NCBI RefSeq assembly: GCF_024436035.1
Contig: NZ_JANFNG010000001.1
Coordinates: forward strand, 327,689 to 391,688
Direction of reading: 5' to 3'
Length of the DNA: 64,000 nt
Source: Streptomyces humicola
GTDB taxonomy: Bacteria; Actinomycetota; Actinomycetes; Streptomycetales; Streptomycetaceae
The translations under genes and the position numbers were made by a program. The first letter of the stretch is position 1. Each line of letters opens with the position of its first letter. Under the pieces are notes generated by a model. It made no database searches and had not been told where the DNA came from. It saw nothing but the letters and a program-made list of their open reading frames with translations. This document shows positions 1 to 64,000 of this stretch, one piece after another.

Positions 1-133
1 TTCCGCATCAGCCGGGGGCGGGTGCTCCCACCTCCGTCAGCTTCGCAGCGTCGCCTTGACGCGGGTGACGTGTCGAACGAGGGCCGGACGGGTTCGTGGA
101 CGACGGTCATGTTGTCTCCCATGACGAGGCGTG

Positions 134-613
134 TCAGGCGGGCTGTGCGCGCCGGGCGATGGCCTTCTCTGCCCACTCCCGCAGCACGTGGGGTGGTGCG
201 GCACCTGCTTGCCTGGCGATCTCGCGGCCCCGGTCGAGAATGAGCAAGGTGGGCACGGCCATGACGGTGAACCGCTGTTGCAACCGCTGGGACTTGTCCA
301 CGTCCACCTTGACCAGCTTGATCCGGCCGGCCATCTCCCGGGCGACGCGTTCGAGTGCCGGGCTGACCATCCGGCACGGGCCACACCAGGCAGCCCACAG
401 GTCCACCAGGACGGGCAGAGTGGCCCGCTCGGCGACCTCGGTGAAGTCCTGCTCGTCGGCGTCGACAATCCATGGCAGTGGGCGGTGGCAGTTGCCGCAT
501 CGGGGAGTGCCCTCCGCCGCGACCGGGATCCGATTGGTCTTGCCACAGTGGTCGCAGCGGACGGTGAGCATCCGTGCGCGCGCAGCCGCCCCAGGGTGGT
601 TGTAGCCGCTCAT
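134..613 (-). CDS. trxC: thioredoxin 2-like protein (zinc-ribbon thioredoxin)
   Basis: Cytoplasmic disulfide reductase of the thioredoxin fold, 159 residues. The redox site WCGPC is at residues 76-80. Two N-terminal Cys pairs, CDHC (20-23) and CGNC (39-42), form the zinc ribbon typical of thioredoxin 2 (TrxC). The start is set by GGGAGG five bases before the ATG; it gives about 15 residues more than most family members, and MLTV at residue 15 is the alternative. It lies 21 bases after clpB on the same strand and is probably the last gene of the chaperone operon. That placement suggests a role in thiol repair under protein-folding stress, which is inference. Family call is certain; the trxC symbol rests on the zinc ribbon. 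Confidence 0.9.
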   Translation of the reverse strand: MSGYNHPGAAARARMLTVRCDHCGKTNRIPVAAEGTPRCGNCHRPLPWIVDADEQDFTEVAERATLPVLVDLWAAWCGPCRMVSPALERVAREMAGRIKLVKVDVDKSQRLQQRFTVMAVPTLLILDRGREIARQAGAAPPHVLREWAEKAIARRAQPA

Positions 614-634
614 GATGCCTCCCGGCGAATGCGA

Positions 635-3268
<2,634 letters not shown>

Positions 3269-3298
3269 GGTGGTCCACTCCTTGCCTGTCCTGGGGGC

Positions 3299-3655
3299 CT
3301 AGGCCTGCGGGTGGGTGGCGTTCGCGCGGCGCAGCGCGGTCTCCAGTGCCTCGATCCGGTCCAGCAGGTCCAGGACCAGTCCGACGGCGGCGTAGTTGAG
3401 GCTGAGCCCGGTCCGCAGCCGTTGGACGCGGGCGATCGTGGCCGGTGCACTCGTGGAGAACCACAGGTCTCCGGAGGCGTCCCGGATCGCGTCCACCATG
3501 CTGAGCGCGACGAAACGGCGGACGAGTTCGGGGTGGAGGCCGCAGCGGCGAGCGACGGTGTCCAGGCTCAGCCGGTACGGTCGCGCCAACGGGTAGCGGA
3601 CCGCGACCGCTTCCGGGGTGCGCTGTGCGGCGGTCGGAGCGGGGCGGAGGCTCAT
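3299..3655 (-). CDS. cbpM: chaperone modulator CbpM-like MerR-fold protein
   Basis: Small protein (118 residues) with a MerR-like helix-turn-helix segment (RRCGLHPELVRRFVAL) followed by a predicted helix around DLLDRIEALETAL. This matches CbpM/HspR-type proteins. CbpM binds the J domain of CbpA-type DnaJ proteins and tunes their co-chaperone activity; HspR is the related repressor of actinobacterial dnaK operons. CbpM is preferred because the neighbouring DnaJ lacks the zinc finger, as CbpA does, and no CTTGAGT/ACTCAAG HAIR operator was seen upstream of dnaK. The start is the ATG just after the dnaJ stop, with GGAGG seven bases upstream inside the end of dnaJ. A repressor role is not excluded. 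Confidence 0.75.
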   Translation of the reverse strand: MSLRPAPTAAQRTPEAVAVRYPLARPYRLSLDTVARRCGLHPELVRRFVALSMVDAIRDASGDLWFSTSAPATIARVQRLRTGLSLNYAAVGLVLDLLDRIEALETALRRANATHPQA

Positions 3656-3656
3656 C

Positions 3657-4622
3657 TCAGTGCCTCCTCGGGTCGTAGGTCGAGACATTGGCCAGCTCCT
3701 GCAGCAGCTCCTGCTCCTTTGGCGTCGGAGAGGGCGGGACCATCACGCGGATGTGTGCGTACAGGTCTCCGGGCGTGCCCTTCGAGCGGGGCATGCCCTC
3801 CCCGCGCAGTCGCAGCCGGCGGCCGGTGGACGATCCGGGAGGGACCGTGACCTTGGCCGTGCCGTTCGGGGTCGTCAGGGGCACGGTCGCGCCCAGCGCC
3901 GCCTCCCACGGGGTGACCGGCAGGTCGACGTGGATGTCGCGTCCGGACACCCGGTACCGGGGGTGGGGAAGAATCCGGACCTTCAGGTACAGGTCACCGG
4001 GGGGACCGTTCCCCAAGCCCCTGCCGCCTTGCCCGGCGAGCCGGATCCGCTGGCCGTCGACCACGCCGGGCGGAATGTTCACCTCGTAGCTGCGGGGGTG
4101 CTCCGGGCCTCCGAGGGTCACCCGTCGCTTACCGCCGCGGTACGCCTCCTCCACGGTGAGCTTGAGTTCGGCCTCCTGGTCGGCTCCCGGCATCGTGCCG
4201 CCCGCGCCGCGTCCGCCGAAGATGCCACCGAACAGATCCTCGATGTCGATCCCGGAACCTTCGAAGCCTCCGCCACCGGCCCAGACCCGCGACCTCCCCG
4301 GACCCGCCGCGCCGGAGGTGGACCAGCGGAACCGCCCGCCCGGCCCGCCACCGAATCCCGCACCCGCACCCGCAGCCGCCCGCTCGTCGACGTCCTCGGG
4401 GATCTGCCGGAAGTCCGGGCCGAAGCGGTCATAGCGTGCGCGCGTCTTCGGGTCGGACAGTACCTGGTACGCCTCGTTGATCTCTTTGAACCGTTCTTCG
4501 GAGGCCGGATCACGATTGATGTCCGGGTGGTGTTGGCGGGCGAGCTTGCGGAACGCCTGCTGGATCTCCTCCGCGCTCGCGCTGCGCGGGACGCCCAGGA
4601 CCTCGTAGTAGTCGCGCGCCAT
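3657..4622 (-). CDS. cbpA: DnaJ-class co-chaperone without zinc finger (CbpA type)
   Basis: Hsp40 co-chaperone that delivers clients to DnaK and stimulates its ATPase. J domain at residues 4-70 with the HPD motif at 32-34, then a long Gly/Phe-rich linker (about 80-150), then the two beta-sandwich client-binding domains. The four CxxCxGxG zinc-finger repeats of classical DnaJ are absent, so this is a class B/CbpA-type protein of 321 residues. It lies 4 bases after grpE and is followed at once by the CbpM-like gene, the usual partner of CbpA. Labelled dnaJ in many actinobacterial annotations. Confidence 0.92.
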
Positions 4623-4626
4623 GGCC

Positions 4627-5148
4627 TCACTCCTGCTTGCGGCTCACGACGACGGCAGCCGGCCGGAGCTGCCGACCGGGCTCGCCGTAGCCGGCCCGAA
4701 GCACACGGATCACGGTGCCCGGCGCGGTGTCCGGCTCGTCGACGACACTGACCACTTCATGCCGGTTGGGGTCGAACGGCACATCCGTCTCGTCGTCGCG
4801 CGGATACCCGAGATCCCGGAAGATCTGGACGGCCTGGTCGCGTACTGCCTTGACTCCCTCCACGACCGAGCCGGGTTCGGCCTGGGCGTGGGAGAGGGCC
4901 AGTTCGAGGTTGTCGACGACGGGGAGCCAGGCGGCGGCGACCCGGCTGCGTTCGGCTTCCCGCTCATGCTGCAACTCGCGGGCATGGCGCTTGCGCTGGT
5001 TGTCCAACTCCGCCATGGCGCGGCGCCAGCGGTCCTCCAGCTCCTCCAACTCCTTGACTGTGGGGGAGGGAGCCGAGCCGTCGCCCCGACCGGTCGCCTC
5101 GTCGTCCGCCTGTTCGTCCTGCGGGCGCTGATCCTCATGCTCGGACAT
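4627..5148 (-). CDS. grpE: nucleotide exchange factor GrpE
   Basis: Nucleotide exchange factor that releases ADP from DnaK. It has 173 residues: an acidic disordered N-terminus (rich in E, D, Q), a long helical coiled coil ([20 protein letters not shown]) and a C-terminal beta domain ending near the conserved RPA/VVVS segment. Placed 9 bases after dnaK and 4 bases before dnaJ, so translation is almost certainly coupled. The helix carries the family residues W, A, D-N and R. Slightly shorter than housekeeping actinobacterial GrpE proteins (about 200-220 residues), in line with an accessory copy. Confidence 0.95.
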
Positions 5149-5157
5149 GGCGCTGCC

Positions 5158-7071
5158 TCATCCCCGGTCGAACTCGGCGTCGACGACGTCCTCGTCGGAC
5201 CCTCCGCCTGTGCCCGGTCCGCCCTCGTCGGCCGGAGTACCGCCGGTCGGCGGGACGCCTCCCGTGGGCGGGGTCCCGGGCTGGCGGGCGACGAGGCCGT
5301 GGTAGAGCTGCTGCAGCTCGGAGGTGAGGCTGCGTACTCGGTCCAGCGGCGCCTCTTCCTTGACCGCCTGGCGGGCCTCGGCGACCAGCATCTCGGTGCG
5401 CGCCTTTTCGTGTTGCGGAACTGCGTCGCCGAGTTCGCCGACGCGTCGTTCGACCTGGTAGGCGATGGCGTCGAGTTCGTTGAGGGCGTCTACGGCCTGG
5501 CGCAGGGACTGGTCCTCGGCGCGGTTGCGTTCGGCCTCGGCGACCATCCGGTCCACCTCGCTGCGGTCGAGGTTGGAGCTCTCGCTGATGGTGATCCCCT
5601 GCTCCGCGCCGGTGTCCTTGTCCTTGGCGCTGACGTTGAGGATGCCGTTGGCGTCGATGTCGAAGGTCACCTCGATCTGCGGTTCACCGCGCGCCGCGGG
5701 GCGGATGTTCTCCAGCCGGAAGCGGCCCAGGACCCGGTTGTCCGCCGCGCGTTCGCGCTCGCCTTGCAGCACCACGACGTCGACTGCGGGCTGGTTGTCC
5801 TCGGCGGTGGAGAAGGTCTCGGAGCGCCGGACCGGGATGGTGGTGTTCCGCTCGATGATCTTCGTCATGACGCCGCCGCGCGTCTCCACACCGAGGGACA
5901 GTGGGGTGACATCGAGCAGCAGGACGTCCTTGACCTCGCCCTTGAGTACCCCGGCCTGGACGGCTGCGCCGATCGCCACCACCTCGTCCGGGTTGACGCT
6001 CATGTTGGGGTCCTTGCCGCCGGTGAGCCGGCGCACCAGGGCCTGGACGGCAGGGATCCGGGTCGAGCCGCCGACGAGGATGACCTCGTCGATGTCGTTC
6101 TCGGTCACCTTGGCGTCGCTCATCGCCTGGCGCACCGGGTCCAGGCAGCGCTCCACCAGGTCGGCGGTGATCTGCTCGAAGGTGGAGCGCCGGACCGTTT
6201 CGGTGAGGTGCTTCGGGCCGGAGGCGTCGGCCGTGATGAACGGCAGATTGACCTGTGTCTGGGTGACCGAACTGAGCTCGGTTTTGGCCTTCTCGGCCGC
6301 TTCGAAGAGCCGTTGCAGGGCCTGTGGATCGCTGCGCAGGTCGATCCCGTTCTGCTGCTGGAAGTTATCCGCGAGGTGATCCACCAGCCGCCGGTCGAAG
6401 TCGTCGCCTCCCAGGTGGCTGTCGCCGGCCGTCGACCGGACCTCCACCACGCCGTCGCCGACGTCCAGCAGGCTGACGTCGAAGGTGCCGCCGCCGAGGT
6501 CGAAGACGAGCACCGTCTCGTGGCCCTTCTTGTCCAGCCCGTAGGCCAGGGCGGCCGCGGTCGGCTCGTTGATGATGCGCAGCACGTCCAGTCCGGCGAT
6601 CTTCCCGGCGTCCTTGGTGGCCGTGCGCTGGGCATCGTTGAAGTATGCGGGCACGGTGATGACCGCCTCCGTCACCCGCTCACCCAACGTCTTGCCCGCG
6701 TCATCGGCAAGTTTCCGCAGCACCAGGGCGCTGATCTCCTCTGGCGCGTACTGCTTGCCGCGCACCTCGAAGCGGGCCACCCCGCCCGGCCCTTCCACGA
6801 CGTCGAAGCCCACCGCCTTGGCTTCGTCCGAGATCTCATCGAAGCGCCGGCCGATGAAACGCTTCGCCGAGTAGATCGTCCCCTTGGGATTCAAGATCGC
6901 CTGGCGCCGGGCCAGCTGACCCACCAAGCGCTCCCCGGTGTCGGTGAACCCGACCACGGAGGGCGTGGTGCGCGAGCCCTCGGAATTGGGGATGACGGAC
7001 GCCTCACCACCCTCCCACGCGGCGATCACGGAGTTGGTGGTACCCAGATCGATCCCGACTGCCTTGGCCAT
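5158..7071 (-). CDS. dnaK: Hsp70 chaperone DnaK
   Basis: Hsp70 foldase, 637 residues. The N-terminal ATPase domain begins [14 protein letters not shown] and holds the phosphate-binding loop [10 protein letters not shown]; the linker [16 protein letters not shown] leads into the substrate-binding domain; the tail is rich in Gly/Pro/Thr. The start at 7071 was chosen over an ATG 25 codons upstream because of the conserved first residues and GAGGAG eight bases before it. The C-terminal tail ends DAEFDRG rather than the longer EVVDEE-type tail of many housekeeping DnaKs. It heads the operon dnaK-grpE-dnaJ-cbpM-clpB-trx. A conserved element about 80-130 bases upstream is shared with hsp20. Confidence 0.97.
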
Positions 7072-7150
7072 CTGGCACTCCTCGATGGGTTGCTCCCCCT
7101 TCATGGACGGTGCGAGCGATCCGGGCTCACGGGTATCTCGCCGCACCTTG

Positions 7151-7200
7151 TGTCAGCGTGCGCGGGCGGGTGCCTGGTGACATGGACCCGAGGGGACCAA
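7151..7200 (-). promoter_or_regulatory. conserved upstream element of the dnaK operon (copy 1)
   Basis: Read on the plus strand, this stretch matches 9134-9187 upstream of hsp20. The shared blocks are TGTCAGC, one variable base, TGCGCG, then CGGGT, a 9-base variable part, CATGG, CC, GAGG and GAC followed by AA. Both copies lie about 80-175 bases before a minus-strand heat-shock gene. On that strand the conserved ends are GGYCCATG and GCTGACAC, about 23-24 bases apart. This looks like a shared promoter or operator; the regulator is unknown. No HAIR or CIRCE motif was found. Confidence 0.5.
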
Positions 7201-7317
7201 TTACGCGCCCGGTACCGACCCAGGAGGTCGACATGCGGCTCTGACCTGCGCCTTTCCGCCGTGCGCCGCTGGTCTGCGGTAGCGGCGCATTGGGTCCTGG
7301 GGGCCGGGGCCTGGCGT

Positions 7318-8016
7318 TCAATCGCCCTGAGCGCCGCGAATACCGAGTTCGTCGATGTGTGTGAGCAGATCCGCCGGATCGGCGTACACGCGGAACGCCT
7401 GGGCCCGCTCCAGCTCCTCTTGCCCGTAGCCTCCGGACAGCAGCCCCACGCCGAGGGCATCGGCTCGCCGGGCGGCAAGCAGGTCCCATACGCTGTCCCC
7501 AACCACGACGCAGTCACGAGGCGGGATGTCGAGCCGCGCCGCCCCGGCCAGGAACAGGTCGGGGTCGGGCTTGGCACGGGTGACCTCCTCCCGTGTGACC
7601 GTCGGGTGGTCGGGCGGCACCCCGAGCTTGGCAAGCATGGGCGTGGCGTCGTCGCGACGGGCACTGGTGGCGATCGTCCAGGGGATACCGCAGTTCGTCA
7701 GATGCCGTAGGAGCTCTGGCGCTCCGGGAAGCGGGCGAATGGTGTCGATCCAGTCGGCGAAGCGGCGGTGGTGGGCGTTCTGCAGGTGCTCGGTCTCCTC
7801 GGGCGTGAGCCGCTGGCCTGTCTCGCGCAGCATGGCCTGTACGAGCAGGCCGCCACTCATGCCGATCTTCCGGTGAATCCGCCAGATCGAGAGCCCGATG
7901 CCGATCTCGCTCAACGCCTGCTGCCACGAGATGACGTGCGCGTACACGCTGTCCACGAGCGTCCCGTCGAGGTCGAGCAGGAACGCCGCGGGCCGGTCGT
8001 GCATACGGTCGCTCAT
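7318..8016 (-). CDS. HAD-superfamily phosphatase (phosphoglycolate phosphatase-like)
   Basis: Predicted cytoplasmic haloacid-dehalogenase phosphatase, 232 residues. Motif I is DLDGTLVDS (residues 15-23), with both catalytic Asp residues; motif II Thr/Ser is in TIATSARRD; motif III Lys is near TRAKPDP; motif IV is VVGDSVWDLLAARRA. A helical cap sits between motifs I and II, as in PGP/beta-phosphoglucomutase types. The substrate cannot be told from sequence; sugar or glycolate phosphates are typical. It lies between the dnaK promoter region and the zinc-ribbon gene, on the same strand, with no overlap to either. The ribosome site is weak. Confidence 0.88.
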   Translation of the reverse strand: MSDRMHDRPAAFLLDLDGTLVDSVYAHVISWQQALSEIGIGLSIWRIHRKIGMSGGLLVQAMLRETGQRLTPEETEHLQNAHHRRFADWIDTIRPLPGAPELLRHLTNCGIPWTIATSARRDDATPMLAKLGVPPDHPTVTREEVTRAKPDPDLFLAGAARLDIPPRDCVVVGDSVWDLLAARRADALGVGLLSGGYGQEELERAQAFRVYADPADLLTHIDELGIRGAQGD

Positions 8017-8110
8017 CTCTGCACCTGCCGGCGGAGGTCTTACCGGGCGCGCCGCGACGAGGAGAAGCAGTGCCGGCGGCCAGGGGATGGAAGGACCGGA
8101 CGGGCGGCGT

Positions 8111-8500
8111 TCACGTCACAGCGGACGTGGGATCGGCCGGTGGTTCGGGCTGTTGGGGCTGTGCATGATCGGCGGCGCCGAGGAGAGGGGCGTCATGCCG
8201 GTCGGGCCGGTGGCCGGCTTCGTCGGTAATCTTCTGCCGGGGTGTGTCTGCCGGGCCGGGCGGCGCGGGGATGGGTCTGCGGGCGACGAGACGCCCGACC
8301 CAGCGGCGGCCGCACTGCGGGCAGGGCGGGGCGCCCTCGGGCACGTACGGTGAGGCCACAGCGACGCCGTCCCGGGAGAAGTACTCCCATTCATGGCCCT
8401 CGCCGTCCCGGTAGTGGAGGACGTCGTAGTCGATACTCCAGCGGTTCCAGCAATGCCCGCATGTGAATTCCACGCGTTCCACGGCCAGCTCGGTGATCAT
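8111..8500 (-). CDS. small zinc-ribbon protein of unknown function
   Basis: 129 residues with two Cys pairs, CGHC (residues 14-17) and CPQC near residue 60, suggesting one structural zinc ribbon. Between them is a Trp/Tyr-rich segment (WNRWSIDYDVLHY). The last 50 residues are Pro/Asp/His-rich and look disordered. Ribosome site GGAGG eight bases before the ATG supports the start. Small proteins of this look are often found beside stress genes in actinomycetes, but I do not recognise a named family. Its position between the HAD gene and hsp20, on the same strand, suggests stress-related expression only. Confidence 0.7.
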   Translation of the reverse strand: MITELAVERVEFTCGHCWNRWSIDYDVLHYRDGEGHEWEYFSRDGVAVASPYVPEGAPPCPQCGRRWVGRLVARRPIPAPPGPADTPRQKITDEAGHRPDRHDAPLLGAADHAQPQQPEPPADPTSAVT

Positions 8501-8592
8501 CGCCTGAGCCTCCCCGGTCGGTGAGCTGCGGTCTCGTCCGTCGCGTTGCCGGAGGCAGAAGCACGGCGGGTCACGCGCCTCGCCAGCCGTGT

Positions 8593-9012
8593 TCAGCTGG
8601 TGAGCCGCTTGGCTTCGCCCGTGTGGCCGATTTCGATCTTGCGCGGTTTCGCCTGCTCGGCAACGGGGATCCGCAAGGTGAGAACGCCTGCGTCGTAGCC
8701 GGCCTCGATTTTGTCGACATCGAGGGTGTCGCCCAGGAACACCTGTCGGCTGAATACGCCGGAAGGGCGCTCGGCCACAATCATCTCGCGGTCCTTGACG
8801 GGGGCGGGACGCTCGGCCCGCACGGTGAGGACGTTCTGTTCGACGTGCAGATCGATGGAGTCGGCGTTGGTTCCGGGAAGGTCGAATTGGATCACGAAGG
8901 CGCCATCGGTCTCATAGGCGTCCATCGGCATCGCAGCTGGCCGTGTGGCCGTGCCCAGAACTTGTTGCGTGAGCCGGTCCAGCTCGCGGAAAGGGTCGGT
9001 ACGCATCAGCAT
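8593..9012 (-). CDS. Hsp20/alpha-crystallin small heat-shock protein
   Basis: ATP-independent holdase that keeps unfolding proteins soluble until DnaK/ClpB act. It has 139 residues with a short N-terminus (FRELDRL), an alpha-crystallin domain (about 30-125) containing the FDLPG start and the family G-L motif GVLTLRIPV, and a short C-terminal tail (KPRKIEI) holding an I-x-I motif. AAGGAG lies 12 bases before the ATG; an ATG two codons later would give better spacing to nothing obvious, so the first was kept. It shares an upstream element with dnaK, and diverges from the PucR-type gene. Confidence 0.93.
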
Positions 9013-9133
9013 CGTCGGTCACATCTCCTTGTTCGGGCTGTTCAGACCGTGACAGGAGGTCCCGTGCTTCCCTTGTCCCTTCGCGTCTGTGGAGAGCGCA
9101 GCCGACCGGGTGACGCAACAGGATCTCTTTTCT

Positions 9134-9187
9134 CGTGTCAGCCTGCGCGAGACGGGTAACCGAGGGCATGGGCCTGAGGTGACAAAA
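9134..9187. promoter_or_regulatory. conserved upstream element between hsp20 and the PucR-type gene (copy 2)
   Basis: Second copy of the element at 7151-7200: TGTCAGC, C, TGCGCG, CGGGT, CATGG, GAGG, GAC-AAA, with one extra base in the middle. It lies about 120-175 bases before hsp20 and ends about 54 bases before the divergent PucR-type gene, so it could serve either. Since the other copy is next to dnaK only on the minus side, control of hsp20 is the simpler reading. Confidence 0.5.
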
Positions 9188-9240
9188 AGGATGTTCCGGA
9201 TCACCCTCGCAGGCCGAGGCGGGCTTCGGAAGGAGACCGC

Positions 9241-10938
9241 ATGAATGCCATCGTGTTTCCGTCATTGTCGGATGCCCGGTCCCAGAAGTGCCTGGGCGGG
9301 GCGGTCAGCCTTTGTGAGCTGGCGACGATGATGTTCAGCGGGCGGGACGCGAGCCACGTCCTGGATCTTGCCACTACCTGGATCGCCTCGGTGAGTACGT
9401 CTCTGACCGCCGTCGGGTATCTGGAAGATGAAGGGCGCCTGCTGCGTGGCGGGACCGCCGTATCCGGGCATGAGGCCCGGGCCATGGACGCCGGCGTACA
9501 CACGCTGCACGGCGAAGACGCGGCGCTCGACCTGCCAGGATGCGGGTGGGCCCGCGCCTTGGCGTTGAACCACCGGGGCGCGTGCCGCGGCTACCTCGTG
9601 GTCACCTCGCCTGAGACTCCCGGGCATGACGACGTCTTCCTTGCAGCTCTCTTGGCGCGTCAGACGGCTGCCGCTCTGGATCATGTCCAGGTGTGTGAAG
9701 GAGAACGAGCGCACGCTCGGCGGCTGCGTCGGCTTGTCCATGGCATGACGGCACTGAACATCCGCTTGGGGACCGCTGTGGCTGAACTCCAGCGCCGGGT
9801 GGCGATACATGAGGCGCTGAACCGGGCCTCGTGCTCGGGCGGCGGCGAAGAGGACATCGTGCGCGTGCTGCACAAGCTGACGGGATTCCCCGTCCGGAGC
9901 GAGGACCGCTTCGGCAATCCGCGGGCCTGGGCTGGGCCCGACAGCTCGGTGCAGCCGGCTGGCGTGGCTCCTGCGCGCAGGGCGGACGTGCTGCGCCGCG
10001 CCGAGCGCGAGCGCGGGCCAGTGCGCGACCGTGACCTGTTGTTCCGCGTGGTGCGTCCGCACGGTGAGGTGCTGGGCGTACTGGTACTGGCCGATCCGGA
10101 CCACCGGGTCAGCGAGACCGAAATGTTCGCCTTGGACCAGGCCGGAACAGCGCTCGCCGTCGAACTCTCCCATCAGCGCAACCTCGCAGACGCGGAGTTG
10201 CGCCTGCGCTGCGACCTGGTCGAGGACCTGGTGACCGGGACGGATGAGAGAAGCGCCCTTGCGCGGTGTGAAGCGGTGGGCCACAACCTCCACGGGCCCC
10301 ACCGTGTGGTGATCGTCAAGTGGAGCGGGCCCTGGGGCGACGGGAAGGTCACCGACGCCGTCGGGCGGGCCGCAACGGCAGGCCGACTCGACTTTCTGCT
10401 GGGCCGCCGTTCAGGAGCGGCAGTGCTCGTTGTACGCGGCCCCGCTGTCGATGATGCGTTTTACGAGCAGGTGTCGAAGGAACTTGGCTCCCCGGACTGC
10501 GCGATCGGTGTAGGAGGCCCGTGCGATGCCACTGGCGACGTCCCGCACTCCTACCAGGAGGCTTTGCGCGCCCTGGAGATCCGGCAGAATTCCGTAAGAC
10601 CCTACGGTCTGACCGCCTTCGATCGGCTCGGAATCTACCGGGTGCTGCGCACAGGTGATCACGATGCGCACACCGAGCAGTTCGTGCGCGAATGGCTTGG
10701 CTCTCTGATCGACTATGACCGGGCGCACCATGGCGAACTCGTGGCGACGCTCACCGCCTACCTGGAGAACGACAACTACGACTCCACGGCAGCCACACTC
10801 ACGATTCACCGCAGCACACTCCGTTACCGGCTTCGCCGTATCCGCGAGATATCGGGCCTGGATCTCACGGATGTCGATGCCAGACTCAACCTGCACGTGG
10901 CGACCCGCATCTGGAACGTGACCACCGGAACGCATTGA
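9241..10938 (+). CDS. PucR/CdaR-type transcriptional regulator with GAF-like sensor region
   Basis: Predicted DNA-binding regulator of 565 residues. The N-terminal 300 residues resemble GAF-type sensing domains (two segments rich in hydrophobic strands, one ending FRVVRPHGEVLGVLVLAD). The middle resembles the GGDEF-like CdaR region. The C-terminus carries the PucR helix-turn-helix signature: TLTAYLENDNYDSTAATL, IHRSTLRYRLRRI and LNLHVATRIW. Ribosome site GGAAGGAGACCGC before the ATG is strong. It diverges from hsp20. PucR proteins respond to small molecules such as purines or amino acids; the signal here is unknown. A link to hydrogenase control is possible but only by distance. Confidence 0.88.
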   Translation: MNAIVFPSLSDARSQKCLGGAVSLCELATMMFSGRDASHVLDLATTWIASVSTSLTAVGYLEDEGRLLRGGTAVSGHEARAMDAGVHTLHGEDAALDLPGCGWARALALNHRGACRGYLVVTSPETPGHDDVFLAALLARQTAAALDHVQVCEGERAHARRLRRLVHGMTALNIRLGTAVAELQRRVAIHEALNRASCSGGGEEDIVRVLHKLTGFPVRSEDRFGNPRAWAGPDSSVQPAGVAPARRADVLRRAERERGPVRDRDLLFRVVRPHGEVLGVLVLADPDHRVSETEMFALDQAGTALAVELSHQRNLADAELRLRCDLVEDLVTGTDERSALARCEAVGHNLHGPHRVVIVKWSGPWGDGKVTDAVGRAATAGRLDFLLGRRSGAAVLVVRGPAVDDAFYEQVSKELGSPDCAIGVGGPCDATGDVPHSYQEALRALEIRQNSVRPYGLTAFDRLGIYRVLRTGDHDAHTEQFVREWLGSLIDYDRAHHGELVATLTAYLENDNYDSTAATLTIHRSTLRYRLRRIREISGLDLTDVDARLNLHVATRIWNVTTGTH

Positions 10939-11004
10939 CCAGCGCCTCGGCCACTCGCAAGCCGAAGGGTGTCTGCGGCTGCGATTCCGTGAACCGGCCC
11001 GCCG

Positions 11005-11142
11005 TCAGTGCGAATGGTGCGCGCCGACCTCGAAGAGCAGGAAGAGGAAAGCGGCGAACACGTGGGCCCCGACCATGTAGAGGAAGAGACGGATGGCCAG
11101 GCCTCGGCTCATCCACTTGGAAGTGAGCGCCTTGATGGGCAT
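11005..11142 (-). CDS. small single-pass membrane protein (DUF6126-like)
   Basis: 45 residues: a basic N-terminus (ALTSKWMSRGLAIRL) and one hydrophobic helix (FLYMVGAHVFAAFLFLLF), ending His-His-Ser-His. Proteins of this size and look are often found directly downstream of XRE-cupin regulators in Streptomyces, and were named DUF6126; that family name is from memory and needs a profile search. It lies 89 bases downstream of the XRE-cupin gene on the same strand, so co-transcription is likely. The function is unknown. The start is supported by AAAGGTGAGATCACC just upstream. Confidence 0.7.
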   Translation of the reverse strand: MPIKALTSKWMSRGLAIRLFLYMVGAHVFAAFLFLLFEVGAHHSH

Positions 11143-11231
11143 GGTGATCTCACCTTTCCTGCGGTCTCGGCGGGGACGAGTAGGGGGTTGCGGGGATGCG
11201 TGGGGAGTTGTTGTCTGCCGACCACTCGGCT

Positions 11232-11858
11232 TCAGGGACCGCGATGCGGCGCGTCGATGCACAGCGTGCCCGCCGGGGCCTGCAACAGCGTGTGAACGAA
11301 GATCAATTCGACACCCTCGGCGGACGCGGCCGCGAGGCGATGCGGGGTGAGGGAGTCGAAGTGCGCGGCATCCTCGGGGTCGAGTACGTGGACGGCGTCG
11401 CCAAGGGTGAGCCGGAGGCGGCCGGAGACGACGTAAAGCCACTCCTCGCCCGGGTGCACTCGTACGACGGCGTCCTGGATCGCGGAGGGGGAGGGGATGC
11501 GGACCCGCAGTGCCTGCATCGCCCCGTGCGGCGCTCCTGCGCGCCGGTAGCTCCAGCCGCCCGCGCGTGCGGACTCCAGACTGCCGGAACGGATCACCGG
11601 GTCACGCGCCGGGGAAGCCTCGCCCAACAGCTCGGAGACGGTCGCTCCGTACGCGCGGGAAAGCCCAAGCAGCACAGGGAGCGAGGGCTGTCGCCGGTCG
11701 GTCTCCAGCCGGGACAGATACGCTGGCGAGAGTCTGACTCTGGCGGCGGCCGCCTCCAGCGTGAGACCGCTGCGTCGCCGCAGTTCGCGCAGCCGCGGGC
11801 CGAGGCCCGAGACCTCCGGAATGCCGGCGCCGCCTTGAGCGTCCGGAGAAGTGGTCAT
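11232..11858 (-). CDS. XRE-family regulator with C-terminal cupin domain
   Basis: DNA-binding regulator, 208 residues. Helix-turn-helix at about residues 20-75 (LRELRRRSGLTLEAAAARV, LSPAYLSRLETDRRQPS), then a cupin_2 beta-barrel (VVRVHPGEEWLYVVSGRLRL) ending in a conserved His-rich edge (HFDSLTPHRL). Cupin domains in this family usually bind a small ligand. The start is the ATG at 11858 (MTTSPDAQ); an upstream ATG 12 codons earlier runs into the operator region. A GGCAAA/TTTGCC palindrome lies 31 bases upstream, suggesting autoregulation. Downstream is a small membrane protein gene. Confidence 0.9.
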   Translation of the reverse strand: MTTSPDAQGGAGIPEVSGLGPRLRELRRRSGLTLEAAAARVRLSPAYLSRLETDRRQPSLPVLLGLSRAYGATVSELLGEASPARDPVIRSGSLESARAGGWSYRRAGAPHGAMQALRVRIPSPSAIQDAVVRVHPGEEWLYVVSGRLRLTLGDAVHVLDPEDAAHFDSLTPHRLAAASAEGVELIFVHTLLQAPAGTLCIDAPHRGP

Positions 11859-11889
11859 AGGACAAGTGGACACCTGATCATGCCCTGAA

Positions 11890-11916
11890 GGCAAAAAATT
11901 TGCCTCCTCGGCAAAA
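11890..11916. promoter_or_regulatory. candidate XRE-cupin operator
   Basis: A perfect 6-bp inverted repeat, GGCAAA-AAA-TTTGCC (11890-11904), is followed 5 bases later by a third half-site, GGCAAAA (11910-11916). It sits just upstream of the XRE-cupin gene, between that gene and the P450 relic. The AT-rich run stands out from its high-GC surroundings. Binding by the adjacent regulator is inferred from position. Confidence 0.55.
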
Positions 11917-11942
11917 TCGGCTCGTCGATCCTCCGTGCCCGC

Positions 11943-13092
11943 TCACCACAGGACGTGAAGCCGTTCGGGCACTCGCTTGATGTTTCCCGTCCGCCAGACC
12001 AACTGGTCCACGGGCAGGGCCAGCCGCAGCCCCGGCAGGCGTTCCACGAGCGCGCCGAGCGCCTCTGCGGCGTGGACGCGGGAGATCGTTGACGCGGGGC
12101 AGTAGTGGCGGCCGGCGCCGAAGGCCATGTGCGGATTGGGGGAGCGGTCGATGTCGAACCGCTCGAAATCGTCGAATTGTTCGGGGTCGAAGTTGGCTGC
12201 CTCCACACAGATCAGAACCAGCTCCCCGGATCGGACAAGAACGTCCTCCACCTGCACGTCGGCGAGAGCGATCCGGGGCAGTCCGTCTCCGATGGAGAGC
12301 GTGCAACGCATCAGCTCCTCCACGGCGCCCGGCATCAGCTCCGGCCGCTGCCGCAGCCGTTCCATCGCCTTCGGGTGCCGCACCAGGGTCAGCACGGCGT
12401 GCAGGAGGAACACATACGTGCTCATGGCGCCGGCTCCGAAAAGGGAGGTGATCACGGCCGCCAGCATCTCGTCGGTCAGGTCTCCTCCGTCACGCGTCGG
12501 GTCGTCTCTGAGCTCGCACAGCCTGCGGATCAGCCCCCGCTGGGAATCCCGGTCGGCGCGCACGTGCCCCAGCACGTAGGCGTAGTCCTTGTCCCAGTTG
12601 GCGGTGCACCCGTCGAACACGACGGGACTGGTGATGAAGCCGAGGTCCAGACCTGACATGAGCCGTCCCCGTCCTCGCGAGGCAAGCCGAGCACTCCGCA
12701 GACCAGGTCTGCGGAGTAGGGCTCGGCGAACCGCTCCCGCAGATCGACGGGTGGTCCTTCCCCGACCATGCTGTCGATCAGTTCGTTCGCCCGGTCGCGC
12801 ATCCAGTCGGCCGATGCCGGGCCGGACCGGGGACCGAACGCTCTCAGCACCTCTTGGTGGAGGCCTGCGCTGTTGACGTTCCCCATGGTGTTGACGACCT
12901 CCGGCGGGATTGTCAGCGCGTACTGGCGCGGCACGTCCGGGGCGGCCGTCTCGCGCAGGCTGAAGCGTGTTCGTCCTCCAGGACCTGCCGAGCGAGCGCG
13001 TAGTTGGTGACCAGCCATGCGTCGTCACCGGTCAGCGTCCGCACCCGCGCGATCGGCTTTCCTTGCGCAGTCGCGCGCACTCGGCGGGCACC
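11943..13092 (-). pseudogene. cytochrome P450, broken by three frameshifts
   Basis: P450-like sequence is split over three reading frames. From the N-terminal side: VPAECARLRKE (about 13092-13060); then PIARVRTLTGDDAWLV and ARQVLEDE (about 13058-12972); then FSLRETAAPDVPRQYAL through CGVLGLPRED (about 12970-12680); then GLDLGFITSPVVFDG to the end in a further frame. The C-terminal part retains the I-helix region (FGAGAMSTY), the EELMR ExxR-like helix and the heme loop FGAGRHYC with the Cys ligand. Breaks fall near 13058, 12970 and 12675, two of them in C or G runs, so sequencing error is possible. The true N-terminus is not clear. No intact redox partner gene is next to it. Confidence 0.8.
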
Positions 13093-13389
13093 GCTGCGGC
13101 CGCGGCGCCGCGGCGCGGCGACACACCGACGCGCAGACCAGTGGCCTGCGTGGCCGGTATCGCTGCCAGGCTGGCCTTCCCTGTCTTGGCCGGGTCGTCC
13201 GGAGCACGGTCGGCCTTGACGAGCTCGACTGTCCGGCAACGGAGTTCCGGTGCGCTCTGCGCCGTTTGATGGGTGGGAGTTGCCGACAGAGTGATCTCCC
13301 GGGCGTGGCTCGGGCTCATGTGCGGGGCCAGGGGCGATCCTCCCGGTGGCTTGCCGTCTGTGTTGCTCAGGGTGACGGGGAGGATCGGG

Positions 13390-15126
13390 ATGCGCATTCT
13401 GCTGATCGCGAGCGCGTTCAACAGCTTGACTCAGCGGGTCTTCGCCGAACTTGCTGACCGCGGACACACGGTGGCGGTGGAGCTGGCTCTGGGGGACGAA
13501 GCGTTGTGCACTGCCGTGGATCGGTACTCCCCTGACCTGATCATCGCGCCGATGCTGACGACCGCGATCCCGAGTGATGTCTGGTCGGAGCACACCTGCT
13601 TGATCGTCCACCCGGGACCGCCGGGCGATAGGGGACCGTCGTCACTGGACTGGGCGATTCGCGACGGCATCACCGAATGGGGCGTGACGGTCCTTCAGGC
13701 CGTCGCCGAGATGGACGCGGGGGACGTGTGGGCATCGGTTTCATGCCGATTGCCGCAGGTCGGGAAGAGTGATCTGTACCGGGGCGAGATCGCCGACGCG
13801 GCATGCGAGGCTGTGCTCCTCGCTGTGCAGCGGTACGCCTCGGGTTCGTACGTGCCCCGATCGCAAAGGAGCCTGGGCACGGAGATCCCGATCCGTGTCC
13901 GGCCGTACTTCGACCAGAGCCTCCGGCGCATTGACTGGTCGTCGGACTCCACCGAGACCGTGCTGCGCAAGCTGCGGGAAGCCGACTCGCAACCGGGCGT
14001 GCTGGACACGCTCCTCGGCGACGAGTGGTATCTGCATGGCGGCTTCCCGGAGGACACCCTGCGCGGGCGTCCGGGGGAACTCGTGGCGACCCGGGCGGGT
14101 GCGGTCTGCCGGGCGACGGTGGACGGCGCGGTGTGGATTCCCCAGCTGAGGCCCAGGCGTCGGCCCGGTGGGCCGGCGGGGATCAAGCTTCCGGCCGTCC
14201 TCGCCCTTGGCGATCTCCTGCCGCCGCTGCCTGAGGAACCCGCGCCCTTGTGGCTGCCGGGACAGCGGCACACCTGGGCGGACATGCGGTACCAGGAGCT
14301 CGGCGAAGTCGGCTTCCTTCGCTTCTCCTTCCCCGGCGGGGCGATGAGCACCACTCACTGTCAGCGCCTCCTCGACGCGTACCGCTATGCGTGTTCCCGG
14401 CCCACCTCCGTACTGGTGCTCGGCGGCGTCAGGGATTTCTTCTCCAACGGCATTCATCTGGGAGTGATCGAGGCGGCCGCCGACCCGGCCGAGGAGTCAT
14501 GGGCCAACATCACGGCGATGGACGATCTCGTCGAGGCGGTCCTGACCACCCCCGATCGGCTGGTGGTCGCCGCGCTCGGCGGCAATGCGGCGGCCGGCGG
14601 TGTGATGCTGGCCCTCGCCGCGGACGAGGTGTGGTGCGCAGAAGGCGTCGTGCTCAACCCGCACTACCGGCTGATGGGGCTGTACGGTTCGGAGTACTGG
14701 ACCTACACGCTGCCCCGCAGGGTGGGACGGGGTGCAGCGGATCGGCTGACGCAGCGCGCCCTGCCGGTGACGGCGGTGAAGGCCCGCGACCTCGGTCTCG
14801 TAGACCGTGTGGTGCGCTGCGGGCCGCAGGGCTTCGAGGCCGAGGTGGAGCGGCTGGCCTCCGCTGCGGCCGCGGCGCCGCGGGTCCAGCGGCGCATTGC
14901 CGAGAAGAAGGCGCTGCGGGAGCGGGATGAGGCCGCCAAGCCACTGCGCGCCTATCGCGACGAGGAACTTGCCCGGATGCGCCGGATCTTCTCCGATCCG
15001 CAGGAGCCCTACCACCGCCTGCGCAGGGCCTTCGCCCGCAAGGAGCGGCCCTCGTGCACTCCTCGGCATCTGCGTGGCGCAGGGGCGGAGTCCGCCGTCA
15101 CCGGATTGGTCCCGCCCGACGCGTAG
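13390..15126 (+). CDS. hypX: hydrogenase maturation protein HypX (CO-ligand synthesis)
   Basis: Two-domain enzyme of 578 residues. The N-terminal half is formyltransferase-like with the signature HPGPPGDRGPSSLDW (74-88); the C-terminal half is enoyl-CoA-hydratase-like with GGVRDFFSNGIHL, GGNAAAGGVMLALAADEVW and NPHYRLMGLYGSEYW. In known HypX, the formyl group of N10-formyl-tetrahydrofolate passes through formyl-CoA and is released as CO, the ligand of the hydrogenase iron under air. The start has GGAGG six bases before the ATG. It stands 78 bases before hhyS on the same strand and likely leads the operon. Its presence fits an enzyme made aerobically. Confidence 0.93.
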   Translation: MRILLIASAFNSLTQRVFAELADRGHTVAVELALGDEALCTAVDRYSPDLIIAPMLTTAIPSDVWSEHTCLIVHPGPPGDRGPSSLDWAIRDGITEWGVTVLQAVAEMDAGDVWASVSCRLPQVGKSDLYRGEIADAACEAVLLAVQRYASGSYVPRSQRSLGTEIPIRVRPYFDQSLRRIDWSSDSTETVLRKLREADSQPGVLDTLLGDEWYLHGGFPEDTLRGRPGELVATRAGAVCRATVDGAVWIPQLRPRRRPGGPAGIKLPAVLALGDLLPPLPEEPAPLWLPGQRHTWADMRYQELGEVGFLRFSFPGGAMSTTHCQRLLDAYRYACSRPTSVLVLGGVRDFFSNGIHLGVIEAAADPAEESWANITAMDDLVEAVLTTPDRLVVAALGGNAAAGGVMLALAADEVWCAEGVVLNPHYRLMGLYGSEYWTYTLPRRVGRGAADRLTQRALPVTAVKARDLGLVDRVVRCGPQGFEAEVERLASAAAAAPRVQRRIAEKKALRERDEAAKPLRAYRDEELARMRRIFSDPQEPYHRLRRAFARKERPSCTPRHLRGAGAESAVTGLVPPDA

Positions 15127-15204
15127 TGAGGCATCAGACCTGGTAAGAAAGAGCCGGATGACTGATTCGTCGCTTCTGTTCCCTATTCTCCCGGAGGCCT
15201 CCGT

Positions 15205-16287
15205 ATGAGTGCAGCAACGGCTGTCGATGAAGGCCATGGGCGGGGGCAGGCGGGCGAAGAGCCTCCTCTCGTCCATCTCCTGTGGATCAATGCGGGCTTG
15301 AGCTGCGATGGCGATTCGGTGTCGTTGACGAACGCGATGCAGCCGAGCATCGAGGAGATCGCGCTGGGTGCGCTGCCTGGACTACCAAGGGTGGCGGTGC
15401 ACTGGCCGCTGATCGACTTCGAGTGCGGTCCCGTGCAGGGCGCGGACACATTCATCGAGTGGTTCTTCAAGGGGGAGCGCGGCGAGATCGATCCGTTCGT
15501 GCTCGTCATCGAGGGTTCCATCCCGAACGAGAAGATCAAGGCGGAAGGGTACTGGTGCGGTTTCGGTGACGATCCCGACACCGGCCAGCCCATTACCACC
15601 AGCGAGTGGATCGACCGCCTGGCGCCCAAGGCCGTCGCCGTCGTCGCGGCCGGGACGTGCGCTACGTACGGTGGCATTCACGCGATGGCCGGGAATCCGA
15701 CCGGTGCCATGGGCGTGCCCGACTACCTCGGCTGGGACTGGAAGTCCACGGCCGGCCTGCCGGTGGTGTGCGTGCCCGGCTGCCCTATCCAGCCGGACAA
15801 CCTCTCCGAGACGCTCACCTACCTGCTCTACCAGCTCACCGGGGCCGCGCCGATGATTCCACTGGACGACAAGCTGCGGCCGGCCTGGCTGTTCGGCGCG
15901 ACGGTGCACGAGGGCTGTGACCGGGCGGGCTATTACGAGCAGGGCCAGTTCGCTGAGGACTACAACTCGCCGCAGTGCCTGGTGAAGGTCGGCTGCTGGG
16001 GTCCCGTGGTCAAGTGCAATGTGCCCAAGCGCGGCTGGATGAACGGTATCGGCGGCTGCCCCAATGTCGGCGGGATCTGTATCGCCTGCACGATGCCTGG
16101 CTTTCCCGACAAGTTCATGCCGTTCATGGACGCGCCGCCCGGAAGCAAGGTCTCCAGCACGGTCAGTCACTCGTACGGCGGTGTGATGCGAAAGTTGCGC
16201 TCGATCACCGCAAGCACCGTGGACAAGGAGCCGAAGTGGCGTCACACCGGGCGCCGGATCACGACCGGGTACCGGCCGCCGTGGTGA
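15205..16287 (+). CDS. hhyS: [NiFe]-hydrogenase small subunit, group 1h (high affinity)
   Basis: Electron-transfer subunit of the actinobacterial high-affinity H2-uptake hydrogenase, 360 residues. It carries the Fe-S clusters that take electrons from the active site. Cys-rich parts: GLSCDGDSV near residue 32, AAGTCATYGG, VCVPGCPIQPDN, then HEGCDRAGYY, CLVKVGCWGPVVKCN and GGCPNVGGICIACTMPGFPD. At the proximal cluster the usual CxxC reads C34-x-x-D37; Asp ligation is known for group 1h. No Tat signal peptide is present, so the enzyme is expected on the cytoplasmic side. Ribosome site CGGAGG is close to the ATG. It is followed 99 bases later by hhyL. Confidence 0.97.
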   Translation: MSAATAVDEGHGRGQAGEEPPLVHLLWINAGLSCDGDSVSLTNAMQPSIEEIALGALPGLPRVAVHWPLIDFECGPVQGADTFIEWFFKGERGEIDPFVLVIEGSIPNEKIKAEGYWCGFGDDPDTGQPITTSEWIDRLAPKAVAVVAAGTCATYGGIHAMAGNPTGAMGVPDYLGWDWKSTAGLPVVCVPGCPIQPDNLSETLTYLLYQLTGAAPMIPLDDKLRPAWLFGATVHEGCDRAGYYEQGQFAEDYNSPQCLVKVGCWGPVVKCNVPKRGWMNGIGGCPNVGGICIACTMPGFPDKFMPFMDAPPGSKVSSTVSHSYGGVMRKLRSITASTVDKEPKWRHTGRRITTGYRPPW

Positions 16288-16386
16288 GCCCGAACTGCCG
16301 TACTGCTCTGTGACGTTTGCAGGACCTCCCCGAACCACGACCGCCGGCGTGACCAAACCGGCTTGAGGAAGGGCACGAGACTCGCA

Positions 16387-18171
16387 ATGGCTCCGACGAA
16401 GACAGTGGCCGGTGACGGCAGCGGCCTGGTGGAGATGTCCTGGGATCCGATCACCCGGATCGTGGGGAGCCTGGGCATTCACACGAAGATCGACTTCAAG
16501 CAGAAGCGCGTCGCCGAGTGCTACAGCACCTCGTCAGTGTTCCGTGGCTACAGCGTGTTCATGCGCGGCAAGGACCCCCGGGACGCGCACTTCATCACCA
16601 GCAGGATCTGCGGAATCTGCGGTGACAACCACGCCACCTGTTCGGTCTACACGCAGAACATGGCCTACGGCGTGAAGCCTCCTCACCTGGGTGAGTGGAT
16701 CATCAACCTGGGCGAGTCCGCAGAGTACATGTTCGACCACAACATCTTCCAGGAAAACCTGGTCGGGGTCGACTACTGCGAGAAGATGGTGCGGGAGACC
16801 AACCCCGGCGTGCTGGAACAGGCCGAACGGACCGAGGCGCCGCACGCGGGGGAGCACGGCTACCGCACGATCGCCGACATCATGCGCTCCCTCAACCCGC
16901 TCGAGGGCGAGTTCTACCGGGAGGCCCTGCAGGTCAGCCGCTACACCCGGGAGATGTTCTGCCTGATGGAGGGACGCCACGTGCACCCCTCCACGCTCTA
17001 CCCGGGTGGGGTCGGTACGGTCGCCTCGGTCCAGCTGTTCACCGACTATCTCAGCCGGCTGATGCGGTACGTGGAGTTCATGAAGCGGGTGGTTCCGCTC
17101 CATGACGACCTGTTCGACTTCTTCTACCAGGCGATGCCCGGATACGAGGAGGTCGGGCGGCGGCGGGTGCTGTTGGGCTGCTGGGGAAGCATGAACGATC
17201 CCGACCACTGTGACTTCACCTACCGGAACATGTCCGACTGGGGCCGGAGGATGTTCGTCACCCCGGGCATCATCGTCGACGGCAAGCTGGTCACCAACGA
17301 CCTGACCGAGATCAACCTGGGGATCCGGATCCTGCTGGGCAGTTCCTACTACGACGACTGGGAGGGGCAGGAGCTGTTCGTACCGCACGACCCCCTCGGC
17401 AATCCGGTGGACCCACGCCACCCGTGGAATCAGCACACCATTCCCGCCCCCCAGAAGCGCGACTTCGACGGCAAGTACAGCTGGGTGATGTCGCCGCGCT
17501 GGTTCGACGGCACGGACCACCTGGCGCTGGACACCGGCGGCGGCCCGCTGGCCCGCCTGTGGTCCACCGCGCTGAACGGCCTGGTCGACATCGGCTACAT
17601 CAAGGCCACAGGGAACAGCGTGGTCATCAACCTCCCGCGGTCGATGACCAAGCCCGAAACCACCTTCGAGTGGAAGATCCCGCAGTGGAGCAACGCCATT
17701 GAGCGCAACCGCGCGCGCACCTACTTCCAGGCCTACAGCGCCGCCATGGCGCTGTACTTCGCAGAGAAGGCCCTGGAGGAGGTACGTGCCGGCCGCACCC
17801 AGACCTGGGAGAAGTTCGAGGTGCCGGACGAGAGCATCGGCTGCGGATTCAGCGAGGCCGTGCGCGGTGTGCTCTCCCATCACATGGTGATCCGTGACGG
17901 GAAGATCGCCAACTACCACCCGTACCCGCCCACCCCCTGGAACGCCAGCGTCCGCGACAGTTACGGGACTCCCGGCCCGTACGAGGATGCCGTGCAGAAC
18001 ACCCCGATCTTCGAGGAAAATCCGCCGGAGAACTTCAAGGGCATCGACATCATGCGCACCGTGCGCAGCTTCGACCCCTGCCTGCCGTGCGGCGTCCACA
18101 TGTATCTCGGGGGCGGCAGGTCGATGCAGACGATGCATGTTCCCACCGGGCTGAGCGGTCTGGCCGGATGA
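16387..18171 (+). CDS. hhyL: [NiFe]-hydrogenase large subunit, group 1h (high affinity)
   Basis: Catalytic subunit oxidising H2, 594 residues. Nickel ligands are in RICGICGDNH (73-82; Cys75 and Cys78) and DPCLPCGVHM (563-572; Cys565 and Cys568). About 23 residues follow the His571 region, the expected C-terminal peptide removed by the maturation protease encoded at 21473. Inserts such as FVPHDPLGNPVDPRHPW are long and typical of group 1h. An in-frame TTG eight codons earlier is an alternative start; ATG 16387 was preferred. The stop overlaps the next start (ATGA). The enzyme is expected to scavenge trace H2 and feed the respiratory chain, as in starved or sporulating actinobacteria. Confidence 0.97.
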   Translation: MAPTKTVAGDGSGLVEMSWDPITRIVGSLGIHTKIDFKQKRVAECYSTSSVFRGYSVFMRGKDPRDAHFITSRICGICGDNHATCSVYTQNMAYGVKPPHLGEWIINLGESAEYMFDHNIFQENLVGVDYCEKMVRETNPGVLEQAERTEAPHAGEHGYRTIADIMRSLNPLEGEFYREALQVSRYTREMFCLMEGRHVHPSTLYPGGVGTVASVQLFTDYLSRLMRYVEFMKRVVPLHDDLFDFFYQAMPGYEEVGRRRVLLGCWGSMNDPDHCDFTYRNMSDWGRRMFVTPGIIVDGKLVTNDLTEINLGIRILLGSSYYDDWEGQELFVPHDPLGNPVDPRHPWNQHTIPAPQKRDFDGKYSWVMSPRWFDGTDHLALDTGGGPLARLWSTALNGLVDIGYIKATGNSVVINLPRSMTKPETTFEWKIPQWSNAIERNRARTYFQAYSAAMALYFAEKALEEVRAGRTQTWEKFEVPDESIGCGFSEAVRGVLSHHMVIRDGKIANYHPYPPTPWNASVRDSYGTPGPYEDAVQNTPIFEENPPENFKGIDIMRTVRSFDPCLPCGVHMYLGGGRSMQTMHVPTGLSGLAG

Positions 18172-18740
18172 GCCCGGAGCAGACCGCGCGACGTCTTGAG
18201 GAGATCCTCGACCGCCTGTCCGAGACGGGCGACCCTGCGACGGTCGCAGCCGCCAACGAACTGGTGCGCGTGCTGATGGACTTCTACGGCGCGGGCCTGG
18301 CTCGGATCGTCGACCTGATCACCGGGCATCGAACCCGTGGCGAAGACGACCGGCTGCTGGCGGAAGTGCTCGATGACGAGTTGCTCGCGGGCTTTCTGGT
18401 ACTGCATGGTCTGCACCCGCAGGACACCATGACCCGGATCGCGCGGGCCCTGGACGCCACTCCGGGACGGCCCTTCGAGACCGTCGGCTTCGACGCCGAA
18501 TCCGGCACCTTGCGGCTGCGCCGGGCCGTGGGCTCCGGCTCGGGCTGCGGCTGTCAGAAGACCGCGCAGGCGGCACGGGAGAAGGCCGAGGCCGCTCTTG
18601 CCTGTCTGGCGCCGGAGGTAACCGAGGTACGTCTCGACCAGGAGGATGCCGCCGGCCCCGAGCCGGTTCTGCTGCAGATCGCCTCCGGGCCGCCCCGCCG
18701 GGGTACGGCAGCAGACGCCGCCCCCACGGAGTGTTCGTGA
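18168..18740 (+). CDS. hydrogenase-linked protein, weakly NifU-like
   Basis: 190 residues, of unknown function. The N-terminal half is helical (TARRLEEILDRLSE, AANELVRVLMDFYGAGLARIVDLI) and resembles a short regulatory or scaffold domain. The C-terminal half (about 100-165) resembles the NifU C-terminal domain, but its Cys motif reads SGSGCGCQK rather than CxxC, so cluster binding is uncertain. It overlaps hhyL by ATGA and the next gene by GTGA, so its level is tied to the hydrogenase. A role in Fe-S loading of HhyS is a reasonable guess. Such genes recur behind hhyL in Streptomyces, from memory. Confidence 0.65.
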   Translation: MSPEQTARRLEEILDRLSETGDPATVAAANELVRVLMDFYGAGLARIVDLITGHRTRGEDDRLLAEVLDDELLAGFLVLHGLHPQDTMTRIARALDATPGRPFETVGFDAESGTLRLRRAVGSGSGCGCQKTAQAAREKAEAALACLAPEVTEVRLDQEDAAGPEPVLLQIASGPPRRGTAADAAPTECS

Positions 18741-19390
18741 GCACTCGTCAGGAAACGCCGGTGTTGGGCATCACCCGGCTTCGCCGCTTTCTCGCGCCCG
18801 CGCCCGCCGAGCCCGAGCGGTGCGAGCTGTGCGGACAGCGCCTCACGGAGGACCACCGGCACGTGGTGGACACCGAACACCGCGCGCTGGCCTGCGCATG
18901 CACCCCCTGCGCTCTGCTGTTCGCCACGCCAGGGGCCGGCCACGGCCGGTTCCGCACCGTTCCCGACCGGTGCCTCGCCGATCCCTCGGATCAGGGTCTG
19001 CGCGACGACGTCTGGGAGAGGCTGCAGATTCCGGTCAGCGTCGCGTTCTTCTTCCGTAACGCGGCGCTCGACCGACTTGTGGCGATCTATCCGAGCCCGG
19101 CGGGTCCCACCGAGAGCGAGCTGGATCCAGCCGTTTGGCAGTCCGTCCTCGGTGACAACACCCTCGCCAGGCTTCTCGAACCGGATGTCGAGGCGCTGCT
19201 GGTGCACCGCGACGGCGACCGCACCGAGTGTTTCCTGGTGCCGATCGACGACTGCTACGAGCTCATCGGCCGCATGCGCCTGCACTGGAAGGGCTTCGAC
19301 GGCGGTGCCGCGGCGCGGGCCGACCTGGCCACCTTCTTCCACGACCTCAGACAGCAGGCCCGCACACCGGGGAAGGATGAACGGCCGTGA
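18737..19390 (+). CDS. hydrogenase-operon protein, DUF5947-like
   Basis: 217 residues. It opens with two Cys pairs, CELC (near 30-33) and CACTPC (near 56-61), which may hold zinc or an Fe-S cluster. The rest is mixed alpha/beta (VSVAFFFRN, VEALLVHRDG, CFLVPIDDCYELIGRMRLHWKGFDGG). GTG at 18737 is the start because it overlaps the previous stop as GTGA; an in-frame GTG lies two codons earlier. I recall this as DUF5947, found with group 1h hydrogenases; the function is unknown. The C-terminus overlaps the next start by GTGA. Confidence 0.7.
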   Translation: MSTRQETPVLGITRLRRFLAPAPAEPERCELCGQRLTEDHRHVVDTEHRALACACTPCALLFATPGAGHGRFRTVPDRCLADPSDQGLRDDVWERLQIPVSVAFFFRNAALDRLVAIYPSPAGPTESELDPAVWQSVLGDNTLARLLEPDVEALLVHRDGDRTECFLVPIDDCYELIGRMRLHWKGFDGGAAARADLATFFHDLRQQARTPGKDERP

Positions 19391-20058
19391 CGGAGTTGAG
19401 TTTTTCCTGCACCGACGTGCGAGCCGACCCGTACGCCGCCGGTCCCACACTGATCTTCCGCCTGCGGATCACCGCAGCCGCACCCGACCGCGTCCACGCG
19501 CTCGCCCTGCGCTGCCAGATCCGCATCGAACCTGCGCGCCGCCGCTACGAACCGGCCGAAGCCGACCGACTCGGCGACCTCTTCGGCGACCGCTCCCGCT
19601 GGGGCCACACCCTCCACCCTCTGCAGTTCGCCCACGCCTCCCTCGTCGTCCCCGGCTTCACCGGCCATACCGAGACCGACCTTGCGGTCCCCTGCACCTA
19701 CGACATGGACATCTCCTCGGCCCGCTACTTGCGGGCGCTGGATGACGGCGAGGTACCGCTGCTCCTGCTCTTCTCCGGCACGGCCTTCACCGGCGAGGGC
19801 GGCTTCCGGGCCGAGCCGGTGCCCTGGGACCGGGAGGCCGCCTTCCGGATGCCGGTGCGGGTCTGGCGCGAGATGATCGAGCAGCACTTCCCCGGATGCG
19901 GCTGGATCCGCCTGGACCGCGGCACCATGGACGCGCTGCTGGAGTACCGCTCCCGCAACGCGCTTCCGTCCTGGGAAGAGACCGTTCGGGCACTGCTGCG
20001 ATCGGCCGATCCGCCAGTCGCCACCCCCTCGCCGGGCGCAGGGGGGATCGCGCCATGA
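19387..20058 (+). CDS. hydrogenase-operon protein, DUF6084-like
   Basis: 223 residues, no signal peptide, no membrane segment. It begins LSFSCTDVRADPYAAGPTL and is beta-rich, with a C-terminal part (WREMIEQHFPGCGWIRLD, LEYRSRNALPSWEETVRAL) that is helical. I recall the family as DUF6084, seen only beside actinobacterial hydrogenases; that needs a profile check. Start GTG and stop both overlap neighbours by four bases. No catalytic motif is visible, so a structural or assembly role is more likely than an enzymatic one. Confidence 0.68.
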   Translation: MTELSFSCTDVRADPYAAGPTLIFRLRITAAAPDRVHALALRCQIRIEPARRRYEPAEADRLGDLFGDRSRWGHTLHPLQFAHASLVVPGFTGHTETDLAVPCTYDMDISSARYLRALDDGEVPLLLLFSGTAFTGEGGFRAEPVPWDREAAFRMPVRVWREMIEQHFPGCGWIRLDRGTMDALLEYRSRNALPSWEETVRALLRSADPPVATPSPGAGGIAP

Positions 20059-21476
20059 CAGCGGCCGCGCGCGCCGAAGGACCCGCCCTCCCGTCGACCC
20101 CGGACATGGAGTCGCGTTTCACCGTGGCACGACAGGTCGCGGACGCCGTTTTGTTCGAGGGATACGTCCTCTATCCGTACCGGGCATCGGCGGCCAAGAA
20201 CCAGCTGCGCTGGCAGTTCGGAGTACTCGTACCACCGTCCTGGGCCTCGAGCGGCGCCGAGCACTCCTCCCAGCGCACCGAGTGCCTGATGGAACCGCGC
20301 GCCGGAGCGGCCCTCAGCGTCGAGCTGCGCTTTCTGCGCGCGCAGCGGCGAACCGTCCAACGGGCCCTCGGTGACGGCACATTCGAGACGGTCGCGGAGC
20401 TGGATGTGGCCGATCGGGTCCTCGTCCCCTGGGTCGAGGGCGTCGAGGAACGGATTGCGCTGACGGTTCCGGTCGCCGACCTGGTCGCGCATGGCGTCGA
20501 GGTGCCGTTCTCGCGCCCCGCTCACCAGGAGACCGAGAGCGTGGTCGACGCGGATCGGACGGTCGGCCGACTCCTGCGGGCGCGCGAACGGGCCGACGGC
20601 GTGCTCCGGCTGTCGGCGACCGAGATCGACGGCCCGTACGCCGCCCTGCGACTGACCGCCGTGGTCGAGAACACCAGCGGCTGGTCGCCTGAGGGCGGCG
20701 AGGCGGACCGCGATGCCGCCCTGCTGCGTTCGCTGGTCTCGGCCCACCTCCTCCTCGGTTTGAGTGCGGGATCCTTCCTGTCGATGGCCGACCCGCCCGA
20801 ATGGGCGAGGAGCGCCGCGTCCGCCTGCAGCAACGAGCACACCTGGCCCGTCCTGGCCGGGGAGTCCGGTGGGGCGAATGTGATCCTTTCCTCGCCCATC
20901 ATCCTGGAGGACCATCCGCGCATCGCACCTGAGAGCCCCGGCGCCCTGTATGACGCCACCGAGATCGACGAGATCCTCACCCTGCGCACGGCGGCCCTCA
21001 CCGAGCAGGAGAAGCGGGAGGCACGTGGCACCGACCCGCGGGCCGGGGCCGTCATCGACCTCGCCGAATCCCTCCCCGCCGAGGTGCTCGAACGGCTGCA
21101 CGGCGCGGTGCGCTCCCTGCGCAGTGTCACCGGCCCAGCACCGGCGGAGGGTCCGGGTGACCGTCCGGCCCAGCCGTGGTGGGATCCCGCGGCAGACCCG
21201 GGCGTCGACCCGACTCGCGACCGGATCGCGGTCGACGGTCACTCGGTCGGCGCCGGCAGCCGGGTACGGCTGCGCCCCGGGGCCCGGCGTACCGATGCCC
21301 AGGACCTGTTCCTGACCGGCCGCACGGCACTCGTCGAAGCCGTGCTCCACGACGTCGACGGCGCCGTGCATCTCGCAGTGACGGTGGACGGCGACCCCGG
21401 CGCCGACCTGCGGCGCGAGCAGGGCCGCTTCCTGTACTTCCAGCCCGACGAAATCGAACCGCTGGAGGACGCATGA
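20055..21476 (+). CDS. hydrogenase-operon protein of unknown function, 473 residues
   Basis: Large soluble protein without a recognised domain. The N-terminal third has a clear pattern (FEGYVLYPYRASAAKNQ, WQFGVLVPPSWA, QRTECLMEP) that suggests a conserved beta domain. The middle is rich in short strands (ALRLTAVVENTSGW). A helical stretch follows (EIDEILTLRTAALTEQEK), then a C-terminal beta domain (GSRVRLRPGARRTDAQDLFL, GRTALVEAVLHDVDGAVHL) ending LYFQPDEIEPL. The ATG overlaps the previous stop. Its ending and position before the maturation protease suggest a hydrogenase-specific assembly factor or an electron-acceptor adaptor. This is inference. Confidence 0.65.
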   Translation: MTAAARAEGPALPSTPDMESRFTVARQVADAVLFEGYVLYPYRASAAKNQLRWQFGVLVPPSWASSGAEHSSQRTECLMEPRAGAALSVELRFLRAQRRTVQRALGDGTFETVAELDVADRVLVPWVEGVEERIALTVPVADLVAHGVEVPFSRPAHQETESVVDADRTVGRLLRARERADGVLRLSATEIDGPYAALRLTAVVENTSGWSPEGGEADRDAALLRSLVSAHLLLGLSAGSFLSMADPPEWARSAASACSNEHTWPVLAGESGGANVILSSPIILEDHPRIAPESPGALYDATEIDEILTLRTAALTEQEKREARGTDPRAGAVIDLAESLPAEVLERLHGAVRSLRSVTGPAPAEGPGDRPAQPWWDPAADPGVDPTRDRIAVDGHSVGAGSRVRLRPGARRTDAQDLFLTGRTALVEAVLHDVDGAVHLAVTVDGDPGADLRREQGRFLYFQPDEIEPLEDA

Positions 21477-22024
21477 ACTCCACTGGCCGTGACCTCGGCC
21501 AAGGGCATCGCACACTCGTCGCCGGAGTGGGCAACATCTTCCTCGGCGACGACGGCTTCGGCGTCGAAGTCGTGCGTCGGCTGGCGTCCCAGCCGCTCCC
21601 CGACGACGTCGAGGTCGTGGACAGCGGCGTGCGCGGGGTTCACCTCGCCTACCAACTCCTCGACGGCTACGAGACGGCGGTGCTGGTCGATGCGACCTCC
21701 CGCGGCGCGGCGCCGGGAACGATTCACCTGATCGACGCCTCGGCACGGCCGCCACGCGGTGACGCGCCCGCTCCCGTGGCGCCGGACGGGCACCACATGA
21801 CCCCGGACGCGGTGCTCGCGCTGCTGGAGACGCTGCGCAACAGCGCCGGCGGCACCGGTCCGCGGCGTGTGCTGGTCGTCGGATGCGAACCGGCGAGTGT
21901 GGAAGAAGGCATCGGGCTCAGCGAGCCGGTCGCCGCTGTCGTGGACGAGGCGGTGCGATGCGTCCTGAGCGTCGTACGGGACGAGGCATGCCACGCATGC
22001 CCAGAAGGGATCAGCGAACCATGA
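21473..22024 (+). CDS. hydrogenase maturation protease (HycI/HupD family)
   Basis: Endopeptidase that trims the C-terminal peptide of the hydrogenase large subunit after nickel insertion, 183 residues. It opens with the family motif GVGNIFLGDDGFGVEVVRRL; the Asp and nearby Glu bind nickel. Further signs are VVDSGVRGVHLAYQLLDGY and the His of DGHHMTPDAVL. It ends with a Cys-rich tail (CHACPEG), unusual for the family. The start overlaps the previous gene and the stop overlaps the next (both ATGA). The substrate is expected to be HhyL. Confidence 0.92.
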   Translation: MNSTGRDLGQGHRTLVAGVGNIFLGDDGFGVEVVRRLASQPLPDDVEVVDSGVRGVHLAYQLLDGYETAVLVDATSRGAAPGTIHLIDASARPPRGDAPAPVAPDGHHMTPDAVLALLETLRNSAGGTGPRRVLVVGCEPASVEEGIGLSEPVAAVVDEAVRCVLSVVRDEACHACPEGISEP

Positions 22025-22125
22025 AGAAATTCTGCGTCACGGCGGTCGTCGCGGCGGTGCTCGCCGCCGTCATCGTTCCCAACATCGCGGACATCAAGCG
22101 GTACCTGCGTATCCGGTCCATGTAG
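22021..22125 (+). CDS. 34-residue membrane microprotein (DUF6893-like)
   Basis: Begins MKKFCVTAVVAAVLAAVIVP: a short basic start, one Cys and one hydrophobic helix of about 17 residues, then a charged tail (DIKRYLRIRSM). The ATG overlaps the stop of the protease gene as ATGA, strong support for real translation. Small proteins of this type are known in actinobacterial genomes under DUF6893, from memory. It could anchor the hydrogenase or an accessory protein to the membrane, since neither HhyS nor HhyL has a membrane segment. That role is inferred only from position and shape. Confidence 0.7.
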   Translation: MKKFCVTAVVAAVLAAVIVPNIADIKRYLRIRSM

Positions 22126-22214
22126 CCATGGCTCTGATACGAACGGCGGACGCCCGGGCGACCTGGCGGCGCGGCACCGGCCGCACGCTGCGGCCCCGGC
22201 CTGTAATGAGACCG

Positions 22215-22604
22215 ATGCACGAGATGTCAGTAGCCCTGGCCGTCGTGGAACAGGTGGAGGAAGCGGCACGCGCAGCCGGTGCGGCCGGGGTCCGTCAGGT
22301 GCGGCTCCAGGTCGGCGAACTTGCCGGTGTGGTGCCGGACGCGCTGCACTTCTGCTTCGAACTCGCCTGCGCAGGGACCCTCCTGGAGGGGGCCGAGCTG
22401 GTGGCCGAGCCTGTATCCGCCCGCGCACGCTGCGATGCCTGTGGTGCCGAATGGGCGACGGGCATGCCGCCGCAGCTGTGCTGTCCGCGGTGCGACGCTC
22501 CGGCGGCCGGATTGCTGTGCGGACGTGAGCTGCACATTGCCGGGGTGCGCTGGCACGAGGACGTCAAGCACGCAGTGCCCGTACCCGTCCCCGAGGAAGG
22601 CTGA
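22215..22604 (+). CDS. hypA: hydrogenase nickel chaperone HypA
   Basis: Nickel-binding metallochaperone that delivers Ni to the large subunit with HypB, 129 residues. The start MHEMS holds the conserved His2 nickel ligand, which is why ATG 22215 is used and not earlier in-frame starts. The zinc loop is CDAC near residue 74 and CPRC near 93. The stop lies 4 bases before hypB. The gap of about 90 bases from the microprotein gene is the only non-overlapping spot in this part of the operon. Confidence 0.95.
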   Translation: MHEMSVALAVVEQVEEAARAAGAAGVRQVRLQVGELAGVVPDALHFCFELACAGTLLEGAELVAEPVSARARCDACGAEWATGMPPQLCCPRCDAPAAGLLCGRELHIAGVRWHEDVKHAVPVPVPEEG

Positions 22605-22608
22605 TCGC

Positions 22609-23310
22609 ATGTGCCGAGCCGACGACCTGCGGAAAGCCGTACTCAGCAGGAACGACGAGTGCGCCGCGGAGCTGCGCGCCGAGCTCACCGCCCGGGGGGC
22701 GGCCGTCGTCAACCTACTGTCCAGCCCCGGCAGCGGGAAGACCGCCCTGCTGCAGCTCGAACTCACCGCCGCCCGTCTGCGCCGCGTATCCGTGGCCGCG
22801 CTGACCGCGGACCTGGCAACGGAGAACGACGCTGTACGCCTGGCTCGCTCGGGCGCGCCGGTCAAACAGGTACTCACCGACGGCCTGTGCCATCTGGAGG
22901 CCAGGATGCTCCGCGGACATCTGGACGGCTGGCTGCCCAGCGACACCCGTCTGCTGTTCGTCGAGAACGTCGGGAATCTGGTCTGCCCGGCCTCATACGA
23001 CCTGGGGGAGTCCCTGCGGGTGGTCCTGGCCTCCGTCACCGAAGGCGAGGACAAACCGCTGAAGTACCCCACCGCGTTCGGACTCGCGCACCTGGTCGTG
23101 GTGACGAAGACCGACATCGCGCAGGCCGTCGGATTCGACGAGGCCGCGTTCCGCGCCAACGTCGAGCAAGTCAACCCCGGTGTCGAGGTACTGCTGACCT
23201 CCGCCCGCACCGAACAGGGCGTCGGCTCTCTGACCGACCGGGCGCTCGCCGTACGCGACGGCAACCCGGCACACCAGCCCGTCATGGCTGCATCGCAGAG
23301 CCGCTCGTGA
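22609..23310 (+). CDS. hypB: hydrogenase nickel-insertion GTPase HypB
   Basis: SIMIBI-class GTPase driving nickel insertion, 233 residues. Walker A SSPGSGKT (38-45), switch region ADLATENDAVRL, the NVGNLVCPASYDLGE segment with the metal-binding Cys, and the guanine motif TKTD near VVVTKTDIAQ. There is no His-rich N-terminal stretch, so it is probably not a nickel store. The start follows hypA by four bases; the stop overlaps hypF as GTGA. Confidence 0.95.
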   Translation: MCRADDLRKAVLSRNDECAAELRAELTARGAAVVNLLSSPGSGKTALLQLELTAARLRRVSVAALTADLATENDAVRLARSGAPVKQVLTDGLCHLEARMLRGHLDGWLPSDTRLLFVENVGNLVCPASYDLGESLRVVLASVTEGEDKPLKYPTAFGLAHLVVVTKTDIAQAVGFDEAAFRANVEQVNPGVEVLLTSARTEQGVGSLTDRALAVRDGNPAHQPVMAASQSRS

Positions 23311-25751
23311 CCGTCCAGCAGGGACGCCCGACACCACCGCACGCGTCCGCATCCGACGCCCCGGCGACGCTGCGTCGACGGGTCACCGTCCAGGGCGTGG
23401 TCCAAGGCGTAGGGTTCCGGCCCTTCGTCTTCACCCTCGCCACCGGCCTCGGCCTCTGCGGGCACGTGACGAACACCCCACACGGAGTCGTCGCCGAGGT
23501 GGAAGGGCTCCTGGGGGCCGTCACCGCGTTCTGTGAACGGATCCGTACGGACGCGCCGCCGCTGGCCGTCGTGGAATCCGTCGTCCACGCGGACATCCCC
23601 ACCACGGGCGTCGCCGGCTTCGCGATCCTCCCCTCCCGCTCCGACGGACGGCCGCGCACCCTGGTCCCGCCCGATGTCGCCACCTGCGACGCCTGCCTCG
23701 CCGAGCTCGCCGACCCCGCGGACCGCCGCCACCGCCACCCGTTCATCACCTGCACGCATTGCGGCCCGCGTTTCACCATCGTCACCGGCCTGCCCTACGA
23801 CCGCGCCAACACCACCATGGCCCGGTTCCCCATGTGCCCTTCCTGCGCACGCGAGTATCACGACCCCGCCGACCGGCGGTTCCACGCCCAGCCGGTCGCC
23901 TGCCATGACTGCGGTCCGCGCGTGCGCCTGCTCGTCCCCGGAAGCCCTGACTGCTCCGACGCGCAGGCCGTGGCCCGCGCCCGCCGCCTGCTTGCCGACG
24001 GTGCGATCCTCGCGGTCAAGGGACTGGGCGGCTACCACCTCGCATGCGACGCCACCGACACGGAGGCGGTCGCCAGATTGCGTCGCCGCAAGGGGCGCGG
24101 TGACAAACCGTTCGCCGTCATGGCGCGTGACACCGCAGACATCGAACGGCTGGCACACCTGTGCCCCGCAGAGCTGCAGTCGCTCACCGGCAGCGTCCGG
24201 CCGGTCGTCCTGCTGCGACGGCGCCGCGGAGCCGAACTTCCCGCCGACGCGCCGCCGCTCGCCGAGACCGTCGCCCCGGGCAGCCCGGACCTGGGCGTCA
24301 TGCTCCCCTACACCCCACTGCACCATCTGCTGCTCGGCCTGCCGGGCGACGCTCCCCCGCAGCCCGAAGGGCGTGGGAGGTACCCCCTCGGCCCCCGGCT
24401 GCTCGTCATGACCAGCGGCAACCTGGCCGGAGAGCCGATCGTCACCGACGACGACGAAGCGCTCGAGCGCCTCGCCCCGCTCGTCGACGGCTGGCTCACC
24501 CACGACCGGCCGATCCATGTGCCGTGCGACGACTCGGTCATCCGGATCTGCGACGGCCAGGAACTCCCCGTGCGCCGCTCCCGCGGCTACGCCCCGCTGC
24601 CGCTGACGCTCCCAGTGCCGGTGAGGCCCGCCCTGGCCGTCGGCGGAGACCTGAAGAACACCTTCTGCATGGCCGAGGGGCGCCATGCATGGCTGTCCGC
24701 GCACATCGGTGACATGGACGACCTGGCCACCGTCAACGCCTTCGGCCGAGCCGAGCAGCAGCTGGAGGCCATCGCCGGCGTGAGACCCGGACTGCTCGTC
24801 GCCGACCGCCACCCCGGCTACCGGTCAGTGCGATGGGCGCGCCGCAACGCCGACGGCAGACCGCTCCACCATGTCCAGCACCACCACGCCCACATCGCCT
24901 CGGCCATGGCCGAGCACGGTCTGGACGGCAGCCACCCTGTCATCGGGGTCGCCTTCGACGGCACCGGCTACGGCGACGACGGCGCGGTGTGGGGCGGCGA
25001 GGTCCTGCTCGCCGACTACGCCGGATTCCACCGCTTCGCCCAGCTCGCCTACGTCCCGCTGCCCGGCGGCGACGCGGCCGTCCACCGGCCGTACCGGATG
25101 GCCCTGGCACACTTGCGCAGCGCGGACATCCCGTGGGGCGACGATCTGCCGTGCACGGCCGCCTGCCCGCCGACCGAACGGAACCTGCTGGCCCGTCAGC
25201 TCGAGCGGAACCTGGGCTGCGTCCCCACCTCCAGCATGGGGCGGCTGTTCGACGCCGTCTCCTCCCTCGCCGGAGTGTGCCACCACGCCGGCTACGAAGC
25301 TCAGGCGGCGATCGAGCTCGAGGCCGCTGCGATGGGCACGGACACGCCCGACGGGCCCGGCTACACCTTCGCCATCGGCAACGGCCGCCCCGGCCCGCAC
25401 GCGGCCGAGCTGGTGGCCGAGCCCGCGCCCGTACTGGCCGCGACCGTCGCGGACCTGCGGTCGGGAGCCGGCCCACAGCTTATCGCCGCACGCTTCCACC
25501 ACGCCGTGGCAGACCTCGTCCGGAGGCTGTGCGCCGCCGCTCGCGACCGCTATGGACTGAAGACGGTCGCGCTGAGCGGCGGGGTGTTCTGCAACGCCGT
25601 GCTGTCGGAGGCGTGCGTACGGGAATTGGGCCGGGATGGTTTCACGGTCCTGCGCCACCACCGCGTACCCCCGAACGACGGAGGCCTGGCCCTCGGCCAG
25701 CTGATGGTGGCCGCACGCACGACGCAGTCTGCCGGTCGGACAAACCCCTAG
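23307..25751 (+). CDS. hypF: carbamoyltransferase HypF
   Basis: Makes the carbamoyl group, from carbamoyl phosphate and ATP, that becomes the cyanide ligands of the hydrogenase iron; transfers it to HypE. It has 814 residues. Acylphosphatase domain (25-110, VQGVGFRPFVF), zinc fingers C127/C130-C149/C152 and C177/C180-C199/C202, YrdC-like domain (about 215-400, VKGLGGYHLACDA), then the Kae1-like carbamoyltransferase domain (HHHAHIASAMAEHG, FDGTGYGDDGAVWGGE, LSGGVFCNAVL). GTG start overlaps the hypB stop. Next gene hypC follows after 19 bases. Confidence 0.95.
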   Translation: MTVQQGRPTPPHASASDAPATLRRRVTVQGVVQGVGFRPFVFTLATGLGLCGHVTNTPHGVVAEVEGLLGAVTAFCERIRTDAPPLAVVESVVHADIPTTGVAGFAILPSRSDGRPRTLVPPDVATCDACLAELADPADRRHRHPFITCTHCGPRFTIVTGLPYDRANTTMARFPMCPSCAREYHDPADRRFHAQPVACHDCGPRVRLLVPGSPDCSDAQAVARARRLLADGAILAVKGLGGYHLACDATDTEAVARLRRRKGRGDKPFAVMARDTADIERLAHLCPAELQSLTGSVRPVVLLRRRRGAELPADAPPLAETVAPGSPDLGVMLPYTPLHHLLLGLPGDAPPQPEGRGRYPLGPRLLVMTSGNLAGEPIVTDDDEALERLAPLVDGWLTHDRPIHVPCDDSVIRICDGQELPVRRSRGYAPLPLTLPVPVRPALAVGGDLKNTFCMAEGRHAWLSAHIGDMDDLATVNAFGRAEQQLEAIAGVRPGLLVADRHPGYRSVRWARRNADGRPLHHVQHHHAHIASAMAEHGLDGSHPVIGVAFDGTGYGDDGAVWGGEVLLADYAGFHRFAQLAYVPLPGGDAAVHRPYRMALAHLRSADIPWGDDLPCTAACPPTERNLLARQLERNLGCVPTSSMGRLFDAVSSLAGVCHHAGYEAQAAIELEAAAMGTDTPDGPGYTFAIGNGRPGPHAAELVAEPAPVLAATVADLRSGAGPQLIAARFHHAVADLVRRLCAAARDRYGLKTVALSGGVFCNAVLSEACVRELGRDGFTVLRHHRVPPNDGGLALGQLMVAARTTQSAGRTNP

Positions 25752-25770
25752 CAACAGCGAGGAGAACGCC

Positions 25771-26058
25771 ATGTGCCTGGCCGTACCCGGCAGGGTAATG
25801 GAGATCGAGGAACGCGACGGGACCCGGATGGCCACCGTCGACTTCGGCGGTGTCGTCAAGGACGTCTGCCTGGAATACCTGCCGGACCTGGCGGTGGGGG
25901 ACTATGCCATCGTCCACGTGGGGTTCGCGCTCCAGCGCCTGGACGAGGAATCGGCCAAGCGGACCCTCGCCCTGTTCGAGAACCTCGGGCTGTTGGAGGA
26001 AGAGTTCGGCGATCCGTGGCAGCAGGCTGCCGGAGCACCCCAGGAGGCACACAAATGA
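25771..26058 (+). CDS. hypC: hydrogenase assembly chaperone HypC
   Basis: Small chaperone (95 residues) that holds the Fe(CN)2CO unit with HypD and delivers it to the apo large subunit. It starts MCLAVPGRV; Cys2 is the essential ligand and fixes the start. The core [17 protein letters not shown] and [12 protein letters not shown] is family-typical; the C-terminal helix ([19 protein letters not shown]) is a usual actinobacterial extension. GAGGAG lies six bases before the ATG. The stop overlaps hypD by ATGA. Confidence 0.96.
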
Positions 26059-27191
26059 AGTACATCGAGGAGTTCCAGAACCCGGAGCTGGCGCGGCGCC
26101 TGCTTGACGACATCCACACCACGGCGACCCGGCCATGGGCCCTGATGGAGGTCTGCGGCGGACAGACGCACAGCATCATCCGGCATGGTATCGACCAACT
26201 CCTTCCGGAACAAGTGGAGTTGATCCACGGCCCGGGCTGCCCGGTCTGCGTGACCCCGCTGGAGGTCATCGACAAGGCGCTGGAGATCGCCTCCAGACCC
26301 GGAGTGATCTTCTGCTCGTTCGGCGACATGCTGCGCGTACCCGGCAGCGGTCGCGACCTGTTCCAGGTCAAGAGCGAAGGCGCGGATGTACGGGTGGTCT
26401 ACTCACCGCTCGACGCGCTACGGATCGCACAGCAGAACCCGGACCGCGACGTGGTGTTCTTCGGCATCGGCTTCGAGACCACCGCGCCGCCGAACGCCAT
26501 GACGGTCTACCAGGCACGCAAGCTCAAAATCCGCAACTTCAGCATGCTGGTCTCCCACGTCCTGGTACCGCCCGCCATCGAAGCGATCATGACTTCGCCG
26601 GACTGCCGTGTCCAGGCGTTCCTCGCCGCCGGACACGTCTGCAGCGTCATGGGCATCAGCGAATACCCGCCGCTGGCGGACCGTTTCAAGGTCCCCATCG
26701 TCGTCACCGGCTTCGAACCGCTCGACATCCTGGAGGGCGTACGCCGGGCCGTCCGCCAGCTCGAACGCGGCGAGCACACCGTGGAGAACGCTTACCCGCG
26801 GGCCGTCCGGCCGGAGGGCAACCCGGCGGCCCAAACGATGCTGCAAGACGTCTTCGAGGTCACCGACCGCGCCTGGCGCGGCATCGGCGTCATCCCGCAC
26901 AGCGGATGGAAACTCTCCGACCGCTACCGCGACTACGACGCCGAGCACCGCTTCGCCGTCGGCGCGATCACCACCCAGGAGCCGGCCGCGTGCCGCAGCG
27001 GCGAGGTGCTGCAGGGCCTGCTCAAACCACACCAGTGCGAAGCGTTCGGTACCACCTGCACCCCGCGCAACCCCCTGGGAGCCACCATGGTCTCCAGCGA
27101 AGGCGCCTGCGCCGCCTACTACCTCTACCGCCGGCTCGGCACCCCCACGTCCTCCACCACCGCACCCAGAGAGACGACCCCCGTTGCCTGA
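26055..27191 (+). CDS. hypD: Fe-S scaffold protein HypD
   Basis: Iron-sulfur protein on which Fe(CN)2CO is built, 378 residues. Seen: [13 protein letters not shown] (Cys41 region), the [10 protein letters not shown] motif, [22 protein letters not shown] and the C-terminal Cys set ([26 protein letters not shown]) for the 4Fe-4S cluster. Start overlaps hypC, and the stop overlaps the TTG start of hypE by eight bases. The C-terminal [12 protein letters not shown] is a disordered tail. Confidence 0.96.
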
Positions 27192-28278
27192 CACCCCCGA
27201 CACCATCGACATCCCGTCGGGCCCGTCCCGCCCCGACCTCTCCTCCTGGACCTGCCCGGCGCCGCTGCGCGACCAGCCCACCGTGGTGATGGGCCACGGG
27301 GGCGGAGGCGTGATGTCGGCCGAGCTGGTACAGGACGTGTTCGCCCCCGCCTTCGGCGGCCCCGCCCTCGCCGCCCTGAGCGACTCGGCCGCCATCCGCA
27401 TCGGTGGAGTGCGGCTGGCCTTCTCCACCGATTCCTTCGTCGTGCGTCCGCTGTTCTTCCCCGGCGGCAGCATCGGCGACCTCGCGGTCAACGGCACCGT
27501 CAACGACCTCGCCATGAGCGGGGCCCGGGCGGCCTATCTCTCCTGCGGATTCATCCTCGAGGAAGGCGTCGAGCTCTCGCTCGTCGGACGCGTGTCACAG
27601 GCACTCGGGAGCGCCGCCCGCGCCGCCGGGGTCGAGGTGGCCACCGGCGACACCAAGGTCGTCGAAGCCGGCCACGGAGACGGCATCTACATCAACACCG
27701 CAGGCATCGGGCTGATCCCGGACGGGGTCGACATCCGCCCGCAGCGCGTTGCGCCCGGCGACCTGGTGATCGTCAGCGGCGCCATCGGACTCCACGGGGT
27801 TGCGATCATGAGCGTCCGGGAAGGGCTGGAGTTCGGCGTGGAGATCCAGAGCGACTGCGCGGCTCTCGGCGGTCTCGTCGGGACCATGCTCGCCGTCACG
27901 CCCGACCTGCATGCGCTGCGCGACCCCACCCGTGGCGGCCTCGCGGCCGCGCTGAACGAAATCGCCACGGCCTCCGGTACCGGCATCGAGATCCGGGAAC
28001 GCAACGTCCCCGTACCCCCGGAGGTCAGCAGCGCCTGCGCCTTCCTCGGCCTCGATCCGATGTATGTCGCGAACGAGGGCAAACTCGTTGCCTTCGTCCC
28101 CCGCCAAGATGCCGATGCGGTTCTCGAGGCGATGCACGCCCACCCGCTCGGCGGCCAGGCCGCCATCATCGGCGAATGCGTCGAGCACCACCCCGGAATG
28201 GTCGTGGCCCATACGGGACTCGGTGGCACCCGTGTCGTGGACCTGCCCATCGGCGAACAATTGCCACGCATTTGCTGA
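27184..28278 (+). CDS. hypE: cyanide-forming dehydratase HypE
   Basis: ATP-dependent enzyme that dehydrates the C-terminal S-carboxamide to thiocyanate, the source of the CN ligands; 364 residues. It has the PurM-like fold: [45 protein letters not shown] and [16 protein letters not shown]. The C-terminus is PRIC, with the essential terminal Cys. The likely start is TTG 27184, overlapping hypD; the first 25 residues ([14 protein letters not shown]) are poorly conserved, so a later start is possible. It is the last gene of the hydrogenase operon. Confidence 0.94.
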
Positions 28279-28291
28279 CCCGTTGAGACGG

Positions 28292-28343
28292 CGGGTCGCC
28301 CAGGCCGCCGCGGTATCGTCTGCCGCGCAGACTCGGCGACCCG
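28292..28343. terminator. possible bidirectional terminator after hypE
   Basis: CGGGTCGCC (28292-28300) pairs perfectly with GGCGACCCG (28335-28343). The 34-base loop is itself GC-rich with smaller hairpins. It lies between the convergent hypE gene and the minus-strand zinc-ribbon gene. There is no T run, which is common in actinobacterial terminators. Confidence 0.35.
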
Positions 28344-28367
28344 TCGAGCGCGGCGCGCCCAGGCAGC

Positions 28368-28616
28368 TCAGGGGAGTGGGGGACCGTGGTGGGAAGGGCC
28401 CGCCTGGGCCCCGAAACCCGAATCCCAAGACCACAGGTGAGCACAGTTGGGGCACTGCAGGTGCAGAAGGCGCCCCGTGTTCGACAACAGGTAACGCCAG
28501 TGGTCCGCGCAATTCCGACCGGCCTCGCACGTTCCGCAGCCCCGGTGATCCTCACAGGCCGGGCACGCCACCCAGGCCCTCCGTCCGATATCCGCGCTGG
28601 GATCAATCGGCAGCAC
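28368..28616 (-). CDS. small zinc-ribbon protein
   Basis: 82 residues. Cys pairs CPAC, CGTC, a lone CADHW and CPNC near the C-terminus suggest one or two zinc sites; the core RNCADHWRYLLSNTGRL and HLQCPNCAHLW looks conserved and is familiar from actinobacterial small proteins without function. The likely start is a GTG (VLPIDPSAD) with GAGGGGG about six bases upstream; it overlaps the stop of the upstream gene by 14 bases. Co-transcribed with that gene, and convergent with the hydrogenase operon. Confidence 0.65.
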   Translation of the reverse strand: MLPIDPSADIGRRAWVACPACEDHRGCGTCEAGRNCADHWRYLLSNTGRLLHLQCPNCAHLWSWDSGFGAQAGPSHHGPPLP

Positions 28617-28857
28617 GGTCGCCCCCCTCACCAGGCGGCAGCACGCCGGCGGCCACCAGCTTGCGATAGGTGGCCATCTGCTCTTCGTCGAGACCCGAGT
28701 ACAGGAGGCGGTAAGCCTCCTGCTCGCCCTCGAACACCGCATGAGGGTCCCAGTGCTCCCCCAGCGCGGCGACGACCTCGGCCCGTCGCCGCGCCTCTTC
28801 GCGGGTGAGGTCGATCTCCATCGCATACAGATGCCCGGTGGATTCGTCGCTCGTCAT
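28603..28857 (-). CDS. small conserved protein (DUF6400-like)
   Basis: 84 residues, acidic and helical: IDLTREEARRRAEVVAALG, EHWDPHAVFEGEQEAYRLL, YSGLDEEQMATYRKLVAAG. No Cys, no membrane segment. I recall similar proteins as DUF6400 in Streptomyces, but this is not certain. It is followed, with overlap, by the zinc-ribbon gene, making a two-gene unit whose pairing next to a hydrogenase locus may not be chance. The function is unknown. Confidence 0.65.
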   Translation of the reverse strand: MTSDESTGHLYAMEIDLTREEARRRAEVVAALGEHWDPHAVFEGEQEAYRLLYSGLDEEQMATYRKLVAAGVLPPGEGGDRAAD

Positions 28858-29543
28858 GCTGCGCTTCCTGAATCAGTAAGTCCGTAAAACGTGCACGTCC
28901 AGCAAAAAGGCATCCACACGCCACGGCATAGGGCAGAGCGCAAAATGTGGTGAAGATCGCACTGAAGCCTTTACGGGGCGATTTGTGCAAAACCGATATA
29001 TAGGGACATTTTTTTTGAAGTTGTATGGTTCGCCCCGGCGTACTCATATGCGCCGGCGCCCCTAAGGTGTTCGCGGACTCTGCAAAGAGCATGCACGTAC
29101 TGACCTGGACGGCCGACCCAGCTGCCCAGGGTGCACAGGTTCATCGTTCCGGCAGACGCGTTCGCACGTCGAAGGCGGGCCGCCGCAAGAGCGTCGGCGG
29201 CAGCATCGCATTGCCGCCTCGCCGCCGCTCGCCTGGACATGCCGGGGACGATGCTCGGCCGCATACCGCTGCCGGAGGTGACGTTTGGCCCCGCGCTCGC
29301 CACGCCACCCCTGCATGCGGCCGGCCGCTCCGGTCTCTCTCGCCGCGGGGTCCATCAATCGAACGATGTACAGCTTCGGGAAGCGTTCTGCAGCATTCTG
29401 CGGCCAGGGCGCCCGATCTGCGTCACTCTCCCCTCGGCGGTGCTACGCGCCGAGAGGAGATCACCGGGTCTGCGCAGGACTGGTCTCGGACCTCAACATC
29501 GCCGCTACTGCTTCGATGACTGCTACTCCTGAGAGGAGATCAC
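28858..29543. other. 686-base stretch without a convincing gene
   Basis: Codon bias is lost on all frames. An AT-rich part (28985-29030) contains TATATA, a run of eight or more T and TTGTATGGTT, and looks like promoter DNA. Just after it CCGGCG (29035-29040) and CGCCGG (29051-29056) form a 6-bp hairpin with a 10-base loop. The open frames after 29,100 on both strands show no family features and were not called. Confidence 0.5.
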
Positions 29544-30064
29544 ATGATGCCGGCTCCACGGAAGGACGACAACGCCCCGCGGCAGGTGCGCGCGGCCTAC
29601 GCCGGTGAAGAGGAACGCCCGCTGGGCAGCTTCGCCGCCCTCATGGGCACGTACGCCGTGGTCGTGGCGGGCGTCGCAGCGGCAGCGCGTCTGACCGGAC
29701 GCAAGATTCCGGAGCCGACGGCATGGGACGTTGTGTTGTGGGCGGGTGCCAACCACAGGCTGTCCCGTCTCATAGCCAAGGACCCGGTGACGAGTCCGCT
29801 GCGGGCTCCGTTCACCCGCTTCGAGGGGACGACCGGTCCGGCTGAGCTGGCCGAGCAGGTGCGGGGCCGGGGAACCCGCAAGGCTATCGGTGAGTTGCTG
29901 ACCTGCCCGTTCTGCACCAGCCTGTGGGTCGCCACGGGTTCGCTGCGGGCACCGTCTTCGCTCCCGCGCCAACGCGGATGACGGCAACGATGCTCACGTC
30001 GCTGACCGCGTCGGACCTGCTGCATTTCGCGCGAACCCGCATCCACCAGGCCGCCGGCGAATAG
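29544..30064 (+). pseudogene. DUF1360 membrane-associated protein, frameshifted
   Basis: The first 130 residues match DUF1360 proteins: ERPLGSFAALMGTYAVVVAG, RLSRLIAKDPVTSPLRAPF, TRFEGTTGPAELAEQVRG and GELLTCPFCTSLWVATG. After ATG, the frame shifts near 29940 and stops at 29981. In the next frame the normal C-terminus continues (FAAGTVFAPAPTRMTATML, TSLTASDLLHFARTRIHQ) and stops at 30064. One missing base in a G run (GGG) explains the break. Either a sequencing error or a recent mutation; the rest is well kept. DUF1360 function is unknown; it is common in sporulating bacteria. Confidence 0.85.
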
Positions 30065-30637
30065 CCTCGGCGGCGACCTGGTAGACAGTTGGACAGTCCT
30101 GGCGGAGAGGGGTCCGGCGATGGTCGGTGCGCCGTCAGCGGCCGGGTGCGGCCGATTCGACGCTTCGGGATCCCTACACGGCCCGAGGCCGGTGGCGGCG
30201 AGACGTTGTCGCTGTCCTTCTCGGGGGCCAGAAGGTGACGTTCGGTATCACGCAAGGTCGGAAGCGTCGACAGGCGGAGAATGTCCGCCCCGTGTAGCCA
30301 CACCGAGCGCGGACAAGGCCGGGTACCTGCATGACGCGTCGGGCTCTGCCGCCGTCTCGGAGAGGAAGCGGACGCGCCTGGCCCGGTGGCGCAGTGCGAC
30401 CGTGCGGGCCGCCACGAGCATCGATCGCTGCTGCTGAGCGTGCATGGCCGCCTTCCAAGCCGCCATTCCCCCAGTTGGACGCCTTCCAGCCTGACGTGGC
30501 CAGACCTGTAACGGACGTTCCGGATGTCGGGTGCGACAATCCATTGCGACCCGACATCCGGTGTATGGCCTGCGAATACGCGGATGGAATCGGTTCCGAC
30601 CGCCAATGCTCTACGAGACCGCAGCAAGGGACCTTTC
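30065..30637 (+). other. 573-base intergenic stretch before a methyltransferase gene
   Basis: No reading frame here shows sustained codon bias or family motifs. The notable content is a perfect 13-bp inverted repeat at 30520-30561, listed on its own. No tRNA-like cloverleaf was found by eye. Confidence 0.45.
30520..30561. repeat. perfect 13-bp inverted repeat upstream of the methyltransferase
   Basis: CCGGATGTCGGGT (30520-30532) and ACCCGACATCCGG (30549-30561) are exact reverse complements, separated by 16 bases. The loop holds a smaller dyad, CAAT-CC-ATTG. The structure ends 76 bases before the methyltransferase start, so it could be an operator or a leader-RNA hairpin. Nothing else nearby explains it. 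Confidence 0.6.
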
Positions 30638-31312
30638 ATGGGAGTAGTCCGCACCGTCTGCGACCGGATCCATCGCGGATTGTTCGACGTACCCTCCTTG
30701 CTCGGCCCGGAGAAGCAGGGAAGGCTGCTGCGCGCCTGCTTCGAACACAAGCACAGACTCCCCGATCCGTGGGGCCACGCAGCCAAGCCTTACGAAGCAT
30801 TCAAGTACGCGAAGACCCTTGCCTGCGTGCCCTCCCGGCCGTATCAGCGGATTGTGGATATCGGGTGCAGCGAGGGTGCCTTCACGTGCCGGGTGGCCGA
30901 CACCTACCCGGATGTGGACGTTGTGGGCATCGACATCTCCGAGCGGGCGCTCATGCGGGCAAGAAGCCGTGCCGCAGCCGCTGGGCAGAAGGTCAGATTC
31001 GAAGCTCTGGATATCCTCAACCGCAGCCCGCACGGTACGTTTGATCTTGTCTTCTGCTGCGAGCTGCTCTACTACCTGGGAAGAAACGATCGACTGTCGT
31101 TGGGCTGCGCGAGGATCGCCGCACTGATCGCGCCAGGGGGCTTGCTGGTGCTTGTCCACCCGTGGCCGGAGTCCCGCAGGCTGTACGGGCCTTTCGACGC
31201 CAACACAGCGCTTACCCGGCACTCCGAGCACATCGACACCACTTCACATCGCCCATTCGCCGTCACCGTGTATGAACGGCCGTGTGCTCCTGTGAACCCC
31301 ATTGAACCGTGA
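30638..31312 (+). CDS. SAM-dependent methyltransferase (NodS/class I type)
   Basis: Class I methyltransferase of 224 residues. Motif I is VDIGCSEGAFTCRVA, the acidic residue after strand 2 is in VVGIDISERALMRAR, motif II region is FDLVFCCELLYYLG, and motif III GGLLVLVHPWPESR. The layout is like NodS and related small-molecule N-methyltransferases, with about 70 residues ahead of motif I. The substrate cannot be told. AAGGGA six bases before the ATG supports the start. An inverted repeat lies upstream; the next gene on the strand begins about 190 bases on. Confidence 0.85.
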   Translation: MGVVRTVCDRIHRGLFDVPSLLGPEKQGRLLRACFEHKHRLPDPWGHAAKPYEAFKYAKTLACVPSRPYQRIVDIGCSEGAFTCRVADTYPDVDVVGIDISERALMRARSRAAAAGQKVRFEALDILNRSPHGTFDLVFCCELLYYLGRNDRLSLGCARIAALIAPGGLLVLVHPWPESRRLYGPFDANTALTRHSEHIDTTSHRPFAVTVYERPCAPVNPIEP

Positions 31313-31503
31313 CTGCCGTGGCTGTGAATATCCGGGTGCGCTCGAGACTGCCCGGCCAGTGCCCGAGCCGTCCATGGAAGACGGTTTGCCCAGGCCGGAG
31401 CGGGAGGGCCGGTCTGCCCGGTGCCGTGGACCTGCCGCAGGCCTTGCGGAAGCGTTGCCGGTTCTCAGACGATTCTCATCTGCGGTCCCTACGGTCGCGC
31501 CCC

Positions 31504-32181
31504 ATGGACACCATCAAGACTGACGAGCTGGCCGAGAACCCGATGAGCAGGACGACTGGCGAGACGACCGACGTCGATGCGCAGCCGGCACAGGAGGCCA
31601 TTGCACAGGAGACGATTGCCCAGGGAGTCGCGGCCGAGAGCGCTGCTGAGCAGAGCGTTACCGAGGCGCCCGCAAGTGCCGAGGTGGGCTTCGACGAGCC
31701 CCTCGATGAGGACGAACGTGAGGGATCCGCCGCGGGCGGGTCGGGGGACACTGGAGGGACCACCTCCGGCATTTTCGACGGTGGTGCCGCGGTTGTCGGT
31801 GCGGGCCTTGGGCTTGCCTCGCTCACCGGCACGTGGCTCGGCACCGTGTTGTCGGCCCGCCAGCAGTTGATAGGCCAGATCAAGACCCAGTCCGGAACCG
31901 CCTCCAGCCAGGTCGCCGCCATCTACGGCGACCCTTGGCACACGACCGCTGTTCTCAATGGCACGTTCGCTCTGGTCGCCCTCCTGGTCGCCGGGACGGT
32001 GCTGGTGCGGCAGCGGCTTGGTTCGGGTCCGTCGGCCGCCCCGTGGGTCAAGGCTGTCGCCTGGGGAGGTCTGGTACTCGCAGTGATCGGCCTGCTCATC
32101 GCCGGGGCCATCTGGTCCGACCTGTTCACCTCCTTGCCGACGGTTCCCGCCTCTTCCGGAGCGAGCGGACCGACCGGCTGA
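31504..32181 (+). CDS. membrane protein with acidic disordered N-terminus
   Basis: 225 residues, not recognised as a named family. Residues 1-85 are low-complexity and acidic (repeats of AQE, TIAQ, EDEREG). Three hydrophobic segments follow: around GGAAVVGAGLGLASLTGTWL, TAVLNGTFALVALLVAGTVL and AWGGLVLAVIGLLIAGAIW. The C-terminus is Ser/Thr/Gly-rich. Start ATG 31504 was chosen because upstream in-frame sequence lacks codon bias. Probably an integral membrane protein with a cytoplasmic tail. Confidence 0.65.
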   Translation: MDTIKTDELAENPMSRTTGETTDVDAQPAQEAIAQETIAQGVAAESAAEQSVTEAPASAEVGFDEPLDEDEREGSAAGGSGDTGGTTSGIFDGGAAVVGAGLGLASLTGTWLGTVLSARQQLIGQIKTQSGTASSQVAAIYGDPWHTTAVLNGTFALVALLVAGTVLVRQRLGSGPSAAPWVKAVAWGGLVLAVIGLLIAGAIWSDLFTSLPTVPASSGASGPTG

Positions 32182-32416
32182 CGGAACCAGCCGAGGAGCA
32201 ACAAACCCGGACCGGCCCTCGCAGGGTGAGAGGGCCGGTGAACGGGCGGCGCAGGGCTCTGACATCGGCCCGGTTCACGGGAAGGGAGACCAGCAGGCGC
32301 GGCAGATCGCCGACGCGCACAACGAGGCGGTGCGTCGACCGTTCGTCGAGAACGCCGCCACCGTCATCGCTCTGCCGACCGCGCCGCCGACCGGATCCGA
32401 TCACTGCGGCAGCCTG

Positions 32417-33196
32417 TCAGGCCGCGCTGAGTCGGAGGATTCCCGGGAGCGGCACAGCAGCTCCGGAGGATTCCGGGCCGCGGCAGGTGGTGCGGTGGAG
32501 CCGGGCCACGTGGTCCTCCCGGAAGTTGTCGTGGAAGGCCGGGTGGCCGTGGAGGCGGCGTACGTGGGCCCAGAGACGGTCGTACTGGGAGATGGCGTGC
32601 ACGGCGTCGGCGTCCAGGTGACGGCGGTGGACGGCGTTCAGATGAACGAGCGTGACCCAGAGGTCGACGTCCGCGGCCGTCAAGTCGTCGCCGAGCACGT
32701 ACGGTCCTGATGCCAGCCGGCGGTCGAGCAGGTCCAGCGCCGCGAGCAGCGTCTCCAGCGGTTCTCCCCGGCGGCGGGCCTTCGGCGCCGCTCCTGCACG
32801 CTGGGCCGCTTCGGTGACGTCCTCGTCGAGGAGTTCGCGGATGGCGTCGATGTCCGCGGCGCGGGCCGGGGGACGCAGGCGAGGGAGGCCGGGGGCACAG
32901 GGGTCGCCGAGGTGGTCGGCGAGGTCGTGGAGGATGTCGGGGGTGTGGTTGCTGACGATGCGTCCGCTCCAGCGGTCACACAGTGCCGGCATGGTCAGCG
33001 GGCCGGTGTAGTGGTGTCGGGTGGCTTCGTAGGCTCTGCGCAGCGGGGTGAGGGCATCAGGGGTTTCGGCCGGGAGCGCGATCGCTGTGGTGGTGATCGA
33101 GTTCCCCAGCCCGAGCAGGTCGAGGGTGATCGAGACGCGCAGCGAGAGCGGACACCACCGGCCGCAGCGCGAGGGCGCGGGCCTGGGGCACCCCAC
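32417..33196 (-). CDS. glutathione S-transferase C-terminal domain protein
   Basis: 259 residues, GST-like. The N-terminal part (CGRWCPLSLRVSITLDLLGL) has the Cys of the thioredoxin-like half; the helical C-terminal half contains YVLGDDLTAADVDLWVTLVH, the N-capping box typical of GSTs, and HTPDILHDLADHLG. Actinomycetes usually lack glutathione, so such proteins may use mycothiol or other thiols. The start is uncertain; GTG 33196 gives the shortest sensible form. Directly upstream, in the opposite direction, lies a truncated solute-binding protein gene. Confidence 0.75.
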   Translation of the reverse strand: MGCPRPAPSRCGRWCPLSLRVSITLDLLGLGNSITTTAIALPAETPDALTPLRRAYEATRHHYTGPLTMPALCDRWSGRIVSNHTPDILHDLADHLGDPCAPGLPRLRPPARAADIDAIRELLDEDVTEAAQRAGAAPKARRRGEPLETLLAALDLLDRRLASGPYVLGDDLTAADVDLWVTLVHLNAVHRRHLDADAVHAISQYDRLWAHVRRLHGHPAFHDNFREDHVARLHRTTCRGPESSGAAVPLPGILRLSAA

Positions 33197-33232
33197 CGCG
33201 ATGCGAGGGTTGCCGGCCAGCCAGCCAGGAGC

Positions 33233-34012
33233 GGCGATCTCGTCATCGGCGTCGGCGCCCTGCCGGCCGGCTTCCCGCCCCTTGCGTACGTCGGCAGCGA
33301 CCAGAAGACCCTCACCGGCTCCGAGCCCGATTTCGGCCGGCTGGTGGCGGCGGTCCTCGGTCTCAAGCCGGTCATACAGAACTCGACGTGGGAAAACCTC
33401 TTCGTCGGCATCGACAGCGGTCGGACCGACGTTGCCTTCTCCAACGTCACCGACACCGAAGAGCGCCAGAAGAAGTACGACTTCGCCTCCTACCGACAGG
33501 ACAATCTCGCCTTCGAGGTGCTGACGAGCAGCACCTGGAACTTCGACGGCAACTACGAGAACCTCGCGGGAAAGACGGTCGCGGTCGGCGCCGGCACCAA
33601 TCAGGAGAAGATCCTTCTGGAGTGGAAGGCGAAGCTTGCGGCGCAGGGCAAGACACTGACGGTCAAGTACTTCCCCGACAACAACAGCACCTACCTGGCG
33701 CTCGCCGGCAAGAAGATCGACGCCTACTTCGGCCCCAACCCGGACATCGCCTACCACATCAGGCAGGATGCGAACACCCCCAACCCCACCCGCAACGCGG
33801 GCAAGTACTCCGGAGCGGGCGCGACCCTGCAGGGCCTGATCGCCGCGACGTCGAAGAAGGGCAGCGGGCTGGCCAAGCCCATCGCCGACGCGATCAACTA
33901 CCTGATCACGAACGGCCAGTACGCCAAGTGGCTGGCGGCCTGGAACCTGTCCAACGAGGCCGTCAGCACCTCGCAGCTCAACCCGCCAGGGCTGCCGCTC
34001 AGCAACTCCTGA
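33233..34012 (+). pseudogene. ABC transporter solute-binding protein (family 3), 5' end missing
   Basis: About 259 residues of a periplasmic binding protein: GSEPDFGRLVAAVLGL, LFVGIDSGRTDVAFSNVTDT, ERQKKYDFASYRQDNLAF, GKTVAVGAGTNQEKIL and ADAINYLITNGQYAKWLAAW. Such proteins bind amino acids or sulfur-containing amino acids. The signal peptide, lipobox and about 50 residues of the mature start are missing; the region before GDLVIGVGAL is occupied by the divergent GST gene. No permease or ATPase is adjacent. Probably a relic left by a recombination, unless a far start in the same frame is used. Confidence 0.75.
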
Positions 34013-34044
34013 CGATCCGATCCGTACGGAGACCCGACAGTACG

Positions 34045-34821
34045 ATGTCCACGTCCACCAGTTTCGGTGCGCCCGAGCCGCAGAGCCCTGAGCCGCCGCA
34101 CGTCCTCGACAACCCCGCGTGGGCCTCACTGGCCGGCCCGCACGCCCGGTTCGCCGAGCGTGTCGGCCGCGCCGCCCGCTACCCCACCGACGTCTCGCCG
34201 TTCACTGCCCTCGCCGACCCGTCCGATTCCAGGGCCTGGGACGACCTGACGACCCTGGTCGGTCCCGGCGCCGACGCTGCCGTCCCGGGCGTGCCGACGC
34301 CGCCCGACGGGTGGGAGCTCGTGCAGAGCATCCAGGGCGTGCAACTGGTCGACAACGGGCTGCGCGCCGAAACCGCCCCCGAGGCGGTCGTGCTCGGTCC
34401 CGACGACGTTCCCGAGATCCTCGAACTGATCGCCCTGACCAAGCCGGGGCCCTTCCTGCCGCGTACCGTCGAACTCGGCACCTACCTCGGCATTCGGCAC
34501 GGCGGACGGCTGATCGCCATGGCGGGCGAACGGCTGCGGCCACCCGGCTGGACGGAGATCAGCGCGGTGTGCACCCACCCGGCCAACCGTGGCCGGGGCC
34601 TGGCCACCCGGCTGATCCGCGCGGTCGCGGCGGGCATCAGGGAACGCGGGGACACGCCGTTCCTCCACACGTCCGCCGCCAACACCGGCGCGATCCGGCT
34701 GTACGAGTCGATCGGCTTCACCCTGCGCCGCCGGACGACCTTCAACCTGATCCGTAGCCCGGCCGGTCCACGGAGCGGCGCGGTCAGCATCCGTGCCGAA
34801 CAGGCGGGACGGGCGGAATAG
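34045..34821 (+). CDS. GNAT-family N-acetyltransferase
   Basis: 258 residues. The C-terminal half has the acetyl-CoA site, motif A RGRGLATRLIRAV, preceded by EISAVCTHPAN and followed by FLHTSAANTGAIRLYESIGF, typical of the FR47-like group. The N-terminal half (HVLDNPAWASLAGPHARFAE) is common to actinobacterial members of this group. Acceptor unknown. ATG 34045 lies about 30 bases after the binding-protein relic and 76 bases before the leader peptide. Similar acetyltransferases often accompany LLM monooxygenases in sulfur-scavenging loci. Confidence 0.85.
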   Translation: MSTSTSFGAPEPQSPEPPHVLDNPAWASLAGPHARFAERVGRAARYPTDVSPFTALADPSDSRAWDDLTTLVGPGADAAVPGVPTPPDGWELVQSIQGVQLVDNGLRAETAPEAVVLGPDDVPEILELIALTKPGPFLPRTVELGTYLGIRHGGRLIAMAGERLRPPGWTEISAVCTHPANRGRGLATRLIRAVAAGIRERGDTPFLHTSAANTGAIRLYESIGFTLRRRTTFNLIRSPAGPRSGAVSIRAEQAGRAE

Positions 34822-34897
34822 GAGGTGCGACCGCGCCGTTGTGCATCACGGCGTACCGCAGGCGCGGCCCCTGGACGGAAGGGCGGAGGTGACCGCG

Positions 34898-35014
34898 ATG
34901 GACACCGTTTCCCGCCGGCGTGCGACGGTGCTCGCCCCGCGCGGTTGCGTCCGCCTGTACTGCCGGTCGCACATCGACTTGCTGCGTGTCGCCGGCGCGC
35001 TTTGTTGTTCCTGA
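34898..35014 (+). CDS. Cys-ended leader peptide upstream of LLM monooxygenases
   Basis: 38 residues ending RSHIDLLRVAGALCCS. The R-x-H-(I/V)-D-L-x-R-x-x-x-A-L-C pattern is that of the putative leader peptides found before sulfur-assimilation genes in Streptomyces. GGAGG lies eight bases before the ATG. The Cys-Cys near the end would make ribosome passage depend on charged cysteinyl-tRNA, so cysteine limitation could open the downstream operon; this mechanism is inferred. The next gene starts 84 bases downstream. Confidence 0.75.
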   Translation: MDTVSRRRATVLAPRGCVRLYCRSHIDLLRVAGALCCS

Positions 35015-35097
35015 CCTATTCCTGACCTGTTCCCCCCGCTGAGGCCCCGCCGTGGGCCCGGCGATCACCTACGGCCGATCAGGAAGGCAGCCCCTTC

Positions 35098-36342
35098 ATG
35101 TCCGCAACCCTTCCCCCGCTGCACCTCGCTGTCGCGCTCGACGGAGCGGGCTGGCATCCTGCTTCCTGGCGCGAGCCGCAGGCCCGTCCGCACGACCTGT
35201 TCACCGCCGACTACTGGGCCGGCGCCGTCGCCGAGGCCGAACGCGGTCTACTCGACTTCGTGACGTTCGAGGACGCACTGGGCCTGCAATCCTCACACCC
35301 GACGGAGCCGGACACTCGTACCGACCAAGTACGCGGGCGCCTGGACGCGGTGCTCATCGCCGCCCGCGTCGCGCCGCTGACCCACCACATCGGGCTCGTC
35401 CCCACCGTCATCGCCACCCACACCGAGCCGTTCCACATCTCCAAGGCCATCGCCACCCTCGACTACGTCAGCGCCGGGCGCGCGGGCGTGCGCGTGCAGA
35501 TATCGGCAAAGGCGCACGAGGCCGCGCACTTCGGCCGCCGCACGTTCCCCCGCTTCGGTATCCAGGAGCTGGACGCCCCGGCCGTACGGGATGTGACCGC
35601 CGAGCTCTTCGAGGAGGCCGCCGATTACATCGAGGTGGCCCGGCGTCTGTGGGACAGCTGGGAGGACGACGCGGAGATCCGCGATGTCGCCACCGGGCGC
35701 TTCATCGACCGCGACAAGCTGCACTACATCGACTTCGAGGGCAAGCACTTCAGCGTCAAGGGTCCCTCGATCACTCCGCGTCCACCGCAGGGGCAGCCTG
35801 TCGTCAGCGCGCTGGCCCACCGGAGCGTGCCGTTCCAACTCGTGGCACACTCGGCCGACATCGGATACGTCACGGCGCGCGACGCCGACCAGGCACGGGC
35901 CGTCGTCGCCGAGATCCGCGCCGCACAGGAAGCGGCGGGACGGGCGGAGGAGCCGTTGCACGTCTTCGGCGACCTGGTGGTGTTCCTCGACGACGACCCG
36001 ACCGCGGCGGCGACCCGCCTGGCCCGCCTCAACGTCTTGGCAGGGTACGAGTACACCAGCGACGCCAAGATCTTCACCGGAACCCCGATCCAACTTTCCG
36101 ACTTTCTCCGGGAGTTGCAGCAGGCCGGGCTTTCCGGCTTCCGGCTGCGGCCCGGTGTGATCGGCTCCGACCTCCCGGCGATCACCCGGGGCCTGGTACC
36201 GGAACTCCAGCGCCGTGGTGCCTTCCGCCGTGCGTACGAAGCGGTCACCCTGCGCGGTCTGCTCGGGCTCACCCGCCCCGCCAACCGCTACGCCAACGCC
36301 AACATAGGACCGTCTGAGCCGGAAGGGACCGTAGGACCATGA
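35098..36342 (+). CDS. LLM-class FMN-dependent monooxygenase 1
   Basis: Flavin-dependent oxygenase of the luciferase-like fold, 414 residues. Family signs: FTADYWAGAVAEAERGLLDF, VTFEDALGLQSS, HTEPFHISKAIATLDYVSAGRAG and the C-terminal FRLRPGVIGSDLPAI. The group includes nitrilotriacetate and dibenzothiophene-sulfone monooxygenases, which need reduced FMN from a partner. The substrate is unknown; the leader peptide suggests sulfur-containing compounds. AGGAAGG lies upstream of the ATG. It overlaps the next gene by ATGA. Confidence 0.88.
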   Translation: MSATLPPLHLAVALDGAGWHPASWREPQARPHDLFTADYWAGAVAEAERGLLDFVTFEDALGLQSSHPTEPDTRTDQVRGRLDAVLIAARVAPLTHHIGLVPTVIATHTEPFHISKAIATLDYVSAGRAGVRVQISAKAHEAAHFGRRTFPRFGIQELDAPAVRDVTAELFEEAADYIEVARRLWDSWEDDAEIRDVATGRFIDRDKLHYIDFEGKHFSVKGPSITPRPPQGQPVVSALAHRSVPFQLVAHSADIGYVTARDADQARAVVAEIRAAQEAAGRAEEPLHVFGDLVVFLDDDPTAAATRLARLNVLAGYEYTSDAKIFTGTPIQLSDFLRELQQAGLSGFRLRPGVIGSDLPAITRGLVPELQRRGAFRRAYEAVTLRGLLGLTRPANRYANANIGPSEPEGTVGP

Positions 36343-37721
36343 GCAAGCCGCTGAAGCAGATCCATCTCGCGGCCCATTTCCCCGGCGTCAACAACACCAC
36401 CGTGTGGAGCGAGCCGCGCGCGGGCAGCCACATCGAGTTCAGCTCGTTCGCGCACTTCGCGCGGACCGCCGAGCGTGCCAAGTTCGACTTCCTGTTCCTC
36501 GCCGAGGGGCTGCGGCTGCGCGAACAGGGCGGACAGATCTACGACCTCGACGTGGTGGGGCGGCCCGACATCTTCACCGTCCTGTCCGCCCTCGCTGCCG
36601 TCACCGAACGCCTCGGTCTCACCGGCACCATCAACTCCACCTTCAACGAGCCGTACGAGGTGGCCCGCCAGTTCGCCAGCCTCGACCACCTCTCGGGCGG
36701 GCGGGCCGCCTGGAACGTCGTGACCTCGTGGGATGCCTTCACCGGCGAGAACTTCCGCCGCGGCGGCTTCCTTCCGCAGGAGCAGCGGTATGCGCGGGCC
36801 AAAGAGTTCCTCGTCACCGCAACCGGGCTGTTCGACTCGTGGCGCGGCGGCGAGATCATCGCCGACCAGGCGACCGGCACCTTCCTGCGGGATGCGCGAG
36901 TCGGCGCGTTCGTCCACTCCGGCGAACAGTTCGACATCACCGGGCAGTTCAACGTTCCGCGCAGCCCCCAGGGACGTCCGGTGATCTTCCAGGCCGGCGA
37001 CTCCGACGAGGGACGTGAATTCGCGGCCTCCAGCGCGGACGCCATCTTCAGCCGGCACGCCACCCTGGACGCCGGCCGCGACTTCTACGCCGACGTCAAA
37101 GAGCGCCTGGCACGGTACGGCCGCACCCACGACCAGCTGCAGATCCTGCCCGCGGCCACCTTCGTCCTCGGCGAGACCGACGCCGAGGCCCAGGAGATCT
37201 CCCACGAGGTACGCCGTCAGCAGGTCAGCGGCGCCACCGCGATCAAGTATCTCGAACACGTCTGGAACCGTGACCTGTCCGCCTACGACCCGGACGGCCC
37301 GCTGCCGGACATCGACCCGGCGCCCGGCGAGAACACCATCGCCCGCGGCCGGGCCAGCGTCCGGATGTTCCGGGACCCGCTGGCCACCGCCCGCCAGTGG
37401 CGTGAACGCGCGGCGGCGGAGAAGCTGTCGATCCGCGAACTGGTCATCGCCACCACCGCACGCCAGTCGTTCATCGGCTCCCCGGCCACAGTCGCCGACA
37501 CGATCAACACCTTCGTCCAGGCCGACGCCGCCGACGGCTTCATCCTCGTGCCGCACATCACCCCAGGCGGTCTCGACAAGTTCGCCGACACCGTCGTCCC
37601 GCTGCTCCAGGAGCGCGGCGTGTTCCGCACGGAGTACGAGGGCACCACACTGCGGGACCACCTCGGACTGCGCCACCCCGACGCCGAGGCAGACCCGTCC
37701 GACCAGCGGGTGGCGTCGTGA
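36339..37721 (+). CDS. LLM-class FMN-dependent monooxygenase 2 (NtaA/SnaA/DszA type)
   Basis: 460 residues. Clear NtaA/SnaA/DszA features: HLAAHFPGVNNTTVW, SSFAHFARTAERAKFDFLFL, STFNEPYEVARQFASLDHLS, RAAWNVVTSWDAF, then VIFQAGDSDEGREFAA. Enzymes of this group oxidise dibenzothiophene sulfone or nitrilotriacetate with FMNH2. The start overlaps the first LLM gene and the stop overlaps the third (GTGA), so all are one transcript. A nearby NADPH-FMN reductase at 44402 could supply FMNH2, though it is not in the operon. Confidence 0.92.
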   Translation: MSKPLKQIHLAAHFPGVNNTTVWSEPRAGSHIEFSSFAHFARTAERAKFDFLFLAEGLRLREQGGQIYDLDVVGRPDIFTVLSALAAVTERLGLTGTINSTFNEPYEVARQFASLDHLSGGRAAWNVVTSWDAFTGENFRRGGFLPQEQRYARAKEFLVTATGLFDSWRGGEIIADQATGTFLRDARVGAFVHSGEQFDITGQFNVPRSPQGRPVIFQAGDSDEGREFAASSADAIFSRHATLDAGRDFYADVKERLARYGRTHDQLQILPAATFVLGETDAEAQEISHEVRRQQVSGATAIKYLEHVWNRDLSAYDPDGPLPDIDPAPGENTIARGRASVRMFRDPLATARQWRERAAAEKLSIRELVIATTARQSFIGSPATVADTINTFVQADAADGFILVPHITPGGLDKFADTVVPLLQERGVFRTEYEGTTLRDHLGLRHPDAEADPSDQRVAS

Positions 37722-38787
37722 AGTTCCTGGCCATCACTCTCATCGTGCACGCCCCTGACCCGGTGACCGGCGTGCAGAAACCGACCAGCGAGCGCTTCCG
37801 CGAGGTCATCGACAACGCACTGTTCGCCGAGGAGCTCGGCTTCGACGGCTTCGGCGTCGGCGAACGGCATGAGCGGCCGTTCATCTCCTCCTCACCGCCG
37901 GTGGTGCTCAGCCACATCGCAGCCCTCACCGCACGGATCCGGCTGTTCACGGCGGTGACGACGCTGAGCCTGCTCGACCCGGTACGCGCCTACGAGGACT
38001 ATGCGACGTTGGACCACCTCTCCGGCGGCCGGCTTGAGCTGATCATCGGCAAGGGCAACGGCGCGGCCCAGCGCGAGCTGTTCCACGTCACCCCCGAGGA
38101 CCAATGGGATCGCAACGCCGAGAGCTACGAGTTGTTCCGGCGGATCTGGCGCGAGCGCAAGGTGAGCGCCACCCCGCGCTTCCGCCCCGCGCTGACCGAG
38201 GCCGAAGTCTGGCCGAGGCCGCTCCAGCAGCCCATCCGGGTCTGGCACGGCAGCGCCACCAGCCGGGAGTCCGTCGACCTTGCCGCCCGCTACGGCGACC
38301 CCCTCTTCTCCGCCAATGTCACCAACCCCGTAGAGCCCTACGCCGAACTCATCCGCCACTACCGGGAACGCTGGGAGCACTACGGCCACGACCCCGCCCA
38401 GGCCGTGGTCGGCGCGGGAACGGCGGGCTACTACGCCGCCCGTACCTCGCAGGAGGCGATCGCCGCCTACCGGCCCGTTTACGACAGTTGGCGCTGCAGC
38501 GACGGATTGGTCTGCAGCAGGTGTTCCCCACCCTGGAGGACTTCGTGGAGCGCAGCTCGGCGCTCATCGGCAGCCCCCAGCAGATCATCGAAAAAGTGCA
38601 CCGCTACCACGAGCAGTTCGGACACACCGTGCTCCACCTGCACGCAGACGCCGGCGGACTCACCGACGCCCAGCACCGCGCCTCGTTGGAGCTCTTCCAG
38701 TCCGACATCGCGCCCGTGCTGCGACGCGAGATACCTGACCCGCCGTTTGCATGGGCGCCGGTACTGCCCGCATCCGTACACAGCTGA
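37718..38787 (+). pseudogene. LLM-class monooxygenase 3, frameshifted near the C-terminus
   Basis: Luciferase-like oxidoreductase that reads correctly to about 38495: ELGFDGFGVGERHERPF, LDPVRAYEDYATLDHLSGG, RLELIIGKGNGAAQRELF, AVVGAGTAGYYAARTSQEAI, AYRPVYDSW. There the frame shifts by one base in a G pair, and the rest ([54 protein letters not shown]) continues in the neighbouring frame to 38787. Without the shift the gene would be about 356 residues. A missing G (GG for GGG) would restore it. Sequencing error and true mutation cannot be told apart here. Confidence 0.85.
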
Positions 38788-38801
38788 GGAGAACCCCGAC
38801 C

Positions 38802-39929
38802 ATGTCCGGCATACCTCTCGGGGTCCTCGACCTCGTCCCGATAGCCTCCGGCTCCACCGCTGCCGAGGCGCTGCGCAACTCCATCGACCTCGCCCAGCAG
38901 ACCGAGCGGTTCGGCTATGCGCGCTACTGGTTCGCCGAGCACCACCTCAACCCCGGTGTGGCCGGGACCTCTCCCGCCGTCGTCCTCGCCCTGACTGCCG
39001 CCGCGACTTCCACGATCCGGCTCGGGTCCGGGGCCGTGCAGCTCGGACACCGCACCGCCCTGTCCACGGTCGAGGAGTTCGGCCTCATCGACGCCCTGCA
39101 CCCCGGCCGCCTCGACCTGGGTCTCGGCCGATCGGGCGGACGCCCCCCGGGCGGCACCACCGAACCCAGGCCGACGACCACCCCGGTCGTCGACGGGCAG
39201 ACCCCGAACGGGCTGCTCATCCCTTCCCGCTTCACCTTCGAGCACCTGATCGGCTCACCCCGGATCGCCCTTCAACAGCGCCTGCTGCACCAGCCGGGCG
39301 CCCAACCACAGGAATACGGTGAGCAGATCGACGACATTCTCGCCCTGCTGCGTGGCGACTACCGTTCACCGGAGGGCACCGAAGCCCACGCCGTCCCCGG
39401 CGAGGGCGCCGGGGTCCAGGTATGGATCCTCGGCAGCAGCGGCGGCGAAAGCGCCCAGGTCGCGGGCCGGGGAGGACTGCGGTTCGCGGCCAACTACCAC
39501 GTCAGCCCGGCCACAGTCCTGGAGGCGGCCGAAGGTTACCGCGCAGCGTTCCAGCCGTCCGCCGAGATCGACAAGCCGTACGTCGCCGTCTCCACGGACG
39601 TCGTCGTCGCCGAGGACGACTCCACGGCCCGGGATCTGGCCGCCGGCTACGGCCTGTGGGTCCGCAGCATCCGTACCGCGCAGGGCGCGATCCCGTTCCC
39701 CAGCCCCGCTGAGGCCCGCGCCCACGCCTGGACCGACGCGGACCGGGCACTGGTCGCCGACCGCGTGGACACCCAGTTCGCCGGCTCGCCCGGGCGCGTC
39801 GCCGACCAGCTCGAACAACTTCAAGAGGCCACCGGCGCCGATGAGCTGATCATCACGACCATCACCCACGCCCACGCGGACCGGGTGCGCTCGTATCAAC
39901 TCCTGGCCGAGGAGTGGCAGCGCCGGTGA
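38802..39929 (+). CDS. LLM-class monooxygenase 4 (MsnO8-like)
   Basis: 375 residues. Begins with the pattern [20 protein letters not shown], then [59 protein letters not shown] and, later, [19 protein letters not shown]. This is the MsnO8-like subgroup. It follows the third LLM gene by 14 bases and ends the run. Its substrate is unknown; association with sulfur loci is common. Confidence 0.9.
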
Positions 39930-40078
39930 GCCGGCCCCGGCTCAGTGCGGTCGTCACCGTACAGCGTCCCGATCTCGGCGGCGTGAACGTCCTTGGGGAG
40001 GCCGCCGAGGCGATTGATGCCATGCGCCTTGGGGCCGCGCGGTTGCCGCCCGGCCCCAAGTGTGTTGTGCGTGAGGGT

Positions 40079-40390
40079 TCAGCCGAGCTCTGCGCTCAGG
40101 AAGTCGGCGCCGTTGCAGGAGCCCCAGCCGGTGACCATGTCGTAGCCGGAGCCGGCGTTGTAGGCGCCGTTTGCTGCCGCTGGTGATGTCGTGGAAAGCC
40201 GAGCCGTAGCTGGAGGACCTGGCCAGGTGTAGATGGCGGGATTGGCGTAGCCGAAGACCGGCTTGGACTTCGCCTTCGCCTCGTTGTCGTAGATGGCGGT
40301 GAATGCAGCCCAGTTGGGGGCTGCGGCGCTCGCGCCGCCGATCGCTCCAGCCGCCCTGGATGAACGCCTCCGCAAGGCCGTCGCCTGGCG
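40079..40390 (-). pseudogene. relic of an S53 (sedolisin) peptidase C-terminus
   Basis: One frame reads AIGGASAAAPNWAAFTAIYD, KSKPVFGYANPAIYTW and then NGAYNAGSGYDMVTGWGSC, matching the region around the sedolisin catalytic Ser (GGxSAAAP). Between them the proper sequence, SSSYGSAFHDITSGS, lies in another frame, so two compensating indels are present. The N-terminal catalytic Glu/Asp part is missing. It is a short relic beside a DUF2079 gene. Confidence 0.75.
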
Positions 40391-40591
40391 ACGCTTCCTC
40401 CGGTGGCACCAGCTGTGCCAAAGCAGTTGTTGTCAGTAGAAGGTGGGTGACTTGCTGTATCATCGCCACACTTTCATCACAAGCCACAGTGGGCATACCT
40501 GTCTCCCGACGCGAATTGAGCTGGAGCGTGGGGCGGCGCCAACGGTTGGCGACGTAGTGATACTGCGCTGCTTCGAGGAGATCCACCCGCC

Positions 40592-42091
40592 GTGCCTGCG
40601 ACGAGCCCTGCCGACCACAGATACGTCACCCTGCCCGCCCAGCGCGGGCCCCATCGGTGGCGGCCTTCGTTCCCTGCCGTCTCCGCCGGGCGCGAGGTCC
40701 CGCGGGCGGCGTGTCCGCGCTGGGTTTGGGGCATGGCCGGACTGCTGTTCGCGGCGTATGCGGCGGTGTCGGTCCGGCTGCATGAGCGGCTACTGAGTTC
40801 CGGCTACGACCTGGGAATTTTCGAGCAGGCTGTGCGGTCGTACGCACACCTTCACCTGCCGGTGTCGGAGCTGAAGGGACCGGGCTTTCAGCTGCTGGGG
40901 GACCACTTCTCCCCGATCCTGGCCACGCTGGCGCCGTTTTATCGTCTGTGGCCCTCGCCGCTGACGCTGTTGCTGGCGCAGGCCGGCTTGCTTGCGGCCG
41001 CCGTCGTTCCCCTGGCTCGGTGGACCGAGCGGGCGGTGGGCCGTGGGGCGGCCGTCGTGGTCGCGGTGGCGTACGGGGCGTCCTGGGGTGTCGCGCAGAC
41101 AGTGGGCTTCGATTTCCATGAGGTGTGCTTCGCCGTCCCGCTGTTGGCGTTCTCCCTCACGGCGCTGGGCGAGGGACGGCTGCGGGCGGCGGTCGCCTGG
41201 GCTGTTCCGTTGCTGCTGGTCAAGGAGGATCTCGGGCTGACGTTGGCGGTCATCGGCGCCTTGGTCACCTGGAAGGGGGCCCTACGACTGGGCCTGCTCG
41301 CCGCCTGCGTCGGGCTGCTCGGCACAGTGGTCGAGGTCCTGGTCGTCATCCCCGCATTCAACGCGGCCGGCAGTTTCACGTACTGGGACAAGCTCCCCGG
41401 CACGGGATCAGGCTCAGGAGCAACCCCCGGCACGGGCCAAGGCTCCGGGCTGGTGCATCTGCTGTATCAGGTGACGATCGGCATGATCACGCCGGATGTG
41501 AAGGCCATGACGCTGCTGACGCTCCTTGCCCCGACCGCTTTCCTCGCGCTGCGCTCGCCCCTGATGTGCGTAGCCGTGCCCACCCTCGCCTGGCGTTTCG
41601 TCTCCGACAACTCCATGTACTGGGGGACGGACTTCCATTACAGCGCGGTGCTGATGCCGATCGTCTTCGCGGCCTTCACCGACGCCCTCACCCGGTGGCC
41701 CGCCGCCGGGATGCGCCACGTGCTGGCCGTGTCAGGCGGGGTCACCGCGCTGCTGTTTCCGCAGGCCCCGCTCTATCAGCTGGTCCAGCGCAGCACCTGG
41801 AGCACTCCGCCGCGGGTCGCCGTCGCCTACCGCATTCTGGACAAGATCCCGGCCGCAGTCACGGTGGCCGCCACCGACCACTTGGTGCCGCAGCTGACCC
41901 ACCGCGACACCGTGACCGTTTTCGGCTTCTCCGGCAGCCGCCCCAACCCCGAATACATCGTGGCCGACATGCGCGTCCTTGACTGGCCACTCACCCCGTC
42001 CCAGAAGTGGCAGCAGATCGACGCCGCCCGCAGTCACGGTTACCACACCATCGCCGACCAGGACGGCATCATCCTGCTGCACCGCGGCTGA
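40592..42091 (+). CDS. DUF2079 multi-pass membrane protein
   Basis: 499 residues with about ten hydrophobic segments. The signature SSGYDLGIFEQAVRSYAHL, DHFSPILATLAPFYRLWPSP and FDFHEVCFAVPLLAFSL is that of DUF2079 proteins, which resemble GT-C glycosyltransferases in layout. The Asp in YDLGIFEQ is a likely polar active-site residue. A low-complexity stretch (GTGSGSGATPGTGQGSG) is a loop. The soluble C-terminus (DHLVPQLTHRDTVTVFGF) is usual. Common in actinomycetes; function unknown. No operon partner. Confidence 0.88.
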   Translation: MPATSPADHRYVTLPAQRGPHRWRPSFPAVSAGREVPRAACPRWVWGMAGLLFAAYAAVSVRLHERLLSSGYDLGIFEQAVRSYAHLHLPVSELKGPGFQLLGDHFSPILATLAPFYRLWPSPLTLLLAQAGLLAAAVVPLARWTERAVGRGAAVVVAVAYGASWGVAQTVGFDFHEVCFAVPLLAFSLTALGEGRLRAAVAWAVPLLLVKEDLGLTLAVIGALVTWKGALRLGLLAACVGLLGTVVEVLVVIPAFNAAGSFTYWDKLPGTGSGSGATPGTGQGSGLVHLLYQVTIGMITPDVKAMTLLTLLAPTAFLALRSPLMCVAVPTLAWRFVSDNSMYWGTDFHYSAVLMPIVFAAFTDALTRWPAAGMRHVLAVSGGVTALLFPQAPLYQLVQRSTWSTPPRVAVAYRILDKIPAAVTVAATDHLVPQLTHRDTVTVFGFSGSRPNPEYIVADMRVLDWPLTPSQKWQQIDAARSHGYHTIADQDGIILLHRG

Positions 42092-42100
42092 CCCCAGGTC

Positions 42101-42270
42101 CTACCTGCCAGGGTCGGGATCGCCGGACGGGTCCTCGAACCGCCACCGGGTCGCGCCATAGGGTTCGACGGTAGCGACGCCGAAGACGGTGCTGATCCGC
42201 ATCCGGTACAGATGCCACGGCGGTGGCCCGGCGCTGGGAGCGTTGAAAAACGAGGTGATGATGCCCAACG
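42101..42270 (-). pseudogene. relic of a pyridoxamine-phosphate-oxidase-like gene (3' end)
   Basis: The frame reading GIITSFFNAPSAGPPPWHLY, RMRISTVFGVATVEPYGATR and WRFEDPSGDPDPGR-stop matches the C-terminus of actinobacterial flavin-binding proteins of the PNPOx-like fold. The N-terminal three quarters are missing; upstream the sequence turns into an unrelated transporter relic. Confidence 0.55.
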
Positions 42271-42294
42271 CTCCGGCCCTCAGCGACGGCAGCC

Positions 42295-42470
42295 CGGAAC
42301 GGGCGCGGGTCGATCAGGGGATTCTCGACGCGTAGTTCATACCCGACGAAGCCGGACAGCAGCGGAACCGATGCCGCGAAGGCGGCCAGGACGTGGGTCG
42401 ACGTCCAGGCCATGGCCGGGCCTTTGATGATGCCGAACAGCAGGGCGACGACGACGCAGGTCTCCTACTG
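42295..42470 (-). pseudogene. relic of a major-facilitator transporter
   Basis: About 55 residues of an MFS drug exporter of the DHA2 group: VVVALLFGIIKGPAMAWTS, THVLAAFAASVPLLSGFVGY and ELRVENPLIDPRPF. The ELRxxxPLIDxRxF stretch lies between two membrane helices in intact proteins. It is joined at both sides to unrelated sequence. Confidence 0.6.
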
Positions 42471-42521
42471 ATGTGTGGCGGGGCCGGGGTCCGCTCCGGC
42501 CCCGCCACGGCCCGGGGGTGG

Positions 42522-43517
42522 TCAGCGTTCGCTGTCCAGGTGGTGCATCTGCGGGGCGGCGTAACGGGTTCCGGCGGCTGCCCCGGCAGGGATGGCCTGC
42601 TGGATGGCGGCGAGGTCGTCAGCGGTGAGCGTGACGGCTTCGGCGCCGAGGGCCTCCGTGAGGCGTTCGCGGCGCCGGGCTCCGACCAGAGGGACGATGT
42701 CGGAGCCCTGGGCCGCCACCCAGGCGATGGCGATCTGCGCGACGCTGGCGCCCTTGGCCTCGGCGACCTGGCGCAGGGCCTCGACCAGGGCCAGGTTGCG
42801 GTGCAGGTTCTCGCCCTGGAAGCGGGGGCTGATGCCGCGGAAGTCGCCGGCGGCCAGCTGCCGGTCGCGGTTCCAGTGGCCGGAGAGCAGGCCGCGGGAG
42901 AGCACGCCGTAGGCGGTGATGCCGATGCCCAGCTCGCGGGCGGTGGGCAGGATGCTCTCCTCGATGCCGCGGGAGAGCAGGGAGTACTCGATCTGCAGGT
43001 CGGCGATGGGGTGGACGGCCTGGGCGCGCCGTAGGGTGTCGGCGCCGACCTCGGACAGTCCGATGTGGCGGACATGTCCGGCCTTGATCATGTCGGCGAC
43101 GGCTCCGACCGTCTCCTCGATCGGCACGTTCGGGTCGAGGCGGGCGGGGCGGTAGATGTCGATGTAGTCGGTGCCCAGCCGCCGCAGGGAGTAGGCGAGG
43201 AAGTTCTTCACCGCGTCGGGCCGGGCGTCGTAGCCGATCCAGCCGCCGTCGGCGTCGCGCAGGGCGCCGAACTTCACGCTGATGGCGGCGTTGTCCCGGT
43301 TGCGGCCGCGCAGGGCGTCGCGCAGCAGCATCTCGTTGTGGCCCATGCCGTAGAAATCGCCGGTGTCCAGCAGGGTGATCCCTGCGTCGAGGGCGGCGCG
43401 GACGGTGGCGATGGATTCGGCGTCGTCGGCCGGGCCGTACAGGTCGGACATGCCCATCAAGCCGAGGCCGAAGGAGGAGACGGCGGGGCCGGTGGTGCCA
43501 AGGTTGCGGGTGTTCAC
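42522..43517 (-). CDS. aldo/keto reductase
   Basis: NADPH-dependent (alpha/beta)8-barrel reductase, 331 residues. The catalytic Asp and Tyr lie in LLDTGDFYGMGHNE, the Lys in AISVKFGALRD and the His-equivalent in RHIGLSEVGADTLRRA. The cofactor site is VPLVGARRRERL. It resembles the YakC/AKR13 group acting on aldehydes and quinone-like compounds. Its upstream region holds a palindrome likely to bind a regulator. Neighbours on the minus side are gene relics. Confidence 0.93.
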   Translation of the reverse strand: MNTRNLGTTGPAVSSFGLGLMGMSDLYGPADDAESIATVRAALDAGITLLDTGDFYGMGHNEMLLRDALRGRNRDNAAISVKFGALRDADGGWIGYDARPDAVKNFLAYSLRRLGTDYIDIYRPARLDPNVPIEETVGAVADMIKAGHVRHIGLSEVGADTLRRAQAVHPIADLQIEYSLLSRGIEESILPTARELGIGITAYGVLSRGLLSGHWNRDRQLAAGDFRGISPRFQGENLHRNLALVEALRQVAEAKGASVAQIAIAWVAAQGSDIVPLVGARRRERLTEALGAEAVTLTADDLAAIQQAIPAGAAAGTRYAAPQMHHLDSER

Positions 43518-43561
43518 AGAGTGATCCCTTCACATGGTGGTAGCGGTGCCAACGCAATCGC

Positions 43562-43587
43562 GTTAGCGATGATATATCGACGCTAAC
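43562..43587. promoter_or_regulatory. palindromic operator candidate upstream of the aldo/keto reductase
   Basis: GTTAGCG (43562-43568) and CGCTAAC (43581-43587) are perfect inverted arms around a 12-base AT-rich centre containing the palindrome GATATATC. It lies 45-70 bases before the reductase start, within promoter distance. Arms and spacing fit TetR- or MarR-type regulators. No such regulator gene is adjacent. Confidence 0.6.
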
Positions 43588-44401
43588 AGAGACCGGATAG
43601 CTTTGATTCCCTCGTCGGCGGATTGACGCTCGACAACCCGATCCGCGTACCGGCGGACGCGCCGGCCCGCTACGGGGATACCCGGGTCACCTCCCTCCCG
43701 CGCCGGTCGGCCGGTGCCGAGGTCGGGCCGGCGGGCTCATTCGGGGGCGGGCAAGGCGCCGGCTGCCCCCTGGGACAAGCGTGACCGCCGATCAGGCGTG
43801 GCTCAGTGAAGGAGAGCGTCGACAGCCGGATCATGATCTTCCCGTGAAGGGAACCGAGAGAGGCCGATGACGTCTGAGCCGCCGGAGGCGGGCGACAGGC
43901 ATGCTAGGCATGAACCAGTCGGCCAGACCGAAGCCGCACACCCAGCCGGCCCGGCTGACGGCCGTCGTGATCTTCGTTCATCACCTGGAGAAGTCGCTTT
44001 GCGCTTCATCGGTAGGCTCGGGGGCCACCCGATCGGCGGGGTGGGCATCGGTCGCATCGTCAGCCGCCTGCGTCCCGCACCTCCTCCCGGCCATCCCGCG
44101 CGGTCACTCCCACGCGGTCACTCCCGGGCGCAGCCCCCGGACGGTGTACGCCCGGTGGCCGACCACTGGACCGCGGGCTGCCACGCTCACCGGCCGCGCC
44201 CTCGCCGCCCGCCAAGCCGGGCGATCGTTCTCGAGGACCACCGCGGCCGGGCGTCCCCCTCACCGTCGGGAGGGGCTGGCGGAGGGCTGCCGTGACGCGC
44301 CGGAGCGGTCGCAAGGGCCTGCCGCCCGGGATACGTTGCGAACGGACCTCCGGCCCGGCAAGGCGGCCGGTCACTCCCTGGACGGAGGGCAGGGAACGCG
44401 T
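43588..44401. other. 814-base stretch, at most a dioxygenase-fold relic
   Basis: Mostly without codon bias. On the plus strand near 43955-44015, TAVVIFVHHLEKSL resembles the start of glyoxalase/VOC-fold proteins, and the next frame continues with RFIGRLGG, suggesting a short decayed fragment. The call is weak. The rest shows nothing recognisable up to the FMN reductase. Confidence 0.35.
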
Positions 44402-44971
44402 ATGACCACGTACACGGTCGGCTACATCATCGGAAGCCTGTCGACGAAGTCGATCAACCGGATCCTCGCCAAGGCGCTGATGCGGGTCGCGCCGCCGGGA
44501 ATGGAGTTCCGTGAGATTCCCATCAAGGACCTCCCGCTGTACAACCACGACCTCGACGTCGACTACCCGCCCGAGGGCAAAGCCCTCAAGGATGCCATCG
44601 CCGCTGTGGACGCGGTGCTCTTCGTCACCCCCGAGTACAACCGGTCCATCCCCGGCGCCCTGAAAAACGCCATCGACTGGGCGAGCCGGCCCTGGGGCAC
44701 CAACTCCTTCACCCACAAGCCGTCCGCGGTGATCGGCACCTCCCCAGGCAAGATCGGCACCGCCGTCGCCCAGCAAAGCCTCCGGTCCGTCCTGAGCTAT
44801 TGCAACTCCCCGCAGATGAACGCCCCCGAAGGCTACATCCAGTTCACCCCGGGCCTGTTCAGCGACGACGGCGAGGTCACCGACCCGACCACCCAGAAGT
44901 TCCTGAGCGACTTCATGACGGACTTCAAAGCCTTCATCGAACGCGTGCTCACCGTGCTGCCGCCGCGGTAG
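44402..44971 (+). CDS. NADPH-dependent FMN reductase / azoreductase family
   Basis: Flavodoxin-like reductase of 189 residues. The FMN phosphate loop is GSLSTKSINRILA near residue 11; the second FMN loop is TPEYNRSIPGALKNAIDW, the hallmark of the family; a third segment SPGKIGTAVAQQ contacts the flavin. It reduces FMN, quinones or azo dyes with NADPH, and could supply FMNH2 to the LLM monooxygenases upstream, though it is about 4.5 kb away and not in their operon. GGAGGG lies upstream of the ATG. Confidence 0.92.
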   Translation: MTTYTVGYIIGSLSTKSINRILAKALMRVAPPGMEFREIPIKDLPLYNHDLDVDYPPEGKALKDAIAAVDAVLFVTPEYNRSIPGALKNAIDWASRPWGTNSFTHKPSAVIGTSPGKIGTAVAQQSLRSVLSYCNSPQMNAPEGYIQFTPGLFSDDGEVTDPTTQKFLSDFMTDFKAFIERVLTVLPPR

Positions 44972-45168
44972 CCCGTCCGATCACGCCTGTCCAGGGGCCT
45001 CGCTGTTCCGGCCTGAACGGCGACGCCGCCCTGCGCAACGGCGTGGCAGGCGTTGCGCGAGCTCACCTGCCCGGCTGGGCTACGAGCGCGGCAGGCCGGC
45101 AGATCACCCACGCCCTCAATCCCACAACAAGGCCGAAGACCCATCCATCGCCAGCAGCCGACACCCGA

Positions 45169-45573
45169 TCACCCACCGGTGGAGCCAGGCTTAGAAGTCT
45201 TTTCTGTTGGTGGTGGCGGGTCGTCGGTGCGGTCCGCCCCTTGCGGGTCCATCGCTGCGGCCCACCGGTCGGCCCACCGGACGAGCGGGCGAAGCGCCTG
45301 GTACGCCTCCTGCCCCAGCGGGGTGAGCGCATAGCGGCTGTCGGGCAGTTGGTGAACCACCTGCGCATCCAGCAGTTCGGTCAGGCGCTGCCGCATCACG
45401 CTGGAGGACATGTCGTCGCACTGCTTCTGCAAGGGACGGAATCCGAGGGGTCCCGTGCGCAACTCCCACAAGATGCGCAGACTCCACCGCCGTCCGAACA
45501 GATCGAGCGCGGCCATGAGGGGGCGACCGGTGCTCGAGCCGCGAACGGGCTTTCCAGGTCTTGGTGTGGCCAT
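45169..45573 (-). CDS. HxlR-family winged-helix regulator
   Basis: 134 residues. The winged helix reads ALDLFGRRWSLRILWELRT, GPLGFRPLQKQCDDMSSSV and MRQRLTELLDAQVVHQLPDS; the C-terminal helix RPLVRWADRWAAAM is typical. HxlR proteins respond to electrophiles, quinones or hypochlorite; no conserved N-terminal Cys is obvious, but one Cys (QKQCDD) lies in the helix region. The gene diverges from the nitronate monooxygenase and likely controls it. ATG 45573 avoids overlap with the promoter region; a start 18 codons upstream is possible. Confidence 0.9.
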   Translation of the reverse strand: MATPRPGKPVRGSSTGRPLMAALDLFGRRWSLRILWELRTGPLGFRPLQKQCDDMSSSVMRQRLTELLDAQVVHQLPDSRYALTPLGQEAYQALRPLVRWADRWAAAMDPQGADRTDDPPPPTEKTSKPGSTGG

Positions 45574-45602
45574 GGCGGGACGTCCAGCTCTCAATGCTTG
45601 GT

Positions 45603-45625
45603 GCTTCGAATTACGACACGCTACC
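45603..45625. promoter_or_regulatory. shared divergent promoter/operator motif, copy A
   Basis: GCTTCGAATTACGACACGC and TACC lie between the HxlR gene and the nitronate monooxygenase gene. Nearly the same sequence occurs at 46915-46938 between the decayed HxlR copy and the AhpD-like gene. The conserved core is GCTTCGAwTT, one base, CGACACrCTAyC. Conservation across two duplicated loci marks it as functional, probably an HxlR-binding promoter. Confidence 0.55.
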
Positions 45626-45665
45626 ATCGGCGATCGCTTCGGAAAACGATACGAAAGGGGCTGTT

Positions 45666-46655
45666 GTGCCGACTACCCTGATGACGCAGGTGTGCCGGAT
45701 GCTGGGTATCTCGACACCGATCATCCAGGCGCCCATCGGATCGGCCACCACCGCGGAGTTGGCCGCCGCCGTAAGCGGGGCCGGCGGCCTGGGGACGCTC
45801 GCACTGACATGGGTCACGCCTCAGGAGGCGACGCGTCGCATACGTAGCACACGATGGTTCACCGATCGCCCTTTCGGGGTGAACCTGGTGCTGGACTTTC
45901 CCGTCGACCACGTCTTGGCGGCGTGTCTTGAGGAAGGTGTGCCGATCATTTCCACGTTCTGGGGCGACCCGGCCTCCGTGAACGAGCGGGTGCACGCCGC
46001 GGGCGCGTTGCATCTGCACACCGTCGGAAGTACCGACGAAGCGCGCCGTGCGGTCGACGCCGGAGTCGATGTCGTCGTCGCCCAGGGGTGGGAGGCCGGT
46101 GGCCATGTGCGGGGGCGGGTCGCCACGATGGCGCTGGTGCCCGCAGTGGTAGATACGGTGCACCCCGTCCCCGTGATCGCCGCAGGGGGCATCGGGGACG
46201 GGCGCGGCCTGGCCGCCGCCCTGGCTTTGGGCGCGCAGGCCGGGTGGCTCGGTACCCGATTCCTGGCCGCTCTCGAAGCGAACACGCACGAGAGCTACCG
46301 CGCGGGTGTACTACGCGCGACCGAGTCGGACACGGTGTACACGCGGTGCTTCGACGGCGGTTGGCCCAACGCACTGCACCGTGCGCTCCGCAATTCCACG
46401 ATCACCGAATGGGAACGCGCGGGGCGACTGCCGAGTCCCCGTCGACCGGGTGAAGGAGAGGTGTTGGCCACCACCCGCGATGGCCGGAGCCACCTGCGCT
46501 ACGACGACATGATCCCGACTGCGGACGCATCCGGTGATCTCGAAGCGATGGCCCTGTATGCAGGGCAGTCCACGGGGCTCGTGACGCGCACCGCGCCGGC
46601 TGCGGAGATCGTCAGGACGATCGCGGCACAGGCCGCCGACATCTTCGAGCATTGA
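45666..46655 (+). CDS. nitronate monooxygenase (2-nitropropane dioxygenase family)
   Basis: FMN-dependent enzyme oxidising alkyl nitronates, 329 residues. TIM-barrel signs: GISTPIIQAPIGSATTAELA, AVSGAGGLGTLAL, GVDVVVAQGWEAGGHVRGR and the phosphate site VIAAGGIGDGRGLAAALALG, followed by GAQAGWLGTRFLA. The GTG start has GAAAGGGG five bases upstream; an in-frame ATG five codons later is an alternative. It diverges from the HxlR gene. Ends convergent with a decayed HxlR copy. Confidence 0.93.
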   Translation: MPTTLMTQVCRMLGISTPIIQAPIGSATTAELAAAVSGAGGLGTLALTWVTPQEATRRIRSTRWFTDRPFGVNLVLDFPVDHVLAACLEEGVPIISTFWGDPASVNERVHAAGALHLHTVGSTDEARRAVDAGVDVVVAQGWEAGGHVRGRVATMALVPAVVDTVHPVPVIAAGGIGDGRGLAAALALGAQAGWLGTRFLAALEANTHESYRAGVLRATESDTVYTRCFDGGWPNALHRALRNSTITEWERAGRLPSPRRPGEGEVLATTRDGRSHLRYDDMIPTADASGDLEAMALYAGQSTGLVTRTAPAAEIVRTIAAQAADIFEH

Positions 46656-46880
46656 CCTGCCCGGCGTGTGCCATGAGGAACTCGGTGAGGCGCTGACGCA
46701 GGACGCTGAATGACACCCGGTCGCCACTGCCGCTGCAGGGAGCGGAACCCCAAGGCGTGGTCACGAAGTTTCCCGCATGATGCCCACAGTCCACCGTCGG
46801 CCGAACAAGTCCAGCGCGCCCATGGGCGGGTGACCGGTGGTAAACCGCTGACGGGGTGTCCTGATCCGGGGGGACGTCAT
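46650..46880 (-). pseudogene. decayed HxlR regulator (paralogue of the gene at 45169)
   Basis: Start region reads GHPPMGALDLFGRRWTVGIM then RETS and a stop; the next part, LGFRSLQRQW, lies in a second frame; VSFSVLRQRLTEFLMAHA lies in a third. These three pieces line up in order with the intact HxlR gene at 45169. At least two frameshifts are present and the C-terminal quarter is missing. It diverges from the AhpD-like gene with the same upstream motif as the intact pair. Confidence 0.8.
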
Positions 46881-46914
46881 CGCGCCGAGCGGTTCCCTCC
46901 GTACGGGGGCTGGC

Positions 46915-46938
46915 GCTTCGATTTTCGACACACTATCC
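46915..46938. promoter_or_regulatory. shared divergent promoter/operator motif, copy B
   Basis: GCTTCGATTTTCGACACAC and TATCC match copy A at 45603 in 18 or more positions. It lies about 48-70 bases before the AhpD-like gene. Since the local HxlR gene is decayed, the intact HxlR at 45169 may now control this promoter; this is inference. Confidence 0.5.
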
Positions 46939-46985
46939 TCCCGGTAGTGCTTTGAGAAGCGAAGCGCCGCCCCGGAGGAGGACCG

Positions 46986-47576
46986 ATGACTGCCCGGATT
47001 CCGCCGCTGCAGGCCCCCTACCCTCCGGACGCCGCAGCGGTCCTGCGGCGCATGATGCCGGGCGACGAGCCGCCGATCGCCTTGTTCCGCACCTACGCGC
47101 ACAACGTGGCCTTGGCCGAGGCGCTCCACGACTGGGGCTCATACCAGCTCAGCGGGCGGCTCAGCCTCACCCTGCGCGACCGTGAGATCGTCATCGACCG
47201 CACCTGCGCCCTGTGCGGTTGCGAGTACGAATGGGGCGTCCACGATGCGCGCTTCGCCAAGCGGGCCACTCTGACCACCGAGCAGATCCGCTCGCTGACG
47301 CACGGCAGCAGTGCCGACCCGTGCTGGACTGCCGGACGCGACCGGCTGCTCCTTGATGCCACCGATGCGCTGCACGCCCACCACGACCTCGACGACGCGC
47401 TGTGGGACCGACTCTCCACCCGCTTCAGACCGGAGCAGCTCCTGGACCTGATCATGCTGTGCGGCTGGTATCACGCGGTCAGCTTCACCGCCCGCGCCAC
47501 CAGGCTCCCGGCGGAACCTGGCGCACCGCGCTTCCAGGTCTTCCCCTCCGCACCCTCTGACTCTGACCTCTGGTGA
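46986..47576 (+). CDS. carboxymuconolactone decarboxylase-family protein (AhpD-like)
   Basis: 196 residues, all helical. The signature CALCGCEYEWGVH is the AhpD/CMD active site, here with Cys-x-x-Cys plus a third Cys; the His nearby completes the proton relay. This site reduces peroxides or acts as a thiol carrier. Other signs: ALFRTYAHNVALAEALHDWG, LSLTLRDREIVIDRTC and LLDLIMLCGWYHAVSF. RBS GGAGGAGG before the ATG is strong. The gene stands alone after a decayed HxlR regulator. Confidence 0.9.
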   Translation: MTARIPPLQAPYPPDAAAVLRRMMPGDEPPIALFRTYAHNVALAEALHDWGSYQLSGRLSLTLRDREIVIDRTCALCGCEYEWGVHDARFAKRATLTTEQIRSLTHGSSADPCWTAGRDRLLLDATDALHAHHDLDDALWDRLSTRFRPEQLLDLIMLCGWYHAVSFTARATRLPAEPGAPRFQVFPSAPSDSDLW

Positions 47577-47730
47577 GGAGAATGGCGCATGTCAGGTACC
47601 GCCTCGGAATGGCATCTGGCCGACGGGCGGGTGGGATGTCCGGAGCCGAACGGTTCCGGCGCGGACGATGCGCCGGTCCGTATACGGCCCGCACCCGACG
47701 GTCGGGCTACAGGGGATCTCCCTGGAGCGG

Positions 47731-48159
47731 TCATGCCGAGCACTCAAGACAGGCGCGTACTTCCCGGCCGCCCAGAGTCTGGTGGACCTCGGTCGACTGT
47801 GCGAGGTACTCGACGATGCCGGTGCCGCGGCCGTGTTCGTCCGAGGCGATGTCACGACTGGGGCGGTCCACGGCGGTTCCGGAGTCGATGACCACAATGT
47901 GAAGGGTGCGGTGGTCGAGTGCCAGCAGCAGCGTCATGTCCTCGTGGCCGTAGCGGGCCGCGTTAGCGGCGAGTTCGTCGACGATAAGGACGGCGGAGTC
48001 CTTCTCCCTCTCCGGAACACTCCAGCACTCCAGCAGGTCCGCCGTGAAGTGACGGGCGGCGGAGACATGGGCCTCCTTCGCCGGCAGGGTGAGCTGCGCG
48101 TGGTGGCGGCATGGCGGTGGGAGCAGTGCGCCCTTGAAGGTTGATTCGGTCTCAAACAT
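47731..48159 (-). CDS. ATP-binding anti-sigma kinase-like protein (RsbW type)
   Basis: GHKL-fold ATPase of 142 residues. The N-box is VDELAANAARYGHED (Glu and Asn visible), the G1 site DSGTAVDR and the G2 site HGRGTGIVEYLA. In actinomycetes these single-domain proteins act as anti-sigma factors by phosphorylating antagonist partners. It is not next to an antagonist, but lies about 280 bases from a sigma/anti-sigma pair on the same strand. The start codon is clear. Confidence 0.87.
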   Translation of the reverse strand: MFETESTFKGALLPPPCRHHAQLTLPAKEAHVSAARHFTADLLECWSVPEREKDSAVLIVDELAANAARYGHEDMTLLLALDHRTLHIVVIDSGTAVDRPSRDIASDEHGRGTGIVEYLAQSTEVHQTLGGREVRACLECSA

Positions 48160-48437
48160 GGTCCGCTGCTCTTCTGTCGATGCGCGGAGGCAATGGGGCC
48201 GGACGGGAGCATCTCGGTCGTCCTCCGCGAAAGTCCGTGTTCAGTTACTTCCACGGCAGGCGGGTCTACGCGGTTCGGTAATTTTGTCTCACTCATCAGA
48301 TTTCTTAGCAATTGCGCCCATTGGTCGGCGCTATGTCCTGGGCGTGCGCCACTCGCCGTCGCAGACGACGCCCTTAGTCAAGACGGCTTCCGCGATTGAG
48401 CCCTTGATGGAGCGTCCGCGGCCTGGGCCCGCCGGCC

Positions 48438-49244
48438 TCACGCCGAGATCGTGAGGAGTTTCTGGCCGTTGCCTGCGTAGATGTCGAAATGCCCGATCGC
48501 TCCGGGAGGCATGGGGACGGTCCCGGTGATGGTGGCTCCGCCCGGGTACTTGCCGGCCTGCCAGGTGGCGCCGATCGCCTTGTCACCCGTCATCCCGACC
48601 GCTTGCAGCCTGCAGGTGACTCCGGCGGGCGCCCCTTTGGCCGAGACCTGCAGGGTGCTGCCCCAGGCGGCGGGCGAGACCTTCACCGACGCGGAGACGC
48701 CGGTGGTGGGATCGCTTCCGGAGAAGGTGCGGACCGGAGCCGGGGAGGTCGCTCCGGGCTGCGCCACTTGACTGCTCGCGGACTCCACGGCCGCCAGCCA
48801 CGTGCCGCCGGAGGCCGCCGCCGCGACGAACGCCAGGGTGGCTGCGGCACCGACCAGTTGCCGTCGCCAGGTCGTACGGCGTCGGGCCGCGGCCTGTTGC
48901 AGCAGCCGGTCGAGCAGACCGTCCTCGGCCCCTTGCGACACGGCGGGCACGGCGGGCACGGCGGGCTGCGCGGGCGGCTGAGCGATGGGGCGCGCGCTTT
49001 CCGCGGCCCGTTGCACGAGCCGGTCGGCCAGGTCCTCGCTGGGCGCGGGCGCCGCCTGGCCCGCGGCTTCGGCCTCGCTGATCGTCGCGAGCAGCGTGGG
49101 CAGTCCCGCCAATTTGGTGTGCTCCGCCCGGCACTCGGCGCACTCCGCGAGATGGGCGCGCACCTCCTGCGTTTCTGCGGGGGACAGCGTTCCCAGCACG
49201 TACCCGCCCAGGGACAGCCGGATGGCCTCATGGTCCACATTCAT
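48438..49244 (-). CDS. membrane anti-sigma factor with zinc-finger domain (RskA/zf-HC2 type)
   Basis: 268 residues. The N-terminal anti-sigma domain has the zinc motif HLAECAECRAEH (about 30-41). One membrane helix (LVGAAATLAFVAAAASGGTWL) is followed by an extracytoplasmic beta domain (TGVSASVKVSPAAWGSTLQV) of the RskA type. It binds its sigma factor until proteolysis releases it. The start was moved to the ATG with GGAGGT seven bases upstream (MNVDHEA), six codons inside a longer frame. It follows the sigma gene by 25 bases. Confidence 0.92.
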   Translation of the reverse strand: MNVDHEAIRLSLGGYVLGTLSPAETQEVRAHLAECAECRAEHTKLAGLPTLLATISEAEAAGQAAPAPSEDLADRLVQRAAESARPIAQPPAQPAVPAVPAVSQGAEDGLLDRLLQQAAARRRTTWRRQLVGAAATLAFVAAAASGGTWLAAVESASSQVAQPGATSPAPVRTFSGSDPTTGVSASVKVSPAAWGSTLQVSAKGAPAGVTCRLQAVGMTGDKAIGATWQAGKYPGGATITGTVPMPPGAIGHFDIYAGNGQKLLTISA

Positions 49245-49269
49245 GCCGAGCACCTCCTCCACGCAGCCG

Positions 49270-49872
49270 TCACGGCTCGATGCCCCGTTCTTGGAGCGCC
49301 AGCCGCAGCGCCTGCAGGGCGTAGTACGTTCGCGACTTCACGGTGCCCAACGGGATTCCGAGCACTTCCGCGGCCTCGACCATCGTCCGGCCCCTGTAGT
49401 ACGTCTCCAGCAGCACGGCGCGGTGGTCCGGGGACAAGGTCCGTATGGCATCGGCCACCGCCCAGCTCTGCAGCGCCTGCTCGATCTGATCCTCGCCGGG
49501 CGCCCGCTCGGCAATCTTTTCCAGGGCCTCCCCGTCGGCCTCCGGTGGCCTTGCTCGCCGGGCCCGGCGGGCGTCGATGACCAGATGCCGGGCAACCGTG
49601 CACAGCCATGCCCGGGCCGGACCGCGTGCCGGTTCGAAGGCGGCGGGGTGCTGCCACGCCCGCAGCAGCGTCTCCTGCACGATGTCCTCGGCCCATTGCC
49701 AGTCTCCTGAGGTCAATCGCAGGACGTAGCGGAACAGCGGCTCGGCATGCTCGGCGTAGAGCGTGCGGAGCAGCTCCTCGTCTGCACTCGAAATGGTCCC
49801 TTTATCAGAGACACGACTCCCGGAGCGATCCGGCTCAGTCACTGGACCGTGTTTCCGGAGACTCCATGGCAT
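49270..49872 (-). CDS. ECF-type RNA polymerase sigma factor
   Basis: Sigma-70 family ECF factor, about 200 residues. Region 2 is LFRYVLRLTSGDWQWAEDIV, QETLLRAWQHP; region 4 is LSPDHRAVLLETYYRGRTMV and LGIPLGTVKSRTYYALQALR. The partner anti-sigma factor is next on the strand, so the pair forms a membrane-stress switch; the group resembles SigL/SigK-type actinobacterial factors. The exact start is uncertain: GTG 49842 (VTEPDRS) or GTG 49812 are alternatives. Confidence 0.93.
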   Translation of the reverse strand: MPWSLRKHGPVTEPDRSGSRVSDKGTISSADEELLRTLYAEHAEPLFRYVLRLTSGDWQWAEDIVQETLLRAWQHPAAFEPARGPARAWLCTVARHLVIDARRARRARPPEADGEALEKIAERAPGEDQIEQALQSWAVADAIRTLSPDHRAVLLETYYRGRTMVEAAEVLGIPLGTVKSRTYYALQALRLALQERGIEP

Positions 49873-50131
49873 AGGGCGATGATGACGCTTTTCATGCCGT
49901 TTGTCGTGTTACGTAATGCGATTGCCCTGTCACGGACTGCGGCAAAAGTGCCGGGTGTGGAGAGAGTCCCGGCGTCGTCTCGACCCCGCCCCGTCTGGCA
50001 ACGGTGCCATGCCGAGGCGGCCGCCCTCCGGCGGCCCGGACCAGGGACGCCATGCGACTCGGTGAGGTCGCGCTGGTGTGGACCGGGGGCGAGCTCCTCC
50101 GCTGACCGGTGCCGTTGCCAGGATTTCTTAT
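49873..50131. other. spacer before the duplicated module
   Basis: No gene called. It probably holds the sigma factor promoter on the minus strand. Together with the repeat copy at 50132 it makes about 370 bases without a gene. Confidence 0.4.
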
Positions 50132-50400
50132 AAAAGGTGCGCATCTGCCGAACCGTGGTGCGTGCGGCACCCGTGGAACTCGACAAGCGCTGGTGCCCGG
50201 GATCCCGCTCCTCCCAGCCACCCCGCGAGGAGTGAGCCGAGATGTCCGAGGTACTCCAATTGAACGAAGCACCCGTGGCGATTGCGACGTTCGTTGTAAC
50301 GCCGTACACAGGAGCCTCCGCCGCCGAGGGACCCACGCGTGCTCGGCGCGAACAATACGTGCTGCGCCTCTACAAGGTGCTCGACGAGCAGGGCGGATTC
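50132..50400 (+). repeat. duplicated leader-plus-start module, copy 1 (copy 2 at 51029-51310)
   Basis: Two stretches about 900 bases apart share ordered blocks: AAAAGGTGC(G/A), CGAACCGTG, GTGGAA, AAGCGCTGGT, CACCCCGC, GAGTGAGCC then ATG. The proteins that follow share F-V-x-TPYT and YVLRLY / HVLRLY. The upstream blocks are kept as well as the coding part, suggesting a regulated leader rather than random spacer. Copy 1 is cut off by fusion to another gene relic. Confidence 0.65.
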
Positions 50401-50404
50401 ACCG
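50242..50404 (+). pseudogene. truncated paralogue of the protein at 51163
   Basis: About 54 residues are recognisable: VAIATFVVTPYTGASAAE and REQYVLRLYKVLDEQGGF. These align with the start of the 51163 protein. After about 50400 the sequence joins a COG4705-like relic in another frame, so the gene has lost its 3' two thirds. GAGGAG lies before the ATG. The frame itself runs on to 50514 but without homology. Confidence 0.6.
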
Positions 50405-50993
50405 GCTGTGTCAGCGCGTTGTCTTCCTCGTGTGGTGGCGGACCGGGCAGACCTGTGACGTGGAGAACATCGCCAGCCGCAAGGGCGAGATCCTTTACTG
50501 GATCGCGATCCTGACCTCGAACACGTTGGGCAGGTTCAGCGGGGACTGGCTGTCCGACGACGCCGGCCTGGGGTTCCGCTACGCATTCCTCGTCATCGCC
50601 GGCATCATGCTGTTGCTCGTTGCGGCGCACTACTTGACCAGCATCAACGGCACCGCCTTGTTCTGGCTGGCGTTCGTCCTCACGCGCCCGCTGGGCGCGG
50701 GCGGCGGCGATTCGTTGACCAAACCTGCGGACGAAGGTGGCCTGGGCTGGGGCACCCTATGGGGTTCCGCGGCACTGTTTGCCCTGCTCGTGGTCCTGGT
50801 CGTCTACCAGACCCGGCTCGTCCACCGGCATCCTTACGCCCCCTTGCCCGCCCCGGTGAACCGGCGCACGGGAGCACCTCACGGCCCGACGGGGCCATTG
50901 CCGAAGCGGCAGCGGACGACGCCGCGTTGCAGCTGCAGCAAGACGGTCGCCGCTGATGCAGGCGGCGTCCGGCAGCCGGAGCAAGGCCGGTGA
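50405..50993 (+). pseudogene. relic of a COG4705-like membrane protein
   Basis: The frame reads VVFLVWWRTGQTCDVENIAS, RKGEILYWIAILTSNTLGRF, GLGFRYAFLVIAGIMLLLVA, FWLAFVLTRPLGAGGGDSL and ALFALLVVLVVYQTRLVHRH. This matches the C-terminal two thirds of COG4705 proteins, with four to five membrane helices. The N-terminal part and any start codon are missing; the 5' side is fused to the copy 1 module. It may have arisen by deletion between two genes. Confidence 0.7.
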
Positions 50994-51162
50994 CCCGAGG
51001 CGGTCGGCGCGCCCGCGGGGTCAATCGCAAAAAGGTGCATATCAGTCGAACCGTGTGGCTTCCGCCGGCCGTGGAAGTGGGCAAGCGCTGGTATTCACGG
51101 GGTGGCTCAAGGCCGCAGGCCACGACCCCCCTCTTCCCGTCACCCCGCAAGGAGTGAGCCAG

Positions 51163-51987
51163 ATGAACGAGATTCACCATCCGGAGGAAGCAGGCGTGGC
51201 CCTTGCGGCCTTCGTCTCTACGCCTTACACCGAAGCCGCCGCCGGGCGGCCCGGGCATGCACGGTGCGGACACCACGTACTGCGCCTGTACGAGTCTCTC
51301 ATCGAGCACAGCGAATTCGCGGCCCGCGCCAGCCTCGGCACACGTATCCACGCGCGCAACGGCTACGCCGTCGCAACCGGAGCCGACCGCGTCCGGCTGC
51401 CGGCGGACACGACCTTCGCCATGTTCAGCTACGCCGTCGGCATGCTGCTCAGCCGGCACCCCCGCGCGCGGGCGATCGGCGGCTGGGAGCACGAAGGCCA
51501 CATCTACCTGGAGCCCGTGGAGCTTTACGATTCCCCGGAAGCGGCGCGGAACACCGGCCGGATGCTCGACCGCGTCACGAGGGACGATCCGGGGCCTGGC
51601 CAACCCGGGCCCGGCCGCGCGGCGCTCGCCGCGCGGGGACCGTCTGCTGCGAGTCGACCCCTGCAACTGCTCGTTCCCTGCGACCCCCGTGCGCCGCGCC
51701 CTGTGGCTTCGTCCGGGAGTGAGCCCGGAGGCTTGCCGGATCGATGGAACTCGGCACCAAGGATCTTTGCGCTGCCCGGCGACCAGCCGCCCCACGCCGG
51801 CCCCCTCGACCGGCGGCCATGCCTGCCTGCGCCGCGCCCTCCCGTGAGATCGGCCACCGCGGCTCCAGCGTGTGTCATGCGTACACGTGAGCGGATCGGG
51901 CGCCGGCACTGCGCCGGCCGGAGAGTGAGAAGCGCGAGGTGCGGGCGACAGCCATCGCTCGACTGCACGTCATATAGCCGCCGTTGA
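51163..51987 (+). CDS. protein of unknown function, paralogue of the 50242 fragment
   Basis: Up to 274 residues. The first 140 look genuine: FVSTPYTEAAAGRPGHARCG, HHVLRLYESLIEHSEFAARA, LPADTTFAMFSYAVGMLLSR, GGWEHEGHIYLEPVELYDSP and AARNTGRMLDRVTRDD. I do not recognise the family. After about 51580 the sequence is Pro/Arg-rich with weak codon bias, so the true C-terminus may be lost through a frameshift or the protein may really end there in another frame. GGAG lies eight bases before the ATG. Its upstream leader is duplicated at 50132. Confidence 0.55.
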   Translation: MNEIHHPEEAGVALAAFVSTPYTEAAAGRPGHARCGHHVLRLYESLIEHSEFAARASLGTRIHARNGYAVATGADRVRLPADTTFAMFSYAVGMLLSRHPRARAIGGWEHEGHIYLEPVELYDSPEAARNTGRMLDRVTRDDPGPGQPGPGRAALAARGPSAASRPLQLLVPCDPRAPRPVASSGSEPGGLPDRWNSAPRIFALPGDQPPHAGPLDRRPCLPAPRPPVRSATAAPACVMRTRERIGRRHCAGRRVRSARCGRQPSLDCTSYSRR

Positions 51988-52059
51988 CCGGCTCCGGCCT
52001 ATGTCTTCGCTCCCGCGCATGTCGTTACAGAGCAATCCGATCAGTAAGGACCGAGAACC

Positions 52060-52611
52060 ATGCACTCGAACGTTCGTCCATCTCCTCGGCGGTCGCGCGT
52101 CGCGGCCGGCCTGGCTGTCGCCGCCGTCGTCAGCACACTGGGGCTGCTCAGTGCGTGCGGCGGGCCGTCGCATTCCTCCTCTGTGGGGGTCGGCAGTACC
52201 GGCATCACGCCCGGCCCGGGCCAGAGCCAGGCCGGCATGCCCGGTGCCAGCGGGACGGGGGGAGCGTCGAGTTCCGCACCGGGCGCCTCTGCGATGCCCA
52301 GCATGAGCATGCCCGCGAGTTCTCCGGCCGGCGGTGCGCCGAACGTGCCGGTGGCCGGGAATGCCGTGTCGATCAAGAATTTCGCGTTCTCGCCGGCCGT
52401 GCTGAAGGTCAAGGTGGGCACGACGGTGACCTGGACCAACCAGGACGGCGATGCCCACACCGTCACCAGTGCTGGTTCGGGTGGGCCCTTGAAGTCGGCT
52501 CCGCTGACTACCGGCGCCACGTACAGCTACACGTTCACCAAGCCTGGCACTTACGCCTACTTCTGCAGCATCCATCCGTTCATGACTGCGACCGTGGAGG
52601 TGACCCGATGA
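52060..52611 (+). CDS. cupredoxin-domain lipoprotein
   Basis: Extracytoplasmic copper protein, 183 residues. A signal peptide (RVAAGLAVAAVVSTLGLLSA) ends at the lipobox LSAC, with Cys33 lipidated. A Gly/Ser/Pro/Met-rich linker (AMPSMSMPASS) follows, possibly copper-binding. The cupredoxin domain (about 95-183) has all type-1 copper ligands: His in GDAHTV and the cluster YFCSIHPFM (Cys, His, Met). It probably transfers electrons or holds copper. It opens a six-gene operon; the stop overlaps the phosphoesterase start (ATGA). Confidence 0.92.
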   Translation: MHSNVRPSPRRSRVAAGLAVAAVVSTLGLLSACGGPSHSSSVGVGSTGITPGPGQSQAGMPGASGTGGASSSAPGASAMPSMSMPASSPAGGAPNVPVAGNAVSIKNFAFSPAVLKVKVGTTVTWTNQDGDAHTVTSAGSGGPLKSAPLTTGATYSYTFTKPGTYAYFCSIHPFMTATVEVTR

Positions 52612-53600
52612 ACGAGTACCCCGATGCGCACGACGAGACACTGGACGTCGGCTTCGAGCAGCCGGCTGGCGAACATGGGATGACTCGACGTCAACTTATC
52701 AGGCATGCAGGATGGTTCGGCGGTGCCGTGGTCTTGACCGTGGCCGGGGGAGAGGTGATCAGCCATGTCGCCGGCACCCCGGGCACCGCTGCTGCGGCTG
52801 CCGCAGGGGGCAGCGGCAGCGCGCTGCGGTTTGTGCAGATCTCCGACAGTCATATCGGATTCCAGGGCCCGGCGAACATGAATGTGGCCGGGACGTTCGC
52901 CGAGGCGATCAACCAGGTCAACTCTCTCGGCTTCAGGCCTGACTTCGTTATGCACAGCGGTGATCTGACCCATCTTTCCACGGCGGGCCAGTTCGACCAG
53001 GTCAAGCAGATGATGACCGGACTGCGCACGGAACGGGTGTTCACCGTGCCGGGCGAGCACGACTCGATCGGCGACGCAGGCCGCGCCTACCGGCAACGGT
53101 TCGGCCAGGGCACGCTGGGCGACGGCTGGTACAGCTTCGACACCCATGGCGTGCACTTCATCGCGCTGGTCAACACCCTGAATCTGGAGGCACTCGGCCA
53201 CCTCGGCAACGAGCAGATCGACTTCGTCCGCAAGGACGTCGCGGGCCTGTCGTCCGACACCCCCATCGTGGTGTTCAGCCACATTCCGCTCTTCGCCATG
53301 TATCCGCAGTGGGGCTGGAGCACGGACGACGCCCTGCAGGTGCTCGCGCTCATGCGCCGCTTCTCCTCGGTTACCTGTCTCAACGGGCACGTCCATCAGC
53401 TGTTCACCAAGACGGAGGGCAACGTCACCTTCCACTCCGCCACCACCACCGCCTACCCGCTGCCCAAGCCGGGGCAGGGCCCCGGCCCGGTCCCCCAGGT
53501 GCTCCCGGCCGGGAAGCTGAAGGGCGCGCTCGGTATCCGCTCCGTCGGCTTCCGGCAGGGCACCGAGGCGCTGGCGGTCAAGGACGAGAGGCTGGCATGA
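52608..53600 (+). CDS. Tat-exported calcineurin-like metallophosphoesterase
   Basis: 330 residues. A twin-arginine signal (MTRRQLIRHAGWFGGAVVL, RR at 27-28) leads to a metallophosphoesterase domain: motif I SDSHIGF, motif II HSGDLTH, motif III PGEHDS, motif IV FSHIPL, motif V NGHVHQL. Motif III normally reads GNHD/E; here Asn is replaced by Glu. Substrates could be phosphomonoesters, diesters or lipids on the cell surface. Overlaps cupredoxin at the start and the membrane gene at the stop, so the three are translationally coupled. Confidence 0.92.
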   Translation: MNEYPDAHDETLDVGFEQPAGEHGMTRRQLIRHAGWFGGAVVLTVAGGEVISHVAGTPGTAAAAAAGGSGSALRFVQISDSHIGFQGPANMNVAGTFAEAINQVNSLGFRPDFVMHSGDLTHLSTAGQFDQVKQMMTGLRTERVFTVPGEHDSIGDAGRAYRQRFGQGTLGDGWYSFDTHGVHFIALVNTLNLEALGHLGNEQIDFVRKDVAGLSSDTPIVVFSHIPLFAMYPQWGWSTDDALQVLALMRRFSSVTCLNGHVHQLFTKTEGNVTFHSATTTAYPLPKPGQGPGPVPQVLPAGKLKGALGIRSVGFRQGTEALAVKDERLA

Positions 53601-54097
53601 ACACCATTAGAGCCGTAGCCATCGCACTGCGTCTGGCCATCGTCGCCACGCTCGCTGCGAGCGGGTACATCCACGCCCAGCTCTACCTCGGCGAGTACCG
53701 CTTCATCCACATCGTCGGCGATCTGTTCCTGCTCCAGGCAAGCGCCTCCTTCGCGGTCGCCGTTCTGATCCTGTTCGCGGCACCGCTGCTGCTGAGGGCT
53801 GCGGCGGCCGGGGTGGCGCTGGGCGCGCTCGCCGGGTTCACCGCCTCCCGCACCGTGGGCGTATTCGGATTCACCGAACACGGCCTCCAACCCGCCCCGC
53901 AGGCCCTCCTCAGCATCCTCACCGAGACCGGCACCCTGCTGCTCCTGGCGGCCTGGCAGGCAGCCGCGATGCGACAACGCAGCAGTGCCCAGCCGCAAGA
54001 GGACGTCCCATCACGGAGCGGCCCGGCACCGCAGCGACCTTTCCACCGGCCAGGGCCCAGACCGGGCCAGGCGAGCAGTACAAGGGGCGACCAGTGA
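53597..54097 (+). CDS. small four-helix membrane protein
   Basis: 166 residues. Four hydrophobic segments: around AIALRLAIVATLAASGYI, FAVAVLILFAAPLLLRAAA, AGVALGALAGFTASRTVG and LLSILTETGTLLLLAAWQ. The short HIVGDLFLLQA segment between first and second is family-like in actinobacterial small membrane proteins without function. The tail is polar and rich in Pro/Arg. The ATG overlaps the previous stop. The P-loop gene begins 213 bases later, or overlaps if an upstream GTG is used. Confidence 0.75.
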   Translation: MNTIRAVAIALRLAIVATLAASGYIHAQLYLGEYRFIHIVGDLFLLQASASFAVAVLILFAAPLLLRAAAAGVALGALAGFTASRTVGVFGFTEHGLQPAPQALLSILTETGTLLLLAAWQAAAMRQRSSAQPQEDVPSRSGPAPQRPFHRPGPRPGQASSTRGDQ

Positions 54098-54309
54098 TCC
54101 TGCCGCCGCAACGCGCCTCCCGGCGGTGTCGGACCGGCGGCCGCAAGTGGCCACCACCGTCGTGCCGCAGGCCGCCGTCCGGCGTCGAGACGGCCACCGC
54201 CCCGACCATTACCGCCGCGACGGCCGCGTGCCGTCGCAGCCGACCCGACGATTCCGTCAACAACGAAGGGCTCCTCACCGCCGAGGCTGAGGGCCTGCTG
54301 GGAGTACCA

Positions 54310-55341
54310 ATGAGGAACCTGTTCACCATGAAGTGGAGCTATGTCACCCGCACTGTGCCCAATCCGGGTCGGTGTCAGCTCGGCTGGCCGTCCGCGCCGC
54401 CCCGGCTCGGCGATCTGGTGGTGGCTCAGGTCACCAGCGTGGGGGCCCACGAGCATCTGGAGGACGCGCATGGCCGCAGGGTGAAGCTCCACCCTGGCGA
54501 TCTGGTGGTGGGCGCGTGCGGCAACCGGTACGCCACCGATTTCTACGAGGGCTACCACCGGCCCGGGCCGAAGGCGCACCTGCTCACCGCGGGCGGAGTG
54601 ATCGGCACCGCTGTCTCCTGGCACACCAACTGCCCGGTGCCGACCGAGCTGGAGGTCCTGGGACCGTTGACGGACGACAACGATCAGCCCGTGTCGCTGG
54701 ACCACTTCGCACGGCCCAGGCCGCCGTCCTCGCCACAGTCGCTCTCCGGCAGCGAACCGTTGGCGGTCGCGGTGGTCGGCTCGTCGATGAATTCCGGGAA
54801 GACGACCACGGCGGCGGGGCTGATCAGCGGTTGGACACGCGCCGGTCTGGTCGCCGGGGCGGCGAAGGTCACCGGCTCCGGAAGTGGCAAGGACCGCTGG
54901 ACCTACATCGACGCCGGTGCCCGGTATGTTGTGGACTTCCTCGACTTCGGGATGTCCTCGACGTTCGGCTATCCGCCTGAGCGGCTGCTGGGGACGATGG
55001 CGGCGATGCGCGATGCGCTCATCCAGGACGGTGCCGACGCGATCGTGCTGGAGATCGCGGACGGCTTGCTGCAGGCGGAGACACGCCGGCTGATCGGCCA
55101 CCTGCCGACTGTCTGCCGTGGGGCGGTGCTCGCGGTGGGTGACGCGCTCGCCGCATGCTCCGGGGTCGACCTGCTCCGTGCGGCCGGGGTGCCGGTGCTG
55201 GCGGTCAGCGGGCTGATCACGGCAAGCCCGCTGGCGTCCCGGGAGGCGGCGGTGGTCACGGGACTTCCGGTGCTCTCGCCTTCCCAGCTGGCCGGTGGCG
55301 CGGCTTTGGATCTGTTCGCCGACCGGGTTCCGACGACATGA
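54310..55341 (+). CDS. P-loop NTPase with N-terminal beta domain
   Basis: 343 residues. The C-terminal half is a P-loop domain with Walker A GSSMNSGKTT (157-166), then AKVTGSGSGKDRW, DGADAIVLEIADGLL (Walker B-like) and CRGAVLAVGDALAACSGVD. The fold looks like SIMIBI/DUF1611 or MobB-type ATPases. The N-terminal 140 residues are a beta-rich domain (GDLVVAQVTSVGAHEHLED, LHPGDLVVGACGNRY). A GTG at 54094 overlapping the previous stop would add 72 unlikely residues; ATG 54310 has GGGAG at five bases. Substrate unknown. Confidence 0.75.
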   Translation: MRNLFTMKWSYVTRTVPNPGRCQLGWPSAPPRLGDLVVAQVTSVGAHEHLEDAHGRRVKLHPGDLVVGACGNRYATDFYEGYHRPGPKAHLLTAGGVIGTAVSWHTNCPVPTELEVLGPLTDDNDQPVSLDHFARPRPPSSPQSLSGSEPLAVAVVGSSMNSGKTTTAAGLISGWTRAGLVAGAAKVTGSGSGKDRWTYIDAGARYVVDFLDFGMSSTFGYPPERLLGTMAAMRDALIQDGADAIVLEIADGLLQAETRRLIGHLPTVCRGAVLAVGDALAACSGVDLLRAAGVPVLAVSGLITASPLASREAAVVTGLPVLSPSQLAGGAALDLFADRVPTT

Positions 55342-56522
55342 TGAGGGTCGCCGCCTACCTGATGGGGGATCACCCCCGTACGGACCGCCGTACCGGGCCG
55401 GGACTGCTGGCCGAAGTGGACCTCGACGCGACCGTGACCGGGCCCGCTGAGCTGACGCTGGCCGGGCTGACTGTACGAGACGAACGTGGCGACGACCTCT
55501 TCGGCGGTGCCGGTACGCAGGCGTGCCTCTTCGGCCCGGCGGCGGGCGGGGGCCCGCTCGCCGGGCCCGAGGCGGAGCACCAGGCCCGCGGCTTCGGGGT
55601 GACCAACACTGCGTATCACGCGGCGCGCGCCCTGGGTCTGGCCGCCCGGCTGCTGGACCGGCCGCTTCCGCCCCTGCTGATCCGGATCGGCCCGCACTCC
55701 GTGTTCGGCCGAGGATGGGGAGGCGGGCACTACCGTCTGCCCGGAGCGGCGTCGCCGCCGGAGCCCGACCTGCCGGAGACGGGGGGCGAGATCCATCTGG
55801 GCACCGGTCGCCGCTTCATCGAGGACGGTGATCCCCGGCGGCCCCGCTACTTCCACGTGCCCACGCACAATCCGGCGATCATCTACCACGAGGTCGGTCA
55901 CCACATCTGCCGTCACACCGCCGACTTCCGGGCGAACCGGCTGCGCCCGCCGCTCGACCAGCACAACGGCAAGGTCGCCCTCGACGAGGGCACGGCCGAC
56001 TTCATCACCGCCGTACTGCTCGGCACGCCGGACATCTACGGCTGGCACCGCGGACACGTGCCGCCGTGGGACCCGCGCCGCCGACGTCTGGACGCCCGCT
56101 GGACCGCGGCCTGGCTGTGTCCGGGCGGCGGCCAGGCACACGCCAATGGCACCGTGTGGGCGTCCGCCCTGTGGACGGCACACGAGCGGGTACGCCAGGC
56201 CGACAGCGCCGATTTCACCCGCGCCCTGTTCACAGCGATGAACCGATTCGGCAGCCATGAGGGAGAGGTGACGGAGGAACAGCGACGGCGGTCCCGCTTC
56301 TCCCAGCTGCTGCGCGAGCTCCTCGCCGCCGATCCGGCCATCGCCCCGACGGTGACCGCCGCCATGGCCGACCATGGCATCCTCCCTTACGGCCGCAACT
56401 GCGAACTACGGGCGCGGATGCAGGGCCGCTCCACAGCGCTGCCTGCACAGACAGCGGACGGCGCGTCAGACGCCGGTCCGGCGCCCGGACCGGCGCCGAC
56501 TCCGGCGGAGGTCCTGTCGTGA
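55338..56522 (+). CDS. HExxH zinc metallopeptidase of unknown family
   Basis: 394 residues, no signal peptide seen. HEVGH (184-188, within IIYHEVGHHICRHTADF) gives two zinc ligands and the catalytic Glu; the downstream LDEGTADFITAVLLG (Glu217) fits the third ligand of gluzincins such as thermolysin. An Arg/Gly-rich segment (FGRGWGGGHYRLPG) lies before. The C-terminus is Ala/Pro-rich. It overlaps the P-loop gene upstream and the ABC exporter downstream, each by four bases. A role in processing a peptide or protein handled by the exporter is possible. Confidence 0.78.
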   Translation: MMRVAAYLMGDHPRTDRRTGPGLLAEVDLDATVTGPAELTLAGLTVRDERGDDLFGGAGTQACLFGPAAGGGPLAGPEAEHQARGFGVTNTAYHAARALGLAARLLDRPLPPLLIRIGPHSVFGRGWGGGHYRLPGAASPPEPDLPETGGEIHLGTGRRFIEDGDPRRPRYFHVPTHNPAIIYHEVGHHICRHTADFRANRLRPPLDQHNGKVALDEGTADFITAVLLGTPDIYGWHRGHVPPWDPRRRRLDARWTAAWLCPGGGQAHANGTVWASALWTAHERVRQADSADFTRALFTAMNRFGSHEGEVTEEQRRRSRFSQLLRELLAADPAIAPTVTAAMADHGILPYGRNCELRARMQGRSTALPAQTADGASDAGPAPGPAPTPAEVLS

Positions 56523-58306
56523 CCCGGACCAGGACCCAGGGCATGCGGCGCGCGGACCAGAGGCAGGTACTGTGGCGGTTCCGCGGCTACAGCACGCCGT
56601 ACCTCGGCATGCTCTCACTCGGCCTGGGCTTGCGGATCTGCGAGATGCTCGCCGACCTCGCCACGCCGTGGCCGATTGCCGCCGTCGTCGACCGGGTGCT
56701 CGGCGCGACCTCCGCACACAACCCGCTCACCCAACTGCTCGGCACCTTCGGCACCGGCAAGGCGGCCATGCTCGCCACCGCGGCCGGGGCAGTGCTGCTG
56801 ACCGCCGCCGTCTCCGGGGCGTTCGACTACTCGGGCGACCGGGTGATGAACGGCATCGGCGAGCGGATGAGCGTGGCGATCCGCGCGGACGCCTACGCCC
56901 ACTTGCAGCGTCTGCCGATGAGCTATCACGACAGGCAAGCAGTAGGCGAGTCGACCAGCCGGATCATCACCGACTGCGGCCGGATCAAGGACAGCCTGGT
57001 CGCCCTGTTCTCCACACTCTTTCCCGGAATGCTCTCGGTCGGCAGCTTCGCATTCGCGCTGCTGTGGCTGAACTGGCGGTTCGGCGTGATCGGCATCGGC
57101 TGCATGCCGCTGGTCTACCTGATCGGAGTACGCAACCGCAGACTCGGCCACCAGGCGGCACGCCGTGAACGCGAGGCGGAGGGCCACCTTGCCGCGCTCG
57201 TCACCGAAACCCTGCACGGCATCCGCACGGTCCACGCCTTCGGCCGCCAGGACCTGCACGACCACCGCTTCGCGGTGGAGAGCGAGGGCGCGTTGCAAGC
57301 AGGACTGGCCACGACCCGGGTCCAGGCGCTCCGGGTGCCGCTGCTGGAGCTGGCGACTGCGGGTGGCATCGCGCTGCTGCTGTGGACCGGTGGATCCGGG
57401 GTGCTGAACCATTGGTGGAGCGTCGGCCAGCTGGTGGTGGCGGTCAGCTATCTCAACAGCATGGTCTCGCCGATCAAGTCACTGTCCCGGCTCTCAGTCA
57501 CCTTCGCCCAGGGTCAGGCCTCCGGCGAGCGCATCCTGGGAATCCTGGACGAGCCGTGCAGCCCGGCGCGGAGCGAGGCCGGGCTACCTGTCCGAGCCGC
57601 CGGCCGGATCGACTTCCAGGGCGTTTCGATGTGCTACGGATCCCGGCCCGCCCTGCACGGCCTCGACCTCACTGTCCTGCCGGGCGAACGGGTCGCGCTC
57701 ATCGGCCCGAACGGCGCCGGGAAGTCCACCTCCCTCGCCTTGATCGCGGGCTTGTACCAGGCCACCCACGGCTCCGTGCTGATCGACGGCCGCGCGACCA
57801 CGGAGCTTCCGGAGACCTGGCTGCACCGACAGGTCGCGGTCGTACTGCAGGACACCTACCTGTTCCCCGGCACCCTGGCCGACAACATCCGCTACTCGCG
57901 CCCCGACGCCGACGACGCAGAAGTGGCCGAGGCGGCCCGGGCCGCGCTCGTCACCGACTTCGCCCTGCACCTTCCCGACGGACTCGCCACCCGGCTCGGG
58001 GCCCGCGGCACCGGCCTGTCCGGCGGGCAGCGCCAACGGGTGGGCATCGCCCGCGCGATGCTCGCCGACGCACCGATCGTCCTGCTGGACGAGCCGACCT
58101 CGGGCCTGGACGCACACGCCGAGCGGCTCGTGATCGGCGCGCTGGAACGGCTGGTCGCGAGCCGGACGGTGGTCATGACCACGCACCGCCCGGCACTGCT
58201 CGACATGGCAACCCGCACTGTCCACCTCCCGGCCCGGGACACCGGTCGCCGCACCACCGGAGGGCGGGTGCCGGACGCCTGTCTGCCCGGCGGCCGGCCC
58301 GCCTGA
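56519..58306 (+). CDS. ABC exporter (fused membrane and ATPase domains)
   Basis: 595-residue half-transporter. Six membrane helices in the first 310 residues, then an ATPase domain with Walker A GPNGAGKST (about 400), Q-loop AVVLQDTYLFPGT, signature LSGGQRQRVGIARAML, Walker B VLLDEPTSGLD and H-loop THRPALL. The type is that of lipid, peptide and drug exporters (MsbA-like); no peptidase C39 domain is present. It works as a homodimer. GTG start overlaps the metallopeptidase stop. Substrate unknown, likely made or matured by the five genes before it. Confidence 0.94.
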   Translation: MTRTRTQGMRRADQRQVLWRFRGYSTPYLGMLSLGLGLRICEMLADLATPWPIAAVVDRVLGATSAHNPLTQLLGTFGTGKAAMLATAAGAVLLTAAVSGAFDYSGDRVMNGIGERMSVAIRADAYAHLQRLPMSYHDRQAVGESTSRIITDCGRIKDSLVALFSTLFPGMLSVGSFAFALLWLNWRFGVIGIGCMPLVYLIGVRNRRLGHQAARREREAEGHLAALVTETLHGIRTVHAFGRQDLHDHRFAVESEGALQAGLATTRVQALRVPLLELATAGGIALLLWTGGSGVLNHWWSVGQLVVAVSYLNSMVSPIKSLSRLSVTFAQGQASGERILGILDEPCSPARSEAGLPVRAAGRIDFQGVSMCYGSRPALHGLDLTVLPGERVALIGPNGAGKSTSLALIAGLYQATHGSVLIDGRATTELPETWLHRQVAVVLQDTYLFPGTLADNIRYSRPDADDAEVAEAARAALVTDFALHLPDGLATRLGARGTGLSGGQRQRVGIARAMLADAPIVLLDEPTSGLDAHAERLVIGALERLVASRTVVMTTHRPALLDMATRTVHLPARDTGRRTTGGRVPDACLPGGRPA

Positions 58307-58945
58307 CACGGCCGATCCGGCCACTGTCAACCGGCTGAGATGAATCGGGAAAGTCCGGCGAATAGGGGCAGTTATCCGAGATCGAATATGGCAGTGAATG
58401 GCCAGGCACGGCTGTGACCTCGATTTCCGCGGGAAAAGTGGGCTCAGAAGCGGTTGGCACAGGCCTGCCGAGTTCCAGAACGGAGGTATTCCAGCAATTC
58501 CCCCCGGCAATCGACTCTTAACCACCAGTTCACGCGCACGGTGCCGCTACGGAGGTTTTCCATCCCTAAGGCGCATTCACCAGGCAGATTTCCTCGCCGC
58601 GATTCCGGCGACAGCGGCCGTGGGTATTGGCCATGGATATAGGGACGGGTCTGAAGGGCGGACGAGTCGGCCTGTGTGCCGGGGCAGTGCCAACGTTCGC
58701 GGGATGCAGAAGCGTGATGCCGCGGCGGAAGCGAAGTGCGAAGCGGCCGAGGCCGACTGGAGCTGTCCGTCAACCCGGACAATTCCGCGCACGGATGCCC
58801 GGTTCCCGGGTGCGGCCTTGCCGCGCCGCGGGTCGTGCCCGAACACAGCAGCAGGTGGCCGACACGAGATGCGGCTAAAATACCCATATAAGATTATTCA
58901 AGGCCTGAAGGTTGGACTCTGAGGGACTCAACTGATCGCGCGGGC
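58307..58945 (+). other. 639-base stretch without a convincing gene
   Basis: Lower GC than its surroundings in places (AAAATACCCATATAAGATTATT near 58875-58898 in two short pieces). Frames on both strands lack sustained bias. No precursor-peptide-like small ORF with a good ribosome site was found by eye, though the AT-rich end may be a promoter. Confidence 0.4.
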
Positions 58946-59353
58946 GTGATGTACTACCCGGTCACGGATGCGGCGATGGACACCGACTCGTACGAGGATT
59001 TCGCGACCGGCTACTACCTCAGCCGCAAGCTGATGGAGTGGTTCTGGGACGCCTACACCACCGACCCGAAGCAACGCGCGGAGATCACCGCATCCCCCAA
59101 CCACGCCACCGTCGAGCAACTCACCGGCCTGCCGCCCGCGCTGCTGATCGTCGACGAGGCCGACGTGCTGCGGGACGAGGGCGAGGCATACGCCGCCAAA
59201 CTCCGCGCCGCGGGTGTACCGATCACCACGGTGCGCTATGACGGTACGGTCCACGACTTCATGATGCTCAACTCGCTCAGCCAGTCCAAAGCCGCCAGAG
59301 GAGCAATCGACCAGGCCACCGCATTCCTGCGCGACGCACTCGGGACCACCTGA
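58946..59353 (+). pseudogene. alpha/beta-hydrolase, C-terminal fragment
   Basis: About 135 residues of an HSL-type esterase: ASPNHATVEQLTGLPPALLI, VDEADVLRDEGEAYAAKLRA and YDGTVHDFMMLNSL. The catalytic Asp and His are present, but the nucleophile region (GDSAGG) and oxyanion HGGG motif lie in the missing N-terminal half. The upstream sequence shows no continuation. Probably a relic rather than a functional gene. Confidence 0.75.
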
Positions 59354-59612
59354 AGACTCGTTTCTGACCGCCGGATCATCGAGCCCCATGGTCGTGCCGG
59401 CCGCGGCCGTGACGAAGGACGCCGTTCACCTGAGGTCGTCGTCCGGCCTGGGCGACCTGGAACACCACGGTGGCAGAACCCCGGCGGGAGTGCTCGCCCG
59501 CACCCGGCAACGTTTCCTCGCCCTCGCCCTCGCCGCCGTCGTCGGAGACGGACGGGGGACGGCGGGTCCGGCACGGCCGTCGCCCCACCGCAGAACGCGG
59601 CCGTCCCCGGAC

Positions 59613-59822
59613 TCACTCCTCGGGCAGGCCTTCCTGCGGCTGGTAGGTCCTGCTGAACGTCGCGCCGCAGCGGCAGCGGGACATCTCGATCAGCTCGCCG
59701 TCCTCGGTCACGCCGAGACTGTGATTGACGCGTACGTGCACGTGCTCACCCATGACGGGGGTAACCTCCGCGTGATGGTTCCATCCGTTCCGCCGCAGGA
59801 TGCGCCGGAACATCCCAGTCAT
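59613..59822 (-). CDS. small protein with C-terminal CxC motif
   Basis: 69 residues from ATG 59822 (or 66 from 59813). Reads HVHVRVNHSLGVTEDGELIE and MSRCRCGATFSRTY. The CRC motif and nearby His residues may bind zinc. Codon bias on the minus strand is good. No clear ribosome site. I do not recognise a family. Confidence 0.5.
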   Translation of the reverse strand: MTGMFRRILRRNGWNHHAEVTPVMGEHVHVRVNHSLGVTEDGELIEMSRCRCGATFSRTYQPQEGLPEE

Positions 59823-59879
59823 GCGCAGATGGCGCGGTATGGCAATGACCTGCGTCACTCTTGAAGGCCGAGCACCCAA

Positions 59880-60292
59880 CCGACCCCGGGCGCATGGAGG
59901 CGAGCGCCGGGGCCCGGGGGCGAGGGTGGTCTGGTCCGCTCAGCGGCGCTGCCACTCCTCGGCCGGCGGCTGGTAAGACCTTTGTCTCTTCGGTAGAGGT
60001 GTGGGGGCGCCGTCGGTGGTGGAGCCGCCGTGTCGGCGCCTGCACCACCAGCCCCACACTCGCCTGGCACACCCGGGATGCAGGTGAGCACTCACTGTGG
60101 TCGTATGTCGCTGTCGGTTATCCACACGTGCTCTAGGGGAGCCCCCGGCTCTTCCGACTGGGGTGCGGCCGGTCGCAGTCCGGACGCTGATGGGAGGCGA
60201 CCGCCACCAGTCGTAGCCACACGGTTCGGTCGGGCGAGGCATCGTGCCAAGTCACAGGTGCACACCACCGTGCTCGTTGTGAGAGGGAGAAC
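59880..60292. other. 413-base intergenic stretch before the Dyp peroxidase
   Basis: No frame shows sustained bias. It likely contains the promoter of the peroxidase gene. Nothing else recognisable. Confidence 0.4.
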
Positions 60293-61594
60293 ATGGGCGA
60301 CGAGATAGGTTCTGCCCTGGCGGACGGGTGGACTGGCGAAGGGTGTCCGGCGGGTCTCTTCGCGCGACGATCGATCCTTCAGGGCACAGCCGCCGGTCTG
60401 GTCGGGGCGGCGGGCGGGAGCCTGCTTGGCAGCGATGAGGCTATCGCCCAGGGGGGAGGCGGCAGCGACCGGACGACCGGGCATCTGATTCCGTTTCACG
60501 GCTACCATCAGGCAGGCATCGCCACCCCGCCCCAGACGGTCGGGGCGTTCACCTCCTTCGACGCAACAGCCTCGGACCGCGCAGAACTCATCGAGCTCTT
60601 CCGTACCTTGACCGCGCGGGCCCGCTTGCTCACCGCAGGCCGCACCGAACCGAACGCGTCCCCGCTCGCGCCGCCGGCGGACAACGGCATCCTGGGACCC
60701 GGAGTCGTGCGGGACGATCTCACGATCACCGCCGCCGTCGGCGCGAGCTTGTTCAACTCGCGCTACGGCCTGCAGGCCCGCAAACCCGTCCAACTCAAGA
60801 GGATGAAGCCGTTTCTCCACGACGACCTGGACCCCGAACTGTCTAACGGCGACCTGTTGCTGCAAGTTTGCGCCGGACACCGCGACAGCACCGTGCACGC
60901 GATGCTCGACATCCTGACCCACACCAAGGGCATGCTGAAGCAGCGATGGAGCTTCCACTGCCAGCGCAACCCGCCTCGCCCCACCGGAATCCCCCGTGAC
61001 TGGTTCGGTTTCAAGGACGGCATCGCCAACCCCGACATCACCAACACCGCCCAGCTGGACAAGGTGGTCTGGGTGCAGCCCAACACCGACGAGCCGGCCT
61101 GGACGGCGGGCGGGACGTACCAGGTGGTGCGCGTCGTCCACTTCTACCTCGAAGCATGGCAGAGGGTACCGCTTGCTCAGCAGGAACGGATCTTCGGACG
61201 CCGCAAGACCAGCGGCGCCCCCCTGTACGCCCTCTCCGACGACGCTCCGGACACGTTCGATCCCATTTACACCAACGACCCGCAGGGACTGATCACCCCG
61301 CTGAACTGCCATGTCCGCCTGGCCAATCCTCAGACCCCCCAGACCGCGTCGACCAGCACCATCCTGCGACGCAGCTACGACTACGAGCGCAGTCCCGACG
61401 TGAACGGCCGCCCGGATCTCGGGCACGTGTTCTGCTGCTTCCAGCGTGAGCTCAACACGTACATCGCCATGCAGACCAGGCTGGAAGCCGAGGCGCTCGT
61501 GCCGTACATCAGTCCGCGTGGAGGAGGTTACTTCTTCGCCCTTCCGGGAGTGCGCGACGACCAGGACTACTTCGCCCGCGGGCTGCTGACCTGA
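60293..61594 (+). CDS. Tat-exported Dyp-type heme peroxidase (EfeB-like)
   Basis: 433 residues. A twin-arginine signal is visible (ARRSILQGTAAGLVGAAGG, RR at about 25-26), so export in folded form is expected. The Dyp signature GFKDGIANP (about 240) carries the catalytic Asp of GxxDG; the proximal heme His and Arg are expected in the later part (RVVHFYLEAWQR; TILRRSYDYER). It oxidises dyes, phenolics or lignin-like compounds with H2O2, or takes part in iron acquisition in EfeUOB; no EfeU/EfeO lies here. A YVTN gene follows 77 bases later. Confidence 0.93.
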   Translation: MGDEIGSALADGWTGEGCPAGLFARRSILQGTAAGLVGAAGGSLLGSDEAIAQGGGGSDRTTGHLIPFHGYHQAGIATPPQTVGAFTSFDATASDRAELIELFRTLTARARLLTAGRTEPNASPLAPPADNGILGPGVVRDDLTITAAVGASLFNSRYGLQARKPVQLKRMKPFLHDDLDPELSNGDLLLQVCAGHRDSTVHAMLDILTHTKGMLKQRWSFHCQRNPPRPTGIPRDWFGFKDGIANPDITNTAQLDKVVWVQPNTDEPAWTAGGTYQVVRVVHFYLEAWQRVPLAQQERIFGRRKTSGAPLYALSDDAPDTFDPIYTNDPQGLITPLNCHVRLANPQTPQTASTSTILRRSYDYERSPDVNGRPDLGHVFCCFQRELNTYIAMQTRLEAEALVPYISPRGGGYFFALPGVRDDQDYFARGLLT

Positions 61595-61670
61595 CTGCTT
61601 CTTCCGGGCCGGTTGTGCGGGAGGCGGTCCGGCCACAGACCGACGATCCGCGAAGTGCCCAGGAGGCGAG

Positions 61671-62720
61671 ATGCGTTTCCCCCGGCGAACCCCGACCCGA
61701 AACCACACCGACGGCCGCCCGCGCGCGAAGGCCCTCGTCGGCATCGGGCTGCTGCTGGCCTGCGGCCTCCTCACCGCGTGGCTCGTCCCGGCATCGCCGC
61801 CGCCGTCGCCCTCCGCCGCCCCGCTCGCGGGCGTCGTTGGCCGCGTGTACGTCACCAATCAGCTCGACAACACGGTCTCGGTGATCGATGCCGGTACCAA
61901 CAAGGTCTTCGCGACCGTTCCGGCCGGCACGGCGCCCGAAGGCATTGCGATCACCCCGGATGGCAGGTACGCGTATATAGCCGACAACGGATCGGCCAAG
62001 ATCTCGGTGCTCGACACCCGGACCAACAAGATCGCCGCCACCGTGCCGGTAGGGAACAAACCCACTGCTGTCCGCCTGAGCCCGGGCGGCGGCTCCCTCT
62101 ATGTTGCCAACGGCGGTTCGGACAGCGTCTCGGTGATCGACACCCGAACCAACCAGGTGACCGCTTCGGTCCCGGTCGGCGTCTCCCCTGTGAGCGTCGC
62201 TATCAGCCGCGACGGTGCCACGGCCTACGTCGCCAACTCCGGATCGCGTAGCGTTTCGGTCATCGACACCCGTACGCAACGCGTCGTCCGCAGCGTGCCT
62301 GCCGGCCGCTCCCCGGTGGGCGTCGCCGTCACCCCGGACGGTGAATCGGCCTATGTGGCCAACGAGGCGGTAGCAACCGTCTCGGTCGTAGGACTCGGCG
62401 CACGGGCGGTTACCGCCACCGTCCCGGTCGGCGAAGGCCCCTTCGACGTAGCGCTGGCACCTGATGGCTCAAGGGCTTATGTCGCTGATCTCGGCCCAGG
62501 CAAGGTATCCGTGATCGACACCCGTAGCCACCACGTCTCGGCCACCGTTGCCGTGGGCCCCCCGGGCACCGACCCGTTCAACCTGGCGGTCACCTCTGGC
62601 GCGGTCTACGTCACGGAGCAGGGAGCGGGCATCCTTACGGTCATCAACCCCAAAAGCCTGAAGGTCGTCGCAACCGTGACGGTCGGCACCAGCCCCTATG
62701 GCGTGGCGGTGAGTCCGTGA
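61671..62720 (+). CDS. secreted YVTN-repeat beta-propeller protein
   Basis: 349 residues. A signal peptide or anchor (LVGIGLLLACGLLTAWLVPA) precedes seven repeats of about 42 residues with the pattern VYVTNQLDNTVSVIDAGTNK, VxATVPVG and PxGVAVTPDG. Such propellers act as binding scaffolds on the cell surface. It follows the Dyp peroxidase on the same strand and may be co-transcribed; whether it binds the peroxidase is unknown. ATG 61671 has GGAGGCG just upstream. Confidence 0.9.
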   Translation: MRFPRRTPTRNHTDGRPRAKALVGIGLLLACGLLTAWLVPASPPPSPSAAPLAGVVGRVYVTNQLDNTVSVIDAGTNKVFATVPAGTAPEGIAITPDGRYAYIADNGSAKISVLDTRTNKIAATVPVGNKPTAVRLSPGGGSLYVANGGSDSVSVIDTRTNQVTASVPVGVSPVSVAISRDGATAYVANSGSRSVSVIDTRTQRVVRSVPAGRSPVGVAVTPDGESAYVANEAVATVSVVGLGARAVTATVPVGEGPFDVALAPDGSRAYVADLGPGKVSVIDTRSHHVSATVAVGPPGTDPFNLAVTSGAVYVTEQGAGILTVINPKSLKVVATVTVGTSPYGVAVSP

Positions 62721-62903
62721 CCGCGGTGTCACCCGCTTCGAGCGGTCAATCCCGCACCTGGCGCAGGCCGGGTCGACAACAGCGTCCGGATCGGCACGTC
62801 CGTACGGATCACAGCCAGGTGCAGCGCTGCGCCCGGCCCGGCAAGGGCTGGACTGATCAGGACGGGGCACGCGGGCCGGTGCCGTCCGCACCTCGAGACT
62901 GGA

Positions 62904-63136
62904 ATGGCCGCGATACTTCAGTTGCTGACGGCCGTGGACGAAGGCATCGGCGCGCTGTTTCGGGATCCATCCGGGGCACGTTCACCCTTTCAAGGACGCT
63001 GTCGGTGTCCCCGGCGAATTCGAGCCGATCGCCGCCATGGCGATCGGTTACGACGCCGAGGAGCGCGAGCGCGATCTGCGGGCCGGACGGCGGCCGCTGC
63101 AGAGCATGGTTCACTACGGCACGTGGAACGGGTGAA
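62904..63136 (+). pseudogene. relic of a nitroreductase-family gene
   Basis: One frame reads AAILQLLTAVDEGIGALF; the next, shifted, reads FGIHPGHVHPFKDAVGVPGE, FEPIAAMAIGYDAEERERDL and ends RPLQSMVHYGTWNG-stop. Together they match the C-terminal half of nitroreductases (VHYGRW ending). The N-terminal half and a start codon are missing, so this is a truncated and frameshifted remnant. Confidence 0.7.
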
Positions 63137-63287
63137 ACCCACTCGAGCTCTGGTCCATCAGGGTGAAATATTTGGCCCGAGCGAGTGAATGGCGTGCGTG
63201 GCGTGGTATCTGTTCGACGGTTCCGGTTATATGCGGTGGCATGGGTGTGCCGTGCCCCGTGAATCCCCGAAATCGAGGAGCGTCAAA

Positions 63288-63665
63288 GTGAGAAATACCC
63301 TGCGCGCGAGCGCCTTGATAACCGGAGCGTGTGGCCTTTTGCTGGCCGCGGCCGGACCGTCGTTCGCCCAGACCCAGCGCGCACCCACTGGCGGCTTTGG
63401 CTCCGGCGGCTGGGGCGGCGGGTTGAAATCCATCGACAGCGACACGATCGCCGACTTCCGCATCTTCTTCCACTGCTCGTCGCCCTCCCGGACGTGCATC
63501 AACGGGCCGGTGAACAGCGGCAACCTCTGGGGTTCCCAGAACCTCTGGTGGAAGTCCGGCGCCGCCGACGACAGCGGCAGCCCCACCAACACCAACGGCA
63601 ACACCAACGGCCACATCGAGACCCACGGTCCGCAGGGCCCCAAGGACATTCAAACCGTCCGCTAG
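63288..63665 (+). CDS. small secreted protein, Asn/Gly/Ser-rich
   Basis: 125 residues. Signal peptide VRNTLRASALITGACGLLLAA followed by AAGPSFAQ with a likely cleavage after Ala. The mature part includes GGFGSGGWGGGLKSIDSDTI, a central CSSPSRTC pair that could form a disulfide, INGPVNSGNLWGSQNLWW and TNTNGNTNGHIETHG. GAGGAG lies seven bases before the GTG. The NGPVNSGN motif recurs in the gene at the right edge. Function unknown; cell-surface or spore-coat material is possible. Confidence 0.7.
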   Translation: MRNTLRASALITGACGLLLAAAGPSFAQTQRAPTGGFGSGGWGGGLKSIDSDTIADFRIFFHCSSPSRTCINGPVNSGNLWGSQNLWWKSGAADDSGSPTNTNGNTNGHIETHGPQGPKDIQTVR

Positions 63666-63749
63666 GACGCAGGTCAGATACACCGCCGTGATCGCCTGGC
63701 CAGTCCTTCCGGGCGAGCACGGACGGCGTCCAAGGCGAGCGTGATCAGG

Positions 63750-64000
63750 TCAGTGGCGGCCCCTCGCCTTCTGCCGCACCTCCTGCGGCGGCTTGGCCGC
63801 ACCCTGCGACAACCCCCCGGCGGGGGCGGCACCGCCGGGGGGCGGATCGGCGTGAGCGCCCATGACGGAGTCTCCACTGTTCGTGGAACCGTTCGTGTTC
63901 GCAAGGTTCCCGCTGCTGGTGGGGTTCCCCTGGTTGAGGAAGTTCCCGCTGTTCTGGCTGTTTCCGCTGTCTGCCGGACCGTTCACGTCCAAGATGTTAC
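63750..64000 (-). CDS. NSGN-rich protein, 5' end outside the window
   Basis: Partial gene of at least 82 residues. Reads DVNGPADSGNSQNSGNFLNQ, GNPTSSGNLANTNGSTNSGD and then a Pro/Gly/Ala-rich tail. The SGN-type repeat is shared with the secreted protein at 63288. Asn/Ser/Gly repeats of this kind occur in exported surface proteins. The start lies beyond the window end. Confidence 0.6.
   Translation of the reverse strand, partial: NILDVNGPADSGNSQNSGNFLNQGNPTSSGNLANTNGSTNSGDSVMGAHADPPPGGAAPAGGLSQGAAKPPQEVRQKARGRH

Follow-up and report, generated by a model that had tools for sequence, protein, structure and literature searches.

A gene block accompanying group 1h [NiFe]-hydrogenases in Actinomycetota ends in a predicted 34-residue membrane microprotein

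Background

In group 1d [NiFe]-hydrogenases the membrane subunits are cytochromes b, named HoxZ and HyaC. Subunits of this type serve to anchor the hydrogenase (PMC6883350), and the soluble group 2a hydrogenase Huc is described as linked to the membrane by a stalk, HucM (PMC10017518). For group 1h, a paper current in 2026 presents membrane attachment as still unresolved, with no anchoring subunit identified (PMC13332983). Much of the atmospheric H2 taken up by soil is attributed to high-affinity [NiFe]-hydrogenases, and membrane association is reported to matter for affinity (PMC7174314).

Genes lying next to the 1h structural genes have been described before. Those encoding soluble proteins have been published as ORFs without known function: for their counterparts (PHG066-PHG070 of Cupriavidus necator, 'hhaABC' of Thermomicrobium and four hypothetical proteins encoded in other 1h clusters) no function is given there. 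PHG066-PHG070 of the C. necator plasmid pHG1 are the same genes as those analysed here, in the same order downstream of the large subunit. In Mycobacterium smegmatis, HhyE, a putative iron-sulfur protein with NifU and Rieske-like parts, is required for Hhy activity (PMC6883350).

The locus and its hydrogenase

We analysed a stretch of 64,000 nucleotides of Streptomyces humicola DNA (the window), whose hydrogenase locus is set out in Table 1. Judged by sequence, the enzyme is a group 1h [NiFe]-hydrogenase, both subunits being nearest to known 1h enzymes. HhyL shares 74-90% identity with four relatives encoded in 1h-type clusters and falls on the 1h side of the tree branch (labelled 100*) that separates seven other-group sequences; the large-subunit CxxC pairs RICGIC and DPCLPC are present and are invariant in an alignment of five sequences. 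HhyS has no membrane segment by hydropathy and no RR within its first 40 residues, and hydropathy likewise gives none for HhyL or for any other protein of the block except the microprotein.

Table 1. Genes of the hydrogenase locus, in window positions
Feature	Coordinates	Strand	Matches and remarks
hypX-like gene	13273..15126	+	formyl transferase and enoyl-CoA hydratase domains; Pfam PF00551, PF02911, PF00378
hhyS, group 1h small subunit	15205..16287	+	top PDB match HofK 5aa5_A, E 9.6e-165
hhyL, group 1h large subunit	16387..18171	+	PF00374
truncated hhyE, NifU-like, 190 aa	18168..18740	+	
DUF5947, 217 aa	18737..19390	+	PF19372, E 3.7e-72
DUF6084, 223 aa	19387..20058	+	PF19562, E 3.7e-96
473-aa protein	20055..21476	+	without Pfam family
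HycI/HyaD-type hydrogenase maturation protease	21473..22024	+	PF01750, 2.3e-13; TIGR00072, 2e-33
34-aa predicted single-span membrane microprotein, DUF6893	22021..22125	+	PF21833, E 6.8e-12; C-terminal end PNIADIKRYLRIRSM
hypA	22215..22604	+	TIGR00100, 88.1 bits, exactly equal to the cut-off

Six genes separate hhyL from hypA, and the 4-base overlaps originally predicted between them are present, as NTGA, at all six junctions from hhyL through the microprotein; the junction with hypA is a gap. Upstream, outside the overlapping run, lies a hypX-like gene. A hypX gene is named in S. avermitilis (PMC4767420). The first five junctions counted from hhyL show the 4-base overlap in most Streptomycetaceae (69/77, 72/77, 79/81, 75/81 and 78/82), but outside this family the hhyL-hhyE overlap is found in just 3 of 35 cases. 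The original prediction had also read the overlaps as implying fixed stoichiometry with HhyL. That reading is unsupported, because an overlap means at most coupled translation, and the hhyL-hhyE overlap is not kept beyond Streptomycetaceae. The order hhyL-nifU-DUF5947-DUF6084-473 occurs in 78 of 98 records.

Distribution of the block

Among 217 Actinomycetota genomes, 26 have a 1h HhyL, and of these 23 have DUF5947, 22 have DUF6084 and 23 have the 473-aa family; none of the three occurs in the eight genomes with solely other hydrogenases. The genes are thus present in 22-23 of the 26 1h genomes rather than missing from most 1h loci, and their proposed tie to the high-affinity hydrogenase holds in Actinomycetota, where they accompany group 1h hhyL but not other hydrogenases. 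Group 1h [NiFe]-hydrogenases have in this block an accessory module, which in this phylum is specific to 1h loci. Of 554 loci in the contig scan the best 80 were retained, all from Streptomycetaceae; outside Actinomycetota the distribution is drawn from plasmid records (Cupriavidus, Methylocystis) and from papers, in which Methylacidiphilum is described as missing hhyE and as having other hypothetical membrane proteins.

What does this module do? The reading that we favour, giving it not quite an even chance, is that it combines cytosolic assembly factors with a membrane tether. HhyE, DUF5947, DUF6084, the 473-aa protein and the protease would be the cytosolic assembly factors for HhySL, and the microprotein the tether. 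For the protease, a maturation step is assigned on the strength of family membership (TIGR00072, 115.4 bits against a cut-off of 47.45, which places it in the HycI family). The claim that none of these genes has a known role therefore fails for this ordinary maturation protease, as it does for the nifU-like gene, a truncated hhyE with a required homologue in M. smegmatis.

HhyE and the case for electron transfer

The nifU-like protein of the window has no Pfam match of its own at E 1. Its original description as weakly NifU-like is borne out at the family level, 26 of 32 relatives matching PF01106 at E 0.1, and it keeps Asp70, His80, Pro84 and Arg90, which are invariant in 32 sequences (the alignment was made without L092 and L115). 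By sequence it is a truncated HhyE: homology to M. smegmatis HhyE is at the family level, through mycobacterial and other relatives, and covers the N-terminal and NifU-like parts. Unlike the M. smegmatis protein, however, the window copy has CGC in place of the NifU CxxC Fe-S ligand motif and lacks the C-terminal CxxC...CxxC domain. An explanation in which the nifU-like and DUF5947 genes are two halves of HhyE was rejected, since in M. intracellulare DUF5947 is separate from a 301-aa NifU protein that has the C-terminal CxxC domain.

Many species have an HhyE with both the NifU CxxC and the Rieske-like domain; both metal sites are missing in 13 of 34 relatives, the window and C. necator copies included. 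On a HhyL tree of the 'quick' kind the CxxC changes at least 4 times and the C-terminal trait 6 times. Six independent pairs show a difference in the C-terminal domain; the CxxC differs in the same direction in four of them and not at all in two (sign test p 0.125, not significant). L115 and L100 have the CxxC without the C-terminal domain, the L115 ORF running off its contig. The two sites appear from these sequences to have been lost together about four times, an observation that looks new. If so, HhyE cannot act universally as an electron carrier, and it drops off the list of universal electron acceptors.

This pattern bears on an account in which the whole block, microprotein included, is an electron-transfer branch, with HhyE and DUF5947 passing electrons on from HhyS to some partner in the membrane. 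The acceptor favoured by Islam 2019 is HhyE, and the paper names the PHG067 homologue MSMEG_2717 as a candidate (PMC6883350), and the metal sites present in many HhyE proteins agree with this, as do seven Cys/His positions (C29, C32, H40, H42, C53, C55 and C58) conserved in 34 DUF5947 sequences, a candidate metal site. Yet in M. smegmatis lacking HhyE the Hhy activity stain disappears with an artificial acceptor too (PMC6883350). This result and the 13 relatives without metal sites make the electron-transfer account improbable in our judgement, and would argue instead for a role of HhyE in assembly.

DUF5947, DUF6084 and the 473-aa protein

DUF5947 and DUF6084 are full members of their families, scoring 242.1 and 321.2 bits, respectively, each against a Pfam curated cut-off of 25; the 473-aa protein matches no Pfam family at E 1. 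A PDB sequence search with profiles of all three gave nothing below E 0.2. The AlphaFold model of DUF6084 (mean pLDDT 91.3) predicts a beta-rich domain plus C-terminal helices. Its best fold-search match has Z 7.9, possibly just a common arrangement by the tool's own yardstick, and although Foldseek returned 20 matches at E up to 0.001, we do not infer kinship from these, as their query-normalised TM-scores are 0.19-0.34.

The 473-aa protein (aligned without L092 and L101) is modelled as an N-terminal beta-rich domain and a C-terminal SH3-like domain, the latter being a separate ORF in the f17 genomes. The C-terminal part resembles the SH3-like domains of PetP (Z 7.6 and 6.8) and of nitrile hydratase beta (5.3 to 6.1). 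For the N-terminal part, comparison with a possible DrmA-like fold gave Z 10.9 and rmsd 4.5 over 181 residues, in two entries of one protein, and Foldseek gave no match at E 0.001 or better. Structure modelling did not include L001-L005. Among the matches listed for the DUF6084 and 473-aa models there is neither a catalytic fold nor a known hydrogenase chaperone fold; the absence of a catalytic fold is compatible with scaffolds but proves nothing, and that of a chaperone fold excludes nothing.

Could a large Hhy complex include the soluble proteins as structural subunits, in the manner of HucM in Huc? We think this very improbable, as DUF6084 is missing from one 1h clade and the C. necator enzyme has a known structure (5aa5, HofK chain), which presumably contains the small and large subunits only. 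Pointing the other way are the modelled beta-rich folds without an obvious enzyme match, and the cited finding that on native gels HhyE co-localises with both HhyS and HhyL (PMC6883350). The block genes may also be needed for making the enzyme in another host.

The DUF6893 microprotein

The microprotein scores 45.7 bits against the curated cut-off of 24.6 for DUF6893 (PF21833), a family with no assigned function that is here tied to one hydrogenase subgroup. A DUF6893 gene follows 45 of 55 1h loci by Pfam, or 52 of 55 counting diverged copies. DUF6893 occurs in 48 of 296 genomes, and 45 of these have a 1h HhyL (Fisher p 1e-39, a value that treats genomes as independent, which they are not); in 43 of the 45 the microprotein gene shares contig and strand with hhyL and lies 1562-4640 bases downstream of it. 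Seven of the ten Pfam-negative 1h genomes carry an in-place copy by motif or custom profile, four of the seven being weak or found by eye. Copies are also present in C. necator pHG1 and Methylocystis parvus, for which the (incomplete) PLSDB gene tables hold no feature, and among the matches listed no full text of an open-licence PMC paper names the microprotein. As part of 1h loci it thus appears to be new.

It is the sole block protein with a predicted membrane segment: the window copy has a hydropathy of 2.45 over 19 residues, and 102 of 108 copies reach at least 1.6 over 17. The near-invariant tail is of the PDIRRYLRIRxM type (pattern P-D-[ILV]-x-R-Y-L-x-[IM]-x-x-M), with Arg-Tyr in all 108 copies and a C-terminal Met in 106; it is more positive than the N-end in 95 and ties with it in nine. 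In 80 Streptomycetaceae copies pN/pS is 0.39 in the last 12 codons versus 1.04 in the hydrophobic part.

We tentatively propose, with rather more doubt than confidence, that this roughly 34-residue subunit is the missing 1h anchor. Its hydrophobic stretch would span the membrane, and the positively charged C-terminal tail would face the cytoplasm and dock the otherwise soluble HhySL, placing it where electrons could enter the quinone pool and accounting for its location at the membrane as well as its affinity for atmospheric H2. The enzyme would need such an anchor, as HhyS, HhyL and the other block proteins appear to have no membrane segment of their own. Several observations count against a tether. 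The C. necator 1h enzyme is described as cytoplasmic and low-affinity, yet the microprotein gene is present there. No copy was found in the deep-branching 1h loci L100 and L102 or in L144 (genome G351), and none was seen in L101, though this locus ends at a contig edge. The idea that HhyS carries an anchor of its own in the loci without the microprotein was rejected: no HhyS examined has a clear membrane segment, the highest hydropathy (1.86) belonging to an internal stretch in L101 and L102.

Gene neighbourhood could suggest a different function, that of a membrane-side maturation adaptor which would direct the protease, HypC/HypF or the delivery of nickel to the membrane during assembly and would not be part of the finished enzyme. 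In Streptomycetaceae the microprotein gene adjoins the protease gene, overlapping or closely trailing it. In L135 and L138 there are extra copies next to hypF/hypC-like genes, without a 1h structural gene nearby, and in L105 and L137 next to a HypC-like gene (neighbours assigned by visual inspection of their sequences); those in L135 and L138 also fit maturation. But four rearranged loci (L146, L147, L148 and L151) part the two genes: the 473-aa and protease genes are upstream of hhyL, and the microprotein stays downstream with the hhyL-hhyE-DUF5947 end, which favours a tether over a mere protease partner. Furthermore, none of 10 loci of other hydrogenases (probably group 2a) shows a copy, an argument weakened by the fact that group 2a-type clusters can also carry HycI and HypF (PMC12319191). 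We consider the adaptor unlikely.

As a tether, the microprotein would do the job described for HucM, joining a soluble hydrogenase to the membrane, with a very different structure: HucM is a 188-aa coiled-coil tube, whereas the microprotein has 34 residues, one hydrophobic stretch and, in the window copy, no long coiled-coil region of the kind in a HucM-type stalk. It also differs from the group 1d cytochrome b subunits in having a single predicted span and, in the window copy, no histidine. As the peptide is conserved and both its position and its sequence are known, it opens 1h membrane attachment to experiment. At roughly 34 residues it is easily missed by gene callers.

A gene block specific to group 1h hydrogenases

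Six genes occupy the interval between hhyL and hypA on the + strand of the window, the start of each lying within the stop of the one before, so the block of overlapping genes that had been read from the sequence is borne out. The DUF5947, DUF6084, HycI (protease) and DUF6893 (microprotein, PF21833) proteins exceed Pfam cut-offs; the nifU-like and 473-residue proteins, searched singly, match no Pfam family. For the window HhyS, the nearest solved structure is HofK of C. necator.

Does the block belong to group 1h enzymes or to hydrogenases at large? One set of 217 Actinomycetota genomes was searched with DUF6084, HhyL, 473-residue-family and DUF5947 profiles. A HhyL match of at least 65% identity was called group 1h, which gave 26 genomes; three (G184, G028, G107) have fragments only. 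DUF5947 is present in 23/26, DUF6084 in 22/26 and the 473-residue family in 23/26, and in non-1h genomes in 1, 2 and 2, respectively. These outside cases (G189, G216) are drafts with block genes in which 1h hhyL was not found. None of the three genes occurs in the 8 genomes holding solely other hydrogenases (36-46% identity to HhyL, probably group 2a). This phylogenetic profiling, the check proposed with the original prediction, upholds the association. The three genes are likewise absent from ten loci fetched around other hydrogenases, seven of which have an HhyE/HucE-like gene. Of 98 records, read as fetched, 78 show the order hhyL-nifU-DUF5947-DUF6084-473 (the others being mostly minus-strand or cut loci), and the order is identical in C. 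necator, M. intracellulare and Methylocystis. In the S. cattleyicolor-type clade (L005, L098, L099, L144-L148, L151) no DUF6084 was seen and the 473-residue gene is upstream of hhyL.

The block is thus a genuine module, conserved and specific to group 1h, most of which was already known, as genes with no assigned function. According to excerpts of the papers concerned, the soluble genes are in print as four ORFs of unknown function in C. necator (PHG066-69, PMC4377017), four hypothetical proteins in R. equi (PMC13332983) and, in methanotrophs, four functionally uncharacterised CDS (PMC12319191); Thermomicrobium hhaABC (PMC6776052) are presumably a further case. In a full-text search of open-licence PMC papers, no paper found named DUF5947 or DUF6893, and the only one found naming DUF6084 concerns aurodox biosynthesis. 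The new, testable element of the module is the predicted membrane microprotein.

Four-base overlaps occur at the five scored junctions, in order, in 69/77, 72/77, 79/81, 75/81 and 78/82 Streptomycetaceae loci and in 3/35, 26/34, 23/35, 25/36 and 12/25 others, some loci being one place fetched twice. The overlap at hhyL is therefore a Streptomycetaceae feature. Such overlaps suggest coupled translation and not a fixed product ratio, so the proposed fixed stoichiometry with HhyL does not follow. The hypX-like gene upstream of hhyS (see table) has a counterpart in S. avermitilis that is reportedly expressed as a separate operon (excerpt of PMC4767420).

Soluble proteins of the block

By its sequence the nifU-like gene is a member of the HhyE family, whose profile hits, among PDB entries, structures of NifU (E 7e-24) and of Rieske ferredoxins (7e-9). 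Asp70, His80, Pro84 and Arg90 are invariant among 32 aligned sequences and the NifU CxxC is variable. Of 34 HhyE proteins, 19 have both the CxxC and a C-terminal CxxC domain, 13 have neither and two have the CxxC alone. On a quick HhyL tree the CxxC changed at least four times (main Streptomyces clade, cattleyicolor type, proteobacterial pair, L106), and these changes appear to be losses. Such a motif is missing from the C. necator protein. HhyE thus cannot have a general iron-sulfur role across 1h enzymes. Taken with the need for HhyE in M. smegmatis, with an artificial acceptor too (excerpt of PMC6883350), this favours a putative assembly role for its conserved N-terminal domain. That requirement also qualifies the view that no gene here has a known role.

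In 34 DUF5947 sequences C53, C55 and C58 are invariant and C29, C32, H40 and H42 conserved in at least 90%, possibly a zinc or iron site. Modelled DUF6084 (mean pLDDT 91.3) is a beta-rich domain with C-terminal helices. In the 473-residue model (81.1) the N-terminal domain is beta-rich and shows weak similarity to a portion of DrmA (Z 10.9, rmsd 4.5 over 181 residues); the C-terminal domain is SH3-like and is encoded by a separate ORF in the f17 genomes. In fold comparisons no enzyme fold was prominent for either model. Four rearranged loci (L146-L148, L151) still have the 473-residue gene next to the protease gene, with 8 to 86 bases separating the profile matches, which hints at a possible action on the large subunit prior to cleavage; the two are apart in L005, L144 and L145.

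The membrane microprotein

PF21833 is found in 22/217 Actinomycetota genomes, of which 17 have 1h HhyL and two (G189, G216) the block. G195 shows the order protease-microprotein-hypF (neighbours partly by eye), the G150 locus is probably a decayed 1h locus, and the G214 match, within a large ORF, is likely due to chance. An iterated profile detected 108 short copies in 106/143 records, including 78 of 80 Streptomycetaceae loci (the best 80 of 554), C. necator and M. intracellulare; Methylocystis was added by a motif search. No copy turned up in ten other-group loci (L119-L125, L130-L132).

Among 296 genomes of the class, a further sample that shares some members with the first, PF21833 is in 48, 1h HhyL in 55 and both in 45 (Fisher p 1.1e-39, kinship ignored); in 43 of these 45 PF21833 is on hhyL's contig and strand, 1562-4640 bases downstream. 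Seven of the ten remaining 1h genomes (G277, G361, G290, G405, G439, G128, G171) have a Pfam-missed copy accepted on motif and position, those of G405 and G439 being weak (E 0.03-0.7 by two custom profiles) and those of G128 and G171 first spotted by eye. The microprotein is thus in 52/55 1h genomes, 45/55 by Pfam alone. As for the others, the G182 hydrogenase is probably not matured, G107 has an hhyL fragment and no copy counted, and none was found in G351. In the deep 1h branch L100-L102 (L101 being cut) none was seen.

Among the 108 copies, which were gathered by profile and are not independent, the tail has, counting from the C-terminus, Arg-Tyr at -8/-7 (108/108), Asp at -11 (102/108), Pro at -12 (97/108) and a terminal Met (106/108); diverged copies in L005, L098, L099 and L145 lack parts of it. 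In 80 Streptomycetaceae copies pN/pS (uncorrected Nei-Gojobori) is 0.39 for the last 12 codons versus 1.04 for the hydrophobic part. It therefore seems that the stretch need only be hydrophobic, the tail being fixed as a peptide. In 95/108 copies the tail carries more positive charge than the N-end, which predicts that it lies in the cytoplasm. Such a pattern would be expected of a tether carrying a docking peptide, and it also fits a maturation adaptor or a regulator.

No membrane segment is predicted in HhyS, HhyL or the other block proteins, and no HhyS examined across loci has a clear one. Excerpts of published work describe 1h enzymes as membrane-associated, yet with no anchoring subunit identified (PMC13332983, 2026), and high affinity as going with membrane association in Methylacidiphilum (PMC7174314). 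Against a simple anchor role, C. necator has the microprotein gene but its enzyme is described as cytoplasmic and low-affinity (PMC7174314); one may speculate that the peptide was lost in purification or is poorly expressed.

Of the further copies tabulated (L105, L136-L138), three adjoin HypC-like or hypF-like genes (by eye) and one is in an unrelated-looking setting. The 'HypE' labels are likely misannotations, and the broken frames of L071 perhaps sequencing errors.

Coordinates of individual features in the window and in compared records
Record	Positions	Feature	Remark
Window	13273-15126	hypX-like gene	Upstream of hhyS
G000 (window's genome), contig C36	9858-11066	Second PF00374 match	E 5.6e-13
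L001	4963-6018	HhyS-position gene labelled 'hydrogenase expression protein HypE'	Annotated plasmid; directly before hhyL
L002	3571-4626	Same label	As L001
L003	3946-5025	Same label	As L001
L004	2817-3905	Same label	As L001
L002	11582-16615	nuoA-G genes	After 1h cluster, M. intracellulare plasmid
L071	6320-10153	hhyL and DUF5947 split over several frames	Streptacidiphilus sp. 4-A2
L133 (G150)	8281-8909	Truncated hhyS-like ORF and microprotein	Beside hypC/hypF-like genes; no 1h hhyL; genus code shared with G038, G096
L142 (G182)	8907-10166	473-residue gene end, protease and microprotein missing	473-residue gene abuts hypA
L105	1045-1143	Microprotein copy	
L137	2152-2250	Microprotein copy	
L138	6862-6972	Microprotein copy	
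L136	2460-2561	Microprotein copy	
L098	9991-10194	Soluble 68-residue protein, cattleyicolor type	Between DUF5947 and microprotein
L005	12967-13170	Similar 68-residue protein	As L098
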